From: Undibacterium sp. KW1
Lineage (GTDB): Bacteria > Pseudomonadota > Gammaproteobacteria > Burkholderiales > Burkholderiaceae_D
Direction of reading: 5' to 3'
NCBI RefSeq assembly: GCF_009937955.1
Contig: NZ_AP018439.1
Span: 5,952,001-6,016,000 of the forward strand
Length of the DNA: 64,000 nt
Shown here: one piece after another, positions 1 to 64,000 of the stretch
How the letters are laid out: every line of letters begins with the position of its first letter
How positions within the stretch are numbered: the stretch's first letter is position 1
The notes under the pieces: generated by a model
Database searches by the model: none
What the model was told of the DNA's origin: nothing
Seen by the model: the letters and a program-made list of their open reading frames with translations, nothing else
Made by a program: the position numbers and the translations under genes

Positions 1-2753
1 GTCTCTATGCCATGATCGACCGCATTACGCAGGATATGCATCAGCGGGTCTGTCAGGTCATTGAGCATATTGCTATCGATATTGGTATTCGCACCCAGGA
101 TGTTCAGGTTGACCTGTTTATCAAGCAGGCGACAAGTCTGGCGCACACTGCGTTGCAGGCGCGAGACGATAGTCGTGACCGGCACCAGCCGCGTACGTAT
201 CACGGCATGCTGGTTTTCCATTTGCAGGCGGCGCTGTACTTCCAGCAATTCAGCCAGGCCGTGCAATTGTTCGTCGATATGGCTGGACATTTCGAAAGCA
301 TCGGTGCGTGCCTCTACCAGTTGTGCGGTAATGGTATGCAGCTCGCTGTAACGTTCAAATTCCAGTGGATCAAAATCACCATCGGTAGTGCTGATGCTGG
401 CCTTTTTCTGCGGGCTGCTCATGCCACGTACATCAACCAGAGTTTCGAGGTCAGCAATCAGTTTCTGGAACAGGATATCGTGTTTTTGTATGGCTTTTGA
501 TTGTTTTTGCGTTTGCTTCAATTGTTCCTGGATTTGCGCATTCGAGATAACATTTTCACCTGCGAGGCGCAGCAGTTCATCCACCACTTTCGCAGGTACA
601 CGCAACATCGGTTCAGCCGCATGAGAACCAGGTTCGACCAGGTCAAGTACAGCGCCAGAAGATTGCGGGAGCGGGGTATTTGCAACAGGCGCAGCGACTG
701 CTACAGCTTCGCTGTGGACAACAAATTCACCACTGCGCATATAGCTGACATAATCGCAAATCTGTTGCAGCAGCTGTTGCGACTGTGCCGGCGCCGGTGC
801 TGTACCGCCATCGACCACAGCCTCACCCATGGCTTCGAGACAATCGCCAGCCTCGGTCAGCAATTCTGCCAGTGCATTGTCGGGCAGGCTTTGTTTATCA
901 GTGAGGACAATCAGTAAATCTTCCAGGTGATGGGTCAGGTTGGCGATACCTGCTATGCCTACGGTGTTGGCAGCACCCTTCAGGGTATGCGCGGCACGCT
1001 TGGCTTGCTCTATGTCCTGCATGCTGCCAGCACCATTTGAAAATTTTTCTATGGCGCTGGTGAAATTACCTACCTGCACAGGCAGTTCCTGCAAGAGACC
1101 ATCGAATAATTCTGTATTCAAATCATCTGGCAGTTGTATGGACACATCGCCTGCAGTGATGGCAATGACAGCGGCTGCTTCATCTTGATGGTCTGCTATC
1201 AGATTGATATTGATGAGTTCTGCGAACAGCGATTCATTGCCGTCCATAACCGCAGTCAGTGACCAGCAAGAGTCCATCAACAGGGATAATAATTCCAGTG
1301 CCGCGATTTCTTCTTTGGGCGCCGACAGGTAGGCATTCAACTTCGCTGGCAATACGCCCAGCAAGCTGACTTGCTGCGCATCCAGCGCCTGTGTTTGGGT
1401 TGCGACCATGCCTGCCAGCAAGGACAAAAATTGATGCAAGGCAGTCAGGCCTATGGATTCTGAAGTAGCGGCGATGCGCAACAAGGCTTCGACATAATTC
1501 TGCAATGCCAGACTGCGCTGTTCATCATCACCAGATGCCACGACTGTTGCCAGGTCTTCTGCCAGCATATTACCCATGAGACCGAATTCTTTGGCGAATA
1601 GCGCCAGCATATCGCTACTGACTTCCTGCGCGGCAACGCTGGTCGTCTGCACACCACCCGCATCTAACGCCTCTTCTTCCCCCTCCTCTGTGCCTTCATG
1701 GTCCACGTCATCCCTGTTATCGCTCTGTTGCAACTCCGTGTAGGTAGCACCGTTTACTGCTTCTTGCCTGTTCCATGCCGGGTCATACACAAGATCGAGC
1801 ACACTGGCTGCGACTTCTGGATTTTCTGCATCAGCAATTGCGTCCATGAGCATCAGCGGGAAGCGTTGCAGCAAATCCAGTTCGGTTTCATTGACAGGGT
1901 CTGCATGTGCGGACCTCATGATGACAACATCGGCAAAAGCCTGGCAGGCATCTGCCACTACGTGCAGGTTCAACTGACTTGCACAACTTGAAAAACCCAG
2001 CAACTGCGCCGCATAAGCTTGCAAGGTCGCCGCATCATTGTCACCACCCTGGGCAAAGTGTTCATCCGCAGCCAGGCTCATGATGAGTGCATCCAGCGCT
2101 TCATGTAATGCTGAAGTTGATGTATCTGCTGTATCTGCTGTATCTACTGTATTTACGTATACCGGGGATGTTTCTGGCTCAGTGATTTCTGCAGTTCCAG
2201 CTTGTGCCGCCTGTGCATTGTGTGCATCTGCTTGATTCAATAAAGCGATCTCTGCCGTGGCTGGCGCAGGTACCAGGAACAAAGGGGGAGGCTCTTCCAC
2301 TTCAGCTACTGGCGTCAGCGGATCACTATTCAGCAGTTGCCTGAGCTCACAGGAATCACCAAGGCTCAAAGGAATAGGCCAGCTGGCTGTCGAAAGATGA
2401 TCTATCAGGGTTTCTATATTCTTGTCGCCATGATTCAGGGCATGGCTGGCCAGCAAATCTGGCCATTCGCTAAGCAGATGATATTCTTCATCCGTGAGGC
2501 GGCGGTTCTGGTTATACAGGCTGATGAGGTTACGTTCTATCAGCGCACATACCCAGTGCAGGCCGGGCATGTCAGCAGCACTGGCTGCCGCGCGTATGCG
2601 GCGCAATTGCTCGATATAACAAGCCAGGGCACGCGTGACTACTGCAACATCGGTCGAATGCGTGGCATCGGTTTCCAGCGCGTTGAATACCTCATCAAGG
2701 GCGCCGAGGACAATATGGCTGAAATCTGTAGCCTGGTTTTCTAGCTGTTCCAT
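1..2753 (-). CDS. chpA: ChpA/PilL-like chemotaxis histidine kinase, partial
   Basis: Open frame of 917 codons reading off the left edge, with ATG at 2753. The first 550 residues are acidic, Ala/Leu-rich and helical, as in the degenerate HPt-like repeats of ChpA proteins. A clear HPt site (AAHTLKGAANTVG) puts the phosphorylatable His near residue 589. A CheA-type dimerisation helix pair starts near residue 715 (VPAKVVDELLRLAGENV), and the frame ends in the ATPase N-box (HILRNAVDHGIE). The rest of the ATPase, the CheW-like domain and any receiver lie outside the window. It is last in an operon of receivers, CheW-like adaptor and chemoreceptor, which is the Pil-Chp arrangement controlling type IV pili. 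The symbol follows that context; a wsp- or che-type role is less likely. Confidence 0.85.
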   Translation of the reverse strand, partial: MEQLENQATDFSHIVLGALDEVFNALETDATHSTDVAVVTRALACYIEQLRRIRAAASAADMPGLHWVCALIERNLISLYNQNRRLTDEEYHLLSEWPDLLASHALNHGDKNIETLIDHLSTASWPIPLSLGDSCELRQLLNSDPLTPVAEVEEPPPLFLVPAPATAEIALLNQADAHNAQAAQAGTAEITEPETSPVYVNTVDTADTADTSTSALHEALDALIMSLAADEHFAQGGDNDAATLQAYAAQLLGFSSCASQLNLHVVADACQAFADVVIMRSAHADPVNETELDLLQRFPLMLMDAIADAENPEVAASVLDLVYDPAWNRQEAVNGATYTELQQSDNRDDVDHEGTEEGEEEALDAGGVQTTSVAAQEVSSDMLALFAKEFGLMGNMLAEDLATVVASGDDEQRSLALQNYVEALLRIAATSESIGLTALHQFLSLLAGMVATQTQALDAQQVSLLGVLPAKLNAYLSAPKEEIAALELLSLLMDSCWSLTAVMDGNESLFAELININLIADHQDEAAAVIAITAGDVSIQLPDDLNTELFDGLLQELPVQVGNFTSAIEKFSNGAGSMQDIEQAKRAAHTLKGAANTVGIAGIANLTHHLEDLLIVLTDKQSLPDNALAELLTEAGDCLEAMGEAVVDGGTAPAPAQSQQLLQQICDYVSYMRSGEFVVHSEAVAVAAPVANTPLPQSSGAVLDLVEPGSHAAEPMLRVPAKVVDELLRLAGENVISNAQIQEQLKQTQKQSKAIQKHDILFQKLIADLETLVDVRGMSSPQKKASISTTDGDFDPLEFERYSELHTITAQLVEARTDAFEMSSHIDEQLHGLAELLEVQRRLQMENQHAVIRTRLVPVTTIVSRLQRSVRQTCRLLDKQVNLNILGANTNIDSNMLNDLTDPLMHILRNAVDHGIE

Positions 2754-2823
2754 ACTGCCTCAGACGGGTGAGTTGGAAAGAAAGAAACCTGCGCAAATGC
2801 ATGCGCAGGTTTGAGTGGTGGTA

Positions 2824-4629
2824 TCAGGCTGCCAGTTTGAAAACGCGCACGGTGGACAATAACATCCTTGCATATTCCACCAGGTTGGTGGTTTGTGCCG
2901 ACTGTTCATCAAGTTGCAAACTGGTTTGCTGATTGGTTTTCTTGATCTGTATCGCTCTGTCCAGCAATTCCTGGCTGGCCTTGGCCTGACCATGGGATTT
3001 GATGGCGATCTGCTGTACTGATTCCACCAGTTCAGTCGTCGCATTTTGAGTAGCCTGCATTTGCAAACCAGCCTGTTCTGCCAGACGGCTGCCTTCTACC
3101 ACCTGGGCAATTGCCGAGTTCATGGTATTCACCGTATCTGAGGTTTCCAGTTGGATGTTATTGACCAGGCCGGAAATTTGCAGCGTCGCTTGGCGCGCAT
3201 TTTCTGCCAACCTTTGCACCTCATCCGCAACCACCGCAAAACCACGACCGGCTTCACCGGCTGAGGCAGCATGCATACTCGCATTCAAAGCCAGGATGTG
3301 GGTACGTTCTGCAATCGCGTTAATCAGACCGACCACGCCGGAAATTTCTTGTGAACGTTCACCCAGGCGTTTAATCCGTTTTTCTGTTTCACGTATGATG
3401 TCGCGGGTACTGTTAATACCACCCACGGTACTGGTTACCGTATCCATCGCCAGTTGTGTTGAGCGTATCGCATTGTCAGCAGCGCGGTTGCAGGTTTGAG
3501 CCAGGTCAGCAATATTGCGCATTTCTTCAGAAGCGGTCGATAATGAAACGGTAGTGTGTTCCACTTCCAGTCTTTCTTCTGCTGCTGCGGCCATCACGTT
3601 GTCGGACTGGGCTTTCACTTTCAGCGTGGCTTCTGTCACGTCGGCAGAAATATTACTTACATCACGCAACACTTTGGCAGTTTCACTGGTCAGCATGTTC
3701 AGGGCATCGGATACTGCACCTGTCACATCGGCAGATACCGGTACTTTGACAGTCAAATCCCTGCTCGCGAGTTGCGCCACCGCCTGCAGCAAGACCAGCA
3801 CGGATTCATTGAGTTTTTCATTTTCATCTTCGATGGATTTGCGGCTGGCTTCACGTTCATCCACCATCCTGTCGAACTGGCGTGAGAGTTTGCCAATTTC
3901 GTCCGGTTGAGTGCTGCGCGCCCTGACGCTGGCATCACCCTGTGTCAATTTCTGCATAACGCCGATCAGATGTGATACCGGTTTGGTAATACTACGCGTC
4001 ATCCAGTAAGCAACACCTGCTGCCAGCAAGATGGACAAGGCTGCCACCAGGGCCAAAATGTTTTTCGCACTCAGGTAAGTGCTGTCGGCTGCGGCACCAT
4101 CCTTGTTCACCAATTTTGTTTGGTAGTCGATCAAGGCATCCATGGAAGAAAACCATTTCTCCTGATCGGCTTGCAGGTTGCCAAGCAGCCAGGCTGTGGC
4201 TTCAGTCTTTTTACCTTCAGTCGCCAGGCGCATGAATTCCCTTTGCGAAGTACCATATTTGGTACGTGCTTCAGTCGCTGTCTGGAAGATGCCTTTTTCT
4301 TCATCGCTGGCAATCAGTTTTTCAAAACCGGCGATGTTTTCTTCCTGGTTCTGTCTGCGTGACAAAATCAGTTGCTGTTCTTTTTCCACTGCCGATTGAT
4401 CGTTCAGGAGCAGCATATTACGCATGGAACGCGCATTGGCATTAACATTACCAAGCATCTTGTAGGCCAGCACAACTTTAGGGTAGCTACCATCCACAAT
4501 GCGGTGGGTACCATCATTGATGCTCTTCAGGTTGGACAGGGCCAGCCAGGCCGTTACCGCCAGCAGCAAGAGCACCGCTGTAAATCCCAGACTGAGCCGG
4601 ATACCAATATTCGGAGTACGTAATTTCAT
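2824..4629 (-). CDS. pilJ: methyl-accepting chemotaxis protein (PilJ-like)
   Basis: A 601-residue inner-membrane chemoreceptor. I chose the ATG at 4629 because GGAG sits 6 bases upstream; a GTG 12 bases further out is less likely. The first membrane segment is at about residues 9-31, followed by a periplasmic four-helix ligand domain, a second membrane segment near 190-212, a HAMP domain, and the cytoplasmic signalling coiled coil containing the hallmark tip AGEAGRGFAVVADEV. It presumably signals to the downstream ChpA-like kinase through the CheW-like protein encoded just upstream. The tip sequence makes the family assignment firm; the PilJ name rests on operon context, since the sensory domain looks like a generic 4HB_MCP fold. 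Confidence 0.85.
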   Translation of the reverse strand: MKLRTPNIGIRLSLGFTAVLLLLAVTAWLALSNLKSINDGTHRIVDGSYPKVVLAYKMLGNVNANARSMRNMLLLNDQSAVEKEQQLILSRRQNQEENIAGFEKLIASDEEKGIFQTATEARTKYGTSQREFMRLATEGKKTEATAWLLGNLQADQEKWFSSMDALIDYQTKLVNKDGAAADSTYLSAKNILALVAALSILLAAGVAYWMTRSITKPVSHLIGVMQKLTQGDASVRARSTQPDEIGKLSRQFDRMVDEREASRKSIEDENEKLNESVLVLLQAVAQLASRDLTVKVPVSADVTGAVSDALNMLTSETAKVLRDVSNISADVTEATLKVKAQSDNVMAAAAEERLEVEHTTVSLSTASEEMRNIADLAQTCNRAADNAIRSTQLAMDTVTSTVGGINSTRDIIRETEKRIKRLGERSQEISGVVGLINAIAERTHILALNASMHAASAGEAGRGFAVVADEVQRLAENARQATLQISGLVNNIQLETSDTVNTMNSAIAQVVEGSRLAEQAGLQMQATQNATTELVESVQQIAIKSHGQAKASQELLDRAIQIKKTNQQTSLQLDEQSAQTTNLVEYARMLLSTVRVFKLAA

Positions 4630-4704
4630 TTTGCTCTCCACAAGAAAAACATCAACAAAGACTGCTTTGTCAGATCAACAGAAGGGAATCAGCCAGGTAT
4701 CGCG

Positions 4705-5256
4705 TCAGGTATCCGTACTACGGCTGAGTTTTTCGAAAAAACTTTCATGATTGAAGTCCAGCCAGACCTTGTCATCCTTGACGAAAGCGGCTGGCACATA
4801 AGCCTCCAGCGTGGCTGGCAATTGCGGCATCTGGGTAATGGTGCGCAATTCGGTCAGCGGTTGCGGATAGCTGTCTATCAGCATGCCAACGGCGTTTTCT
4901 GCCTTGTCCAGTATCAGGAACAATTTTGACGGCGTGACTTCTGACCTGCGGCCACTGAGTACCAGTCCCAGATCAAAGATGGGTACCAGATTGCCGCGCA
5001 GGTTGATCAGCCCCAGCAGGAATGCCGGGGCCCCAGGCAGGGGAGCGACTGCCTGGGGTCGTATGACTTCACTGCCTGTTTCGGCCCTGATCAGCAGGTT
5101 CAGCGAAGCAACACGATAACCATAGCGCTTTCTTTCCATGAGCGGTGCTACATCGCTCCACAGCAAATCACCCGGAGGAGTAAAGCGTTCCAGCGCAACG
5201 CTGGGCGGCAGCCATTCTTTGGATTGCGCTGTATTGCCGGATGTAATCAGACTCAT
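4705..5256 (-). CDS. pilI: CheW-domain adaptor protein (PilI-like)
   Basis: A 183-residue protein with a single CheW fold. The central stretch LLGLINLRGNLVPIFDLG is the conserved CheW core that docks receptors to the kinase. Its ATG at 5256 is preceded by GGGAG with good spacing. It lies between the PilH-like regulator and the chemoreceptor, as pilI does in Pil-Chp operons. No signal peptide or membrane segment is visible, which fits a cytoplasmic scaffold. Confidence 0.88.
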   Translation of the reverse strand: MSLITSGNTAQSKEWLPPSVALERFTPPGDLLWSDVAPLMERKRYGYRVASLNLLIRAETGSEVIRPQAVAPLPGAPAFLLGLINLRGNLVPIFDLGLVLSGRRSEVTPSKLFLILDKAENAVGMLIDSYPQPLTELRTITQMPQLPATLEAYVPAAFVKDDKVWLDFNHESFFEKLSRSTDT

Positions 5257-5298
5257 GGCAGCTCCCTGCGTGAGTTGGCAGCGATCGGAAATCAGGTG

Positions 5299-5664
5299 TC
5301 AGGCAGCGATCTTGAGCTGCTCTATGATCTGATCAGCGGTATAAGGCTTGGCGACATAGCCTTTTGCACCTTGCAACTGACCCCAGATTTTGTCGGCCTT
5401 TTGCGATTTGCTGCTGACAAAGACGATGGGTATGCCCTTGGTGGCAGGGTCCTGGGTCAGGCTGCGACAGGCTTCATAACCATCCATTTCAGGCATGACG
5501 ATGTCGAGGAAAATGATGGATGGTTTTTCTGCCTTGGCTTTTTCCAGGGAATCCTTGCCACTGGAAGCCGTGACCACCATATAGCCAGCATCCGTCAGGA
5601 TGGCTTTGATATTGGCCAGTTCAGTAGCGGAATCGTCAACAACGAGGGCTTTTTTCATGCTCAT
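5299..5664 (-). CDS. pilH: single-domain response regulator (PilH-like)
   Basis: A stand-alone CheY-like receiver of 121 residues. The acidic pair is in ALVVDDS, the phospho-acceptor Asp in IIFLDIVMPEMDGYEA, the switch Ser in VFVSSKS and the Lys in YVAKPY. A longer in-frame start exists 48 bases upstream, but GGAG lies 6 bases before the ATG at 5664, so I start there. With no output domain it should act by protein contact or as a phosphate sink for the ChpA-like kinase, as known for PilH. Confidence 0.87.
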   Translation of the reverse strand: MSMKKALVVDDSATELANIKAILTDAGYMVVTASSGKDSLEKAKAEKPSIIFLDIVMPEMDGYEACRSLTQDPATKGIPIVFVSSKSQKADKIWGQLQGAKGYVAKPYTADQIIEQLKIAA

Positions 5665-5739
5665 GATGTACTCCATGTATAGATCAATCAAGCGCCCTGC
5701 TCCCCAGGGCATAGGTAAGGATGCTGATGCAGACTGGCT

Positions 5740-6165
5740 TCAGGTTCCCATGGCCAGTCCGTGGCTCTTGTCCAGACCTGTGCTCTCATCCACAGTGCTC
5801 AGGGTCTTTTCTACAACTGCACGAAATTTCAGATGCTCAACTGGCTTGGTCAGATAACTATTGCAACCCGAGAGGGAGCCACGTATACGGTCAAAGGGGG
5901 AGGACTTGCTGGTCAGCATGACCACAGGTGTACGCTTGGTTTGCGGATGGCGGCGTATGATCTTGCAGATTTCATAGCCATCAGCACCAGGCATGACAAT
6001 GTCGAGGAAGATGATGTCGTAGTTTTTCTTTTCCAGCATCTGCAGGGCTTGCTCGCCTGTCTCAGCGCAGTCAGAGGCGATTTTCATGGAGCGCAATTCA
6101 AGGTCTATCTTGATTCTGGCAGTGGGGCTGTCATCCACGATCAGGGCACGGTGACCACCCTGCAA
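5740..6165 (-). CDS. receiver domain, C-terminal half of a frameshifted response regulator (PilG-like)
   Basis: A complete CheY-like receiver: ALIVDDSPTAR, phospho-acceptor in IIFLDIVMPGADGYE, VVMLTSKS and YLTKP. The only available start is a TTG at 6165 with no ribosome binding site. The frame stays open upstream to a stop at 6205 and there reads as an Ala/Pro/Lys linker (AAPAAKKPPASVLQGG), typical of inter-domain linkers. The preceding gene ends inside this stretch in the other frame. I infer that the two halves were or are one protein of about 300 residues, split by a one-base slip at the run of six A at 6182-6187 (minus strand). The position first in the operon fits a PilG role. Confidence 0.75.
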   Translation of the reverse strand: MQGGHRALIVDDSPTARIKIDLELRSMKIASDCAETGEQALQMLEKKNYDIIFLDIVMPGADGYEICKIIRRHPQTKRTPVVMLTSKSSPFDRIRGSLSGCNSYLTKPVEHLKFRAVVEKTLSTVDESTGLDKSHGLAMGT

Positions 6166-6647
6166 GACCGAGGCTGGGGGCTTTTTTGCAGCAGGGGCTG
6201 CACATTAGCTGCTTTGTCCATTTCTGCTTTCTGGGCAACTGCTGCGCTGACGGGAGATGTTGCAGGCAACACCTTTTCCAGTTCATCTGCTACCTGGTCC
6301 AGCAAGGCCAGCATCTTGGTAGGAACCAGAGGATGCAATAAATGATATTTGCCAGGCTGTGCCTTGCCTGCATTGGAAATGAATACCGTTGCAGGTTCGG
6401 GGATACTGCGTGTTTCTATAAGTTCCTGTAAAGCTGCCCTGGCCTGGTTATTATCCGGATCGAGTATGACGATATCCGGGTCGCCAGCCTGGCTGGCATC
6501 GAACAAGGCATAGGAATGCCTGCGTCCACTCGCCATGGTCAGGCTAAGCACGCTGCGCACCAGACGCAATTCATACTCAGACAAACCGAACACACTAATC
6601 AGAATTTTTTTAGAAGCGCAGGGGAGCGCCGTAGAGATGCTGTTCAT
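6141..6647 (-). CDS. N-terminal half of the frameshifted two-receiver response regulator
   Basis: About 168 residues from ATG 6647, which has GAGG 9 bases upstream; a GTG at 6653 is the alternative. Residues 12-115 resemble a receiver fold (ILISVFGLSEYELRLVRS, then DPDIVILDPDN) but lack the usual acidic pair, so it is probably a pseudo-receiver. After about residue 145 the frame becomes an implausible sequence ending in SPQPRSCRVVTVP and stops inside the linker of the following receiver frame. Adding one A to the A-run at 6182-6187 joins the two frames cleanly. Whether this is a real mutation, programmed slippage or a sequencing error cannot be told here. Confidence 0.7.
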   Translation of the reverse strand: MNSISTALPCASKKILISVFGLSEYELRLVRSVLSLTMASGRRHSYALFDASQAGDPDIVILDPDNNQARAALQELIETRSIPEPATVFISNAGKAQPGKYHLLHPLVPTKMLALLDQVADELEKVLPATSPVSAAVAQKAEMDKAANVQPLLQKSPQPRSCRVVTVP

Positions 6648-6934
6648 GAGCACATGCCTCTTAACGAAAAACCGCCTATGCGGAATACGGTACCTGGCTG
6701 CCCTGCCGTGTTTAGCGAGGGCCCTGTAGTTTTGCGTCCCACGCTTTCGGGTGGTTTGCCTTTAAACAACGCTCACATTCTCACTATGGATTATCTCTTG
6801 TACATAGTGAAGAACATCAGCCACAGTGCTTCGTGTGAAGCACCGTTACCCCAATGTAGTTCAAGAATTTGCAGGCTTCAAGGAAAAAGTTAACATTTTT
6901 TTGCTTTTCTTTTTCCTTGCAAAAGGTACAAATT

Positions 6935-7663
6935 TCAGCCGCGCTGGCAAATTTTTGCATACTTTGTCAGCACCTCAACCATGCCCTGCTCCAGGCATTC
7001 GACGATGACTGCATGGCCTATGGATACTTCGAGTATGCCGGGTATGGTCAGGAACCTGGCCAGGTTGTCCAGATTCAGATCATGCCCGGCATTGACGCCC
7101 AGACCTGCATCCTGGGCACGTTTGGCGGCGGCGGCAAAGCCTTGCAATATCTGTTCACCTTTTGCTGTGCCAAAGTGCTCTGCATAGGGCTCTGTATATA
7201 ATTCGACACGGTCGGCACCGAGTTCTTTGGCCAGATGCATGTCCTGATTGTCGTAATCAATAAACAGGCTGCTGCGTATGCCCAGCGCCCTGAGTTCAGC
7301 CAGCACGGGGCGCAAGAATTCAGCATCCTTGCGCAAGTCCCAGCCATGGTCAGAAGTCAGCTGGTCCGGAGCATCCGGCACCAGCGTGCATTGCGCAGGC
7401 TTGTTGCGCTTCACGACGTCGAGGAATTCTGGTGCCGGATAACCCTCTACATTCAATTCCACGCCACGCGCCTGACACAGCACACCCAGAGTTTCCACAT
7501 CACTATACCGCGCATGCCTTTGATCCTGACGCGGATGCAGGGTAATGCCATGTGCACCGAGGTCCAGGCAGCGGGCAGCAAAGGCTTGCACATCAGGATA
7601 ATTACGGCCACGTGAATTGCGCAGCAAGGCGATTTTGTTGATGTTGATGGAGAGTGCGGTCAT
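6935..7663 (-). CDS. pdxJ: pyridoxine 5'-phosphate synthase
   Basis: A 242-residue TIM-barrel enzyme condensing 3-amino-2-oxopropyl phosphate with deoxyxylulose phosphate, the last step of DXP-dependent vitamin B6 synthesis. Family signatures are visible: SININKIALLRNSRG at the N-terminus, HGITLHPRQDQRH, NVEGYP, CTLVPD, and a C-terminal VSIGHAVI. The length is typical for PdxJ. It is transcribed leftwards as a single gene, with a dispersed repeat element upstream and 287 bp without a gene downstream. PLP made through this pathway serves bioA, bioF and the dehydratase at 24139-25080, but no co-regulation is visible. Confidence 0.96.
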   Translation of the reverse strand: MTALSININKIALLRNSRGRNYPDVQAFAARCLDLGAHGITLHPRQDQRHARYSDVETLGVLCQARGVELNVEGYPAPEFLDVVKRNKPAQCTLVPDAPDQLTSDHGWDLRKDAEFLRPVLAELRALGIRSSLFIDYDNQDMHLAKELGADRVELYTEPYAEHFGTAKGEQILQGFAAAAKRAQDAGLGVNAGHDLNLDNLARFLTIPGILEVSIGHAVIVECLEQGMVEVLTKYAKICQRG

Positions 7664-7831
7664 GGTGATTCCAAAGTCTGGGCAAGGTAATGAAAAATTG
7701 CTGGAACAATTTTCTGTTCAGGTATTCATCATGGACTTGCTTGCGTGTTTGTACAAGTAACACAGCGGGGTGATTTGTTGGTTCATCTGTTTTTTTATAA
7801 CTAACACTCATCTGATGAAATGCGATTAAAA

Positions 7832-8021
7832 CTCCCTCCCCTTCAAGGGGATGTCGTCGGGGTTTCACAAAGCTAGCTTTGTGCCGACAGAATCCAAGTC
7901 GCTTGCAAGCGGCGCGGTGGACGGGTTGGGGTGGGGATGGGTTTCGGTTAATGAAACACTTAATTAATTTGCGAAGGAAACCCGTCCCCATCCCCGCCTT
8001 CCCCTTGAAGGGGAAGGAGTG
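7832..8021. repeat. dispersed palindromic repeat, copy A
   Basis: Roughly 190 bp in the 434-bp gap between pdxJ and the carboxylase gene. The outer ends are inverted copies of a CTCC(C/T)TCCCCTTCAAGGGG motif, and an inner pair (GGTGGGGATGGGTTTC and its complement) is also inverted. A near-identical layout occurs at 20882-21071, and half of it occurs in reverse orientation at 60947-61072. No reading frame is present. It behaves like a MITE- or REP-type element; the rest of the gap shows nothing recognisable. Confidence 0.75.
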
Positions 8022-8097
8022 TATTCACATTTTTTTGCTACTCTATAAAAAAGCCAGCACAACTGTGCTGGCTTTACGGTACAAACTCCAGGCAAGC

Positions 8098-10098
8098 TTA
8101 CTGCTGGAAAGCCAGCAACTGCGCACCCTCAGCCACCTGGTCACCAATCGCATACAAGACTTCATCAATGACACCATCATGCGGTGCAGAGATCGTGTGC
8201 TCCATCTTCATCGCTTCCATGATCAGCAGGGCATCGCCCTTCTTCACTTCCTGTGTCTTGTTGACGAGCACGGCAACGATCTTGCCTGGCATGGGCGCTG
8301 TCAGGCGGCCAGCTTCAGCCTCGGCTTCACCGGCATGCGCCAACGCATCTATGTAATGCAGGTCAGTGTGCCTACCCTGGCTGAACACATGGAAATGCTC
8401 ACCATCGCGTACCACCGTAGCAGCCACGGTCTGGTCGGCGATCTTGATGACAATATCATTTTCATGCGCGAGTGCCAGCCTGACTTGTGCTGTCGCTGTA
8501 CCGGCCTGTACTTGCCAACCGTCTGCCAGGTAAGTCACCTGCACTTCATGCGTCTGTTCTTCTTCCGTGAACTGCAGGCTACGTTGCATGAGGCTGTTCA
8601 TGCGCCAGCCATGGCTGGATTGCCATGGGTCGCTGCTACCGTTTGTGGATTTTTCTGAGTTCAACAGGGACACAACCGCCAGCGCCAGCGTCGTCAGGTT
8701 CGCTGCTACTGGTGCCGGGAACAGTTCTGCCTGATTACGTTCTATCAGACCAGTATCCAGGTCTGCGCCAGAAAAGGCCGTGCTGGTGACCAGGCGCGAC
8801 AGGAAGGCGATATTGCTGTTCAAACCGACGATCTGGTATTGCGCCAGCGCCTGCGCCATGCGGGCCAGTGCTTCTTTCCTGTCCTTGCCCCAGACTATCA
8901 TCTTGGCGATCATGGGGTCATAGAAAGGTGAAATCGTATCGCCTTCACGCACGCCGCTATCGATACGGAAAGCCGCCGGATCTGTCGCGCCACCAAGTTC
9001 AAAATTCACTGCAACAGGGGTGCGAGCATGACGCAAAGTACCTATCGATGGCAGGAAACCTTTTTCAGGATTTTCTGCATAAACACGTGCTTCTATGGCG
9101 TGACCGTGGATCTGCAATTCGCTTTGTTGCAGCGGCAGTTTTTCACCGGCAGCAACACGTAATTGCCATTCAACCAAGTCAGTACCGGTGATCATTTCTG
9201 TCACCGGATGTTCAACCTGCAGACGGGTATTCATTTCCATGAAGTAGAAAGAACCATCCTGGTTGGCGATGAATTCCACCGTACCGGCACCCACATAACC
9301 AACTGCTTTTGCCGCAGCTACGGCGGCATCACCCATGGCAGCGCGGCGTTCTGCCGTCATGCCTGGAGCTGGCGCTTCTTCCAAAACTTTTTGATGGCGG
9401 CGCTGCACCGAGCAATCGCGCTCAAACAAATAAACGCAATTGCCGTGGGTATCAGCAAATACCTGGATTTCTATATGACGTGGTCTTTGCAGATATTTTT
9501 CTGCCAGCACTTTGTCATCGCCAAAAGAGTTGATGGCTTCACGTTTGCAGGATGCCAGTGCATCCTTGAAGTCTGCCGATTTTTCAATGACACGCATACC
9601 CTTGCCACCACCACCGGCACTGGCTTTCAGCAAGACCGGATAACCGATACGGTCAGCCTCGGTATGCAAAAAATCAGCATCCTGGTTATCGCCATGGTAG
9701 CCAGGTACCAGCGGCACATTGGCTTTTTCCATCAGGGATTTTGCCGCAGACTTGCTGCCCATGGCCTCTATCGCCGAGGCTGGCGGGCCTATGAAGGCAA
9801 TGCCATTCTTGGCACAGGCTTCAGCAAATTCACTGTTTTCTGACAGGAAGCCATAGCCCGGGTGTATCGCCTGCGCACCCGTCGCCAGTGCGACTTGTAT
9901 GATCTTGTCGGCACGCAGATAACTTTCCTTGGCGGCAGCAGGGCCTATCAATACTGCCTCATCACAAACAGCGACATGCTTGGCATTAGCATCGGCTTCG
10001 GAATACACAGCGACAGTCTTGATGCCCATGCGGCGTGCGGTAGCAGCAACACGGCAAGCAATTTCGCCACGGTTGGCGATAAGGATTTTGGTAAACAT
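8098..10098 (-). CDS. liuD: methylcrotonyl-CoA carboxylase biotin-containing alpha subunit
   Basis: A 666-residue biotin carboxylase/biotin carrier fusion. The N-terminal biotin carboxylase domain begins ILIANRGEIACRV, the ATP-grasp region carries the glycine-rich loop KASAGGGGKGMR and the active-site stretch FMEMNTRLQVEHPVTE, and the last 75 residues are a biotinyl domain with EAMKMEH, the biotinylated Lys near residue 631. It carboxylates 3-methylcrotonyl-CoA in leucine degradation together with the beta subunit at 16521-18143. Acetyl- or propionyl-CoA carboxylase alpha subunits look alike; the assignment rests on the surrounding liuA, liuB and liuC. The biotin synthesis operon lies directly upstream. 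Confidence 0.88.
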   Translation of the reverse strand: MFTKILIANRGEIACRVAATARRMGIKTVAVYSEADANAKHVAVCDEAVLIGPAAAKESYLRADKIIQVALATGAQAIHPGYGFLSENSEFAEACAKNGIAFIGPPASAIEAMGSKSAAKSLMEKANVPLVPGYHGDNQDADFLHTEADRIGYPVLLKASAGGGGKGMRVIEKSADFKDALASCKREAINSFGDDKVLAEKYLQRPRHIEIQVFADTHGNCVYLFERDCSVQRRHQKVLEEAPAPGMTAERRAAMGDAAVAAAKAVGYVGAGTVEFIANQDGSFYFMEMNTRLQVEHPVTEMITGTDLVEWQLRVAAGEKLPLQQSELQIHGHAIEARVYAENPEKGFLPSIGTLRHARTPVAVNFELGGATDPAAFRIDSGVREGDTISPFYDPMIAKMIVWGKDRKEALARMAQALAQYQIVGLNSNIAFLSRLVTSTAFSGADLDTGLIERNQAELFPAPVAANLTTLALAVVSLLNSEKSTNGSSDPWQSSHGWRMNSLMQRSLQFTEEEQTHEVQVTYLADGWQVQAGTATAQVRLALAHENDIVIKIADQTVAATVVRDGEHFHVFSQGRHTDLHYIDALAHAGEAEAEAGRLTAPMPGKIVAVLVNKTQEVKKGDALLIMEAMKMEHTISAPHDGVIDEVLYAIGDQVAEGAQLLAFQQ

Positions 10099-10233
10099 GT
10101 CTCTAACCTTTTGGGTGGATGTATCTACGATAATTGACTACGATTTTCATCAGAGAAAAGCACATGCCTTTCTCTGTGTCTCCATTTTTTCTCTGTGCAC
10201 TCTGTGCTGAAGATTTGCGGTTTAAGGTTTTAA

Positions 10234-11262
10234 TCAGGAGCAACTACCCGCTTTAGCCTCAACCTTGCCACGCGTCTTCAAGCCCAGTTTGTCGAGCAGT
10301 ACACGATCATCCTGCGCTTCAGGGTTAGCCGTAGTCAGCAATTTATCGCCGTAGAAAATCGAATTCGCGCCAGCCAAAAAGCACATGGCCTGCACTGCCT
10401 CACCCATCTGACGACGGCCAGCAGACAGGCGCACACGCGCCTTGGGCATGGTGATACGGGCAACAGCTATCGTGCGTACAAATTCCAGCGGATCAAGAGG
10501 GTCCAGGCCATGCAAAGGCGTGCCTTCTACCTGCACCAGATGATTGACAGGCACGGATTCTGGATAGGGATTCAGGTTCGCCAGTTGCGCGATCAGGCCC
10601 GCGCGCTGGCGGCGTGATTCACCCATGCCGACGATGCCACCACAACAGACTTTGAGGCCAGCGCTGCGTACATGGCCCAGGGTATCGAGCCTGTCCTGGT
10701 AATCGCGGGTGGAAATCACATTGCTGTAAAACTCAGGGGCGGTATCGAGATTGTGATTGTAATAATCTAGACCCGCATCTTTCAAACGCTGTGCCTGCTC
10801 TTCCTTGAGCATGCCCAGAGTAGCGCAGGTTTCCAGACCCATGGCCTTGACTTCGCGCACCATGGTTTCTACTTTTTCCATGTCGCGGTCTTTAGGTGAA
10901 CGCCATGCTGCGCCCATGCAAAAACGGGTTGCGCCGTTTTCGCGAGCTGCTTTGGCGGCATCCAGCACTTCGCGCACATCCAGCATTTTCTTGGCTTCTA
11001 CGCCAGTGTCATAACGTGCCGCTTGCGGACAATAGCCGCAGTCTTCTTCGCAACCACCGGTCTTGATGGACAAGAGTGTCGCCAGTTCTACATCACCATC
11101 AGGGAAGTTGGCGCGATGTGCAGTTTGCGCCCGGAACATCAAGTCATTGAAGGGCAAATCAAACAGGGCCAGTACTTCATCCACGGGCCAGGTCTCGGCT
11201 TCTATCTTCTTGACCGGTGGCTGGAATTGCATGGCTTGCAAAGTCGTATCAGTAGCTTGCAT
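10234..11262 (-). CDS. bioB: biotin synthase
   Basis: A 342-residue radical-SAM enzyme inserting sulfur into dethiobiotin. The cluster-binding motif is visible as [10 protein letters not shown] near residue 70, with LLSIKTGG just before it, and [11 protein letters not shown] and [11 protein letters not shown] near the C-terminus are conserved in BioB. A strong AAGGA site precedes ATG 11262. It is last in the bioA-bioF-bioD-bioB operon, 12 bases after bioD. Confidence 0.97.
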
Positions 11263-11274
11263 CTTTGTTTCCTT

Positions 11275-11970
11275 TTACTTCAATTGACTCAAATCCAGAT
11301 ACGAGGCAGCGACTTTTGCCTTCTCGTGATCAGGAACATTCAAACGGGGAATATGCCCCAGCATGGGTGCTGCTATGCGTTCACGCAGGGCGGCAATATT
11401 TTCTTGCGGGTACAGCATGTTGGCATCAACGGTATTGGCAACCCAGCCTGCCAGCCTCAGACCGCGGGCGGCGATGGCTTCGACTGTGAGCAACGCATGA
11501 TTGATGCAACCGAGGCGCATGCCAACCACCAGTATCACTGGCAAACCCAGGGCTTGTGCCATGTCAGCCGTTGTCACTTGCGCATTCAGGGGCACACAAA
11601 AACCGCCTACGCCTTCCACTACCACGGCATCTGCCTGTTCACGCAACTGCTGATAGCTGCTGACGATATGCGGCAGCTCTATCTTTACATGCTCCAGCTC
11701 CGCCACGATATGCGGCGCTGCCGGTGTCTGCATCAGGTAAGGACATACCAAAGCCAGCTCTGCCTTGACACTGGCAGCCGCAACCAGCACATCGACATCT
11801 TCATTATGCAAGATACCGTCACGCATTTCTGCACCAGCGGCGATCGGTTTCATGCCCACGCTTCGCAAACCTTGCTCCTGCATTGCATGTAGCAGCGCAG
11901 CGCTGACCAGGGTCTTGCCTATCTCGGTATCAGTGCCGGTCAAGAAAAAGTCATGCTGCCGTTTTTGCAT
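11275..11970 (-). CDS. bioD: dethiobiotin synthetase
   Basis: A 231-residue P-loop ATPase that closes the ureido ring of dethiobiotin from diaminopelargonic acid and CO2. The N-terminal nucleotide loop is GTDTEIGKTLVSAAL, and VVEGVGGFCVPL is the conserved second motif. Its ATG overlaps the bioF stop codon by one base (TGATG), pointing to translational coupling. Confidence 0.96.
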   Translation of the reverse strand: MQKRQHDFFLTGTDTEIGKTLVSAALLHAMQEQGLRSVGMKPIAAGAEMRDGILHNEDVDVLVAAASVKAELALVCPYLMQTPAAPHIVAELEHVKIELPHIVSSYQQLREQADAVVVEGVGGFCVPLNAQVTTADMAQALGLPVILVVGMRLGCINHALLTVEAIAARGLRLAGWVANTVDANMLYPQENIAALRERIAAPMLGHIPRLNVPDHEKAKVAASYLDLSQLK

Positions 11971-13235
11971 CAGGCCACCTCAGCAAAACACTGGGCCACA
12001 TAACTCATCTGGTCGAGGCGGTTAATCGCCTGCACCAGTTGCAGGACCTGGATTTCTGTATGCGCAGCAGACAGAGTCACGCGCAGGCGAGCCGTCCCAA
12101 CAGGCACGGTAGGTGGGCGTATCGCCCCTACCCACAGCCCCTGGTCCATGAGGTTGCCAGCCACTCTTAGCATGGCGGCATTGTCACCAATGAGTACAGG
12201 TTGTATCGCAGTGTCCGATGGCATGCCTTGCCAGACTTGCAGATGCAGGCCATCGCTAAACAGGCCTATCAGTTTTTGCAGATGTGCACGTCTTTGCTGG
12301 CCTTCTTCACCTGCAATGATATCGATGCTGGTCAGCAGTGCATGCGCCAGTGCAGGTGCGGCAGCGGTCGTATAGATATATGCGCGGGCGCGTTGTACCA
12401 GCCATTCAATCACGGTAGCATCAGCCGCGACAAAGGCCCCACCGACACCGGCAGCCTTGCCCAGGGTACCCATGTAAACCAGATTCGGTGACTTGATATT
12501 CAGGTGCTCCAGCACGCCACGTCCATGCTGGCCCAGCACGCCAAAACCATGGGCATCATCGACGATGAGCCAGGCATCATAGCGCTCGCAAATTGCCAGC
12601 AGGGCCCCCAGTTCTGCGATATTGCCATCCATGCTGAAGACGCTGTCGGTGACAACAACCCTGTGCTTGGTCTTGCATTGTTGCAGCATGCGTTCCAGCG
12701 CTGTGTAATCGCGGTGCGGAAATACCTGCACGGTGGCACGCGAGAGACGTGCACCATCAATCAGGGAAGCATGGTTCAGGGCTTCAGAAAATACGGTTGT
12801 GTCTTTATTGATGGCCAGCGCCGTGATGACCGCCAGATTGGCCATATAGCCCGTGCAGAAATACAGGGTGCGGGCGTTATCAATATGCGGTGAGACAAAC
12901 TCGGCCAGTCGTTCTTCCAGCACAGCGTGCGCGCGGCTATGGCCGCTGATGAGGTGTGATGCACCACTACCTACACCGTACAGCGCAGCACCTTCCTGCA
13001 TGGCTTCTGCCAGTTTGGGATGTGCTGCCAGGCCGAGGTAATCATTGCTGCAAAATGCCAGCAAGTCACGGCCATCGACTTTCATGTTTGGTGCTGATGG
13101 TGTTTCCACCGTGCGTCTTTGACGCAATAAATGTTTTTGATCCAGCACGGCCAGCTCTTGCTGCAAACCTTGTATCAGGGATTTGCGTTGAGTCGCTATG
13201 CGTATGCCTGGATTATTCTTGCTGCCATCTGTCAT
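11970..13235 (-). CDS. bioF: 8-amino-7-oxononanoate synthase
   Basis: A 421-residue fold-type I PLP enzyme condensing pimeloyl thioester with alanine. Visible motifs are CSNDYLGLAAHP, GSGASHLISGH, VVTDSVFSMDGNIA, the cofactor pair in IVDDAHGFGV and the PLP-binding Lys in MGTLGKAAGVGG. At 421 residues it is somewhat longer than the usual 385-400, mainly because of a basic N-terminal extension. The start overlaps the bioA stop by four bases (ATGA), so the two are probably translated in a coupled way. Confidence 0.95.
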   Translation of the reverse strand: MTDGSKNNPGIRIATQRKSLIQGLQQELAVLDQKHLLRQRRTVETPSAPNMKVDGRDLLAFCSNDYLGLAAHPKLAEAMQEGAALYGVGSGASHLISGHSRAHAVLEERLAEFVSPHIDNARTLYFCTGYMANLAVITALAINKDTTVFSEALNHASLIDGARLSRATVQVFPHRDYTALERMLQQCKTKHRVVVTDSVFSMDGNIAELGALLAICERYDAWLIVDDAHGFGVLGQHGRGVLEHLNIKSPNLVYMGTLGKAAGVGGAFVAADATVIEWLVQRARAYIYTTAAAPALAHALLTSIDIIAGEEGQQRRAHLQKLIGLFSDGLHLQVWQGMPSDTAIQPVLIGDNAAMLRVAGNLMDQGLWVGAIRPPTVPVGTARLRVTLSAAHTEIQVLQLVQAINRLDQMSYVAQCFAEVA

Positions 13236-14569
13236 GCCATTACCTCTTCAAATACCAGTCTGGTTTTATGTGCCAGCAAGCTCATTTCATCCTGCTCAAG
13301 GATGTAGGGCGGCATCATATAGACTGTGCGACCTATAGGCCGCATTAATAATTCCTGCTTCAGAGCCGCAGCAAAAAAGCGGCGGGAAAATGTTGCTGCG
13401 CGTTCTGCATCATCGACCACCGCATCAAAGGCGAGGATCATGCCTTGCTGGCGGAAGTGGCGCACGCGCGCATCATTTTTCAAATCAACAAAAGCAGTGT
13501 TCAAGAATTCTGCTTTGACACGGTTATTTTGCAAGACCTTGTCATCTTCAAATATCGCCAGTGTCGCCAAGGCTGCACGGCATGCCAGTGGATTACCGGT
13601 ATAGGAATGCGAATGCAAAAAGCCGCGCCTTACATCGGCATCATAAAATGCCTGGTAGACAGCATCCGTCGTCATCACCAGTGACAGCGGTAAATAACCG
13701 CCACTGATACCTTTAGACAGGCATAAAAAGTCTGGCCAGATATGCGCTGATTCACAGGCAAAGAAAGTACCGGTGCGGCCACAGCCTACGGCGATTTCAT
13801 CAGCAATCAGATGCACCTGATACTGGTCGCATAATTCACGCAAACGTTTCAGATAAACAGGGTCGTGCATGGCCATGCCAGTCGCGCATTGCACCAGTGG
13901 TTCTATGATGACGGCAGCAATCTTGCCTGCGCGCTCCTGCAATTTTGCTTCCAGTGCAGCGGCTGCACGCAAGGCCACATCGGCAGCAGTTTCACCCGCT
14001 TCAGCCAGACGCGCATCCGGTGACGCAACGACATGCGCACGCTGCAACATGGGGCCATAGGCTTCACGGAACAGGCTGACATCAGTTACCGCCAGCGCCC
14101 CCACGGTTTCACCATGGTAGCTGCCCTGTATGCAAATAAACTCTTGTTTTTCAGTCTGGCCACCATTGCGCCAGGCATGAAAACTCATCTTCAGGGCGAT
14201 CTCGACTGCCGATGCACCATCCGACGCATAGAAGCAATGGCCGAGTGCATGATTAGTCAGGGCCGCCAGTTTTTCTGATAATTCGACCACAGGCGCATGG
14301 GTAAAGCCGGCCAGCATCGCATGCTCGAGCTTATCAAGCTGGTCTTTCAATTCTGCATTGATACGTGGATTTGCATGGCCAAACAGGTTGACCCACCAAG
14401 AGCTGATTGCGTCAAGATAACGCTTGCCTTCCATATCAAACAGCCATGCGCCGCGGCCATGGCTGACGGGTATCAGCGGCACGGTTTCATGATGCTGCAT
14501 CTGGGTACACGGGTGCCATACATGTTGCAGGCTGCGTGTTACCCAGTCATTTTCTTGATTCAAATTCAT
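13232..14569 (-). CDS. bioA: adenosylmethionine-8-amino-7-oxononanoate aminotransferase
   Basis: A 445-residue class III aminotransferase using S-adenosylmethionine to make diaminopelargonic acid. It begins DWVTRSLQHVWHPCTQM, has SWWVNLFGHANPRI and the PLP Lys in CLSKGISGGYLPLS, and ends with RPIGRTVYMMPPYI, all typical of BioA. The first ATG is at 14569; a TTG nine bases upstream is an alternative. It is the first gene of the bio operon. I see no convincing BirA-type operator in the 43 bases before it. Confidence 0.95.
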   Translation of the reverse strand: MNLNQENDWVTRSLQHVWHPCTQMQHHETVPLIPVSHGRGAWLFDMEGKRYLDAISSWWVNLFGHANPRINAELKDQLDKLEHAMLAGFTHAPVVELSEKLAALTNHALGHCFYASDGASAVEIALKMSFHAWRNGGQTEKQEFICIQGSYHGETVGALAVTDVSLFREAYGPMLQRAHVVASPDARLAEAGETAADVALRAAAALEAKLQERAGKIAAVIIEPLVQCATGMAMHDPVYLKRLRELCDQYQVHLIADEIAVGCGRTGTFFACESAHIWPDFLCLSKGISGGYLPLSLVMTTDAVYQAFYDADVRRGFLHSHSYTGNPLACRAALATLAIFEDDKVLQNNRVKAEFLNTAFVDLKNDARVRHFRQQGMILAFDAVVDDAERAATFSRRFFAAALKQELLMRPIGRTVYMMPPYILEQDEMSLLAHKTRLVFEEVMA

Positions 14570-14612
14570 TCCAGACAAATTTTACGATTGAAGCTCACAT
14601 TTCATATCACGT

Positions 14613-15149
14613 TCAAGCCACGGACTGCGTAGTTTGAATGAGCTTCAAATGATTCTCTATATGCATGACATGAGCCTGGGCAAATTCTGCCTTGCTCAAA
14701 CTGCCATAAGCAAAATGCGGCTTGATCTCACCCGCATAGTTTTCAAATTTTTGTAATGCCGCAATCAGCATATCGATACCAGCATTGACATCGCCGCTCT
14801 CGGCAATTGCTGGCGCACCTGGTATGGGCTCAGTCAGGTTATGCGTCATTGCACCGGCGACTGAAAAAGCATAAAAGGCTGCACTACCTGCCGTTTTCTG
14901 AAAGGCTGCCGATTTCATTTCGGGATAACCCGTCATCGAATACTCTATGCTCTGCGCCAGATGCACAAAGACTTTATAAGGCGGCCAACCGGATAGGTTA
15001 GCGAGTTTATTCAATTTCAGACTGGCAAGTTTTGCCTGCATCTCTGGTATTGAAGTGAAGATTACTGTCGATTTGCGATAGGTCACCGCGCCCGCTGCGG
15101 CCAGCAAAGATACGGCCAGTCCAGTCAATACCAGTCTTCGCTTTGTCAT
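14613..15149 (-). CDS. DUF1569/DinB-like protein with N-terminal membrane anchor
   Basis: A 178-residue protein. Residues 1-25 form a basic start and hydrophobic stretch (RRLVLTGLAVSLLAAAGAVTY), a twin-Arg-like or ordinary signal/anchor. The rest is helical, with spaced histidines (FVHLAQSIEYS, then HVMHIENHL) reminiscent of the DinB/DUF1569 metal-binding bundle. The family call is by eye and tentative. It sits between liuC and bioA on the same strand without an obvious connection to either pathway. Confidence 0.55.
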   Translation of the reverse strand: MTKRRLVLTGLAVSLLAAAGAVTYRKSTVIFTSIPEMQAKLASLKLNKLANLSGWPPYKVFVHLAQSIEYSMTGYPEMKSAAFQKTAGSAAFYAFSVAGAMTHNLTEPIPGAPAIAESGDVNAGIDMLIAALQKFENYAGEIKPHFAYGSLSKAEFAQAHVMHIENHLKLIQTTQSVA

Positions 15150-15210
15150 CTTTACCAGCTCCTTTCCACTCTATTCTATTCTTGCGATCCGCTTGATCTT
15201 CAAGCCAGAT

Positions 15211-15990
15211 TCAACTTAACCAGTTTGGCTTACGTTTTTCCAGGAAAGAACGTACACCTTCACGACCTTCATCCGATGCGCGTATCTGCGCTATACCTTC
15301 TACCGTTGCTGCTATCAGCGCTGGTGTCACTTCACGGCTGGCAACATCCTGTACCAGACGCTTGGCCTGCTTCACTGCATTCGGGCTGTTGCTAACCAGC
15401 GCGTTGACAATCTCGGCCACTTTGGCATCCAGTGCCTCGGCCGTCACCACTTCATGAGCAAAACCCGTGCGATGCGCCTCTGCCGCAGTAAAACGCTCGG
15501 CAGTGATGAAATAACGGCGCGCCGCGCTTTCACCCATGGCCTTGATAACATACGGCGAAATCGTCGCCGGTATCAGGCCCAGCTTGACTTCACTGAGGCA
15601 AAAATTGGCCGTATCTACACTAACCGCAATATCGCAGGCAGCCACCAGCCCCATGCCACCGGCATAGCAATCACCTTGCACTTTGGCAACTACCGGCTTG
15701 CTACAGCTATAAATGGTATGCAGCATTTCTGCCAGTTGACCAGCATCCGCGAGGTTTTCCTCATGGGTGTAATCGGCCATCTTTTTCATCCAGTTCAGGT
15801 CTGCCCCAGCACAAAAAGCAGGACCATTCGCGGCCAGCACAATAGCACGAATGCTGTCATTCGTATCCAAATCGCGGAAAACCTGGGTGATCTCTGCTAT
15901 GGTCGTTTCATTAAATGCATTGCGTACATCGGGGCGGTTCAATGTGACTGTGGCCAGATGATTTACAATTTCAATATTCAAGGTTTCCAT
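15211..15990 (-). CDS. liuC: enoyl-CoA hydratase, probable methylglutaconyl-CoA hydratase
   Basis: About 259 residues of the crotonase fold. The oxyanion-hole segments are AAGGPAFCAGADLNWM-like near residue 60 (written here approximately; the sequence shows FCAGADLNWMKK) and GGMGLVAACD near 110. The start chosen is ATG 15990; a GTG at 16017 would add nine residues but lacks a ribosome site. Family knowledge links LiuC-type proteins to hydration of 3-methylglutaconyl-CoA in leucine degradation, and its place next to the carboxylase beta subunit supports this. Confidence 0.85.
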   Translation of the reverse strand: METLNIEIVNHLATVTLNRPDVRNAFNETTIAEITQVFRDLDTNDSIRAIVLAANGPAFCAGADLNWMKKMADYTHEENLADAGQLAEMLHTIYSCSKPVVAKVQGDCYAGGMGLVAACDIAVSVDTANFCLSEVKLGLIPATISPYVIKAMGESAARRYFITAERFTAAEAHRTGFAHEVVTAEALDAKVAEIVNALVSNSPNAVKQAKRLVQDVASREVTPALIAATVEGIAQIRASDEGREGVRSFLEKRKPNWLS

Positions 15991-16034
15991 TTTTTCAATC
16001 TTTTCCTTCTTTAACACAGCCTATTTTCACTAGC

Positions 16035-16505
16035 CTATTTTTTCAAAGGTGCGCACTTGGCACCATTTACAGTCCGGTTAAACATTGGCACGGGAAGCAC
16101 ATTGTTCACGTCTGTCGCATCGACTATACGTGTAGTGCAGGCCCTGCGGCCAGTTAGCGTATCCAGAACATAGACATGATCAGCAATCGGGAAAAAACTG
16201 AAATTAGCTTTGCATGAGCTAATGCCTATCAACTCATCATATCCAAATGTTACCAACTTGCCCGCTGGCAGCTTGGTCGCCGTTATATTCGTATGTGCAG
16301 CATCATCAATGATAGTTTTTGGACCTGAGCAAGATTCTGCATCATCGTAGATATACAATTTAACACCCGCCCCTTTCGCCGTTGTCATCCTGACCGCAAG
16401 ATCAGCTACCGCGCCATTTTGCGGTGCTACATATGGTGTAGCCACACAAGCGCTGAGTGCCAGGACAAGGCTGGCCATGAGCAATGAAGGGATATTTTTT
16501 TTCAT
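16035..16505 (-). CDS. hypothetical lipoprotein
   Basis: A 156-residue product with a lipoprotein signal: basic MKKN, hydrophobic core and lipobox LSAC with Cys near residue 20. The mature part has four further cysteines (ESCSG, SSCKA, RACTT, AKCAP), suggesting two disulfides in the periplasm. I do not recognise the family. It lies between liuC and liuB in the same direction with gaps of only 44 and 15 bases, so it is probably cotranscribed, although a lipoprotein has no obvious role in leucine breakdown. Confidence 0.75.
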   Translation of the reverse strand: MKKNIPSLLMASLVLALSACVATPYVAPQNGAVADLAVRMTTAKGAGVKLYIYDDAESCSGPKTIIDDAAHTNITATKLPAGKLVTFGYDELIGISSCKANFSFFPIADHVYVLDTLTGRRACTTRIVDATDVNNVLPVPMFNRTVNGAKCAPLKK

Positions 16506-16520
16506 GAATATTGCCTTGGC

Positions 16521-18143
16521 TTACATGCGGAACACGCCAAACTTCACATCCGGTATCGGTGCATTCAAGGCAGCCGATAAACCCAGGCCCAACACCATGC
16601 GGGTATCTGCGGGATCAATCACACCGTCATCCCACAGGCGCGCGGATGCATAGTAAGGATGACCCTGGTGTTCGTACTGCTCCTTGATAGGTTGCTTGAA
16701 AGCCGCTTGTTCTTCGGCTGACCAGCTACCGCCCTTGCCTTCAATGCCATCGCGTTTTACTGTCGCCAATACGCTGGCCGCCTGTTCACCGCCCATGACG
16801 CTGATACGGGCATTTGGCCACATCCACATGAAGCGTGGCGAGTAAGCACGACCACACATGCCATAGTTGCCTGCACCAAAACTGCCGCCTATGATGACGG
16901 TGAACTTGGGTACATTCGCCGTCGCTACGGCAGTCACCATCTTGGCACCATTGCGGGCTATGCCTTCGTTTTCATATTTGCGGCCTACCATAAAGCCGGT
17001 GATGTTTTGCAGGAAGACCAGAGGTATCTTGCGCTGGCAGCACAGTTCTATGAAGTGCGCGCCCTTCAATGCCGATTCCGAAAACAGGATGCCATTGTTG
17101 GCAATAATGCCGACCGGCATGCCATGAATATGCGCGAAACCGCAGACCAGGGTAGTGCCATAGCGCGCCTTGAATTCGTCAAAATGGCTGCCATCGACGA
17201 TGCGGGCAATCACTTCACGCACATCAAAAGGCTTGCGGGTATCGACAGGTATCACGCCATACAGTTCAGAAGCCGGGAACTTGGGTTCTTCGACTTCTTT
17301 CATGACCACGGTTTGTGGTTTCTGGCGGTTCAGGTGCGAGACGATGGTGCGCGCCAGTGACAGCGCATGCGTATCATTCTGCGCCAGATGATCAACGACA
17401 CCAGACAGGCGGGTATGCACATCGCCCCCACCGAGGTCTTCGGCACTGACGACTTCACCGGTAGCGGCTTTCACCAGCGGTGGGCCACCGAGGAAAATCG
17501 TGCCCTGGTTCTTGACGATGATGGACTCATCACTCATCGCTGGCACATAGGCACCACCGGCTGTGCAGGAACCCATGACCACCGCAATTTGCGGTATGCC
17601 CTTGGCCGACATATTGGCCTGGTTGTAGAAGATGCGTCCAAAGTGATCGCGGTCAGGGAAGACATCATCCTGGTTAGGCAAGTTCGCGCCACCGCTATCG
17701 ACGAGATATATGCAGGGTAGATTATTTTGTTCGGCAATTTCTTGCGCGCGCAAATGTTTCTTGACGGTCAGCGGATAATAAGTGCCGCCTTTGACTGTCG
17801 CATCATTACAGACGATGATGCATTCCTGCCCGGCCACGCGGCCTATGCCAGTGATGACACCGGCAGATGGAGCGGCATCGGCACCGCTTTTTTCTTTGTA
17901 CATGTCGAAAGCAGCGAGTTGCGAAAACTCCAGGAAAGGCGTGCCTGCATCGAGCAGCATTTGCACACGGTCACGCGGCAAGAGTTTGCCACGGGCCAGA
18001 TGTTTCTTGCGTGCTTCATCGCCACCACCAAGTGCAATTTTGGCGATCTTTTCTTTGAGGTCATCCACCACGGCCTGCATGGCCGCTGCATTGGCTTTGA
18101 ATTCTTCACAGCGGGGATTGAGTTTGGAATCTAAAGTTGTCAT
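16521..18143 (-). CDS. liuB: methylcrotonyl-CoA carboxylase carboxyltransferase beta subunit
   Basis: A 540-residue carboxyltransferase of the acyl-CoA carboxylase beta family. Visible are [52 protein letters not shown] and [21 protein letters not shown] in the C-terminal half, which match MCC beta better than propionyl-CoA carboxylase beta. It pairs with the biotin subunit at 8098-10098, unusually separated from it by the biotin operon. ATG 18143 begins [10 protein letters not shown]; the longer in-frame start at 18188 overlaps the upstream gene and is unlikely. Confidence 0.93.
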
Positions 18144-18151
18144 TATCTTTT

Positions 18152-18535
18152 TCACTTTTCTGGAAAACTGCCATCCACGTAAAACCACTTGCCTTCATAA
18201 CGCACAAAACGGCTGAGTTCATGCAGCCTGTGCGCCTTGCCGCCTATCTTGTAACGGGCAACAAATTCTACCGTTGCCGCATCACCATCCGCTTTGAATT
18301 TCTTGACTTCCAGCCCCAGCCATTTGGTTGGTTCATCATGCGTGATGCGTTCCTTGGGACAGGTCCGCTCATCCCAGGTCGCACGCAGATAGGCTTCATC
18401 GTTCAGGGTATAGGCGGTATAGCGCGAACGCATCAAGGCTTCTGCCGTTGGTGCCACTACCGCGCCACTTAGATACGGGCCACAGCACAGGTCAAGATTC
18501 TTATTCGTGCCACAGGGGCATGCTTTGCTGCTCAT
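18152..18535 (-). CDS. YchJ-family protein with SEC-C-like zinc motif
   Basis: About 127 residues from ATG 18535, three bases after the rhodanese stop. It opens with [17 protein letters not shown], the cysteine cluster of YchJ/SEC-C zinc-binding domains, followed by an NTF2-like fold ([22 protein letters not shown], then [20 protein letters not shown]). The function is not established for the family. It is probably cotranscribed with the rhodanese gene. Confidence 0.85.
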
Positions 18536-18537
18536 TA

Positions 18538-18933
18538 TTACTTCTTGCTTTCCTTGATGGTGACTGGTGCTCCGGCGGCTTTCCAGGCAGTAAAACCACC
18601 GTCGATATGCGCGACATTTTCCAGGCCCATGTCTTGCACGGTCTTGGTAGTCAGTGCACTGCGCCAGCCAGCGGCACAAAACAAAATGAATTCTTTTTTC
18701 TCGCCGAAGACAGGTTTGAAATAAGGTGAATCAGGATCAACCCAAAACTCTATCATGCCGCGCGGGGCATGATAGGCACCGGGGACGATACCTTCGCGCT
18801 CGAGTTCGCGGATATCGCGGACATCAATGAACTGCACATTGGCATCCGATAACTTGGCTTGCGCTTCTGCAACGCTATAGATCTTGATTTCGGCATTGGC
18901 TTCATCGACCAGTTGCTTGTAACCTTTTTTCAT
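18538..18933 (-). CDS. rhodanese-like domain protein
   Basis: A 131-residue single rhodanese domain. The catalytic cysteine is in the loop FCAAGWRSALT, with the conserved FIDVRDIRELEREG and HIDGGFTAWKAAG segments. GGAG six bases before ATG 18933 sets the start. It should be a cytoplasmic sulfurtransferase with an unknown acceptor. Confidence 0.9.
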   Translation of the reverse strand: MKKGYKQLVDEANAEIKIYSVAEAQAKLSDANVQFIDVRDIRELEREGIVPGAYHAPRGMIEFWVDPDSPYFKPVFGEKKEFILFCAAGWRSALTTKTVQDMGLENVAHIDGGFTAWKAAGAPVTIKESKK

Positions 18934-18954
18934 GCTGTCTCCGTTTAAATTCAA

Positions 18955-19015
18955 GACCTCTCATCACAGAGGCACAGAGACACAGAGAAACCCTGCTTTC
19001 TCTGCGTCTCTTGGG
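18955..19015. repeat. ACAGAG-rich dispersed motif
   Basis: A short gap sequence built from repeated CACAGAG/CTCTG units (cacagaggcacagagacaca, then ttctctgcgtctc). A similar composition appears in reverse orientation at about 10150-10210 upstream of liuD. It looks like a small intergenic repeat; no gene or promoter is obvious. Confidence 0.4.
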
Positions 19016-20149
19016 TCAACCCGCCAGTGCACGCCCAATCAAAATCTTTTGTATATCGGAAGTACCTTCATATATCTGGCAAACCCGTACATCGCGATAA
19101 ATGCGTTCTACCGGGAAGTCACTGACGTAGCCGTAACCGCCGTGTATCTGTATCGCATCCGAGCAGACTTTTTCTGCCATCTCTGAGGCAAACAGTTTTG
19201 CCATTGCTGCTTCTTTCAAGCAGGGCTTGCCTGCGTCTTTCATGCTGGCGGCGTGCCAGATCAGTTGGCGTGCAGCTTCTATCTGGGTCGCCATGTCGGC
19301 CAGTTTGAATTGTACGGACTGGTGTTCAAAAATGGGCTTGCCAAAACTGGTCCTGTCCTTGGCATAAGCGAGGGCGGCTTCAAATGCAGCTCTTGCCATG
19401 CCTACTGATTGCGAGGCTATGCCTATGCGGCCACCTTCAAGTCCAGACAGGGCGATCTTGTAGCCCATGCCTTCTTCGCCTATGAGATTTTCTGCCGGAA
19501 TCCGGCAGTTCTCGAACAGGATTTGTGCAGTGTCGGATGAATGCTGGCCCATCTTTTGTTCCAGGCTGGCGACGATATAGCCTGGCGTGCTGGTGGGTAC
19601 CCAGAAAGCGCTGATGCCCTTCTTGCCTGCTTCTTTATCGGTGACAGCCATGACGATGGCCACATCAGCATATTTGCCGCTGGTGATGAATTGCTTGACG
19701 CCGTTGATGACGTAATGATCGCCATCACGTTTTGCGGTCGTGCGCAGTTCAGAGGCATCGCTACCAGCATGTGGTTCGGTCAGGCAAAAAGCACCGAGCA
19801 TTTCGCCTTGTGCCAAAGGTGTCAGCCATTGTTTTTTTTGCGCGTCATTGGCATACATCATGGCGATGCTGCAGACAGGGCAATTGTTGACGGATACCAC
19901 GGTAGAAGTACCGCCATCACCGGCAGCGATTTCTTCCAGCACCAGGGCCAGCGACAGATAATCCATGCCTGCACCGCCAAACTCTTCTGGCACAGCGACA
20001 CCATAGGCACCCATTTGCGCCAGCTCTTTCAATTCTTCTGCCGGGAAGTGATGTTCCTTGTCCCAGCGTGCGGCATTGGGCACAAGACGGTCCTGGGCAA
20101 AGGCGCGCACGGCGTCGCGTATCATTTCGTGTTCTGGTGTGAGTAGCAT
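19016..20149 (-). CDS. acyl-CoA dehydrogenase (short/branched-chain type)
   Basis: A 377-residue FAD flavoenzyme. The acyl-CoA dehydrogenase signatures AFCLTEPHAGSDASEL and QIHGGYGYVSDFPVERIYRDVRV are present, and the catalytic Glu is in QIYEGTSDIQK near the C-terminus, the position used by butyryl- and short/branched-chain enzymes but not by isovaleryl-CoA dehydrogenase. It probably acts on another branched or short acyl-CoA, complementing LiuA at 25113-26297. The substrate is not readable from sequence. Confidence 0.9.
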   Translation of the reverse strand: MLLTPEHEMIRDAVRAFAQDRLVPNAARWDKEHHFPAEELKELAQMGAYGVAVPEEFGGAGMDYLSLALVLEEIAAGDGGTSTVVSVNNCPVCSIAMMYANDAQKKQWLTPLAQGEMLGAFCLTEPHAGSDASELRTTAKRDGDHYVINGVKQFITSGKYADVAIVMAVTDKEAGKKGISAFWVPTSTPGYIVASLEQKMGQHSSDTAQILFENCRIPAENLIGEEGMGYKIALSGLEGGRIGIASQSVGMARAAFEAALAYAKDRTSFGKPIFEHQSVQFKLADMATQIEAARQLIWHAASMKDAGKPCLKEAAMAKLFASEMAEKVCSDAIQIHGGYGYVSDFPVERIYRDVRVCQIYEGTSDIQKILIGRALAG

Positions 20150-20193
20150 GATGATTCTGTTTTCTATTTTATGAGTACGATACTTGTGTAGGC

Positions 20194-20862
20194 TTACCAG
20201 TCGTGTTCTGCGCCCGTATATTCCAGATATTTGCCATTGTCGGCAGGCTTCAGGGCAGCCAGGGTCTGGCGTATGCCCGCCACGCTGGCATCGCTGGTGA
20301 TTTCTGCTGACTCACCACCCATGTCAGTTTTTACCCAGCCGGGGTCCATGGCGACGCAGATGGCTTTATTGGTACTTAGCGACACGTCTTTTAATACTGA
20401 ATTCAATGCGGTCTTGCTGGCGCGGTATAACCAACCGGCTGGATTACTGCGTTCGCCTATTGACGCCATGCTGGATGAAATCACAGCCAGCCTGCCATGC
20501 GCGTTTTCTACCAGCGGGAGCACGATAGGCAGTATCCGCATGGCTGACAAGACATTGGTATGCATGACGGTATCAAACTGTTGCTGGTCCGGCGCTGTCA
20601 AACCTTCAGTTCTCGGACCGAACACGCCAGCATTGAGGATAGCCACATCAATCTTCTCATCATCAAGACGCCAACCCAGACCAGCACAGTCATTCAGATT
20701 GGTAACATCCAGCGGCAAGGCTTCACAGCCTGCAGATTGCAAGGCTGCCAGGTCTTCCTGCTTGCGCGCGGTGACAATCACACGCCAGCCTGCAGCCTTG
20801 TATTGCATGGCCAGTTCGTGGCCTATACCGCGTGATGCACCGATGATTAAAGCGACTGGCAT
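20194..20862 (-). CDS. short-chain dehydrogenase/reductase
   Basis: A 222-residue Rossmann oxidoreductase. The nucleotide motif GASRGIGHE starts near residue 8, AILNAGVFGP is the structural NAG motif, the catalytic Ser is in ISSSMAS, and YRASKTAL provides Tyr and Lys. It resembles csgA/YciK-like SDRs of unknown substrate. It lies 44 bases upstream of the acyl-CoA dehydrogenase gene and is read the same way. Confidence 0.88.
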   Translation of the reverse strand: MPVALIIGASRGIGHELAMQYKAAGWRVIVTARKQEDLAALQSAGCEALPLDVTNLNDCAGLGWRLDDEKIDVAILNAGVFGPRTEGLTAPDQQQFDTVMHTNVLSAMRILPIVLPLVENAHGRLAVISSSMASIGERSNPAGWLYRASKTALNSVLKDVSLSTNKAICVAMDPGWVKTDMGGESAEITSDASVAGIRQTLAALKPADNGKYLEYTGAEHDW

Positions 20863-20881
20863 AGAAATTTCCGGTTAGTTT

Positions 20882-21071
20882 AGCTCCTTCCCCTTCAAGG
20901 GGATGGAGGCGGGAATTCGCAAAGTATACTTTGCGCAGACGTAATCTAAGCTGCTTGAAAGCAGCGCAGTGGACAGGTTGGGATGGGGATGGGTTTCTAA
21001 CGCAATTAGTTTGCGGTCATTTAACCGAACCCCATCCCCACCCTAACCCTCCCCTTGAAGGGGAGGGAATT
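20882..21071. repeat. dispersed palindromic repeat, copy B
   Basis: Same architecture and orientation as copy A at 7832: outer inverted CTTCCCCTTCAAGGGGA/TCCCCTTGAAGGGGAGG ends, the conserved internal AATCYAAG...CGCAGTGGACAGGTTGGGATGGGGATG-type stretch (described by type only), and an inner inverted GGGGATGGGTTTC arm. It fills the gap between the thiolase and SDR genes. Confidence 0.75.
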
Positions 21072-21090
21072 CGAGCGAAATTAATTTCGC

Positions 21091-22272
21091 TTAGATCATT
21101 TCAATCGCCAGAGCCGTACCCTCGCCACCACCAATACAAAGCGAAGCCACACCACGTTTCTTACCCTGCTTCTTCAAGGCACCCATCAGTGTGATGATGA
21201 TACGTGCACCAGAAGCACCGATAGGATGACCCAGCGCACAGGCACCGCCATGTACATTGACCTTGTCATGCGGAATACCGAGTTCTTTCATCGCTGCCAT
21301 GGGCACAGTCGCAAAAGCTTCATTGATTTCAAACAGGTCAACATCATCTGTTGTCCAACCCAGTTTTTTATATAGCTTCTGGATGGCACCCACCGGTGCT
21401 GTGGTGAACCAGCCTGGTTCCTGCGCATTGCTGGCGTGGCCGAGGATTTTTGCGATCGGTGTCAGGCCCAGTTCTTTGGCCTTGGATTCACGCATCAGCA
21501 CCAACGCAGCGGCACCGTCATTGATGGAAGAAGAAGAAGCGGCAGTGATCGTGCCGTCTTTTTTGAAGGCTGGTTTCAGCGCAGGGATTTTATCGAGCTT
21601 GGCTTTCAATGGGCCCTCATCCTTGTCGATGACGACATCACCACTGCGGCCAGATACGGTCACTGGAGCGATTTCCCATGCGAAGGAACCATCGGCAGTT
21701 GCAGCTTGCGCGCGCTTGACGGAGGCAATTGCAAAGGCATCCTGCTCTTCACGGCTGAAATTGTATTTGGCTGAACAGTCTTCAGCAAAAGTACCCATGG
21801 AACGGCCCTTGTCATAGGCATCTTCGAGACCATCGAGCATCATGTGGTCATACATCATGCCGTGGCCGATGCGGTAGCCGCCACGTGCCTTGGGGATCAG
21901 GTAAGGGGCATTGGTCATGGATTCCATACCACCGGAAACGATGACTTCATTGCTGCCTGCATTGATGGAATCAAAAGCCATCATGGTGGCCTTCATGGCT
22001 GAGCCGCACATCTTGGACAAGGTCACTGCACCAGTGGAAACCGGCAAACCCGCAGCCAGCAAAGCCTGGCGTGCAGGGGCCTGGCCCTGCCCTGCCATCA
22101 GGCAGTTACCGAACAAGACTTCTTCTACCAGCTCTGGCTTGACACCGGCGCGTTCAACGGCGGCCTTGATGGCAACTGCACCGAGCTGGCTGGCTGTCAG
22201 GGAAGAAAAATCGCCCTGGAAGGCACCCATGGGGGTACGGGCGGCACCAACGATTACGATAGGATCATTCAT
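21091..22272 (-). CDS. acetyl-CoA acetyltransferase (thiolase)
   Basis: A 393-residue thiolase. The nucleophilic Cys is in LSKMCGSAMKA near residue 89, the His in GGACALGHPIGASGAR, and the second Cys in SLCIGGGEGTA close to the C-terminus. GGAGAG precedes ATG 22272. In this context it probably cleaves acetoacetyl-CoA made by leucine breakdown; a polyhydroxybutyrate-type PhaA role is the alternative. Confidence 0.92.
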   Translation of the reverse strand: MNDPIVIVGAARTPMGAFQGDFSSLTASQLGAVAIKAAVERAGVKPELVEEVLFGNCLMAGQGQAPARQALLAAGLPVSTGAVTLSKMCGSAMKATMMAFDSINAGSNEVIVSGGMESMTNAPYLIPKARGGYRIGHGMMYDHMMLDGLEDAYDKGRSMGTFAEDCSAKYNFSREEQDAFAIASVKRAQAATADGSFAWEIAPVTVSGRSGDVVIDKDEGPLKAKLDKIPALKPAFKKDGTITAASSSSINDGAAALVLMRESKAKELGLTPIAKILGHASNAQEPGWFTTAPVGAIQKLYKKLGWTTDDVDLFEINEAFATVPMAAMKELGIPHDKVNVHGGACALGHPIGASGARIIITLMGALKKQGKKRGVASLCIGGGEGTALAIEMI

Positions 22273-22347
22273 CTTACTCTCCAATTAATATAGGCAACAA
22301 AGCTGCCTGGCTAATGACGGGAGGCATGTCAACAGACATGCACAGCC

Positions 22348-24129
22348 TTAAGTTGTTGTACTGGTTTGATTACAAAAGCGGATTTCCTGCGGATACGGAA
22401 ACACATCATCCACCTTGCCATCGACTATGCGCTTCTTGCGGGCTTGCCAGTATTCGGCGGTCAGCAAGTCAGCATGATGCTTCATAAAATATTCTTTGAC
22501 GTTTTTATTCCCCAGCAAGAAAGTGCCAAACTGCTCGGGGAAGACATCATTTTTGGCAATCGGATACCAGGGCTCGGCGGACATCTCGTCTTCTTCATTG
22601 CGCGGCAAAGGTATCTTGCGGAAATTACAGTCGGTGATGTATTCGATTTCATCATAGTCATAAAAGACGACACGGCCATGGCGGGTGACACCAAAGTTTT
22701 TGTACAGCATGTCACCGGGGAAGATGTTCGCTGCCACCAGGTCCTTGATGGCGCTGCCATATTCTTTCAGACCATGCTCCATCGCAGCCATATCACCACC
22801 GCGCTCGGCTTCAGTCAGCCAGATGTTCAGCGGCGTCATGCGGCGTTCTATGTACAGATGCTTGATGACGACTTCATCATCATTCACTTCCAATAATGAA
22901 GGCGCATATTGTTTGATCTCGGCCAGCAATTCTTCTGAAAAACGTGAGCGCGGGAATGCCACATCCGAGTATTCCAACGTATCTGCCATACGGCCTACGC
23001 GGTCATGGTTTTTTACCAGCAGGTATTTTTCCTTGATCAGGGCCTTGGTAGTTTCCTTGGGTGGCGGGAAACTGTCTTTGATGAGTTTGAACACATACGG
23101 GAAAGACGGCAGTGCAAATACCAGCATCACCAGACCACGTATGCCGGGTGCGGCTTCTATGCGGTCGGATGAATATTTTAGATGGTGCAAAAAATCGCGA
23201 TAAAACAAATTCTTGCCATGTTTTTGCAGACCTATCATGGTGTAGATTTCACTGCGCGGCTTCTTGGGCAGGATGCTGCGTATGAATTGCACATAGGCCG
23301 ATGGTACTTCCATATCGACCATGAAATAGGCGCGTGTAAATGAGAACAGCACCGTGATGAGCATGGTGTCAAAAATCACGGTATCGAGTACTAACTCACC
23401 CTTGCGCTTGTGCATGACAGGAATGACAAAGGGATATTCCTTATTGCCATTGATGCCCTTGCCTATGATGTAGGCAGACTTGTTGCGATAGAACAGACTG
23501 GCCAGTACCTGTATCTGGTGATTAGGCTCCAGCTTGGCGGGGCCAAAATTTTCACGCAGGCGTGCTTCTACCAAGGCCACATCACGGTCCAGGTCTTCAA
23601 ACTTGGCATTCAGCTGAAAATTCGTGACGATGCGCTTGATGGTAAAACTCAGGCCATCGGTCGCCGGGTAATACACACGATAACTCGGTGGCGTATCTTC
23701 ACTTTCCAGATACTCGGTCGAGGTTGCCGGGCGCACGAAAATAAAATCATTGTGATAGTAATTTCTGTGCAAAAGCTTGGTGCAAACGGTATTGAAAAAC
23801 GTCTCAGCCAGCTCAGGGCGCAGATGATCGATCAGCATGCCCATGTAATGCAGTTTGACTTCGCGCCAGACTTCGTCGCTGAGGTCTTCTTCTGCGTATT
23901 CATCTTCCAGTGCCTGCACGCATTCGCGCACTCGGGTGTCGTAATATCCTATGCGTTCGCGTGCGGCGATTTGTGCGGCGCGCCAGTCACCCGTTTCAAA
24001 TTGCTGCTTTGCTCTTTGACTACTGGCCCTGAACAAGTGGTAATGCCTGTCAAAGCCATCGAGTATCGTCCTGGCGATATCGAAGGCGATTTGTGAAGAC
24101 AGCAATTTGGGGAAATGGGTGTGGGGCAT
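22348..24129 (-). CDS. aceK: isocitrate dehydrogenase kinase/phosphatase
   Basis: A 593-residue bifunctional enzyme that switches isocitrate dehydrogenase off and on, directing carbon into the glyoxylate shunt. Family-specific stretches include [17 protein letters not shown] at the N-terminus, [27 protein letters not shown] and [19 protein letters not shown] in the catalytic lobe. Length is typical. Placement beside leucine/acetyl-CoA producing genes is physiologically sensible because the shunt is needed to grow on acetyl-CoA. Confidence 0.96.
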
Positions 24130-24138
24130 GGTTGGCGC

Positions 24139-25080
24139 TCACTCAGTTTTAACTTCGGATTGGAACTGGTTTTTCCAAGCCTGTAGTTTACCTAAATCCA
24201 CGGCGATGCCACCACAAACTACGATCAGTGGTTTTTTATACTCAGCCAATACTGGCAAGTTCTGATAAGCAACTGCCAAAGCTGCGCCGCAGGCCGGTTC
24301 CACCAGAGTGCGCATATCGTCGGCAAAAGCCAGGCAAGCCTGCACAGCCTGGGCATCGCTGACGGTGACGGTATGAATAGTACGCTTGCGTGTCCAGTCA
24401 AATGCCTGTTGTGCAACACGTCTCGCGCCGAGGGTGCTGGCAATCGAGGTAATCGCTGGCAAGGTCACCAGTTCACCAGCCTGCACTGCTGCGTGCAGGG
24501 AAGCAGCGCCTTCAGTCTCTGACGCGATGATGGGGATATGGCCGAGGCCATTGCGCTCCAGGCCGAGGGCGATGCCACTCAGCAAGCCACCACCACCGAC
24601 GGAACAGATGACGACATCAAAGTCGAGCTTGCCCGCCACTTCATCTATCGTTGTGGCGTTGCCATCCCAGATATCAGCATGGTCAAACGGCGGGATATAC
24701 ACGGCACCCGGCTGCTCGCACAGGCGCAAAGCTTCCTGATTGGCTTCATCCCAGACGCTGCCCGCGACAATGACTGTCGCACCTATTGCCCGTATTGCCG
24801 CTCGCACACTGTCATGCGTGGTTTGCGGCACGACGATGGTGGTTTGCAAACCCAGGGCCACGCCAGCAACAGCGGCAGCAAAACCGGCATTACCGCCAGA
24901 GGGGCAGACAAAGTGTTTAGCACCCTGCTCTGCCGCACGCTGGCACATCAGGCCTATGCCACGCAACTTGAAAGAACCGGAAGGCTGGTTGTTTTCCATT
25001 TTCAGCCAGACTTGTTTGTCCAGGCTGGCTGAAAGAGAACGGTGTTCCAGCAACGGTGTAGTGATATGCAAATGTGTCAT
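24139..25080 (-). CDS. PLP-dependent serine/threonine dehydratase-like protein
   Basis: A 313-residue fold-type II PLP enzyme. The cofactor Lys is in SGSFKLRG near residue 38, the phosphate loop is SVGGGGLLSG, and the C-terminal CGGIAVD closes the site. The single-domain form without an ACT domain resembles the mammalian-type L-serine dehydratase. ATG 25080 is chosen over a TTG two codons earlier. It ends 9 bases before the aceK start, suggesting an operon. Confidence 0.87.
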   Translation of the reverse strand: MTHLHITTPLLEHRSLSASLDKQVWLKMENNQPSGSFKLRGIGLMCQRAAEQGAKHFVCPSGGNAGFAAAVAGVALGLQTTIVVPQTTHDSVRAAIRAIGATVIVAGSVWDEANQEALRLCEQPGAVYIPPFDHADIWDGNATTIDEVAGKLDFDVVICSVGGGGLLSGIALGLERNGLGHIPIIASETEGAASLHAAVQAGELVTLPAITSIASTLGARRVAQQAFDWTRKRTIHTVTVSDAQAVQACLAFADDMRTLVEPACGAALAVAYQNLPVLAEYKKPLIVVCGGIAVDLGKLQAWKNQFQSEVKTE

Positions 25081-25112
25081 GGTCAAATAGACTCAGTTTA
25101 CAACAATCCCTG

Positions 25113-26297
25113 TTACTTGGTTTCTGCAAACAACTCACGGCCTATCAACATGCGGCGTATCTCGCTGGTACCAGCGCCTATCTCATACAGCTTGGCATCG
25201 CGCCACAGGCGACCGACCGGGTATTCATTGATATAGCCATTGCCACCCAGTGTCTGTATCGCTTCGCCAGCCATCCATGTGGCTTTTTCTGCCGAGTACA
25301 AAATCGCACCTGCAGCATCCTTGCGCAGGGCACGCACTGCTTCTGGCGTAGTGGCGCGGTCGCAGGCCTGGCCAACAGCGTAGACATAGGCCTTGCATGC
25401 CATCATGGTGGAATACATATCTGCCAGCTTGCCTTGCATCAACTGGAATTCACCGATAGGCTGGCCGAACTGCTTGCGGTCATGCACATAAGGAACTACC
25501 GCATCCATACAAGCTTGCATGATGCCCAGAGGGCCGCCGGACAAGACAGTACGTTCAAAGTCCAGACCGGACATCAATACGTTGACGCCCTTGCCCAGGC
25601 CGCCGAGCACGTTTTCTGCCGGAACTTCGCAATCCTCGAATACCAGCTCGCCAGTATGGGAGCCGCGCATGCCGAGTTTGTCGAGCTTTTGCGCAATGCT
25701 GAAGCCTTTAAAGCCTTTTTCTATGAGGAAGGCCGTCATGCCGCGTGGCCCAGCTTCCAGGTCGTTCTTGGCATACACGACCAGCGTATCCGCATCAGGG
25801 CCATTGGTAATCCACATCTTGGTGCCGTTCAGCACCCAGCGGTCGCCTTTCCAGTCGGCGCGCAGCTTCATGCTGACCACGTCAGAACCGGCATTTGGCT
25901 CGGACATGGCGAGTGCGCCTATGTGTTCGCCGCTGATCAGCTTAGGCAGGTACTTGGCTTTTTGTTCTTCTGTACCATTGCGCTTGATCTGGTTCACGCA
26001 CAGGTTGGAGTGGGCACCATACGACAGGCCGACTGAGGCAGAAGCGCGGGAAATTTCTTCCATGGCAATGATGTGGGCGAGATAGCCCATGTTGGCGCCA
26101 CCGTATTCTTCGCTGACGGTCACACCCAGAATGCCCAGGTCACCCATCTTGCGCCACAAATCCATGGGGAACTGGTCGCTACGGTCTATCTCGGCGGCAC
26201 GCGGGGCGATTTCTGCCTGGGCAAATTGCTGCACGGCTTCGCGCAAAGCGGCGATGTCTTCGCCGTGATCAAAAGTCAAACCTGGTAAATGCAGCAT
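25113..26297 (-). CDS. liuA: isovaleryl-CoA dehydrogenase
   Basis: A 394-residue acyl-CoA dehydrogenase. Unlike most relatives it carries the catalytic Glu in [19 protein letters not shown], and the usual C-terminal Glu position reads IGAGTSE. This displacement is the known signature of isovaleryl-CoA dehydrogenase. [18 protein letters not shown] also matches that family. It catalyses the first acyl-CoA step of leucine degradation. It lies downstream of a thioesterase gene and the LiuR-type regulator with its operators. Confidence 0.95.
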
Positions 26298-26382
26298 GTC
26301 GTCCTCACACTTTTATGAAATTAAAATTCACTGGCTTATGCTAACTTATGGTCAAGCATGCCAGCCTTGTTAAGCCTATAGC

Positions 26383-26853
26383 CTATATCTTTGATTCTGC
26401 CTTGGGTATCACAAACAAAGTCTGTTGCATGATGGCACAGAGTTTTTCCTGGCCTTGGTGCAGGACAAACACTTCTGCACTGGATACCACCAGGGTTTTA
26501 CCTGCCTTCAACACTTTGCCACGGGCGATCAAGGTATCACCCTTGCCGGGTGCAACGATATTGATCTTGTATTCTGCAGTTAAGCACTCACTCACCGGCA
26601 TCAATTGGGTATTCGCGGCATAGCCACCTGCTGCATCAGCTATCGTACCAATCACACCGCCATGGAAATAGCCATGCTGCTGGCTGACTACATCACTGAA
26701 AGGCAGGCTGATTTCACATGCACCGGGGGTGATGCTGGTCAGACGGGCATTCCAGGCCATCAAAGCACCTTGGGCATTAAAGCTTTCCAGCAAGCTCAGG
26801 GCTAGTTTGTGATCCAGTGTCGCTGTGCTTTGCTGCCTTGCCTGATTGCTCAT
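26383..26853 (-). CDS. PaaI-type hotdog-fold thioesterase
   Basis: A 156-residue hotdog-fold protein. The core HGGVIGTIADAAGGYAA is the PaaI-type helix with the acidic catalytic region. ATG 26853 is chosen because a G-rich site lies 4 bases upstream; a TTG at 26871 is the alternative. It probably hydrolyses aberrant or terminal acyl-CoA esters of the liu pathway. The perfect palindrome at 26905 sits in its promoter region, so it likely opens the LiuR-controlled transcript containing liuA. Confidence 0.87.
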   Translation of the reverse strand: MSNQARQQSTATLDHKLALSLLESFNAQGALMAWNARLTSITPGACEISLPFSDVVSQQHGYFHGGVIGTIADAAGGYAANTQLMPVSECLTAEYKINIVAPGKGDTLIARGKVLKAGKTLVVSSAEVFVLHQGQEKLCAIMQQTLFVIPKAESKI

Positions 26854-26904
26854 AAAACCCCCAATAACCAAGGAAAAACCATCTCAGGCAAAAATAATAC
26901 GTCT

Positions 26905-26930
26905 AATTGACGTTTACGTAAACGTCAATT
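26905..26930. promoter_or_regulatory. probable LiuR operator upstream of the thioesterase-liuA genes
   Basis: A perfect 26-bp palindrome with half-site AATTGACGTTTAC. On the minus strand a TTTACG / 17 bp / TATTAT promoter overlaps it, the geometry expected for a MerR-family operator. The TTGACGTT half-site recurs at 27492. MerR-type LiuR regulators of branched-chain catabolism are known to use such palindromes. Confidence 0.75.
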
Positions 26931-27035
26931 CAATCATTTGATGCTTTTCCACTGCAAGCCAGGCATAAGCATTATCAAATTGCTCATACAACCCATGACA
27001 TTCTTGTTAATCTTATTAATTTTATTAAGCAGGAT

Positions 27036-27431
27036 TTATTTTTCTGCATGATCAAGTTGACCCAGCAAGCTGCGGCTTTTTTCTTCATGCGCACTTATTT
27101 CTGCCAGCATGATTTCTATATCTTCGCGCTGTTGTTCCAGCGCCGCCCTGTGCCTGGCCAGCACCACGAGGAAACTCTGTAACTGTACTTCGGTATCCTT
27201 GGGCGAACGGTACATATCGACCAGGCTTTTGATGTCCGACAGACTCAGACCCAGACGTTTGCCACGCAGGGTCAGCTTCAGATGAGTACGTTCCCGCGTT
27301 GTGTAGACACGGTTGCGGCCGCCCGGCCCTTCGCGGCTGGGGCTAAGCAAACCCTGGTCTTCATAGAATCGTATCGCCCTCGGGGTAATATCAAATTCGC
27401 GGGCAAGTTCGGTAATGGTATAAGTGGCCAT
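27036..27431 (-). CDS. liuR: MerR-family transcriptional regulator (LiuR-like)
   Basis: A 131-residue MerR regulator: winged helix YTITELAREFDITPRAIRFYEDQGLLSPSR-type N-terminus (residues 3-35), then a long dimerisation helix (residues 75-125, LARHRAALEQQREDIEIML). There are no metal-binding cysteines, arguing for a metabolite-responsive protein. The start is ATG 27431 in MATYTITE; an upstream in-frame extension is not MerR-like. Position next to liuA and two matched palindromes supports LiuR. Confidence 0.88.
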   Translation of the reverse strand: MATYTITELAREFDITPRAIRFYEDQGLLSPSREGPGGRNRVYTTRERTHLKLTLRGKRLGLSLSDIKSLVDMYRSPKDTEVQLQSFLVVLARHRAALEQQREDIEIMLAEISAHEEKSRSLLGQLDHAEK

Positions 27432-27491
27432 GGTCAATCTGGTGAAAAAACACAGAAACAGTTTTCTGATTACAATCTGCACTTGATGCAG

Positions 27492-27507
27492 TTGACGTTA
27501 ACGTCAA
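27492..27507. promoter_or_regulatory. probable LiuR operator between liuR and the divergent hydrolase
   Basis: Perfect 16-bp palindrome TTGACGTTAACGTCAA in the 168-bp divergent region. The TTGACG on the plus strand could serve as a -35 with TTAAAT 16 bp downstream for the hydrolase gene. It shares the half-site with 26905-26930, so autoregulation of liuR and control of the hydrolase are both likely. Confidence 0.72.
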
Positions 27508-27599
27508 ATAGTTTTAAATCGCATTGTAGGCTATTCCAGTGCTTCTGGAGTCATCCATAATGAGAAAACATAGCTACCACAATAACAATAGAGACGACC

Positions 27600-28673
27600 A
27601 TGAACTTACTGGAACAACAACTCCACTACCCTTTTGGCGAAATCTTGCCCGACACCGGCAAGACCATGGAAATCGCCCCGGGCGTGCTGTGGATACGCAT
27701 GGGCCTGCCCTTTGCGCTGAATCATATCAATCTGTGGCTGCTCGAAGATGAGCTAGAAACCAGCCAGGGCAAGGTCCGTGGCTGGACGGTAGTCGATTGC
27801 GGCATCGCCAGCGACGCCACCCGTGATGCCTGGGAGATCTTGTTCGGCGACCTGAACAACCACTTGCGCGGCTTGCCCATCATCCGCGTCATCGCTACCC
27901 ACTGTCACCCCGACCACATAGGCCTGGCCGACTGGCTGTGCAGCCGCTGGAATGTGTCTTTATGGATGACGGCGGGTGAATATGCCTTTGCACGCATGAT
28001 GTCGGCCAGCCTGCCGGGTGCGGATGGCACGGCCATGTTCCCGCACTTTCGCAAGCATGGCCTGGTTGATAGCGGCATGCAGGAACAGATACAGGAGAGA
28101 AAAACCCATTACACCAGACTGGTGCCGACTGTACCAACCGCCTACCACCGCATGCAAGAAGGTCTGGATGTCGTCATCAATCAGCACAACTGGCAAGTTA
28201 TCACTGGATTTGGTCATTCACCTGAACATGCGTCCTTGTATTGCGCAGAGTTGAATATCCTGATCTCAGGCGATATGCTGTTGCCGCGCATCTCTACCAA
28301 TGTATCGGTGTTTGCCATAGAGCCAGAAGCCAATCCCGTACAGCAGTACATGGATTCACTGCAAAAATACCTGCCGCTGCCAGAAGATGTGCTGATCCTG
28401 CCTTCGCATGGCAAACCCTTCAAGGGCTTGCATATCCGCGTACAGCAATTGCAAGACCACCATGCCGAGCGACTGGAAGAGGTAAAGACGGCCTGTGCCA
28501 CGCCACAATCAGCGATGGACATTGTCCCCATCATGTTCCGTCGCCCACTCGATTCTCATCAACTGACTTTCGCGATAGGCGAAGCGCTGGCCCACTTGCA
28601 CAAGCTCTGGTATGACGGTGTCTTACGCAGGGAAACGGGGGATGATGGAATCTTGCGCTTCGTCATCAAATAA
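27600..28673 (+). CDS. metallo-beta-lactamase-fold hydrolase
   Basis: A 357-residue MBL-fold protein. The metal motif is THCHPDHIG near residue 100, with further ligands in GHSPEHASLY and ISGDMLLPR and a final His in LPSHGKPF. A C-terminal helical domain follows, as in LACTB2/glyoxalase II-like proteins. It is divergent from liuR and shares its operator, so it probably belongs to the branched-chain catabolic regulon, perhaps hydrolysing a thioester. The substrate is unknown. Confidence 0.88.
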   Translation: MNLLEQQLHYPFGEILPDTGKTMEIAPGVLWIRMGLPFALNHINLWLLEDELETSQGKVRGWTVVDCGIASDATRDAWEILFGDLNNHLRGLPIIRVIATHCHPDHIGLADWLCSRWNVSLWMTAGEYAFARMMSASLPGADGTAMFPHFRKHGLVDSGMQEQIQERKTHYTRLVPTVPTAYHRMQEGLDVVINQHNWQVITGFGHSPEHASLYCAELNILISGDMLLPRISTNVSVFAIEPEANPVQQYMDSLQKYLPLPEDVLILPSHGKPFKGLHIRVQQLQDHHAERLEEVKTACATPQSAMDIVPIMFRRPLDSHQLTFAIGEALAHLHKLWYDGVLRRETGDDGILRFVIK

Positions 28674-28681
28674 ACGTCAAG

Positions 28682-28744
28682 AAATATCGCCCCCCACCCA
28701 CGCTCTCACACGTACTCACACGTAGTCTGAGGCGATATTTTTAT
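28682..28744. terminator. bidirectional terminator between convergent genes
   Basis: Arms AAATATCGCC (28682-28691) and GGCGATATTT (28731-28740) with a 39-nt loop, flanked by T-runs on both strands, between the convergent hydrolase and NTF2-like genes. Confidence 0.6.
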
Positions 28745-29214
28745 TGCTGCGGTATTCTACTGATCTGCACACTGACGATCTGCCACTTGCCATCGCGCTG
28801 TGCATAGATATCGATATAGCGGTAATGTGATTTGAAAGGTTTGCCCTCATAGCGGCCAGTCATCTTGGTGCGGCCACTGAGCAGGGCAACATTACCGTAC
28901 AGGCGTATTTCAAAATCTTCTACCTTGTAGGGATCAATTTCCAGCTTGTCTGATACCAGGCCATTGACGAAACTGGTCTTGGTTTCAAGATCGCCGTCGC
29001 CATCTATCTGGCGAAAGTCTTCTGCCATATTGGCCTCTATCGCCACCTTGTCCTTGCGGACGATGGCGGCATCCCAGTCGTCAGACAATTTCGTCAATTG
29101 CGCGACCAGGGCGGCGTTCTTTGCATCAGTGGAGTCGGCCGCATGTGCAGGCAATAATCCCAGGCTGGCAATGGCCAGCAATACACTGGCCGCTCCCAAA
29201 TATTTCTTGAACAT
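28741..29214 (-). CDS. exported NTF2-like (DUF4440/SnoaL-type) protein
   Basis: A 157-residue protein with a Sec signal peptide (MFKKYLGAASVLLAIASLGLL, cleaved after AHA at about residue 25). The mature part is an NTF2-like cone (LSDDWDAAIVRKDKVAIEANMAEDF; then YRYIDIYAQRDGKWQIVSVQIS). Such folds bind small molecules or simply stabilise; no function can be assigned. It is the last gene of a small minus-strand run. Confidence 0.8.
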   Translation of the reverse strand: MFKKYLGAASVLLAIASLGLLPAHAADSTDAKNAALVAQLTKLSDDWDAAIVRKDKVAIEANMAEDFRQIDGDGDLETKTSFVNGLVSDKLEIDPYKVEDFEIRLYGNVALLSGRTKMTGRYEGKPFKSHYRYIDIYAQRDGKWQIVSVQISRIPQQ

Positions 29215-29226
29215 CTTTATCCTTTT

Positions 29227-29571
29227 TTATAAAGCACGGCCATCATAGTGATGCACGGGTATGGCTGCCAGATCTATATCTTCCAGGCAGCGCAGATTGA
29301 TGGCTGCCACCTTGTTGCCTTTAGGATCGACGCCCTCGGCATAAGGATGCATACCGCAAGTAGGACAAAATTTATGCTGTATCACATGCTTGTTGAAGAG
29401 GTAGGTACTGGCAGCCTCTTCCGGCGTCAGCAAGTGCAGATTAGTGAATGGTACAAACCACAGCAGCGAACCCTTGCGCTGGCAGATCGAACAATTACAG
29501 GCCAGCCCGCTGTCTATTTCACCCTCTACTTCAAATGCGATTTTGCCGCAGTGGCAGCTACCTTTGTGCAT
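29227..29571 (-). CDS. GFA-family (CENP-V/GFA domain) zinc protein
   Basis: A 114-residue GFA domain. The zinc cysteines are arranged as GSCHCGKIAFEVEGE, then CNCSICQRKG, then KFCPTCGMHPY, exactly the family pattern. Members were named for glutathione-dependent formaldehyde activation, but most have no proven activity. It lies 12 bases before the NTF2-like gene in the same direction. Confidence 0.9.
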   Translation of the reverse strand: MHKGSCHCGKIAFEVEGEIDSGLACNCSICQRKGSLLWFVPFTNLHLLTPEEAASTYLFNKHVIQHKFCPTCGMHPYAEGVDPKGNKVAAINLRCLEDIDLAAIPVHHYDGRAL

Positions 29572-29623
29572 GAATACACTCCCTTAGTGTCCAATCAGTG
29601 TTCAGTGGATGATGATGTTCAGT

Positions 29624-30055
29624 TCAGTCTTGCGCATCCTGCCAGTATTCACCGGGCCGGTAATTGCCGAAATACCAGAGATGCCCTTCAGGATCGAGCA
29701 CCATATAACCCCTGGCACCATAATCCTCGGTTTGCAGTGGCCGCACCAGTTTGGCACCGGCGGCAATGGCCCGTGCATGATGGGCATCCGGGTCATCCAC
29801 ATAGACGCTGAGCGCCTGTGAAATGCCGGTCAAGGATCTGGGGCTGACATGATGCGTCTCGGCCTTGGGCGAAGCCACCATGATGACGCCTGTACCCAGG
29901 CTCAATTCTGAATGTTCTACCCGATTGCCCTCACCAGGCACCACGAAACGGGAGGTAAAACCAAAGGCCTTGACCAGCCAGTCTATGGCGGCAGGCGCAT
30001 CATCATAAATCAGGCTGGGATGGATATCAGACGGGGTACGGTAAGACTCAGACAT
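29624..30055 (-). CDS. VOC (glyoxalase/bleomycin-resistance) family protein
   Basis: A 143-residue VOC fold with two beta-alpha-beta modules: PSLIYDDAPAAIDWLVKAFGF at the N-terminus and ALSVYDDPDAHH-like (sequence shows SVYVDDPDAHHARAIAAGAK), then YMVLDPEGHLWYFG. The conserved final Glu/His region is present. It matches the PhnB/YycE-like subgroup, whose substrate is undetermined. Confidence 0.87.
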   Translation of the reverse strand: MSESYRTPSDIHPSLIYDDAPAAIDWLVKAFGFTSRFVVPGEGNRVEHSELSLGTGVIMVASPKAETHHVSPRSLTGISQALSVYVDDPDAHHARAIAAGAKLVRPLQTEDYGARGYMVLDPEGHLWYFGNYRPGEYWQDAQD

Positions 30056-30165
30056 GACGCGTTCCTTTCAGGATGGAAACGACGGGGCCGACAAGACTTA
30101 CTTTATATACAAAAAGGCAAGCATATACAAGCCATCAAAGTCTATGCAGGCATGGCTGACTACAT

Positions 30166-30675
30166 TTATTTTTGCGCATCCCGCTCACGGCAACTGAGTG
30201 TAGCGTAATCGGCTTTGGGCAGTTTATGCCTGATACCATAAGTCTTCAGGGTATCGAACACATCGGCATGTGGTTTGAAGGTACAGGCATTTTTCTCGGC
30301 AAAATCCTGCACCGGACGAGTATCAGCTTCTACTTGCAGCACCAGGCCAAGGCCAGGGCTGACACAACAGCCTACATACTTATCCATGTATTCTTCTTCC
30401 AGCAAAATCAATGTATGCCCCATGAAGCTGGCTGGTTTTTGCAGGAGATAAAAATCAATGTAGTCGGCACGCTGCTGCGGCTTTTTACTGATGATCGCCG
30501 CTTGCTGGTAAGCCCGTATCACAGGCCTGGATTCGGCCTGCCTGTCTTGTCCATCAGCTCTGATTTTGAGGGCAAGTATGAGCTGGTTTTCCAGCCTGGC
30601 GTCAGACGCCAGACTATTCGATGAGAATGTGCCCAGCAAAAAACCGGACAGCAGGAAATACAGAATTTTATTCAT
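30166..30675 (-). CDS. hypothetical exported protein
   Basis: A 169-residue product with a signal peptide (MNKILYFLLSGFLLGTFSS, cleavage after SLASDA near residue 24). The mature chain has four cysteines, an adjacent pair in GCCVSPG plus NACTF and TLSCRE, and no recognisable domain. It lies 9 bases downstream of the glutaminyl cyclase gene, so probably cotranscribed. Confidence 0.7.
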   Translation of the reverse strand: MNKILYFLLSGFLLGTFSSNSLASDARLENQLILALKIRADGQDRQAESRPVIRAYQQAAIISKKPQQRADYIDFYLLQKPASFMGHTLILLEEEYMDKYVGCCVSPGLGLVLQVEADTRPVQDFAEKNACTFKPHADVFDTLKTYGIRHKLPKADYATLSCRERDAQK

Positions 30676-30683
30676 TATCAGGT

Positions 30684-31499
30684 CTAGCGCTTGATCAAAC
30701 GGATTTCAAACAATTTAGGCCACAATTTACCCGTCACAAACAGCCTGTCTTTGGCGGCATCATAGGCGATGCCGTTGAGGACATCAGGGTTACCCATGAT
30801 GCGGTCGCCCATGGAGAGCAAGCCGTTCAGATTGATCCAGCCTATGACCTTGCCGGTCTTGGGATCAATACGGGCGATGTTATCGGTTTGCCAGATGTTA
30901 GCGAAAATCTCTCCCTTTACCCATTCAAGTTCATTTAACTGATCTATTGCCTTGCCATCTGCCGTGACCTTGATACGGTGGGTCTCACGCAAAGTGAGCG
31001 GGTCGAGGAAACGCAATTCTGAGGTGCCGTCGCTCATGATGATTTCTTTATCATTGCGGGCCAGGCCCCAGCCCTCGCCTTTGTAGGTAAATTCTTTCTG
31101 GAAGGCGAAAGTGTCGAGATCAAGCACATAACCCGCCTGGGTAGTCCAAGTGATGCCTATAATGCGCTTGTCCCACCAGGTGATACCCTCACCAAAAATC
31201 TGTCTGGGCAAATCCATTTTTTGCAGGACTTCACCGGTTTCCAGCCTGACCTTGCGTACGGTAGAGCGACCTTGCAAACCCGTACTTTCATACAAGAAGC
31301 CATCCTTGATAAACAAGCCCTGGGTGAAGGCATTCGGATCATGCGGGTAGGCATGTACCACTTCGTAGGTATAGCCTGGAATTGCCGATGCTGCCTGGGC
31401 ACTTGCCACAGGCAAAAATACGGCGCTACTCCATAACAAGCCGGACAATACGCCTGAAAACAAGCCTGCCGATAATCCTGTCAATGTCCATTTACGCAT
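30684..31499 (-). CDS. glutaminyl-peptide cyclotransferase (bacterial/plant type)
   Basis: A 271-residue exported beta-propeller from ATG 31499, with a long signal peptide ending around ASAQA. Family features: YPHDPNAFTQGLFIKDGFLYESTG near the mature N-terminus, FGEGITWW, LNELEWVKGEIFANIWQTD and DVLNGIAYD, all typical of the plant-type glutamine cyclotransferase family that forms N-terminal pyroglutamate. A GTG/ATG further upstream (31559) is in frame but adds a non-signal segment. Confidence 0.9.
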   Translation of the reverse strand: MRKWTLTGLSAGLFSGVLSGLLWSSAVFLPVASAQAASAIPGYTYEVVHAYPHDPNAFTQGLFIKDGFLYESTGLQGRSTVRKVRLETGEVLQKMDLPRQIFGEGITWWDKRIIGITWTTQAGYVLDLDTFAFQKEFTYKGEGWGLARNDKEIIMSDGTSELRFLDPLTLRETHRIKVTADGKAIDQLNELEWVKGEIFANIWQTDNIARIDPKTGKVIGWINLNGLLSMGDRIMGNPDVLNGIAYDAAKDRLFVTGKLWPKLFEIRLIKR

Positions 31500-31671
31500 G
31501 CAAATATCCCATCCTTGGCAGGCTGCATCATTGCAGCCTGGCTTGCTAAATTTTACCAAGCACCGTCATTAAAGACCGCTTTGGCATAGAAGGAGGAAAG
31601 AATAGATATTTTCGGCAAGCCTGTCACCTGAATTTACTTAGCGTGACAAATCTCTTGCCAGCAAAACTGGC

Positions 31672-32490
31672 TCATGAAGGTTTTTCGAGTTGCTCATACA
31701 CGGCATTGGAAATACGTGCGAGCTCTGCTTTGCTGATACTGCCCGACAAGGCATAGCCAAACTTGCCATCGACCCAGTAAAACACATTGACCTTGCCATC
31801 TTGCAGGAATTTGAAACCGGTATCCTTGTTTTGCACCTGGTCATTGCTGACGTACAGGGTCAGACGCTGGCCGGTCGCATCCTGGTACATGAATTGCGCC
31901 ACTGGGCCAGTGCCGCCCGGTAAAAGACGGCCACCAACCAGCTCATAAGATAGTTTGCCGAGCTTGGGTGCACGCATGGGGCTGCCCATCCGTTTGGACA
32001 GCCAGGCAACCAGTTGTTCTTCCTGCTCTGCCCCCACTTCTACCGGGCGGCGCACGTCAGGACTATATACGAGATGCGCCACCGCAGCCTGATGGGCAAA
32101 GCCTGCCGCGCCATGAACACCATTTTTTTGCAGCTCAGCCTGTGCCAGCACTGTGTTGGCGTCACTGCGTGCATGCAACCACCAGCCACTGCTGGCACTG
32201 ACAAAGGCAATGGCGACACCGGCAGCCAGATGACGCCAGCCCCAGACAGCTTGATTGGCCGCGGCAGTAGCTGGTCTCAGTATTGAACTGAGCCGGGCGG
32301 GTACAGGTTCATCAACAATAGGATCAAACAAGGCATGCAGATCAGCATTCTGTTTGCGCCAGGCAGCCACTTTTTCCTGCTCAGCCGGGTTCGCCTGCAG
32401 ATAGCTTTCTACCTCTGCCGAGCGGGCGTCAGATAACTGGCCATCGACATAGGCATGCAAGTCTGCTTCGCTGACGGGCTCGTGTTTCAT
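31672..32490 (-). CDS. anti-sigma factor (transmembrane)
   Basis: A 272-residue protein. The N-terminus (VSEADLHAYVDGQLSDARSAEVESYL) is a zinc-less anti-sigma-like domain, one membrane segment lies near residues 87-104 (LAAGVAIAFVSASSGWWL), and the remainder is periplasmic. It starts 13 bases after the sigma factor gene ends, the standard sigma/anti-sigma pairing. It probably sequesters that sigma factor until an envelope signal releases it. Confidence 0.85.
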   Translation of the reverse strand: MKHEPVSEADLHAYVDGQLSDARSAEVESYLQANPAEQEKVAAWRKQNADLHALFDPIVDEPVPARLSSILRPATAAANQAVWGWRHLAAGVAIAFVSASSGWWLHARSDANTVLAQAELQKNGVHGAAGFAHQAAVAHLVYSPDVRRPVEVGAEQEEQLVAWLSKRMGSPMRAPKLGKLSYELVGGRLLPGGTGPVAQFMYQDATGQRLTLYVSNDQVQNKDTGFKFLQDGKVNVFYWVDGKFGYALSGSISKAELARISNAVYEQLEKPS

Positions 32491-32503
32491 GTTCTGGCCT
32501 TGT

Positions 32504-33019
32504 TCACTTGACGACTTTCAAGACTGTACTGGTGGAGCGCATTTCCATAATGGCACGCAGTTTTTCACGGCCACGCGACAAGCGCGACATCACGGTTCCC
32601 AGCGGGATATTCAAAGTAAGGGCAATATCTTCGTAACGCATTTCTTCCAGCACGACCAGTAATAATACTTCGCGCTGCTCCAGTGGCAATTGCAGCAATG
32701 CTGCCTGCAGGTCGCGCAATTCCAGGCCATGACTCTGGCTGGCGGCCAGGGCGGGCAAGGATGCGTCTTCATCATCGAGCTCTACCGTAGTCAGCGAAGG
32801 CTTGCGCAACTGATCCAGCCGCAGATTGTGCATGATGCTGAATAACCAGGCGCGCATATCGCCATCCGGCAGGAACGAGCCCAGCTTCAGCCAGCCGCGT
32901 TCCATGGTGTCTTGCACCAGGTCATCCGCGCCCGCCCTGTCACCCACCAGCGCACGCGCATAGCGGCGCAGGCGGGGGATGCAGGCCAGTAACTGGCTGT
33001 AGCTATCTGACTGACTCAT
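32504..33019 (-). CDS. ECF-type RNA polymerase sigma factor
   Basis: A 171-residue sigma-70 family protein. Region 2 is visible as RYARALVGDRAGADDLVQDTMERGW with RAWLFSIMHNLRLDQLR, and region 4 as LPLEQREVLLLVVLEEMRYEDIALTLNIPLGTVMSRLSRGREKLR. It lacks regions 1 and 3, as ECF sigma factors do. It is encoded upstream of its probable anti-sigma factor; the secreted-repeat gene lies 43 bases further upstream and may be in the same operon or a target. Confidence 0.93.
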   Translation of the reverse strand: MSQSDSYSQLLACIPRLRRYARALVGDRAGADDLVQDTMERGWLKLGSFLPDGDMRAWLFSIMHNLRLDQLRKPSLTTVELDDEDASLPALAASQSHGLELRDLQAALLQLPLEQREVLLLVVLEEMRYEDIALTLNIPLGTVMSRLSRGREKLRAIMEMRSTSTVLKVVK

Positions 33020-33062
33020 TTGTCAGACATTAAGTGGCTTGAAATTTATCGCACGACACGCT

Positions 33063-33437
33063 TTATTCCTTGACCAGATGCCAGACATTTTTAAAATTGT
33101 CGCCAGTACGCTCACCGGCTTTTTTATCGGCTGCATACAGGTACAAAGGCTTGCCGTCATACGCCAGTTGGGCGCTGCCGTCATCGCGGGTGACAACAGA
33201 ATATTTGCCGGATGGCAGCTTGGCAGGCACGGCAACTGGTGGCCAGTTTGTTGCACATGGCCCATTGCAAGTGCTTTTGCCGCTACCGGCGACATCCTTG
33301 TCAAAGCTATATAAAGTCATGCCAGTATCACTGACGAGTATGCCATCTGCAACCTTGGGTGCGGACTGGGCTTGGGCAAAACCGGCGATGAATGTGGCAC
33401 TGGTCAGCAGGGCAAGGCAAATTTGTCTGGTTTTCAT
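33063..33437 (-). CDS. exported secreted-repeat (COG4315) protein
   Basis: A 124-residue protein with a signal peptide (MKTRQICLALLTSATFIAGF, cleaved after AQA) and two copies of the short secreted repeat: GMTLYSFDKDVAGSGKSTC and GKPLYLYAADKKAGERTGD. A WPPV motif between them is typical. AGGAG lies 7 bases before ATG 33437. Function unknown; in many bacteria this family accompanies ECF sigma/anti-sigma pairs, as here. Confidence 0.9.
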   Translation of the reverse strand: MKTRQICLALLTSATFIAGFAQAQSAPKVADGILVSDTGMTLYSFDKDVAGSGKSTCNGPCATNWPPVAVPAKLPSGKYSVVTRDDGSAQLAYDGKPLYLYAADKKAGERTGDNFKNVWHLVKE

Positions 33438-33597
33438 CAAAAGGCTCCTGAAAATGTAAATGAAGTATAGGTGGCTAAACGAATGTCAGCAGCATTTGAC
33501 GCGCAAACTGCTTACACAGGGATATACGTAAGCTGAGCAGTCTTTATTCCAGCGGTTTGAAAATTATTTTTTCAGGTAGTTTTGTGCAAGCACAAAG

Positions 33598-33626
33598 CAA
33601 AAACCCGTCAGGGTAGCTGACGGGTT
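33598..33626 (-). terminator. rho-independent terminator
   Basis: Arms AACCCGTCA and TGACGGGTT with a 7-nt loop. On the minus strand the stem is followed by TTTTTGC, so it ends the transcript of the gene at 33653-34492. Confidence 0.75.
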
Positions 33627-33652
33627 CCGGTGATTTTAGAACTTCAGTAAAA

Positions 33653-34492
33653 CTAGGCTGGTGCCCTGGTCGGGTCAGCCAGCATAGCCTGATAAAAAGG
33701 ATCGGTTTGTGCTGCCAGATTAACCGCACCGGTAGTAGTAACAAATGCTGCATAAGGTGAAGCTGCCAGTGTCTGGTTACGCATTTTCATGTTTTTCTGG
33801 TTCCAGTCATTATTCTCTTTGCTTAATTTTTCATAAGCGACTTCATAGTTTTTTAACTGATCACCCCATTCAGCCGAACCTTGCGCTGCTGTCGGGCGCT
33901 TGATGGAGTTCACGGAATCTGGCCTTGGGTCAGTGTTGAAGACCAGGTCTGCCGCCAGCAGATTGGGGCCACCGCCGGGATTGGATGGCGAGACAAAAGC
34001 CGATGGATTGGCCGGGTCATACACCCTGTAAGCGGCATGGGTAGGATTTACTGCGGCAATGTTCGTGGTGGGTGCGGCTGGCGGCGTGGCAGCGGGTTTA
34101 CTTGCGGCAGCCGTGGTTTTGCTGCTGGCAGTTGCATCGCTGACACTGGCTACTGCGGTTGAACTCGCTGACGCGCCAGTGACTGCTGCCACAGTGCTTG
34201 CCGCCGTAGGAGGCACAGCAGGCGGCGGCGCCTGCAATTGCTCGCGCAAGGCTGTCAGTGTCGCCTGTATTTGCGCTGCCAGGTCGGTGGCCTTGGTATC
34301 TGCACCAAGGTCAGCGGCTTTCTCCTTGATAGTACTCACCAGTTCAGCTTTGGTTTCTGGCTTGACTGCTGCCTGCAATGCAGCCTTGAACTTGTCGGCA
34401 CTCTGTTCTGCGTCAGCCAGTCTGGATTTGAGCTTGCTTTGCAAAGCCTGCACATCGCCAAAAATCGAATTTAAGTTTGAAATATCCTGCAT
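33653..34492 (-). CDS. hypothetical protein with Ala/Ser/Pro/Thr-rich linker
   Basis: A 279-residue protein in three parts: a helical, probably coiled-coil N-terminus (residues 5-85, AELVSTIKEKAADLG), a low-complexity Ala/Ser/Thr/Pro stretch (about 88-150), and a C-terminal domain (150-279) rich in Asn and aromatic residues with YEVAYEKLSKENNDWNQ. No signal peptide or membrane segment. GGAGG lies just before ATG 34492, and a terminator follows, so it is a well-formed monocistronic gene. I do not recognise the family. Confidence 0.75.
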   Translation of the reverse strand: MQDISNLNSIFGDVQALQSKLKSRLADAEQSADKFKAALQAAVKPETKAELVSTIKEKAADLGADTKATDLAAQIQATLTALREQLQAPPPAVPPTAASTVAAVTGASASSTAVASVSDATASSKTTAAASKPAATPPAAPTTNIAAVNPTHAAYRVYDPANPSAFVSPSNPGGGPNLLAADLVFNTDPRPDSVNSIKRPTAAQGSAEWGDQLKNYEVAYEKLSKENNDWNQKNMKMRNQTLAASPYAAFVTTTGAVNLAAQTDPFYQAMLADPTRAPA

Positions 34493-34800
34493 ACATCCTC
34501 CCGGGATTGGGGCTGCGCTTTATATGCGCTAACGCCCTTGCTTTTGCTGAGACCACTCAGCCTGATTTGATAAGCTAGAAAATATCAAACAAAGTGACTG
34601 GATGAAGCTCAAAAAAGAGGCAATTTCTCGTTCCAGTTCCGGCTTTGAGGCCAGCATGCTTGCGACGGCCAAAAAGAGAAATGTAATCAAAATACATTTT
34701 CATCGTGAATAAAATCCCTTAATTAACCGGAATAACTTAGAATAAGTATAAAAATGTAGTTTAAATACATAAATATCAAACTTATTCATCAGGAGACGGG
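34493..34800. other. 308-bp divergent intergenic region
   Basis: Separates the divergent unknown gene and the amylase gene. The last 120 bp are AT-rich and probably carry the amylase promoter; AGGAG lies just before ATG 34801. An ATG-initiated frame of 36 codons at 34602-34712 has no ribosome site and is not called. No repeats or operators were recognised. Confidence 0.5.
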
Positions 34801-36657
34801 ATGAAAACCCATGCCCTTGCAGGTCTGCTCATTAGTTTGTTTACCCTGTCAGCAGGACTGGTACAGGCCCAGCCAGCCATGGAGCATGTGGAGCCCGCCT
34901 TCTGGTGGGTAGGGATGAAGAGTGACAAGCTGCAAATCATGCTGCATGGCAAACAAATTGCCACCTATACAGCACGCATCAATTATCCTGGCGTGCAAAT
35001 CAAGGGCGTGCACAAGCTCAGCAACCCCAATTATCTGTTTCTGGATTTACAGATTGCGTCAGCCGCCCGCGCAGGCAAATTCGAGATACGCATGCAACAG
35101 GGCACTCAGCAATTTTCCATTCCTTATGAACTCAGAGCACGTGAGCCAGGATCGGCACAAAGGCTGGGATTTGGCCCGGCAGATGCAATCTTGAATCTTA
35201 TGCCAGACCGCTTTGCCAATGGCGACACCAGCAATGACAGCCTGCCCGGCTTTGCCGACAAGCTGGACCGCAATGATGCAAGTGCTGGCCGCCATGGTGG
35301 CGACCTCAAGGGTATACGCGATCATCTGGCTTATATCGCCGATATGGGTTACACCATGCTCTGGCCTACACCAGTCGTAGAGAATAATCAGCAAGCTTAT
35401 TCTTACCATGGCTATGCCGCCACCGATTATTACAAAGTCGATGCCCGCCTGGGCAGCAATGAAGAATATCTCCGGCTGGTAGCCGAAGCAAAAAAGAAAG
35501 GCATAGGCGTAATCCAGGATATCGTGCTGAATCACATAGGAGACGGCCACTGGTGGATGAAGGATTTGCCCGGCAAAGACTGGCTCAGCTACAACAGTGA
35601 ATTTGTACCGACCTACCATGCGCGTACTACGGTCAGTGACCCGTATGCGTCTGCCATCGACAAAAAGAATTTCACCCAGGGCTGGTTTGAAGTGCACATG
35701 CCGGACATGAACCAGCATAACCCGCTGGTGGCGAATTACCAGATACAAAATACCATCTGGTGGATAGAGTATGCCGGGCTGGCAGGCATACGGGCAGATA
35801 CCTATGGCTATTCTGATCCGGCCTTTTTAACAGAGTGGTCGCGCCGTGTCATGCAGGAATACCCCCACCTGACACTGGTAGGTGAGGAATGGTCAGACAA
35901 CCCCAACCTGGTGGCGCACTGGCTGCGCGGGCACAAGAATGCGAATGGCTATGTCTCGCATATGCCCAGCATGATGGATTATCCCTTGCACGATACGCTG
36001 CGCAAAGCTTTGGTCGCGCCAGAGAACCTGCATTCCGGCTTTGCCACTTTGTATGAAGCCCTGATCAATGACCAGCTCTACCCACAACCATCAGCGATGG
36101 TGCTGTTTGAGGGCAATCATGATGTCAGCCGCCTGTACAGCGCACTTGATGAAGACCTGGATTTATTCAAGATGGCGATCACCTATATCGCCACCATGCC
36201 GCGCACGCCACAGTTTTATTATGGCACCGAGATTTTAATGACCAGCACCAAACACAGGGATGACGGTGCATTCCGAAAAGACTTTCCCGGTGGCTGGACA
36301 GGTGATGCAGTAAATGCGTTCACCGGTGCAGGTCTGAATGCCAGACAACTGGAAGCACAAGCCTTTATCAAAAAGCTGCTGAACTGGCGCAAGACCCAGC
36401 GAACTATCCACCAAGGCAAGCTCATGCACTTTGCGCCGCAAGATGGCATCTATGTGTACTTCCGCTATGACCAGAAGCACAAAATCATGGTGGTGATGAA
36501 CAAGAATACGGCTGAGACAGAATTGGCGACAACACGCTTTGCAGAAATTTTGCCTGCAAACGCCAAGGCCAAAGATGTGATCACTGGACAGGAATTTGAA
36601 CAGACGCAACAACTCAAAGTGCCTGCGCGTGGCGTCCTGCTGCTGGAAATTATGTAG
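34801..36657 (+). CDS. exported alpha-amylase family enzyme, cyclomaltodextrinase/neopullulanase-like
   Basis: A 618-residue GH13 enzyme with a Sec signal (MKTHALAGLLISLFTLSAGL, cleaved after VQA). An N-terminal Ig-like domain (about 28-125) precedes the barrel. GH13 regions visible are DIVLNHIGD (region I), GIRADTYGY with the nucleophile Asp (II), LVGEEWSD with the acid Glu (III) and FEGNHDVSR with the transition-state Asp (IV). The C-terminal beta domain ends the protein. This domain set matches cyclomaltodextrinases of the SusA type and should act in the periplasm on maltodextrins. Confidence 0.9.
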   Translation: MKTHALAGLLISLFTLSAGLVQAQPAMEHVEPAFWWVGMKSDKLQIMLHGKQIATYTARINYPGVQIKGVHKLSNPNYLFLDLQIASAARAGKFEIRMQQGTQQFSIPYELRAREPGSAQRLGFGPADAILNLMPDRFANGDTSNDSLPGFADKLDRNDASAGRHGGDLKGIRDHLAYIADMGYTMLWPTPVVENNQQAYSYHGYAATDYYKVDARLGSNEEYLRLVAEAKKKGIGVIQDIVLNHIGDGHWWMKDLPGKDWLSYNSEFVPTYHARTTVSDPYASAIDKKNFTQGWFEVHMPDMNQHNPLVANYQIQNTIWWIEYAGLAGIRADTYGYSDPAFLTEWSRRVMQEYPHLTLVGEEWSDNPNLVAHWLRGHKNANGYVSHMPSMMDYPLHDTLRKALVAPENLHSGFATLYEALINDQLYPQPSAMVLFEGNHDVSRLYSALDEDLDLFKMAITYIATMPRTPQFYYGTEILMTSTKHRDDGAFRKDFPGGWTGDAVNAFTGAGLNARQLEAQAFIKKLLNWRKTQRTIHQGKLMHFAPQDGIYVYFRYDQKHKIMVVMNKNTAETELATTRFAEILPANAKAKDVITGQEFEQTQQLKVPARGVLLLEIM

Positions 36658-36716
36658 GCTTGAACCGGCAAAACCGACGGCTTGATCGTCTTTATCAAGT
36701 CTGTTACCATCAATTT

Positions 36717-36779
36717 ATGAAAAGCCATTTTGCATCCACGCTGAGCATTAAGACCACCATTATCGCAATGGTGGGTTAG
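36717..36779 (+). CDS. possible leaderless leader peptide upstream of asd
   Basis: A 20-codon frame, MKSHFASTLSIKTTIIAMVG, with a consecutive Thr-Thr-Ile-Ile block. A TTGATC/17 bp/TACCAT promoter puts the transcription start within about one base of its ATG, so translation would be leaderless. Its last codons overlap a CCACCATT/AATGGTGG hairpin, and an ACCCGCC/GGCGGGT hairpin follows at 36800-36818. This is the layout of an attenuation leader for a Thr/Ile pathway gene, but neither hairpin ends in a clean T-run, so the call is speculative. Confidence 0.35.
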   Translation: MKSHFASTLSIKTTIIAMVG

Positions 36780-36831
36780 CGCTTTTTCATTTTTTCGCAA
36801 CCCGCCTACGAGGCGGGTGCATCTAGCTTGA

Positions 36832-38007
<1,176 letters not shown>

Positions 38008-38064
38008 AAACCAGGGGCTTGATTTTGGTGTAGGCTAACAGGCTTTTGCATTGCCTGGATTATC

Positions 38065-38958
38065 GTGAACAAAGCCCCTGTCTCTACCTATCTGAAACTT
38101 GTCTGTGTCGCCCTGTTCTGGGGTGGCACTTTCATTGCCGGACGCCTGGTCGCCAAAGAGATACCGCACATGATTGCGGCCTTTATCCGTTTTGCTGTTG
38201 CCTGCGTTTTATTGTTATTGCTGGCCTGGCGTCTCGAAGGTGGCTTGCCCAAACTCAGCAAGCAGCAAATGCATGCGACCTTTGCACTCGGTGCGACCGG
38301 CATTTTCCTGTATAACCTGTGCTTTTTTGCAGCGCTGGAAAACATGCCCGCCGGGCGCACTGCCCTCTTTGTGGCATTGAACCCCATCGTCACTGCGCTG
38401 GCACTGGCGCTGCTATTTGGAGAGAGGCTGAGCAAAATACGCTGGCTGGGCATCATGGTCGCCTTTGCCGGTGCGGCAGTGGTGATTACCCGTGGTGACT
38501 TGATGAGTGCCATGCATGATTTATCGCAATCGCTGGGCAAGGGTGAGCTGTTCATGCTGACAGCGATTTGCGGCTGGGCGGCCTACACCATCATAGGGCG
38601 TCACACCCTGAAGGGACTGTCACCGATTGCAGCCACTACTTATGCGTCGCTATGGGGTCTGCTCTTGCTGGGCCTGGGTGCAGTACTGGAATTACCGCGC
38701 TTTGAACCCGCCCGCCTGAGCTGGCAAGTACTGGCTTCGCTGGTATATCTGGGGGCGTTTGGCACAGTCATCGGTTTTGTCTGGTACTACGAAGGCGTGA
38801 AAAGCATAGGCCCGGCACGCACGGCGGTGTTCAACAACCTGGTGCCGGTCTTCGGTATCAGTCTCGGCGCGATGATACTCGGTGAACCGATCTTGCCATC
38901 AATGATAGTCGGTGGCTTGCTGGTTATTGCTGGAGTAACGCTGACCAACAGGACTTGA
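38065..38958 (+). CDS. EamA/DMT-superfamily transporter
   Basis: A 297-residue membrane protein starting at GTG 38065. About ten hydrophobic helices form two EamA repeats, the first from LVCVALFWGGTFIAGRLVA with the typical proline/charge pattern, the second from AICGWAAYTIIGRH. It is an inner-membrane metabolite or amino-acid exporter of unknown substrate. It follows asd by 57 bases on the same strand, which hints at export of an aspartate-family amino acid but does not show it. Confidence 0.9.
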   Translation: MNKAPVSTYLKLVCVALFWGGTFIAGRLVAKEIPHMIAAFIRFAVACVLLLLLAWRLEGGLPKLSKQQMHATFALGATGIFLYNLCFFAALENMPAGRTALFVALNPIVTALALALLFGERLSKIRWLGIMVAFAGAAVVITRGDLMSAMHDLSQSLGKGELFMLTAICGWAAYTIIGRHTLKGLSPIAATTYASLWGLLLLGLGAVLELPRFEPARLSWQVLASLVYLGAFGTVIGFVWYYEGVKSIGPARTAVFNNLVPVFGISLGAMILGEPILPSMIVGGLLVIAGVTLTNRT

Positions 38959-39014
38959 GTAAAGACCGAGTAAAAACCTGAATAAGCAGAACTGAATATC
39001 ATTTCATTTTTTGA

Positions 39015-39323
39015 CATCGCAACCCTACTGACAAACTGTTCACTACCATAGATAACATCGTTGTAGATATAGATGCTTTCAGCAAAGGCTTTACTACTGA
39101 CTTGACATTTGGTCTGACTGGCACCATGGTTACTGGTGACTACATCATGAATGCAAGTTATGTCAGCCCCGGCAAAGATGAAATCAAACATAGCTACAAG
39201 CATGCGATTCATACTATGGTAAGTAATGCTGACGGTCCCAAGGGATTGCAGCCTGTACCCAAGGTTGAAGCAATACGCGGGGTTACAGAGGGGTTGCTGC
39301 TAAATCTTCGGAATGACATGTAA
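39015..39323 (+). pseudogene. remnant of a lipoprotein-like gene lacking its start
   Basis: A coherent frame of about 102 codons (TDKLFTTIDNIVVDIDAF, later VVTGDYIMNASYVSPGKD-like: sequence shows MVTGDYIMNASYVSPG) ending at TAA 39323, opened only by a stop at 39012. The first ATG (39126) and TTG (39102) lie in mid-domain and have no ribosome site. The signal peptide and N-terminus appear deleted. It lies 21 bases before the intact lipoprotein gene, as in a former two-gene operon. Confidence 0.45.
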
Positions 39324-39344
39324 AAAAAATGGGGAACTGAATAA

Positions 39345-39935
39345 ATGAAAACAACATGTGCCACGGTAACAAACAAGGGACAAACAATGCTTGCTTCGCT
39401 TGCCATATTGTCACTTTCTTTGATGCTGACTGCATGTACGGCAATAGCGCCGGCTTACCAGGCCACCGTAGATAATGTCAAGATACTGCAGACCATGCCA
39501 GACAATGCCTGGGCAGAGCCTGGTCACTTTAGCGTCGTGGACGAAAGCATGAATCAACTTCGGATACGCGGCAATCCATATAATTCACCGTTCAATAATT
39601 CATATGCGGAATATATCAAAGAAGCTTTGCGTGCAGAACTACAAAGTGCCGGCAGGTTGGGAAACAAGACCAATGCTGTTATCAGTGGGCAAGTATTAAA
39701 GAATGATCTTGATGGTTCATTCGGAATTGGAAAAGCCAGTGTCATTGTACGCTTCACCGTTACAAAGAGCGGCAAACCCATTTATGAAAAAGTAGCCATT
39801 GGCGAGACCAAATGGGACTCTTCATTGATGGCTGCATTGGCTATCCCGGACGCACAACGCAATCATGCTGAAGCAGTGAAGCAAATGTTAGGCAAATTAT
39901 TTGCAGACCCCAACTTCCAAAAGGCAATTCAATGA
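39345..39935 (+). CDS. hypothetical lipoprotein
   Basis: A 196-residue protein with a lipoprotein signal and lipobox LTAC (Cys near residue 31). The mature chain contains AEYIKEALRAELQSAGRL and VSGQVLKNDLDGSFG-like segments similar to outer-membrane lipoproteins of the YajG kind, but the match is by general pattern only. ATG 39387 with AGGGA upstream is an alternative start that would lose the basic N-region. It is followed by a terminator. Confidence 0.78.
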   Translation: MKTTCATVTNKGQTMLASLAILSLSLMLTACTAIAPAYQATVDNVKILQTMPDNAWAEPGHFSVVDESMNQLRIRGNPYNSPFNNSYAEYIKEALRAELQSAGRLGNKTNAVISGQVLKNDLDGSFGIGKASVIVRFTVTKSGKPIYEKVAIGETKWDSSLMAALAIPDAQRNHAEAVKQMLGKLFADPNFQKAIQ

Positions 39936-39990
39936 AATTGAGGGTCTGAAAAAGTCTGACGGATGCATGTAAAAATTCTTGCCTGAAGCT

Positions 39991-40027
39991 AGGCTGGACG
40001 CTATCACCAACGTCCAGCCTTTTTTAT
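39991..40027 (+). terminator. rho-independent terminator
   Basis: Arms AGGCTGGACG and CGTCCAGCCT with a 10-nt loop followed by TTTTTA, downstream of the lipoprotein gene. A second perfect 10-bp hairpin without a T-run lies at 40051-40085. Confidence 0.85.
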
Positions 40028-40115
40028 TGGCTTGCGCATTGCTTGAAATATGCTCAGGCAGTCAGGTTCGGAATTTGCCTGAGCAGTTAGTCCTGATATC
40101 TCATTTCCTCATAAG

Positions 40116-40144
40116 AAACGGCCTGACATGCAGGCCGTTTTTTT
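40116..40144. terminator. second terminator in the convergent gap
   Basis: Arms AAACGGCCTG and CAGGCCGTTT with a 5-nt loop; T-runs on the plus strand and weakly on the minus strand, so it may serve both convergent genes. Confidence 0.75.
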
Positions 40145-40177
40145 ATTCAGAAGATACTAAGCTTCCCTATCACTGGA

Positions 40178-42580
40178 TTAAAACTTTTTCCAGAGTTTCA
40201 GGAAGTAAGAAGCACCGCCCAGGCCAAACTGTACGCTGTCATAGTAAAAACCGTTATCGGTTTCGTTAGGGTCCTGACGAGTCGGTTTGACGTTGAATAC
40301 ATTATTGCCGCCTATGGTCAGCTTGGTGGTGTCATTGAAGGCATAAGTCAAAGCCACGTCAGCCGAGGTTTTTGGCTCGTAATAGGCATTTGGTACGCCA
40401 GCGGCTGTGCCTGAGAAAGTACCCAGGGTTTGTGAACCGTAATGGATGACCTTGAACTCGCCTGCCCATGGCCCCTGCTCATAATTGAAGGCCAGAGTGG
40501 CTTTCATTCTTGGACCACCTTGCTCTATGAACAGACGCTCACGTTCAGACAGCAAGACATCTTCATAGCCTTTCAGGGATGCCGGAGCCTGTACCTTGGT
40601 GACTTCAGTCTTGCTGTAGTTCAAACCCAGATAAGTCGATAATTTGCCTGCCCCCAGATTGGTTTTATGGGACGCCGTCAAATCCAGACCCTGGGTCTTG
40701 GTATTGATGGAATTCACAAAAAACTGTGCCTGACCTACACCTAGCGCTTGCAGCGTAGTACCCAGAGCTGGGTAATTGTCAGCATCAAAACGACCGGACA
40801 AGACGATGCGGTCAGCGATGTCAATGCGGTACAAGTCGGCTGTCATGGCAAATGCACTATTCGGTTTGAAAGTCAGGCCGAATGTGTAGTTTTTCGAAGT
40901 TTCATCTTTCAGTTTGGGGATGCCTGCAGCATTCGCGACTGTGCCGCCATTTGGTGCCAGCACGACGTCCATGGGCTTGCCGCTGATGAAGTCGGTAAAG
41001 GTGGAAGAGAAATACACTTGTTGCAGCGATGGTGCGCGGAAGCCTGTACTGATAGAACCGCGCATCAGGACATCATCAGACACCTTGTAACTGCCTGCCA
41101 GTTTGCCAGTCAGGGTAGAACCAAAGTCGCTATAACGCTCGCCACGGACCGCTGTCTGCAGCTTGAAGAGTTTGGTGATATCGGTTTCTACATCGACATA
41201 CGCAGCGACACTGTTCCTGTTTTTGTCAGTACGGTCACCAGGCTGGAAGCCGGGGAAGCCCTGGCTACCGGCATTGCCGCCAAAACCCAGACCATCAACA
41301 TCATTGTAAGAACCTGGCTCACCGGCAGTGATTTTGTAGTTTTCACGACGGTATTCTGCACCGAAGGCGACGTTGACGCCATTCATGAAGCCATCAAAGA
41401 AGCGGCTGAAGTCCAGATTGGTGGTCGCTTGCGAAAAAGAAAAACCACCGGCATTAAAGCTGCTGGGGCTGATACCCTTGCCACCGGCCAGCAAGTCCTT
41501 GTTGGCAATCGAGGCATTGATGGTATTGCTGATGTTGTACTTGAGTTCATTGAAACCATAAGTTTGCGACAGGTCAGCACGCCATTCGCCGATTTCCCAT
41601 TTATAACCTACGGTGCCATAGATATCATTGATATCGCCATTGATGTAGGGTACAAAACCATTCGGATACATGGCAGCAGAATTGCGCGAAGGGATGTCAT
41701 CAGAACCTATGCCACCGCGTGCCCAGGCAGCAGAAGATGCCTTGCGTTGTTGTGTACCCAGGGTGAAATACAGTTTGTCATTGCCGCCGTTGGGTACTTC
41801 ACCGTTAAGGTAAACGGTAGGGCCAGTGACCTTGGTGTCGCCAATGGTACGCGGGTTACCTGGGTCAGCGCGATTCGAGCGGCCACGGTCGGTATATTCC
41901 ACCGTGATGCCCAGTACGCCTTTTTCACCGAGGGCAATACCGCAATACGCGGATGGCAGATAATTTTTACCGTCGCCGACAGAATATTGGCTATAACCAA
42001 AACTGGCTTCACAACCCAGGTTTTTCTTGAGGGTGATGTCCATGACACCGGCAATCGCGTCTGAGCCATACTGGGCGGCTGCACCATCGCGCAAGACTTG
42101 CACATTGCTGATCGCCATGACGGGTATCGCATTCAAATCCGTACCGGTATTACCACGGTTGCGGGCACCGAACAGGTTCACCAGCGATACCGTGTGGCGA
42201 CGCTTGCCGTTCACCAGTACCAGAGTCTGGTCTGAACCCAGGCCACGCAAGGCAGCAGAATCCACCAGATCGGCACCATCGGCACCGGTCTGACGGGTGG
42301 AATTGAAGGAAGGCGAAATATTGGCCAAGGTCTGTGCCAGGTCAAACTGCCCACCCTGCTCTGCTGCTTTGGATACCGAAATAAAATCGACAGGCAGCGG
42401 CGTATTGGTGGCGCTGGTATTGGCACGGCGCGAACCAACGATGGTCATGGTTTGTATGGCTGGGTCTGTGGCTTTTTCTGTTGCGGGGGCAGTTTGCGCA
42501 CTCACCATGGCGGGAGTGAAAACAGTTGCTGCACTTGCACCATACAGGGCAAGTAAAATCGCTTTGCGCATCTTATTCAT
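40178..42580 (-). CDS. TonB-dependent outer-membrane receptor
   Basis: An 800-residue receptor from ATG 42580 (GGAGAAG six bases upstream). Signal peptide to about residue 28; plug domain from about 45 (QTMTIVGSRRANTSATNTPLP; DSAALRGLGSDQTLVLVNGKR; VQVLRDGAAAQYGSDAIAGVMD), then a 22-strand barrel ending in the aromatic-terminated FLKLWKKF. The plug motifs resemble receptors for complex organic ligands rather than siderophores, but the ligand is not readable. The BtuF-like gene upstream could be functionally linked. Confidence 0.93.
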   Translation of the reverse strand: MNKMRKAILLALYGASAATVFTPAMVSAQTAPATEKATDPAIQTMTIVGSRRANTSATNTPLPVDFISVSKAAEQGGQFDLAQTLANISPSFNSTRQTGADGADLVDSAALRGLGSDQTLVLVNGKRRHTVSLVNLFGARNRGNTGTDLNAIPVMAISNVQVLRDGAAAQYGSDAIAGVMDITLKKNLGCEASFGYSQYSVGDGKNYLPSAYCGIALGEKGVLGITVEYTDRGRSNRADPGNPRTIGDTKVTGPTVYLNGEVPNGGNDKLYFTLGTQQRKASSAAWARGGIGSDDIPSRNSAAMYPNGFVPYINGDINDIYGTVGYKWEIGEWRADLSQTYGFNELKYNISNTINASIANKDLLAGGKGISPSSFNAGGFSFSQATTNLDFSRFFDGFMNGVNVAFGAEYRRENYKITAGEPGSYNDVDGLGFGGNAGSQGFPGFQPGDRTDKNRNSVAAYVDVETDITKLFKLQTAVRGERYSDFGSTLTGKLAGSYKVSDDVLMRGSISTGFRAPSLQQVYFSSTFTDFISGKPMDVVLAPNGGTVANAAGIPKLKDETSKNYTFGLTFKPNSAFAMTADLYRIDIADRIVLSGRFDADNYPALGTTLQALGVGQAQFFVNSINTKTQGLDLTASHKTNLGAGKLSTYLGLNYSKTEVTKVQAPASLKGYEDVLLSERERLFIEQGGPRMKATLAFNYEQGPWAGEFKVIHYGSQTLGTFSGTAAGVPNAYYEPKTSADVALTYAFNDTTKLTIGGNNVFNVKPTRQDPNETDNGFYYDSVQFGLGGASYFLKLWKKF

Positions 42581-42629
42581 AACAAACTTCTCCAAGAATA
42601 TATAGAAAACCTTAACTGGTATGCCCAGA

Positions 42630-42659
42630 AGTATGGTTGTCGACATATTAGAGTGTCAA
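42630..42659 (-). promoter_or_regulatory. promoter of the TonB-dependent receptor gene
   Basis: On the minus strand TTGACA (42654-42659), 18-bp spacer, CATACT (42630-42635), about 45 bases before the receptor start. No cobalamin-type riboswitch is seen in the 164-bp gap. Confidence 0.5.
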
Positions 42660-42744
42660 TTATTGTGCTATGCAGTGTGGCATTTTTGTGTAAATTGTAT
42701 AGACGTATTTCGAATTTGGGACAGATACGCAGAATTGCATAACC

Positions 42745-43551
42745 TTATTGCGCAGACAATTGCTTCAGGTATTGCAAACCTGCAATTGCCCTGCTGCCAT
42801 ACCATGACAGCATTTCACCATCGACCAGTTGTACTGGCAGGCCCAGTTGCTTCTCCAGCGCATCGACATGGCTTTCAGTAAAGCGGTAGGGTTCGGTAGA
42901 CAGCAAAACCCTGTCGATGGAATGTTGCATTGCACTAGCCCACTGAAAACCCGGGTAACGCAAGATGCTGTTTGGTGGCGACCAGGTTTGCCAGCCTATC
43001 AGCGCCAGCATGGCGGCGATGTAGGTGTCGCGGCTGACGGTCATCCACGGGTCTTGCCAGATGCAGTAGACGACTTGCTGAGAACTGGTCGGTGCAGGGT
43101 CCAGAGCAACATAGGCAGCTTCAAACTGGTTACACAACTCCTGCGCTCTTTCCTGCGCACCAAATATCCCGCCCAGCAATTGGTATAAGGCCAGATTATC
43201 GCGTGGCACCAGTGGGTGAGTGACGATGACATGGGGAATGAATTTTGCCAGCGCTTCTACTGTTGGCTTTTCATTTTCATCAATATTGACGATGAGGTGG
43301 GTAGGCGCCAGCTTGCGGATTTTTTCTATATTCACATCCTTGGTGCCACCTATCTTGGGAATAGTTTGCACTACAGACTTGGGATGTATGCAAAAACCGG
43401 TGCGACCAACCAGATAAGGCGACAGCCCCAGCTCACAAACCAGTTCAGTGATGGAAGGCACCAGGCTGACGATGCGCGGCTCAGCCGCAGCCCCAGCATT
43501 GACTACGTATGGCTGATACACCGTACCTAGCGCATCAATCAGCATGCTCAT
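42745..43551 (-). CDS. BtuF-like helical-backbone metal-receptor protein
   Basis: A 268-residue protein of the cobalamin/iron-siderophore binding-protein fold: RIVSLVPSITELVCELGL near the N-terminus, TKDVNIEKIRKLAPTHLIVN, and a C-terminal lobe with VVYCIWQDPWMTV. It has no signal peptide, so unlike true BtuF it should be cytoplasmic, and no ABC permease or ATPase is nearby. The start overlaps the SDR stop by four bases (ATGA), which ties it to the SDR-dsbA-SPOR-argS group. Confidence 0.82.
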   Translation of the reverse strand: MSMLIDALGTVYQPYVVNAGAAAEPRIVSLVPSITELVCELGLSPYLVGRTGFCIHPKSVVQTIPKIGGTKDVNIEKIRKLAPTHLIVNIDENEKPTVEALAKFIPHVIVTHPLVPRDNLALYQLLGGIFGAQERAQELCNQFEAAYVALDPAPTSSQQVVYCIWQDPWMTVSRDTYIAAMLALIGWQTWSPPNSILRYPGFQWASAMQHSIDRVLLSTEPYRFTESHVDALEKQLGLPVQLVDGEMLSWYGSRAIAGLQYLKQLSAQ

Positions 43552-44330
43552 GTCTGGTCTGCGGCACGCGGTTTGCGGCGCGCCCTGGCGAAAACTGCGT
43601 CGTACAGCCAGTTAGGCAAGATACGCATTATCTTGGCGACCACACCCATTTGCCAGGGGATCACGCGGTAAGTATTGCCAGCATCAATGGTCCTTAAGGC
43701 AGAGGTGCAAAAGGCCTTGACCGGCATCAGGAAAGGCATGGGGTAAGGGTTACCCTTGGTCATGGGCGTATCAATATAGCCCGGTGCAATTGTCACGACG
43801 CGTATGCCGCTATCACGTAATTCTACCCGCAGCGATTCGCAATAACTGATGACTGCCGCCTTGGATGCGCAATACGCACCCGCTCCCGGCAAGCCTCGTA
43901 TGCCGGCCACGCTGCCTATGCCGACCAGACGGCAATCAACATTGTGCGCGTAAGTTTTCATGGCATTGATGAAAGGTGAAAAAGTCGCCACTGTTGCTAT
44001 CAGATTGGTTTGCAAGACGCTGTCAAACACCTTGATGTCGCCTGCATATTCACTGAGCGTGCCAACTGAAATACCGGCATTGGCGATGACGATATTGACT
44101 TGCCCAACGGCTTGCATGAAATCATTGGCAGCCTTTGCCAGGGCCTCATGATCGGTGACATCCACGGCATAGATATGATGCTGGCCGGGATTAGGCAGGC
44201 TCTGCCGCAGTTCTTCCAGCACTTCCTGGCGGCGTGCCAGCAAGCCTAGGGTAACGCCTTGCTCGGCATACGCTCTGGCAAGCGCGGCACCTATGCCAGA
44301 AGATGCACCAGTGATGAAGACTGTTTTCAT
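43548..44330 (-). CDS. short-chain dehydrogenase/reductase
   Basis: A 260-residue SDR: TGASSGIGAAL cofactor loop, IANAGIS, active-site Ser in GSVAGIRG and YCASKAAVISYCESLR with Tyr and Lys. The C-terminus is basic (ARARRKPRA). The ATG at 44330 is preferred to a TTG nine bases upstream. Substrate unknown. Confidence 0.9.
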   Translation of the reverse strand: MKTVFITGASSGIGAALARAYAEQGVTLGLLARRQEVLEELRQSLPNPGQHHIYAVDVTDHEALAKAANDFMQAVGQVNIVIANAGISVGTLSEYAGDIKVFDSVLQTNLIATVATFSPFINAMKTYAHNVDCRLVGIGSVAGIRGLPGAGAYCASKAAVISYCESLRVELRDSGIRVVTIAPGYIDTPMTKGNPYPMPFLMPVKAFCTSALRTIDAGNTYRVIPWQMGVVAKIMRILPNWLYDAVFARARRKPRAADQT

Positions 44331-44386
44331 GATATCCAATGAAAAAGTCCGCCGGGATGGCGGACTATCTATAACTCTATTGCTAC

Positions 44387-45157
44387 TTATTTCTTTTTGG
44401 CTGCTGCCTTGGCTGAAGCCGCTGAACTGGCCGAAGCTGCAGAACTGGCTGAGGCTGCAGCAGGTGCCGCTGCTGGTGCGCCACTCTTCTCTTTTTGTAT
44501 TTTGGCGATCAGACTATCGAGCACCTGTATGACTGCGTGGTTTTGTATTTCTTCTGTCACCCTGGTCATGGTCGAGACGGCCAGCACTGGTGAAGTCACA
44601 AAGCGGCCATCAATGGCAATCGACGGTACACCGTCAATCTGGTAGGCACTTGCCAGCTGGGTCGCGCGGCTGAGCTTGCTGGTGATAGAGAAAGAATTGT
44701 AGATATCAGAGAATTTTTGCTTGTCCAGGCCAGACTTGGCAACGAATTCCATGATGTTGGCATCTGTTTGCAAACGGTTGTGATCGACGTGGTAAGCATT
44801 GAACGCCTTCATATGGTATTCATCTGCCTTGCCCATTGCTTCCATGGCGAAGTAGAGTTTTTGCTGTGGCACCAGATCGTGGAAATTCACGTGGATGCGC
44901 TTGAAGGAAATATTGTCGCCCTGCTTCTTCACCCATTCTGCCAGCAAAGGTTCCAGCGCATAGCAATGCGGGCAAAAATAGCCAAAGAATTCAATGACTT
45001 CAATTTTCTTGCCACTATCAACAGGTTGAGGGCGTTTCAAAACCTGATATTCGACACCAGGCTGCGGGGCAGTCGGGCTGGCATTGACGGCACCAACCAC
45101 GAGAGACAGGCCAGCCAGCATGAACATGCGGCGTTTGATTTGACTGAAGAATTGCAT
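44387..45157 (-). CDS. dsbA: thiol:disulfide interchange protein DsbA
   Basis: A 256-residue periplasmic oxidase of the thioredoxin fold. Signal peptide to about residue 28 (NAS cleavage), active site CPHC at residues 62-65 in EFFGYFCPHCYALEP, and the cis-Pro loop in YQIDGVPSIAIDG. The helical insertion is present. A roughly 30-residue C-terminal tail made of Ala, Ser and Lys (from APAAAPAAASASS) is additional to standard DsbA. AAGGA lies 7 bases before ATG 45157. Confidence 0.93.
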   Translation of the reverse strand: MQFFSQIKRRMFMLAGLSLVVGAVNASPTAPQPGVEYQVLKRPQPVDSGKKIEVIEFFGYFCPHCYALEPLLAEWVKKQGDNISFKRIHVNFHDLVPQQKLYFAMEAMGKADEYHMKAFNAYHVDHNRLQTDANIMEFVAKSGLDKQKFSDIYNSFSITSKLSRATQLASAYQIDGVPSIAIDGRFVTSPVLAVSTMTRVTEEIQNHAVIQVLDSLIAKIQKEKSGAPAAAPAAASASSAASASSAASAKAAAKKK

Positions 45158-45229
45158 CACGTTTCCTTTATTAATCGCTTTTTGTACGCTTATTGCACGC
45201 TCATTGCACGTTGATTATTTACCGGTCTG

Positions 45230-45868
45230 TTATTTGACTGTGCGAACCACGGCCACATCCACACTATTCTCAGACAAGCGGGAACGGGTACGGTTCATTG
45301 TTTCGAGTTGAGTGTATGGGCCAAGGCGCACATGGTACATGGTGCCGGCGTCTGAATTTTTTTCCACAATACGTGCTTCAAAACCAATCAGTGCCAGCTT
45401 GGCACGGCTGTTTTCTGCTGCCACCTGTTCCTTGAACGCACCAACCTGCAAAAAGTAGATATATTTTTCGTCAGTATTGTCCGCCTTGGCTGCAGCGGCA
45501 GCTTCTGCCCTCTCTGCTTTTTCGGCAGCTTTTTCTGCTGCCGTTTTTTCTGGCGGTTTGACTTCTGCGGGTTTGACTGGCGGCGCTACTGTTTCTGCCG
45601 GTTTGCTGGCAGTCAGTTCCTTATTGGCCTCTTTGGCAGCATCCTTGTTGCCATACAGCGGCTTGTTGGGGTCCTGCAATTGCGTCAGGGGAATGTCTGC
45701 CTTGTCCGATTTACCATTTTTATTGGTGAATGGCGTCGATGACTTGGTAATCACCATGGCCACGCCCACTGCAATAGCCAGACCGATTACCAGGCCGATG
45801 ATGATGCCAGTCAGGGTGCTGCCGCGCTGGCTATTCTTTTGTTTTGGGGCGTTCTGTTGAGATTTCAT
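45230..45868 (-). CDS. SPOR-domain membrane protein
   Basis: A 212-residue protein with a short cytoplasmic N-terminus, one membrane helix (about residues 19-42, STLTGIIIGLVIGLAIAVGV), a Pro/Lys/Ala-rich linker, and a C-terminal SPOR domain (about 135-210, YFLQVGAFKEQVAAENSRAKLALIG...VRLGPYTQLE) that binds denuded septal peptidoglycan. GGAG precedes ATG 45868. FtsN-like architecture; its place between dsbA and argS is conserved in Burkholderiales by my recollection. Confidence 0.9.
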   Translation of the reverse strand: MKSQQNAPKQKNSQRGSTLTGIIIGLVIGLAIAVGVAMVITKSSTPFTNKNGKSDKADIPLTQLQDPNKPLYGNKDAAKEANKELTASKPAETVAPPVKPAEVKPPEKTAAEKAAEKAERAEAAAAAKADNTDEKYIYFLQVGAFKEQVAAENSRAKLALIGFEARIVEKNSDAGTMYHVRLGPYTQLETMNRTRSRLSENSVDVAVVRTVK

Positions 45869-45920
45869 GCGTCTCCGACGTGTTTTATGAGCTTGTTTGA
45901 TTAGCTGAATATCTACTGAC

Positions 45921-47633
45921 TTACATTTTGTTAGGCGCGGATACACCTATCAATGCCAGACCATTACGCAAGACCTGGCGGGTTGCCAGCATCAGTGCCA
46001 ACCTGGCCAGTTTGGTTGCTTCGTCATCCACCAATACCCGTTCGGCATTGTAATAACTATGCAATTCACCTGCCAGGTCACGCAGGTAAAAGGCAACCTG
46101 ATGCGGGCCCAGTTCATCCAGGGCCTTTTCCAAAGCTTCAGGATACTCTGCCAGCTTGGCCAGCAAACTGGCTTCGCGCGGTGCGGTCAATGGTGACAGA
46201 TCGACATTGGCCAGCGGTGTAAAAGCGGCTTCGTCCGTCGCATATTGCGCCAGTACCGAGCAGATACGGGCATGGGCATACTGTACGTAATACACCGGAT
46301 TCTCATCTGAACGAGCGAGAGCGACATCGACATCGAACACGAATTCAGTATCCGCCTTGCGCGAAATCAGGAAAAAGCGCACGGCATCACGGCCACGCTG
46401 CTCATCGCCACCACCTGACCATTCAATCAGGTCGCGCACGGTCACATAAGAACCGGCACGCTTGGAGATCTTGACCTCGGCACCATCCTTCATGACGGTA
46501 ACCATCTTGTGCAAGATGTAGTCGGGATAGCCTTGCGGTATGCCTACATTCAAAGCCTGCAGGCCGCCACGTACCCGGGCTATGGTGCCATGATGGTCAC
46601 TGCCCTGGATATTGATGGCCTTGCGGTAACCACGTTCCCATTTGGTGACGTGATAAGCCACATCCGGCACGAAATAGGTGTAAGTACCATCTGACTTTTT
46701 CATGACGCGGTCTTTGTCGTCACCATAGTCGGTCGTACGCAGCCACAGCGCGCCTTCCTGCTCATAGGTTTTGCCTGCGGCCTTCAGGGCGGCAACTGTG
46801 GTCTCGACCTTGTTGTCTTTGTACAGCGAAGACTCAAGATAGTAATTATTGAATTTGACGCCAAAGGCCAGCAAGTCTGCATCCTGCTCACGGCGCAGAT
46901 AGGTCACGCTGAAATGCCGTATGGATTCAATATCATCGACATCACCACTGGCTGTGACAGGTGCACAATCACCGGCAGAAACGGTTTGTTTCGCCAGGAA
47001 ATCCCTGGCGATATCGGCGATGTAGTCGCCGTTATAGGCAGACTCTGGCCAGCCAGCTTCGCCGGGCGCAGAACCCTTGGCACGCGCCTGTACGGACAGG
47101 GCCAGATTATTGATCTGCACACCAGCATCGTTATAGTAAAACTCGCGGCTGACATCGTAGCCTTGTGCATCCAGCAAGGCAGACAGGGCATCGCCCAGAG
47201 CACCCTGGCGGCCATGGCCTACATGCAGAGGGCCAGTAGGGTTGGCAGAAACAAATTCAACCACCACTTTTTCACCAGCACCACGCTGGCTTTTGCCGAA
47301 TTCTGCGCCTTTTTGCAAAACTGTCGTGACCACTGCCTGCTTGGCCGCAGCAGCAAGACGGATATTGATAAAGCCAGGACCAGCGATTTCCACACTGGCA
47401 ACCAGCGGACTATCTTGTGCTTCTACTGCTGCAACGATGGCCTGTGCCAGTTCGCGCGGATTCTTGCGCAGCGGCTTGGCGATCTGCATGGCGATATTGC
47501 AAGCTGCATCGCCATGGGACGGATCACGCGGGCGCTCCAGTGCTATCGTGGGCTTGAGCTCGGAGCCGACCAAGATAGGTTCAACTGCGTTCTGGAATAG
47601 TTTCAGTAATTCTTGTTTTTGTTCAGCTAGCAT
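45921..47633 (-). CDS. argS: arginyl-tRNA synthetase
   Basis: A 570-residue class I synthetase. The HIGH-like motif appears as [18 protein letters not shown] near residue 130 and the KMSKS-like loop as [12 protein letters not shown]. The N-terminal Add1-type domain (residues 1-105) and C-terminal anticodon domain ending [12 protein letters not shown] are typical of ArgS. ATG 47633 is used; an in-frame TTG lies three codons upstream. Confidence 0.96.
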
Positions 47634-47791
47634 GGCACGCAATTTTTATTGTATTTTGACAATAAATAAAATAAGGACAGGGGACATTATACTGTCTCAC
47701 CCTGCCCCTGTCTGAGATGCCGCAAGCGAATCTTGCATCTTCTTGTTACGAATTACTACTCATCCTCCTGCTTTTGCCAGACGATTGCGTT

Positions 47792-48322
47792 TTAAACCGT
47801 AGCAGAGCGGGTAAATACTGCGTTGGAAGACATTGCTTGTTTGTACATGATCAGGACACGCAGCATTTTGCCAAGGAACAAACCGTTGAACAGGCCGAAC
47901 AAGGCAGTGCTGATAACAGCGAACAACATGTTGCTGTGCAGGGCAGGATTCACGTGCAAAGCCACATTGACAACATACTTCATGACAAAGATGGACATCA
48001 TCATGACCAGCGGACCCCAGCTACCACGGTAAAACACGGTGCCCTTGTCAGCCAGGATGCGGACGTTCTTGTCACTGACCATGTTCCAGGACACTGCCGC
48101 ACCGGCTGTCATGGTTGCCAGCCATGCTGCCATTACCACAGGATCAGCGCCGAAACCGGACAGTATGCCTTGTACCGACAAGGCCAGCATGACCAGGGGA
48201 ATGATGACCACTGCCCTGACTGTCAGTTCGCGATCGACGCTGGACTTGATGCCGCGGTAAGCCAGAAAGCCGAGGATTGCCCATACATACATTGGTGTGC
48301 CGCTGATGATTTGGTTCAACAT
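47792..48322 (-). CDS. DUF6622-type membrane protein
   Basis: A 176-residue protein with about five hydrophobic helices (e.g. MYVWAILGFLAYRGIKSS, VVIIPLVMLALSVQGILSGF, LVMMMSIFVMKYVVNVAL). The opening MLNQIISGTPMYVWAIL... is typical of small betaproteobacterial membrane proteins of the DUF6622 group; no function is known. GGAGAT precedes the start. Confidence 0.8.
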   Translation of the reverse strand: MLNQIISGTPMYVWAILGFLAYRGIKSSVDRELTVRAVVIIPLVMLALSVQGILSGFGADPVVMAAWLATMTAGAAVSWNMVSDKNVRILADKGTVFYRGSWGPLVMMMSIFVMKYVVNVALHVNPALHSNMLFAVISTALFGLFNGLFLGKMLRVLIMYKQAMSSNAVFTRSATV

Positions 48323-48529
48323 GATGATCTCCTTGAATACTGTTTAGTGGGGTTTAGCGTTATTTCGCCGGTTTGTTTTGCTGCGATGGAAGAAGTATTG
48401 CAAAGCTGATCTGCTCTGTATGCCAGAAAGCGACGAAGCGTTGGTTCTTGCCGCGAAAGAGGTGTTTTTGGTCGTGAGTGGCCCAGCGCAGACGTGTAGA
48501 ATGCTAGGTTTTCTTCGTCTGGATACGCT

Positions 48530-49438
48530 ATGTGGTTCAAGAATCTGCAAGTTTTTCGTCTGACAACTCCCTGGAAGATCACTGCCGAGGAGTTGCATGC
48601 CCAATTGTCACGCATTGCGTTTTCACAATGCGCCTCGAACGAGATGCAAAGCCAGGGCTGGGCATCGCCTCGCAATAATGACCAACTGGTACATAGCGTC
48701 AATCAACAATTCCTGATTTCGCTGGCAACAGAAAAAAAACTGCTGCCTTCCAGTGTCATTAACCAGGTCACCAAGGCCCGAGCGCTGGAAATAGAAGAAG
48801 AACAAGGCTTTGCACCTGGCCGCAAAGCCATGAAAGACCTGAAAGAACGCATCACTGAAGAATTGCTGCCACGCGCCTTTGGCGTCAAGCGCAATACCAA
48901 TGTGTGGATAGACCCTGTGAACCGCTGGCTGGTCATCGATGCTTCGAGCCCATCCAAGGCGGATGAAGTCATCAAGCTCTTGCTGAAGTGCTGCGACAAG
49001 CTGCCACTGGAAGGCTTGCGTACCAAGACTTCTCCACAGGCAGCCATGACAGGCTGGTTGGCCGGCAATGAAGCCCCCAAGGGTTTCACGATAGACCAGG
49101 ATACTGAACTGAAGTCTTCTACCGAAGACAAGGCCACCGTACGCTATGTACGCTACACACTGGAACCGGATGATATCCAGAAGCATATTACCGCTGGCAA
49201 ACAATGCACCAAGCTGGCGCTGACCTGGGATGACAAAGTCAGCTTTGTCCTGACCGACACATTGACAATCAAGCGCATCAAACCGCTGGATGTACTCGAT
49301 GAAAGCAAGGATAAGGGTAGTAATGAAGAAGAACGCTTTGATGCAGACTTTGTTCTCATGACTGCCGAACTGGCCAGTTTGCTCAGTGATGTGGTGTTTG
49401 CTTTAGATGGTGAAATGGATAGCGCTCAGGCTGCTTGA
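48530..49438 (+). CDS. rdgC: recombination-associated protein RdgC
   Basis: A 302-residue ring-forming DNA-binding protein that limits RecA-promoted exchange. It begins [15 protein letters not shown], contains [39 protein letters not shown] and the [22 protein letters not shown] segment, and [16 protein letters not shown], all family-specific. Length is normal. A strong terminator follows. Confidence 0.96.
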
Positions 49439-49460
49439 TGAGCTGACGCTTCTTGCCCTA

Positions 49461-49500
49461 CAAAACCCCCGCTCAGGTAATTGGGCGGGGGTTTTGTTTT
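49461..49500 (+). terminator. rdgC terminator
   Basis: Perfect 12-bp arms CAAAACCCCCGC and GCGGGGGTTTTG with a 12-nt loop and a trailing T-run. Confidence 0.9.
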
Positions 49501-49953
49501 GTGCGCAGCATTTACTATAGGCCGAAGACCTATCAACACAGAGGTACGGGCGCAGGAAAAACTGCTTGCAAGCAGACTTCGTTACGCAAATGAACGGAAA
49601 TAGAACGACACGTGCTCTCTGCTCTTACTCTGTTGTTTGGGTTTCTTATTTTATTTCTAGATCGCAGCGCTTCCTCGCTGTAGTAGGGTGCGCCGTGCGC
49701 ACCGTTTTACCATCGCTCAATCGTTCTCTTAGTCACGCCACACGGTGCATCAACCAACGACTCTAGGCTCCAGCCTGCGCTGGAGCGACGAAGTTTCGGC
49801 TAATTCTTTCATAACCTCGACGGCTAGCTACTAGCATTCCCGTTGCTGTTGATGAAGTATTGGAGCAGTAGCTGGAGGCTACCGTGCTGGCGCATACAGC
49901 GGTGTTCATGGATCAAGGTAGATGCTTGCCTGGATTGCAGGAAAATGCGGACG
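49501..49953. other. gene-free chromosomal flank with repeat fragments
   Basis: About 450 bp without a credible gene between the rdgC terminator and the mobile element. It contains an ACACAGAGG motif, a GGTGCGCCGTGCGCACC palindrome at about 49687-49703, and the GCTCCAGCCTGCGCTGGAGC palindrome at 49767. It reads as a pile-up of small dispersed repeats. Confidence 0.6.
49767..49786. repeat. REP-like short palindrome
   Basis: GCTCCAGCCTGCGCTGGAGC followed by GACG. A sister copy, GCTCCTGCTTGCGCAGGAGC followed by GACG, is at 60881-60900. Arm changes are compensated, which points to selection on the hairpin. Confidence 0.6.
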
Positions 49954-49984
49954 AAAAAAAAGACAAGCGATGCTTGTCTTTTTT
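49954..49984. terminator. original tRNA-operon terminator, now outside the element
   Basis: Arms AAAAAAGACAAGC and GCTTGTCTTTTTT with a 2-nt loop. Read on the minus strand it would have lain a few bases after the tRNA-Asp 3' end before the element inserted; it now lies 4.4 kb away, just beyond the left attachment site. Confidence 0.75.
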
Positions 49985-49990
49985 CTTGAA

Positions 49991-50010
49991 ACTGGCGGAG
50001 CGGACGGGGC
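49991..50010. repeat. attachment site, distal copy
   Basis: Exact 20-bp copy of the tRNA-Asp 3' end region (ACTGGCGGAGCGGACGGGGC); homology stops at once on both sides. Confidence 0.88.
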
Positions 50011-50215
50011 ACTGTAAAAATCTCACCCTCCGAATTTTTCCACCAATAGAATCAAGGACTTAGCAACATTATTAATAAAAGGAAACAGAAAAACTCTTAC
50101 CATTTCTGTTACCACTGCTAAACGAGGAAGAATTTTAGCAGTGTTTCTACAATTATTGTATCTATCAAATAAAAAATGCACTTACTCACTTTTTCATAGG
50201 GCATTCCCTATTGTG
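50011..50215. other. AT-rich gap downstream of the toxin gene
   Basis: About 205 bp with no reading frame. Two hairpins are visible: CACTGCTAAA/TTTTAGCAGTG at about 50114-50149 and AGGG/CCCT just after the toxin stop. One may end toxin transcription. Confidence 0.4.
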
Positions 50216-50692
50216 CTAAATTTCCAACTCAGCATGATAATTTTGAAGGGTTGTGTGCCTATACTCAATGCTATTAAGAATATTTGAATCAGGCTTCCTT
50301 ACCGCACTTATGTATTTCTCAACATATTTCTCAAACTTCTGTGCAATATAAGGCTGCTTCGCCACCAGTTTATTATGCTCTTCAGCAGGAATCTTAAATA
50401 CTTCTGTCGAAATGTAGGCGGGATCTGAAATGAGAAGTGCTTTTGAAAAATCTAACCCTTTGCCATATGGAGGAGCATTACCGACTGAGGGATTTTTTTT
50501 TGTTAAGTATGCAGCCTTATGCCTAATATTGCTTCTGAGTGGTATTCCAAAAGTCAAATTTTTTATAGAAATGAGAACTATTCCATACCCTCTAATTTTG
50601 CCAGCTTCCCATACTCCACCAATATTATCAAGAACCTGAACCAAATGGGTATGATCTGCATAAAAAGTTGAATCAAGTTTAAGAAGCTGCAT
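50216..50692 (-). CDS. type III toxin-antitoxin system RNase toxin, ToxN/AbiQ superfamily, TenpN-like
   Basis: A 158-residue basic endoribonuclease candidate. The pattern matches TenpN/ToxN toxins: an N-terminal LDSTFYADHTHLVQVLD, the core RGYGIVLISIKNLTFGIPLRSNIRHKAAY, GLDFSKALLI, and a C-terminal helix pair ending TTLQNYHAEL. The decisive evidence is context: directly upstream lie a strong promoter, two direct RNA repeats and a terminator placed before the toxin ATG, the defining layout of type III systems, in which read-through sets toxin dose. Known members abort phage infection or stabilise plasmids. Assignment to TenpIN rather than CptIN or ToxIN is by motif memory. Confidence 0.82.
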   Translation of the reverse strand: MQLLKLDSTFYADHTHLVQVLDNIGGVWEAGKIRGYGIVLISIKNLTFGIPLRSNIRHKAAYLTKKNPSVGNAPPYGKGLDFSKALLISDPAYISTEVFKIPAEEHNKLVAKQPYIAQKFEKYVEKYISAVRKPDSNILNSIEYRHTTLQNYHAELEI

Positions 50693-50712
50693 GAATATGC
50701 TTTCGATAGACC

Positions 50713-50734
50713 AAAAAAAACCCCTTTCGGGGCA
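50713..50734 (-). terminator. attenuating terminator between antitoxin repeats and toxin
   Basis: Short CCCC/GGGG stem with GAAA tetraloop followed by eight T on the minus strand, 21 bases before the toxin ATG. Confidence 0.85.
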
Positions 50735-50862
50735 TTTTTTGGCAGTTATTTCTGTTTGAATATTTTTACTATTTTACGTGGGGCTATTCTACCGCCACAA
50801 TAATTCTGTTTGGAGACTTATATATTTTACGTGGGGCGTTCCTACCTCCACAAACTGCAAGA
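50713..50862 (-). ncRNA. type III antitoxin RNA with two 53-nt repeats
   Basis: Transcript of about 150 nt between the promoter at 50865-50893 and a terminator. Repeat 1 is 50801-50853 and repeat 2 about 50748-50800; both hold TTGTGG(A/C)GGTAG, then GCCCCACGTAAAATA, then CAAACAGAA. GTGG and CCAC can pair in each unit, giving the compact fold that inhibits the toxin, and the A-rich part is the expected processing site. The terminator (CCCC-GAAA-GGGG and eight T, 50713-50734) separates it from the toxin gene. Confidence 0.82.
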
Positions 50863-50864
50863 GA

Positions 50865-50893
50865 ACTATGCCACATAAACAAAACATTGTCAA
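50865..50893 (-). promoter_or_regulatory. promoter of the antitoxin RNA and toxin
   Basis: Minus strand TTGACA (50888-50893), exactly 17 bp, CATAGT (50865-50870). It is the only strong promoter ahead of the repeat array. Confidence 0.75.
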
Positions 50894-50983
50894 GTCTAAT
50901 TGGCATACCAAGTTATAACGAACTCTCGAAAAAAAAAGCACTATTGAAAAGTAATGAATTCCTATTATTTTTTGTTCCTTGTA

Positions 50984-51165
50984 AAAAACCAGTCATTTTG
51001 ACTGGCTTTTTATTTATATCACATACTTGACAATCTAAAGATTTTCAATATAAATATGATAACAGTTTCCCTACTGGTGATTCAATCATAATTGAAAATC
51101 GTAGATTGTCAAGACAGAATAAAGATTAAATTGCCTTAACGAAAATTGTTAAGGCAATTTTTTTA
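50984..51165. promoter_or_regulatory. inverted repeat with face-to-face promoters between two terminators
   Basis: Arms at 51026-51049 and 51091-51113 are inverted copies starting CTTGACAATCTA with one mismatch and one bulge. Each arm supplies TTGACA with a 16-bp-spaced -10: TATAAA (51049-51054) on plus, TATGAT (51085-51090) on minus. Plus transcripts would end at the terminator 51128-51165 (AAATTGCCTTAAC stem), minus transcripts at 50984-51013 (CCAGTCA stem). Two convergent RNAs of about 100 nt are predicted; none has a reading frame. Confidence 0.5.
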
Positions 51166-51204
51166 TTCGTCAATTAAGTTTCTCGGTTCGGAATATTGCC
51201 AATG

Positions 51205-51560
51205 TAGATGGTGGACAATAGATAGCCCAGGTTAAAAATATTCAGTAAATACTGATAACTGCAAATGGTGAACCTCCACAATAAGCGACATTATTTTTTT
51301 AATGAAGTGGCTAGAACGGTAATCAAGCAAAGCCACAGGGAAGTCAATCAGAGGAACCCCGCTTGAGCAGTATTAAGACTGTGAATCCTCGAAACTGGAA
51401 AGCTTAATAAATTTCAGTCTGGTGCTATGTGGTTAGCCCCAGTAAAGACCTCAAGTTCAAATTTTTAAAATTTGTCCTTTGGGTAAGTCTTTGCTGGAAC
51501 CGTGTGATAGCACGGTGAACAGCAAAGACACAAACAAGACCGATAGGTCTTGTTTACAGC
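51205..51560 (+). ncRNA. candidate structured noncoding RNA of unknown class
   Basis: A GC-richer island in the AT-rich element with no reading frame. Helices seen: 51307-51312/51331-51336, 51323-51328/51361-51366, 51351-51355/51386-51390, 51376-51381/51415-51420 and 51394-51398/51439-51443, each interleaved with the next, as in serial pseudoknots. Then a hairpin 51487-51496/51520-51529 with inner stem CCGTG/CACGG, and a 10-bp hairpin 51532-51541/51546-51555 with GATA loop. 51444-51449 could compete for GTCTTT. Strand is inferred from nothing stronger than the order of helices. Confidence 0.45.
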
Positions 51561-51668
51561 ATTTATATTATTATTTTTATATTTATTTATATTAATACCA
51601 TATCAGCAAAGAAGAACTCGTTAGAGATTTACGATAGTAAATAAAAAGGGAACGGCTAAAAAATTACA

Positions 51669-52814
51669 TTATTTTTTGTATTTTTGGGAATTATCAGGGG
51701 TTTTACCAAACTTTTTTTCATACCATTTCAAAGTATCAGCAAGGTCCTGAACTCTTTCCCTTTCCTTATCTAATTCTTTATTCAATTCTTCAGTTTTAGC
51801 CTTTTGTTCTGTAATCTGGTTACTCACATTCGCAACTCGTTTATCAGCCCATTCCTTCGCTTGTTTTTTATATTCTTCAGCTTTCTTTTTTTCTTTTTCA
51901 GCAGATTTTTTAATCTGCTCCAATTCTTCGGTCACTTCAACACTTGGCTTATGCCAAGCAGATAAAACACCCGTCATTACACTACCAATTTTTGAACCGA
52001 AACTTAGAGCATTTTTTTCTGCTAATTCTATTATTTCATTCGCTTTATTTTCTGCTTTGGCAATTCCTGCTTTATAACCCTTTTTCATATATTGTTTTGC
52101 TACTGCCTTGGCATCTGCAAAAAATCTAGCTTGTGCTTTTTCTGCTTGCCACTCACCGCGAGTTAATCTTCTACGACCTGGGCCTAACCTGGTTAATCCG
52201 TGTTTCAATGCTACCTTATTAGAATAATCGTCTTGAATATGTCGCATTGATTCAATATAGGCAAGATTTTGAGCACCAGCATTTTTACCTTCTTTTTTAG
52301 CTACATTTTTGGCTTTAATACCTTCGTGTATATCGTCAAATCGTTCCCCAATTCTGGGCACTACTGTGAAATGTAAATGTGGGTGTGATTCGTCCTCATG
52401 AACAACAACACTTTTTAATCTGTCACCATATTTATTTTTTAACCATTTCAAAGTATCTTCTGCAAATTCTGGGAAACTATCTTCCATTTCACGAGGAAGA
52501 CTTGCCACCCCGACCAGAGCAACCATACCGTCTTTTCTTAATTTTCTGCCAATAGAATCGGTTGCACTTTCTGCCCACTCTTCTGCCATAGGCAACACTT
52601 CCATAGGTGGAACACCGTAAAGTATTCCTGGTTTTCGTGGTTCTTGGATATGGGGACAAGCTTCTTCTATACGAGCTTGCTCCTCCAGAATTTGACGAAG
52701 ACTTTTAACTTGTTTTGTTGTGGTTATTTTGTTACCGTTCTTTTTGGTAACTGTTTTAGTTTGCTTTGAACCTTCACGAGCATAAGCATCAAAATGGATA
52801 AATTGATAGGACAT
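51669..52814 (-). CDS. MobV-family relaxase (Pre/Mob)
   Basis: A 381-residue plasmid-type mobilization relaxase. Residues 139-148 read HEDESHPHLH, an exact fit to the MobV metal-binding motif HxDExxPHxH; the histidines would hold the metal at the nicking site. The N-terminal catalytic domain spans about 1-220 and the C-terminal 90 residues are a charged coiled coil (about 290-370), as in other MobV proteins. It should nick an oriT lying just upstream and needs a conjugative helper. No RNA or Rep gene accompanies it. Confidence 0.88.
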   Translation of the reverse strand: MSYQFIHFDAYAREGSKQTKTVTKKNGNKITTTKQVKSLRQILEEQARIEEACPHIQEPRKPGILYGVPPMEVLPMAEEWAESATDSIGRKLRKDGMVALVGVASLPREMEDSFPEFAEDTLKWLKNKYGDRLKSVVVHEDESHPHLHFTVVPRIGERFDDIHEGIKAKNVAKKEGKNAGAQNLAYIESMRHIQDDYSNKVALKHGLTRLGPGRRRLTRGEWQAEKAQARFFADAKAVAKQYMKKGYKAGIAKAENKANEIIELAEKNALSFGSKIGSVMTGVLSAWHKPSVEVTEELEQIKKSAEKEKKKAEEYKKQAKEWADKRVANVSNQITEQKAKTEELNKELDKERERVQDLADTLKWYEKKFGKTPDNSQKYKK

Positions 52815-52889
52815 ATTATTATATTTTTGTTATTATTTAATATATCTTTTTCTATCTCCTTGTCAACGAATCGGCTTTTAATTTTGCTT

Positions 52890-52909
52890 GTATAGTGAAC
52901 CGACTATAC
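52890..52909. promoter_or_regulatory. candidate MobV oriT
   Basis: Inverted repeat GTATAGT-GAACCG-ACTATAC, 76 bp upstream of the relaxase start. On the relaxase strand AGTATAGT followed by a short spacer and ACTATAC resembles the AGTATAGTGTG...ATACTTTA nick-site hairpins of MobV plasmids such as pMV158. Confidence 0.5.
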
Positions 52910-53001
52910 TTATTGCATAAGTGTCGGTCCTGCGGAGCTAAAACCAAATCAAAACCAACAGCCAAACCTTAAGGGTTTCACCCTTAAAATCCCGTTCCGA
53001 A

Positions 53002-53027
53002 TAAAAAAATCCAGCTCAAGGCTGGAT
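53002..53027 (-). terminator. integrase terminator
   Basis: Arms ATCCAGC and GCTGGAT with a 5-nt loop followed by seven T on the minus strand, immediately after the integrase stop. Confidence 0.85.
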
Positions 53028-53033
53028 AATTTT

Positions 53034-54335
53034 TTAATCGGTTTGAGGTAATTTTTTCATCATTTCACTTTCAGGAATGAGCTTTACCGTTCGCAATAAT
53101 TTAAGTTGTTGCTGGAGAATAATTTCAGCCAATTTATCCACACTAAATTTATTTGAGTAAGTTGCTACATTCACCGATTCAATTTCGTGCCCAAAAAATT
53201 GGCACCGTGGTTCATAAGCAATTTCATTTTTCATAAAATAATCATTCAGAAATTTTCTGAGTGAATGAAAAACCAACTTACCCCGATTAATTTTTAATTC
53301 AGCCAAATGTCGAGCAAATTTTTTACCGACTGCATTTCCTGAGCCCTTACCTTCACGACTCACATATCTGAAAATAAAATCCTCTTTTGAATCAAGGTAA
53401 TTTTTGAAATCATTATCAAAAATCTGACTCGGTAAAGGAATCTCTCTTTTTCCTGCTGAAGTTTTAGAATCGCGAATTACAATAAAATTATTATAGTGTT
53501 CCGAAATTTGAAATTGCGATTTTGTCAGTGTCGTTATTTCTGAAATTCTGCACCCAGTAATTAACCCTAACAGCAACACATAATAATAATCAGGGTCAGA
53601 TTGTTTCTGCTCCTTATAATAATCACTGGTAAAAATCTGTTTAATTTCCTCTACTTCAAAAATCAAATAACCGTCTGACAATTTTTGTCTTTTCGTCATT
53701 AATGACATATTTTCAGCAGGATTTTTCTGATTCAAGAGATACCCCTGTTTAATTGCAAAATTTAATAATGCTTTAATGTAGCCAATTTTCCCGTCAATGG
53801 TCCGAGGAACATTTCCCTTACTTGCTAAATATTCTTGAAATCGGGTTATATCTCCAACCTGAATTTCAGAGATATAACATTTCAATTTAAAGAAAGCTTC
53901 AAATTCTTTTACGGTATTTTTGTGAGCCAATATCGTGGCAGGTTTGACTTTTTTCAGTAAAAAATATTTGTCTAATAATTCCAACAGAGTCAGGGATTTC
54001 GTAGAAGGAAATGGACTGGCTCGCCCAGGTCCTTCCGATATATGGGGTTGCTTTTGACTTTGATTTTGACTTTCTCGCATAAATGCCATTGCTTCTAATA
54101 ATCGCTGGTGGTCTTCAGGACCATCCGATTTAGCAATACCCCTAGACAGGTCCAGTTCGTATTTTTTTATGTTTTTGAAGTCAATATCCATTTGAATGCA
54201 TTCAAGTAGCCTAGAGGCTCTTATGATAGCAATTTGACGGTCTGCTGTATGTAATGACCGTTTAAATTGCTTACCGTGAATACGGGTATGGAAATAATAA
54301 GAAGAATTTCGGAAATAAACTGGCAAATTGAGCAT
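53034..54335 (-). CDS. tyrosine-type site-specific integrase
   Basis: A 433-residue tyrosine recombinase. Catalytic residues visible: Arg263 in TGCRISEI, Lys291, His357 and Arg360 in FHSLRKFLND, His383 in FGHEIES and Tyr393 in NVATYS. An N-terminal arm-binding region and a SAM-like core-binding domain (about 112-210) precede the catalytic domain. It starts 75 bp from the tRNA-Asp end of the element, transcribed away from it, and presumably recombines the 20-bp repeat. Residue 1-60 are rich in basic amino acids. Confidence 0.93.
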   Translation of the reverse strand: MLNLPVYFRNSSYYFHTRIHGKQFKRSLHTADRQIAIIRASRLLECIQMDIDFKNIKKYELDLSRGIAKSDGPEDHQRLLEAMAFMRESQNQSQKQPHISEGPGRASPFPSTKSLTLLELLDKYFLLKKVKPATILAHKNTVKEFEAFFKLKCYISEIQVGDITRFQEYLASKGNVPRTIDGKIGYIKALLNFAIKQGYLLNQKNPAENMSLMTKRQKLSDGYLIFEVEEIKQIFTSDYYKEQKQSDPDYYYVLLLGLITGCRISEITTLTKSQFQISEHYNNFIVIRDSKTSAGKREIPLPSQIFDNDFKNYLDSKEDFIFRYVSREGKGSGNAVGKKFARHLAELKINRGKLVFHSLRKFLNDYFMKNEIAYEPRCQFFGHEIESVNVATYSNKFSVDKLAEIILQQQLKLLRTVKLIPESEMMKKLPQTD

Positions 54336-54371
54336 AGATTGCTACCAAATTTGCTACCAGCCCAAAATGAA

Positions 54372-54404
54372 AAGGTCTTATAACTCATTGAATTATAAGA
54401 CCTT
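54372..54404 (-). terminator. element-borne terminator for the tRNA operon
   Basis: Perfect 12-bp arms AAGGTCTTATAA/TTATAAGACCTT, loop of 9, then TTTTC on the minus strand, right after the tRNA-Asp 3' end. It may replace the original terminator displaced to 49954. Confidence 0.5.
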
Positions 54405-54410
54405 CTTAAT

Positions 54411-54430
54411 ACTGGCGGAGCGGACGGGGC
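54411..54430. repeat. attachment site, tRNA-proximal copy
   Basis: ACTGGCGGAGCGGACGGGGC; bases 54413-54430 are the 3' end of tRNA-Asp including CCA, so insertion keeps the tRNA intact. Confidence 0.88.
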
Positions 54431-54489
54431 TCGAACCCGCGACCCCCGGCGTGACAGGCCGGTATTCTAACCAACTGAACTACCACTCC
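54413..54489 (-). tRNA. tRNA-Asp (GTC)
   Basis: 77 nt with encoded CCA. The acceptor stem is GGAGTGG against CCGCTCC, the anticodon loop is CTGTCAC (anticodon GTC), and the T-loop GTTCGAG is intact. Its 3' end is the element's integration site. Confidence 0.97.
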
Positions 54490-54521
54490 GAAACTACTTA
54501 ACCGTTCTTGCTGTTTATCTG

Positions 54522-54597
54522 TGGTGGGTGCTGAGAGGCTCGAACTCCCGACCTACGCCTTGTAAGGGCGCCGCTCTACCAACTGAGCTAAGCACCC
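54522..54597 (-). tRNA. tRNA-Val (TAC)
   Basis: 76 nt with encoded CCA: acceptor GGGTGCT/AGCACCC, anticodon loop CTTACAA (anticodon TAC), T-loop GTTCGAG. It precedes tRNA-Asp in the same transcript and lies 155 bp after the rRNA operon terminator. Confidence 0.97.
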
Positions 54598-54751
54598 ATA
54601 TTCTTGCCTAGTCAGATAAACTTGATGTGTGTCACCACATCAACAGAAGCAAAATTATACTTCATCTTTATGCTTCTTGTCTAGTCTTTTTCCTGGCTAT
54701 TTCACTAAAATCTGCGTAACCGCTTACAAAATCGACTATTCTCACTTAAAA

Positions 54752-54783
54752 GCAAAACCCCCACACAATAGCTTGTGTGGGGG
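54752..54783 (-). terminator. rRNA operon terminator
   Basis: Perfect 11-bp arms CCCCCACACAA/TTGTGTGGGGG with a 4-nt loop and TTTTG on the minus strand, just after 5S. Confidence 0.88.
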
Positions 54784-54797
54784 TATGCGGAATAAAA

Positions 54798-54911
54798 GCC
54801 TGACGATAACCTACTTTCACACTGGTTGCAGCACTATCATTGGCGCGTAATCGTTTCACGGTCCTGTTCGGGATGGGAAGGGGTGGTACCGATTAGCTAT
54901 GGTCATCAGGC
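54798..54911 (-). rRNA. rrf: 5S ribosomal RNA
   Basis: About 114 nt; contains CCATCCCGAACAGGACCGTGA and GAAAGTAGGTTATCGTCAGGC, with ends GCCTGA/TCAGGC pairing. Ends approximate. Confidence 0.93.
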
Positions 54912-55147
54912 ATAACTTGTTGATTCGTTGATCGCTACGTTGTTTTGTAGCTGGCAACAAATCCAATTCAGAAGAAGTTAAGTAGAGTGTGCGATCTTAT
55001 TCGCACTAATCAAATTTGTTTTGTTACCCCAAGCGAGACCATCGCTTGAGGTAGTGGTTGTGACTGCTGTCGAACTTGCCTGCTGTTTCCACAGCTAGCA
55101 CATTTCGCAAACGCTTCACAATACTTGTCGTAGCCTATTACCTGCTA

Positions 55148-58030
<2,883 letters not shown>

Positions 58031-58323
58031 AACGTTAGCTTCTGGTGTCTGTTATCGAATCTCTTCAATCCCAGGTTCATCACCAAAAACCGGTTATAGT
58101 TCTTTACTACTTATGAGTATTACTTTAGCGTTTGCCGTATCTCAAGGAATTTGATTTTTTCTAAAACTTGTCTTTCGACAGCTTTTTCAAACTCGCTTTT
58201 TAATACTATGTTTGTTCGATACAATCACAACCCTTCCATAAATTCGATTAGCTCGTCATTGCTGACTCACCAACCTCTCTTTACAGAAATAATTTTGATT
58301 ATTTCTACTTTACTTCTTCTAAA

Positions 58324-58335
58324 TTGTTAAAGAAC
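58324..58335 (-). promoter_or_regulatory. boxA-like antitermination site before 23S
   Basis: Minus strand GTTCTTTAACAA, the boxA core used by Nus-factor antitermination complexes, in the 16S-23S spacer. Confidence 0.7.
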
Positions 58336-58439
58336 GAGAACTACTTATTACTATGTCTTTCGCTTTGAAAGTACAAACCTAAATCTCTGTGCTCTATTCT
58401 TACTATGCACTGACTTACGTTTGCACTGTCGAGATCTTG

Positions 58440-58516
58440 TGGTGGGTCTGGTTGGGCTCGAACCAACGACCCCCGCGTTATCAACACGGTGCTCTAACCA
58501 ACTGAGCTACAGACCC
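58440..58516 (-). tRNA. tRNA-Ile (GAT)
   Basis: 77 nt with encoded CCA; anticodon loop TTGATAA (GAT), acceptor GGGTCTG/CAGACCC. It is the second spacer tRNA, closer to 23S. Confidence 0.97.
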
Positions 58517-58542
58517 GATTCCTATTACTTCTACCAGAATCT

Positions 58543-58618
58543 TGGTGGAGGATGACGGGATCGAACCGACGACCCCCTGCTTGCAAAGCAGGTGCTCTCC
58601 CAGCTGAGCTAATCCCCC
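58543..58618 (-). tRNA. tRNA-Ala (TGC)
   Basis: 76 nt with encoded CCA; anticodon loop TTTGCAA (TGC), acceptor GGGGGAT/ATCCTCC. It is the first spacer tRNA after 16S. Confidence 0.97.
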
Positions 58619-58704
58619 TTTTCGGGAACATGATCTCTTACCTGTGTTCTCTGTTCATTATCATTAACAGTCAATAAGTGTGGACACTTAACTACGCGCT
58701 ACTC

Positions 58705-60235
<1,531 letters not shown>

Positions 60236-60440
60236 TAATCTCTGTTTTGTGTTCATTTCTGAACTGTGTCATGTGACTGACACATCGCTCACTCAAAATA
60301 CTGACAGTTCAATGACTCATCTCTGAATCATCGTCTTGCTTTGTTATTTCTTGTGAACACTTGCTATATTATTTAAGCATTCCATTCAACCTAGATCGAA
60401 TGGTGCGCTTCACCAAGTGCCCACATTTATTGACTGTTAA

Positions 60441-60452
60441 TTGTTAAAGAAC
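60441..60452 (-). promoter_or_regulatory. boxA-like antitermination site in the rRNA leader
   Basis: Minus strand GTTCTTTAACAA about 205 nt before 16S, same core as in the 16S-23S spacer. Confidence 0.7.
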
Positions 60453-60535
60453 CTAAATCTTTTCTACCTAACCGGACTACTTATTCATCCAGTTTTGCGT
60501 CGCAGCGTTGTGTGCGTCAGCAGCAGAGAAACGAG

Positions 60536-60564
60536 ATTATGAAGCACTTATTCGCCGCTGTCAA
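60536..60564 (-). promoter_or_regulatory. rRNA operon promoter
   Basis: Minus strand TTGACA (60559-60564), 17-bp spacer, CATAAT (60536-60541); a leader of about 295 nt precedes 16S. Near-consensus strength fits an rRNA promoter. Confidence 0.8.
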
Positions 60565-60784
60565 CACCTGCAACTCATTTCGTTTTGTTTCGTTCTTGCG
60601 AACTAGCTAAACTGTTGCAAACTATTCACAGCAACCAGATCTTTCCGCAGCTTTTAACTTCTCCGCTCAATCTCCAGCTTTGCTTCATTTCTCACCCGCT
60701 CTTCAGCGGGAGGCGAACTATAGCAAACTTCCCCTCCCCTTTGCAAGACCCTGGCGTAAATTATTTAGGCCGTTTATAGAAAGG

Positions 60785-60821
60785 CAAAATCAATAGGTGC
60801 GCTGCGCGCACCTATTGATTT
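60785..60821. terminator. perfect 16-bp-arm palindrome upstream of the rRNA promoter
   Basis: Arms AAAATCAATAGGTGCG and CGCACCTATTGATTTT with a 5-nt loop, and T-runs on both strands. It could act as a bidirectional terminator insulating the rRNA promoter. No gene ends nearby on either strand. Confidence 0.5.
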
Positions 60822-60880
60822 TTTGAGGGGGGCGTATTGCTTCGTAATGCGCTTTACGGATTAGCACCGGGCGACGCTGG

Positions 60881-60900
60881 GCTCCTGCTTGCGCAGGAGC
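60881..60900. repeat. REP-like short palindrome, second copy
   Basis: GCTCCTGCTTGCGCAGGAGC then GACG; sister of 49767-49786. Confidence 0.6.
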
Positions 60901-60946
60901 GACGGGTTCGAGGGCTATCTATATAGCGTTGATTTCGCTGATCGAC

Positions 60947-61072
60947 CGGAACTCATCCTCACCCTAAGCCCTCCACTGCGCCGCTCACAGGCGGCTTGGA
61001 TTCTGTCGGCGCAAAGCAGGCTTTGTGAAACCCCGACGCCATCTCCTTGAAAGGGAAGGAGTTTTACGGCTT
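60947..61072 (-). repeat. dispersed palindromic repeat, copy C (half, inverted)
   Basis: Reverse complement matches the left half of copy A (7832) through GTCGGGGTTTCACAAAGC, GCCGACAGAATCCAAG and AGCGGCGCAGTGGA; the second half with the inner inverted arm is missing. Confidence 0.7.
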
Positions 61073-61243
61073 CGCGACATATCTGCATCGCCTCATGGCT
61101 GAAAGAATTTATCGGGACAAACAGCCCTCTATATATGTATCCACCAAAAACAAATTCTGCAAAGGCAAACATTCAGAATACCTGATTGATTATTTGCAGA
61201 GAAATCAAGTAAGGTTAGGTTTTTCTCACTTTTAATTATTCTC

Positions 61244-62164
61244 ATGTCTGCGAATTCAGAAGGTTCTACCAAGGCGATTTTTTATGCGCTGGGTGCCAAT
61301 GGCGGTATTGCCCTGGCTAAGTTTGGCGCGGCCATCTTTACGGCATCGGGGGCCATGCTCGCAGAGGCGATCCATTCCACGGCTGACTGTATCAACCAGA
61401 TCTTCTTGCTGGTGGGTTTGAAGGAGGCCAAGCGGGCACCAGATGCATCTCACCCCATGGGCTATGGGCGTGTCGTTTATTTCTGGGCAATGATGGTGGC
61501 TTTGTTGTTGTTCTTTTTGGGTGGTGCGTTTTCTGTTCTGGAGGGCGTGGAGCGCCTGAAACATCCTGAGCCACTGAAGAACCCTATTGTTGCTCTGGTG
61601 GTGCTGGGTATTTCTGTCGCCCTGGAAGCCTTTTCACTGTATGGGGCAATGCTGGAGATACGCAAGATAGCCGGTGGCAAGTCTTTCTTTCGCTGGTTCC
61701 GCGAGACCCGTCAGTCTGAATTGATGGTGGTGGCGGGTGAAGATATCGCTGCCCTGGCTGGCCTGGCTGTGGCTTTTGTTGCGGTGGTGCTGTCAGTAGT
61801 AACCGGCAACCCGATCTGGGATGCGATAGGCTCTATCGTCGTGGGTGTACTCTTGATGGCGGTGGCATTCTTTGTCATCAGGGAAGTCAAGGCCATGATT
61901 ACCGGTGAGTCTGCTGCGCCAGAAGTCAATGAGGCAATACGTGCTCATATAGAAAGCCATCCGCATGTTGATCACGTCATCAATTTGATTACCTTGCAAT
62001 GGGGTGAACAGTTGATGATCGCAGTACAGGCAAAAATGCGCCCCCAGGGTTCTGACCAGGCGTTGATTACTGCCATCAATGAAGTGGAAGACGGCATACA
62101 AAGCAACTGGCCGCAGGCGAAGTGGTGTTTCTTTGAGCCGGACATCGATAGTACCGACGACTAA
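61244..62164 (+). CDS. cation diffusion facilitator transporter
   Basis: A 306-residue CDF protein. About six membrane helices, with the metal-site motif HSTADCINQIFLL in helix II and VVAGEDIAALAGLAVAF in helix V, then a cytoplasmic domain with SHPHVDHVINLITLQWGE. It should export divalent cations such as zinc by proton exchange. The YdfM/Slc30-like subgroup with HPMGYGRVVYFW fits. It is a lone plus-strand gene between the rRNA operon and the DUF1631 gene. Confidence 0.9.
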   Translation: MSANSEGSTKAIFYALGANGGIALAKFGAAIFTASGAMLAEAIHSTADCINQIFLLVGLKEAKRAPDASHPMGYGRVVYFWAMMVALLLFFLGGAFSVLEGVERLKHPEPLKNPIVALVVLGISVALEAFSLYGAMLEIRKIAGGKSFFRWFRETRQSELMVVAGEDIAALAGLAVAFVAVVLSVVTGNPIWDAIGSIVVGVLLMAVAFFVIREVKAMITGESAAPEVNEAIRAHIESHPHVDHVINLITLQWGEQLMIAVQAKMRPQGSDQALITAINEVEDGIQSNWPQAKWCFFEPDIDSTDD

Positions 62165-62262
62165 GAACATGTTTGCGATCTTACTGCGCGAGCGTGATCG
62201 GGCCTCATGCGCTGCTCTTCAACCCGCTGACGCTCGCTCGCTACAGATCGTAAACACGTTCT
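62164..62262. repeat. 99-bp imperfect palindromic element
   Basis: Outer arms AGAACATGTTTGCGATC and GATCGTAAACACGTTCT, inner arms around GCGCGAGCGTGATC and GACGCTCGCTCGC. It starts at the transporter stop codon and has no reading frame. A small transposable or REP-type element is likely. Confidence 0.55.
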
Positions 62263-62294
62263 AAGCAAAACGATCAGTCTGAAATGTGCGGGTC

Positions 62295-64000
62295 TTATAC
62301 CCGCACATTATCAACTTCATCAGCAGATCTGAGCAGTGTGTGGATGGCGCGTTCAAACAAGGGCTCGTCTTCAACAAATCGCAGTCTGGCTGTATCCAGC
62401 AATTGACACAGGACGCGTATGCTGAGTACCGCAGGGAAGTCCTCCCCTTTGAGACTCAGCACGACATACATCAGATTCGGATCTACCCAGCGCAAACAGG
62501 CTTTGGCATTGAGCTTCTCGGTTTTGATATCGATCAGAGCACCGCAGACTATACGCTCAAGATAGGCTGGATTGAGCTCAGGCTCAGCAGGTGCATCAGC
62601 AACAATCGCCGTTTCAGTTGGCAGCTCAGGCCTCTGCACTTCCTTGTCCAGCATCCTGGTATGCAAACCCAGTTCCGCGAACACGCCTTGCTGATAAATC
62701 TCCCTGGCAAATTCATAATGATGAACTTCGGAATGCTCTATCGTATCTGGTTGATTGGTAAATTGTTCAAAGCGTTCATGCATGGCAGGCAGGCTCAGAC
62801 CTTGCGGTTTTTTGCTGTCTGCTGCCGGGCGCAGGGCCTGGGCATGGGCTTCTGCCAGCCAGTTCAATAGCTTTTGTTGCCTGGATTTTTCCAGTTCCAT
62901 CAGGTCCATGCCATGGCGCAGTGTACCCACCATGGTAGGCAGCATGGACGAGAGCAGGTTGCGGTCGTCGTTATCGAGTTTGGGGGAAACACTCCACAAC
63001 AAGTCCGGTACCAACAGGCGATAACGCCTGGCCAGCAGAGCATCGGTTCTTTCAGCCGCTTCTATCGCCCTGACCCATTCTTTCCTGAGGAAGCTGCGGA
63101 ACGACATCTCCACATTCACTTTGGGCATGGCCTTGTTGATCGCCACAGCGATGCAGGCGAAGCGCATGAAACGGATCTCGGCTTCACCCAGGGCTTTTAC
63201 GGTGCGGTGTATGTGCTGGTTATTGGTACGCAATTCACGGGAAATAAAGGTTTCAAACCTGTTCTGTATGCGTGAAAACAATTCTGGTACATCACTGTCA
63301 TGCCGCATCAGGGTCTTGATGATGCGGGCAATTTCTTCTGTTACGTGGTTATCGACATCACCGATTTGCTGGGCACTATAGGCGATCGAGCAAATCCGGT
63401 TCAATAAAAGACGGGCCGGATGTTTGCCATCACTGAGCAGATTTTTTTCTTTCAGGGCCAGTTGCAGGATCAGGAATTGCAGACGTCCCAGGCTGATACG
63501 TATATTAAAGGGCACCAGTTCATCACAGAGCATGACTTCAAACAGCATGGCAACCAGGTCTATGCACATCTGTTCTTCAGTATCCTTGGCCAGACTGTAC
63601 AAGGCGTCCTTGTGTTCGCGTATCAGATTACGGATTTCGCCCTTTTCATCCTTCATGGCTGAACTGTCAGGCACCATGACCTTGTGCATTTGCCCCAGGA
63701 CCTTTGACAAACCCATGCTCATTTCTGGCGGCAGGGCTTGTGCTTCCACCCTTTGCTTTAACTGGCTTTCTATATTCTGCAGATGCGAGGCGACCAGGGC
63801 AGCTGGCACCTGTATAAGATCATTGCTACGCGGGCCTGCCGAAGCTGCTAAACCAGAATGGGCAAATTGGCCAGTGCGTGCCTGAGCACCTGCCTGGGGT
63901 GAACTGCTCTGGGGATTCTCCCTGGCAGTAAACGGAATGGCGCCTTCGCTATGTTTATCCCTGTGCTGGCTGACGGGAGAGACTTCGCCAAAAGCCTGTC
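62295..64000 (-). CDS. DUF1631 family protein, C-terminal part
   Basis: The frame is open to the right edge (568 codons seen), so the N-terminus lies outside; a GTG at 63809 is inside the protein. The segments QMCIDLVAMLFEVMLCDELVPFNIRISLGRLQFLILQLALKEK and RKEWVRAIEAAERTDALL (given in part) are typical of DUF1631, a long helical family with a C-terminal PilZ-like end (MYVVLSLKGEDFPAVLSIR). Biochemical role unknown; some members are implicated in c-di-GMP-linked functions by domain content only. Confidence 0.8.
   Translation of the reverse strand, partial: QAFGEVSPVSQHRDKHSEGAIPFTARENPQSSSPQAGAQARTGQFAHSGLAASAGPRSNDLIQVPAALVASHLQNIESQLKQRVEAQALPPEMSMGLSKVLGQMHKVMVPDSSAMKDEKGEIRNLIREHKDALYSLAKDTEEQMCIDLVAMLFEVMLCDELVPFNIRISLGRLQFLILQLALKEKNLLSDGKHPARLLLNRICSIAYSAQQIGDVDNHVTEEIARIIKTLMRHDSDVPELFSRIQNRFETFISRELRTNNQHIHRTVKALGEAEIRFMRFACIAVAINKAMPKVNVEMSFRSFLRKEWVRAIEAAERTDALLARRYRLLVPDLLWSVSPKLDNDDRNLLSSMLPTMVGTLRHGMDLMELEKSRQQKLLNWLAEAHAQALRPAADSKKPQGLSLPAMHERFEQFTNQPDTIEHSEVHHYEFAREIYQQGVFAELGLHTRMLDKEVQRPELPTETAIVADAPAEPELNPAYLERIVCGALIDIKTEKLNAKACLRWVDPNLMYVVLSLKGEDFPAVLSIRVLCQLLDTARLRFVEDEPLFERAIHTLLRSADEVDNVRV

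What the first reader, a model, noticed from the sequence alone, without database searches (positions are those of the whole stretch)
49991..54430. Compact 4.4-kb mobilizable element in tRNA-Asp built from integrase, MobV relaxase and a type III toxin-antitoxin
The exact 20-bp direct repeat, the integrase next to the tRNA end, the relaxase and the sharp drop in GC all agree on one inserted unit. MobV relaxases are best known from small rolling-circle plasmids; here one sits with a tyrosine integrase and an RNA-based toxin-antitoxin but no Rep, excisionase or transfer genes. The result is one of the smallest plausible integrative mobilizable elements, with phage defence or element retention as the cargo role.
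Basis: partly seen in the sequence, partly recalled or inferred. Interest (0 to 1): 0.8.

Follow-up and report, generated by a model that had tools for sequence, protein, structure and literature searches.

The report
Tiny mobile element carrying unknown RNA
A 4.4-kb piece of mobile DNA sits in a bacterial tRNA gene; the element is of a known type, but it also seems to encode a large, intricately folded RNA that fits no catalogued RNA family and is shared with other, unrelated transferable elements.

Summary
A 4,420-bp, 35% GC insert lies between exact 20-bp repeats at the 3' end of tRNA-Asp; six of six same-genus loci compared show the empty site. It carries a tyrosine integrase, a MOBV relaxase with a conserved oriT-like block, and a TenpIN type III toxin-antitoxin. 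As an integrative mobilizable element (IME) it is a new member of a known kind (compare Tn5520, 4.7 kb). TenpIN is cargo, not found in the closest relative.

With the window it is found in 10 loci (one only in part): five small IMEs and five loci beside other conjugation-type genes. Over eight aligned copies 98.2% of pair cells form standard pairs and 21 of 28 pairs, including all six of a pseudoknot, change on both sides. A downstream segment can pair with either of two partners, as in a switch. It reaches no Rfam 15 threshold, and blastn found it in no record of 72,556 plasmids (four copies tried) or 50,697 phages (two tried). Transcription and function are inferred, not shown.

The parts
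49991..50010 (.). left copy of the 20-bp attachment repeat
54411..54430 (.). right copy of the 20-bp attachment repeat, overlapping the 3' end of tRNA-Asp
   Evidence: empty site in six of six loci compared
54413..54489 (-). tRNA-Asp (gtc), integration target, left intact
53034..54335 (-). tyrosine integrase, 433 aa
   Evidence: PF13102 1.7e-11, PF00589 3.3e-7; phrog_1 3.4e-35
52887..52937 (-). oriT-like block upstream of mob (GGACCG..CTTATG..AAGTATAGTCGGTTCACTATAC), conserved in four IMEs with an invariant ATAGTCGG and TCACTA; likeness to the pMV158 oriT is recalled
51669..52814 (-). MOBV relaxase, 381 aa
   Evidence: PF01076 33.3 bits over its 25.5 cut-off; NF041497 53 bits, below its cut-off of 100
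51166..51665 (+). structured RNA, about 500 nt; both ends are estimates, expression not shown
51304..51432 (+). RNA core domain: helices P1, P3, P4, P5 and pseudoknot P2 (51323-51328 with 51361-51366)
   Evidence: CM hit 139.6 bits (the window is in the training set); covariation
51439..51529 (+). RNA switch domain: X 51487-51497 can pair with A 51439-51449 or with B 51520-51529; hairpin P8 51499-51516
51615..51650 (+). RNA 3' domain: small hairpin P9 and hairpin P10 (TTTACGATAGTAAA at 51628) followed by an A-rich run; the stretch that BLAST finds in other genera
51027..51112 (.). two promoter-like sites facing each other: + TTGACA-16-TATAAA (51027-51054, read by eye, not in the scan) and - TTGACA-16-TATGAT (51112-51085)
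   Evidence: sequence; the - site is in the scan; similar pairs seen by eye in L010, L011, L042, L048
51128..51160 (+). terminator-like hairpin with T-tract just upstream of the RNA (attenuator or end of a short RNA)
50865..50893 (-). probable TenpI promoter TTGACA-17-CATAGT
   Evidence: consensus scan; 21 such sites found in the unit, 14.7 expected
50750..50853 (-). TenpI antitoxin repeats, 53 nt x 1.9
   Evidence: each copy folds a small hairpin (z -2.8 and -1.4)
50720..50733 (-). terminator-like site between TenpI and tenpN
50216..50692 (-). TenpN toxin, 158 aa
   Evidence: NF047358 128.8 bits, cut-off 90

Best explanation
The segment is a 4.42-kb integrative mobilizable element. Shown by sequence: the tyrosine-integrase gene and the repeat-bounded insertion in tRNA-Asp, a MOBV relaxase with its oriT-like block, TenpIN cargo, and a third conserved module, a ~500-nt structured RNA with a pseudoknotted core, a segment that can pair with either of two partners, and a conserved 3' hairpin. 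Inferred: the integrase excises a circle, the relaxase nicks the oriT-like site, and a helper type IV system (the same genome has an IVB/IncI-like one at about 5.62-5.65 Mb) exports the strand. Inferred, about 0.3 likely: the RNA is the element's protein-free maintenance or replication control. It would be transcribed on the + strand, toggle between A:X and X:B pairing, and set whether the excised circle is primed for copying or held silent, much as ColE1 RNA II works (recalled). A regulatory RNA that controls excision or transfer by the same switch is about as likely. The confidence below is for the element plus a real structured RNA, not for the RNA's function.
For: Element: repeats, GC, genes and empty site. 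RNA: z -5.8 on +, -4.3 on - for 51180-51580; an nhmmer model of 4 loci hits L042 at 5.9e-38 and L049 at 5e-30. In 8 sequences 98.2% of cells pair against 70.2% in shuffles and 33-43% when slid by 1 to 3 columns; 21 of 28 pairs change on both sides; score 0.844 against 0.271, reached by 0 of 500 shuffles (one of its five measures, further pair types, is reached by 1 of 500). A member outside that alignment (L060) keeps P1, PK, P3, P4 and P5 with new pairs. Strand: G-U 7 against A-C 1 in the core of 6 sequences, 5 against 0 in further hand-placed helices. Switch: A:X mean 9.6 of 10 pairs in 7 members, X:B 9.3 of 10 in 6 members, against 8.0 and 7.5 for partners taken from other members. Module role: present in 5 of 5 small IMEs that I delimited (4.4-5.6 kb), whose cargo and integrases differ. 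Possible helper: DotA/TraY and DotM/IcmP over cut-off in the same genome.
Against: No expression data. Fold energy does not settle the strand: in ten copies the + z is the lower in 7, and for the window it is -5.26 on + and -5.29 on -; in L010 4 of 60 shuffles fold as well. The RNA is not tied to MobV: nhmmer and the model found none in five loci with more distant MobV relaxases (L036-L040) or in five MobV plasmids (L031-L035). The replication reading lacks direct support: no plasmid of 72,556 holds the RNA by blastn, though plasmids could not be searched with the covariance model, and an active origin inside the chromosome would need to be silent there. By estimated start points the facing - transcript would overlap the + RNA by only about 18 nt, unlike ColE1 RNA I (recalled). 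In L048, L049, L056 and L060 the RNA is not next to a relaxase gene. The likely helper region of the same genome lacks it (one CM match in G000). A:X is weak in L042 (91 of 300 shuffles as good) and X:B in L049 (109 of 300). Segments X, A and B were picked by hand; L011 and L048 are left out of the A count and L048, L049 and L060 of the B count.
Confidence: 0.85

Rival explanations
1. The RNA is a regulator, cis or trans, of excision, transfer or host genes: the switch changes between A:X and X:B when a ligand, protein, antisense RNA or host state changes, and so turns int or mob on or off.
For: Bistable segment; facing promoter-like sites and a terminator-like hairpin upstream; no other ORF of 70 aa or more in the unit, so no obvious excisionase or repressor; in the five small IMEs the RNA converges on the relaxase gene.
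Against: The RNA is not a leader of any one conserved gene; the next gene differs in L048, L049, L056, L057 and L060. No regulatory target was tested.
Confidence: 0.35
2. The conserved structure acts as single-stranded DNA: a single-strand origin or ssDNA promoter (sso/ssi type, recalled) that lets the host start second-strand synthesis after transfer.
For: It lies next to the relaxase in 5 of 5 small IMEs; promoter-like boxes sit in a near-palindrome in the window (51027-51112); fold energies of both strands are low.
Against: G-U over A-C in the + reading points to RNA of the + strand, while by likeness to pMV158 (recalled) the transferred strand would be the - strand. The near-palindrome is not kept in L010 or L042 (by eye). 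In L048, L049, L056 and L060 the structure is not beside a relaxase gene.
Confidence: 0.1
3. The RNA is a defence or anti-defence RNA carried as cargo, as TenpIN is.
For: DNA methylase genes lie near it in L048, L049 and L056; TenpIN in the window.
Against: In five small IMEs the other cargo changes while the RNA stays, so it behaves as core. Two copies searched by blastn found no phage record.
Confidence: 0.2
4. The element is an ordinary IME and the intergenic conservation is only shared ancestry of non-functional DNA.
For: The nearest copy (L009) is 94% identical over 51305-53043.
Against: Pairs covary across copies beside unrelated relaxases, a pattern that drift does not give; slid structures fall to 33-43% paired.
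Confidence: 0.03

Closest known systems
Tn5520 (Bacteroides fragilis IME, 4.7 kb)
   Same: Single tyrosine integrase plus MobV relaxase, minimal size (PMC5704250, passages)
   Different: Tn5520 enters AT-rich sites and has no cargo; this one uses tRNA-Asp, carries TenpIN, and has the structured RNA. Whether Tn5520 holds such an RNA was not tested.
TenpIN type III toxin-antitoxin
   Same: Toxin family over the curated cut-off, tandem repeats, terminator-like site between (layout as in PMC5086642, passages)
   Different: 53-nt repeats, against 34-36 nt for the ToxIN examples in the passages; activity untested
ColE1 RNA II / RNA I primer system (recalled)
   Same: About 0.5-kb structured RNA, one segment with two alternative partners, a G-rich motif, a facing promoter near the 5' end
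   Different: No homology seen (the only Rfam RNAI hit is sub-threshold and lies over TenpI); antisense overlap would be about 18 nt; found in integrated elements and not, by blastn, on plasmids; origin function unknown
Large structured RNAs of mobile elements (GOLLD, ROOL, HEARO; recalled)
   Same: Large conserved bacterial RNA on mobile DNA, function open
   Different: No Rfam 15 family reaches its threshold over the RNA

Membership tests
Integrative mobilizable element | Own integrase and attachment-site repeats | tested here: met
Integrative mobilizable element | Empty target site in relatives | tested here: met
   six of six same-genus loci compared
Integrative mobilizable element | Own relaxase, no type IV secretion genes in the unit | tested here: met
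   only three ORFs of 70 aa or more lie in the unit: integrase, relaxase, TenpN
Integrative mobilizable element | Excision and mobilization shown | not testable with these tools
   needs PCR and mating
MOBV relaxase | Mob_Pre domain over Pfam cut-off | tested here: met
   33.3 against 25.5 bits
MOBV relaxase | NCBIfam MobV equivalog NF041497 over cut-off | tested here: not met
   53 against 100 bits: a divergent relative, filed by the Pfam domain only
Type III TA, TenpIN | Toxin over curated cut-off | tested here: met
   128.8 against 90 bits
Type III TA, TenpIN | Tandem antitoxin repeats and terminator before the toxin gene | tested here: met
Type III TA, TenpIN | Toxicity neutralised by the RNA | not tested
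   bench only
Any Rfam 15 RNA family | Match to a covariance model over the RNA at the curated score | tested here: not met
   window: no hit over 51166-51665 at E<=5. L042 and L049: none over the RNA at E<=2; L048: one, Ocean-V on the opposite strand, 27.7 bits against a threshold of 75, E 0.09. L010, L056, L057, L060: none over the RNA at E<=0.5. L009 and L011 were not run.
ColE1-type primer RNA (features recalled) | Mutually exclusive pairings of one segment | tested here: met
   both helices in 8 of 10 members (segments picked by hand)
ColE1-type primer RNA (features recalled) | Antisense RNA covering the 5' part of the primer | tested here: inconclusive
   facing promoter-like site present, estimated overlap only about 18 nt
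ColE1-type primer RNA (features recalled) | Primes replication; occurs on plasmids | tested here: inconclusive
   no blastn hit in 72,556 plasmids with four copies; priming not testable
sso / ssDNA promoter (features recalled) | Structure on the transferred strand | tested here: inconclusive
   G-U/A-C counts favour the + strand; transferred strand only inferred

The most novel reading that the evidence does not exclude
A previously undescribed class of ~0.5-kb bistable, pseudoknotted RNA is a third core module of integrative elements, next to integrase and relaxase. It gives elements without Rep or excisionase a protein-free control of replication or maintenance of the excised circle, and it is exchanged between small mobilizable elements and larger conjugative ones.
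Probability: 0.3. Interest if true: 0.88.

Novelty: new variant of a known kind. Interest (0 to 1): 0.7.

Why it matters
The element is a tidy new MOBV IME, probably of Undibacterium. The RNA matters more: a covariation-supported structured RNA outside Rfam, kept by elements with only two or three other conserved parts and shared with elements that have unrelated relaxases. How excised IMEs are maintained is headed an unexplored world in the 2017 review (PMC5704250, passages); a 4.4-kb element with three genes and one RNA makes the question directly testable.

Tried and rejected
Rfam at lax thresholds on the window and on seven other RNA-bearing loci gave no hit at a curated threshold over the RNA; one sub-threshold hit on the opposite strand in L048 is told in the membership table. 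MobV relatives on small plasmids (five of 70 matching records fetched) and five loci with more distant MobV relaxases carry no copy that nhmmer or the covariance model found. In IMG/VR the pattern-led searches found no relative of relaxase or integrase; the 22-base 3' motif is absent; of ten contigs matching a P1 pattern two scored E 0.1 and 0.62 and eight nothing with the model, and all ten were dropped. A motif scan of 321 class genomes hit only the own genome, and 1 of 61 in the family of G286, G286 itself. E. coli genomes were not searched.

Rejected: the RNA as leader of one gene (neighbours differ), as coding (longest stop-free run 49 codons in the + frames of 51020-51668), as a minus-strand 3' UTR of mobV (G-U over A-C). 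Minimum free energy was tried as a strand test and does not decide it (where L048 and L049 were folded with extra upstream sequence because the start motif was not found in them). MAFFT alignments A3, A4 and A8 misplace P4 or the A segment in some rows and were not counted. A6 was aligned by the covariance model R1, itself built from six of the eight sequences, so it leans towards that structure; A2, plain MAFFT of six, gives nearly the same result (94.6% paired, 20 of 28 pairs changed on both sides). L048 has only the 3' motif and a switch-like hairpin, and is not in the core counts. Genome surveys with the model score only a few candidates per genome and use stricter filters, so their counts are lower bounds.

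Literature: five searches bear on such an RNA. Three returned no paper, one listing (PMC8637638, on permuted group II introns, listing only), one search listed 15 of 174, none with the RNA term. Searches were on MobV IMEs, TenpIN and Tn5520. The library lacks most subscription papers and all preprints.
Full report
1. The element. Between an exact 20-bp repeat at 49991-50010 and 54411-54430 lies a 4,420-bp unit of 35.2% GC in 51.7% GC surroundings. The right copy is the 3' end of tRNA-Asp, which stays intact. In six same-genus loci (G004, G019, G032, G035, G027, G435) rdgC is followed by tRNA-Asp and tRNA-Val, and the joined flanks align across the junction in one piece, at 81% in G004 and 93-95% in the other five; six of six compared. 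In the five the spanning alignment reaches 37-64 nt into the left flank. This is a clean insertion. The genus is probably Undibacterium: a same-genus genome (G023) carries what looks like the element of U. jejuense contig NZ_JACOFV010000033 (L009, L016).

2. The genes, all on the - strand. Integrase 433 aa. MobV relaxase 381 aa: Pfam Mob_Pre over cut-off, NCBIfam MobV under its cut-off, so divergent. The motif HEDESHPHLHF is visible in the translation; that it is a MOBV signature is recalled. Upstream of mob a block with ATAGTCGG and TCACTA is conserved in four IMEs and is the likely oriT. TenpN is over its NCBIfam cut-off but has no Pfam, PADLOC or PDB-sequence match; a 53-nt repeat x 1.9 and a terminator-like site lie upstream, the layout described for type III systems (PMC5086642, passages). 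No other ORF of 70 aa or more lies in the unit, so no Rep, excisionase or transfer gene was found.

3. Relatives show what is core. L009 (U. jejuense, 4,900 bp, tRNA-Asp) keeps integrase and MobV but has other small ORFs in place of TenpIN. L010 (a MAG, 5,561 bp, tRNA-Asp) and L011 (Janthinobacterium, 5,234 bp, tRNA-Ser) keep MobV (71% and 65%) with another kind of integrase (the Pfam integrase score of L011 is just below cut-off). L042 (same genus, 4,885 bp, tRNA-His) has a distant Mob_Pre relaxase (96.8 bits) and a third kind of integrase. Across these five, cargo and integrase change.

4. The RNA. All five hold a conserved intergenic block just downstream of the relaxase gene, convergent with it. 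The same block occurs in five further loci beside other conjugation-type genes: L049 and L056 (TrwC-type MOBF relaxases), L057 (PF03432 relaxase, tRNA-Arg), L060 (DotA/TraY and a TrwB-like coupling protein; no relaxase identified), and, in part, L048 (a putative relaxase without a Pfam match). Ten loci in all, the window included: nine with the core, L048 with the 3' end only. It is not found in five loci with more distant MobV relaxases or in five MobV plasmids. By survey it is sparse: 4 of 245 genomes of the family and 4 of 399 of the order with the models, the own genome in each and two genomes shared; by BLAST 4 of 399 in the order and 3 of 43 in the genus. G286 (L048), found by BLAST, was missed by the model, so these are lower bounds.

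5. Structure. Core: P1, a pseudoknot P2 between the P1 loop and a downstream strand, P3, P4, P5. On a plain MAFFT alignment of six copies 94.6% of cells pair and 20 of 28 pairs change on both sides; on the model-aligned eight copies 98.2% and 21 of 28. All six pseudoknot pairs covary (UCAAGC/GCUUGA in the window, AGUUGG/CCAACU in L010, UUAAAC/GUUUAA in L011). L060, found afterwards, adds GUUGC/GCAAC in P1 and CUAGC/GCUAG in the pseudoknot; in the model's register one position of its P1 and one of its P5 do not pair. Downstream, segment X (GUCUUUGCUG) can pair with A upstream or B downstream. With X chosen by hand, the helix with A beats all but at most 6 of 300 shuffles in nine of ten members (not L042), and the helix with B all but at most 4 of 300 in nine of ten (not L049); both partners change together with X (7 members for A, 6 for B). 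The 3' end has hairpin P10, UUUAC/GUAAA in the window, AUAUUAAC/GUUAAUAU in L042 and GAUUAAC/GUUAAUC in L056, followed by an A-rich run.

6. Strand. Counting wobble pairs gives 7 G-U against 1 A-C in the core of six copies and 5 against 0 in further hand-placed helices, which points to RNA read from the + strand. Folding energies do not separate the strands: the + z is the lower in 7 of 10 copies, and for the window the two are equal. Promoter-like sites TTGACA-16-TAtaat precede the RNA; in the window two face each other at 51027-51112, followed by a hairpin with a T-tract. The scan finds 21 promoter-like sites in the unit where 14.7 are expected by chance, so these are weak evidence. Expression is not shown.

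7. What it may do. In the smallest elements three things persist: integrase, relaxase with oriT, and this RNA. The functions a mobile circle needs but these genes do not give are regulation of excision and maintenance of the circle. A bistable RNA could serve either. I put 0.3 on replication or maintenance control, 0.35 on regulation of excision or transfer, 0.2 on defence-type cargo, 0.1 on an ssDNA role; the rest is open. The same genome has a type IVB-like conjugation locus (DotA/TraY and DotM/IcmP over cut-off; a coupling protein over the PF12696 cut-off; regions) that could serve as helper. This is a guess; PF03135 (VirB4 family) is absent from the genome.

8. Known or new. The IME is a new member of a known kind (Tn5520 and other MobV IMEs; PMC5704250, passages only). 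The RNA reaches the threshold of none of the 4,227 Rfam families in the eight loci searched, and five literature searches found nothing on it; the library lacks most subscription papers and all preprints. Graded as a whole: a known kind of element with an undescribed RNA module; at the level of RNA families the RNA itself appears new.

Noticed in passing
G000:C1:5615000-5654000 (L102, L103): Type IVB/IncI-like conjugation genes (DotA/TraY, DotM/IcmP, a coupling protein) in the same genome: a possible helper, without a copy of the RNA.
   Followed up: partly
49525-49590 and 49682-49837: Intergenic sequence beside the element belongs to short interspersed repeats with many partial copies in this genome and its genus.
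   Followed up: no
51128-51160: Terminator-like hairpin between the promoter-like sites and the RNA in the window; by eye also in L010, L011, L042 and L048 and not at that place in L009, L056, L057 or L060: a short RNA or attenuator may be an optional part.
   Followed up: partly
L048 4626-5600, L049 5353-6225, L056 11221-13101: DNA methylase genes, probably of restriction-modification systems, lie near the RNA in three larger elements.
   Followed up: partly
L049:8487-9992, L056:7449-8195, L060:6390-7052: Pilin-like or secreted proteins near the RNA; L049 has a type IV pilin N-terminal motif, and L056 and L060 share a CPAGY.G stretch by eye.
   Followed up: no
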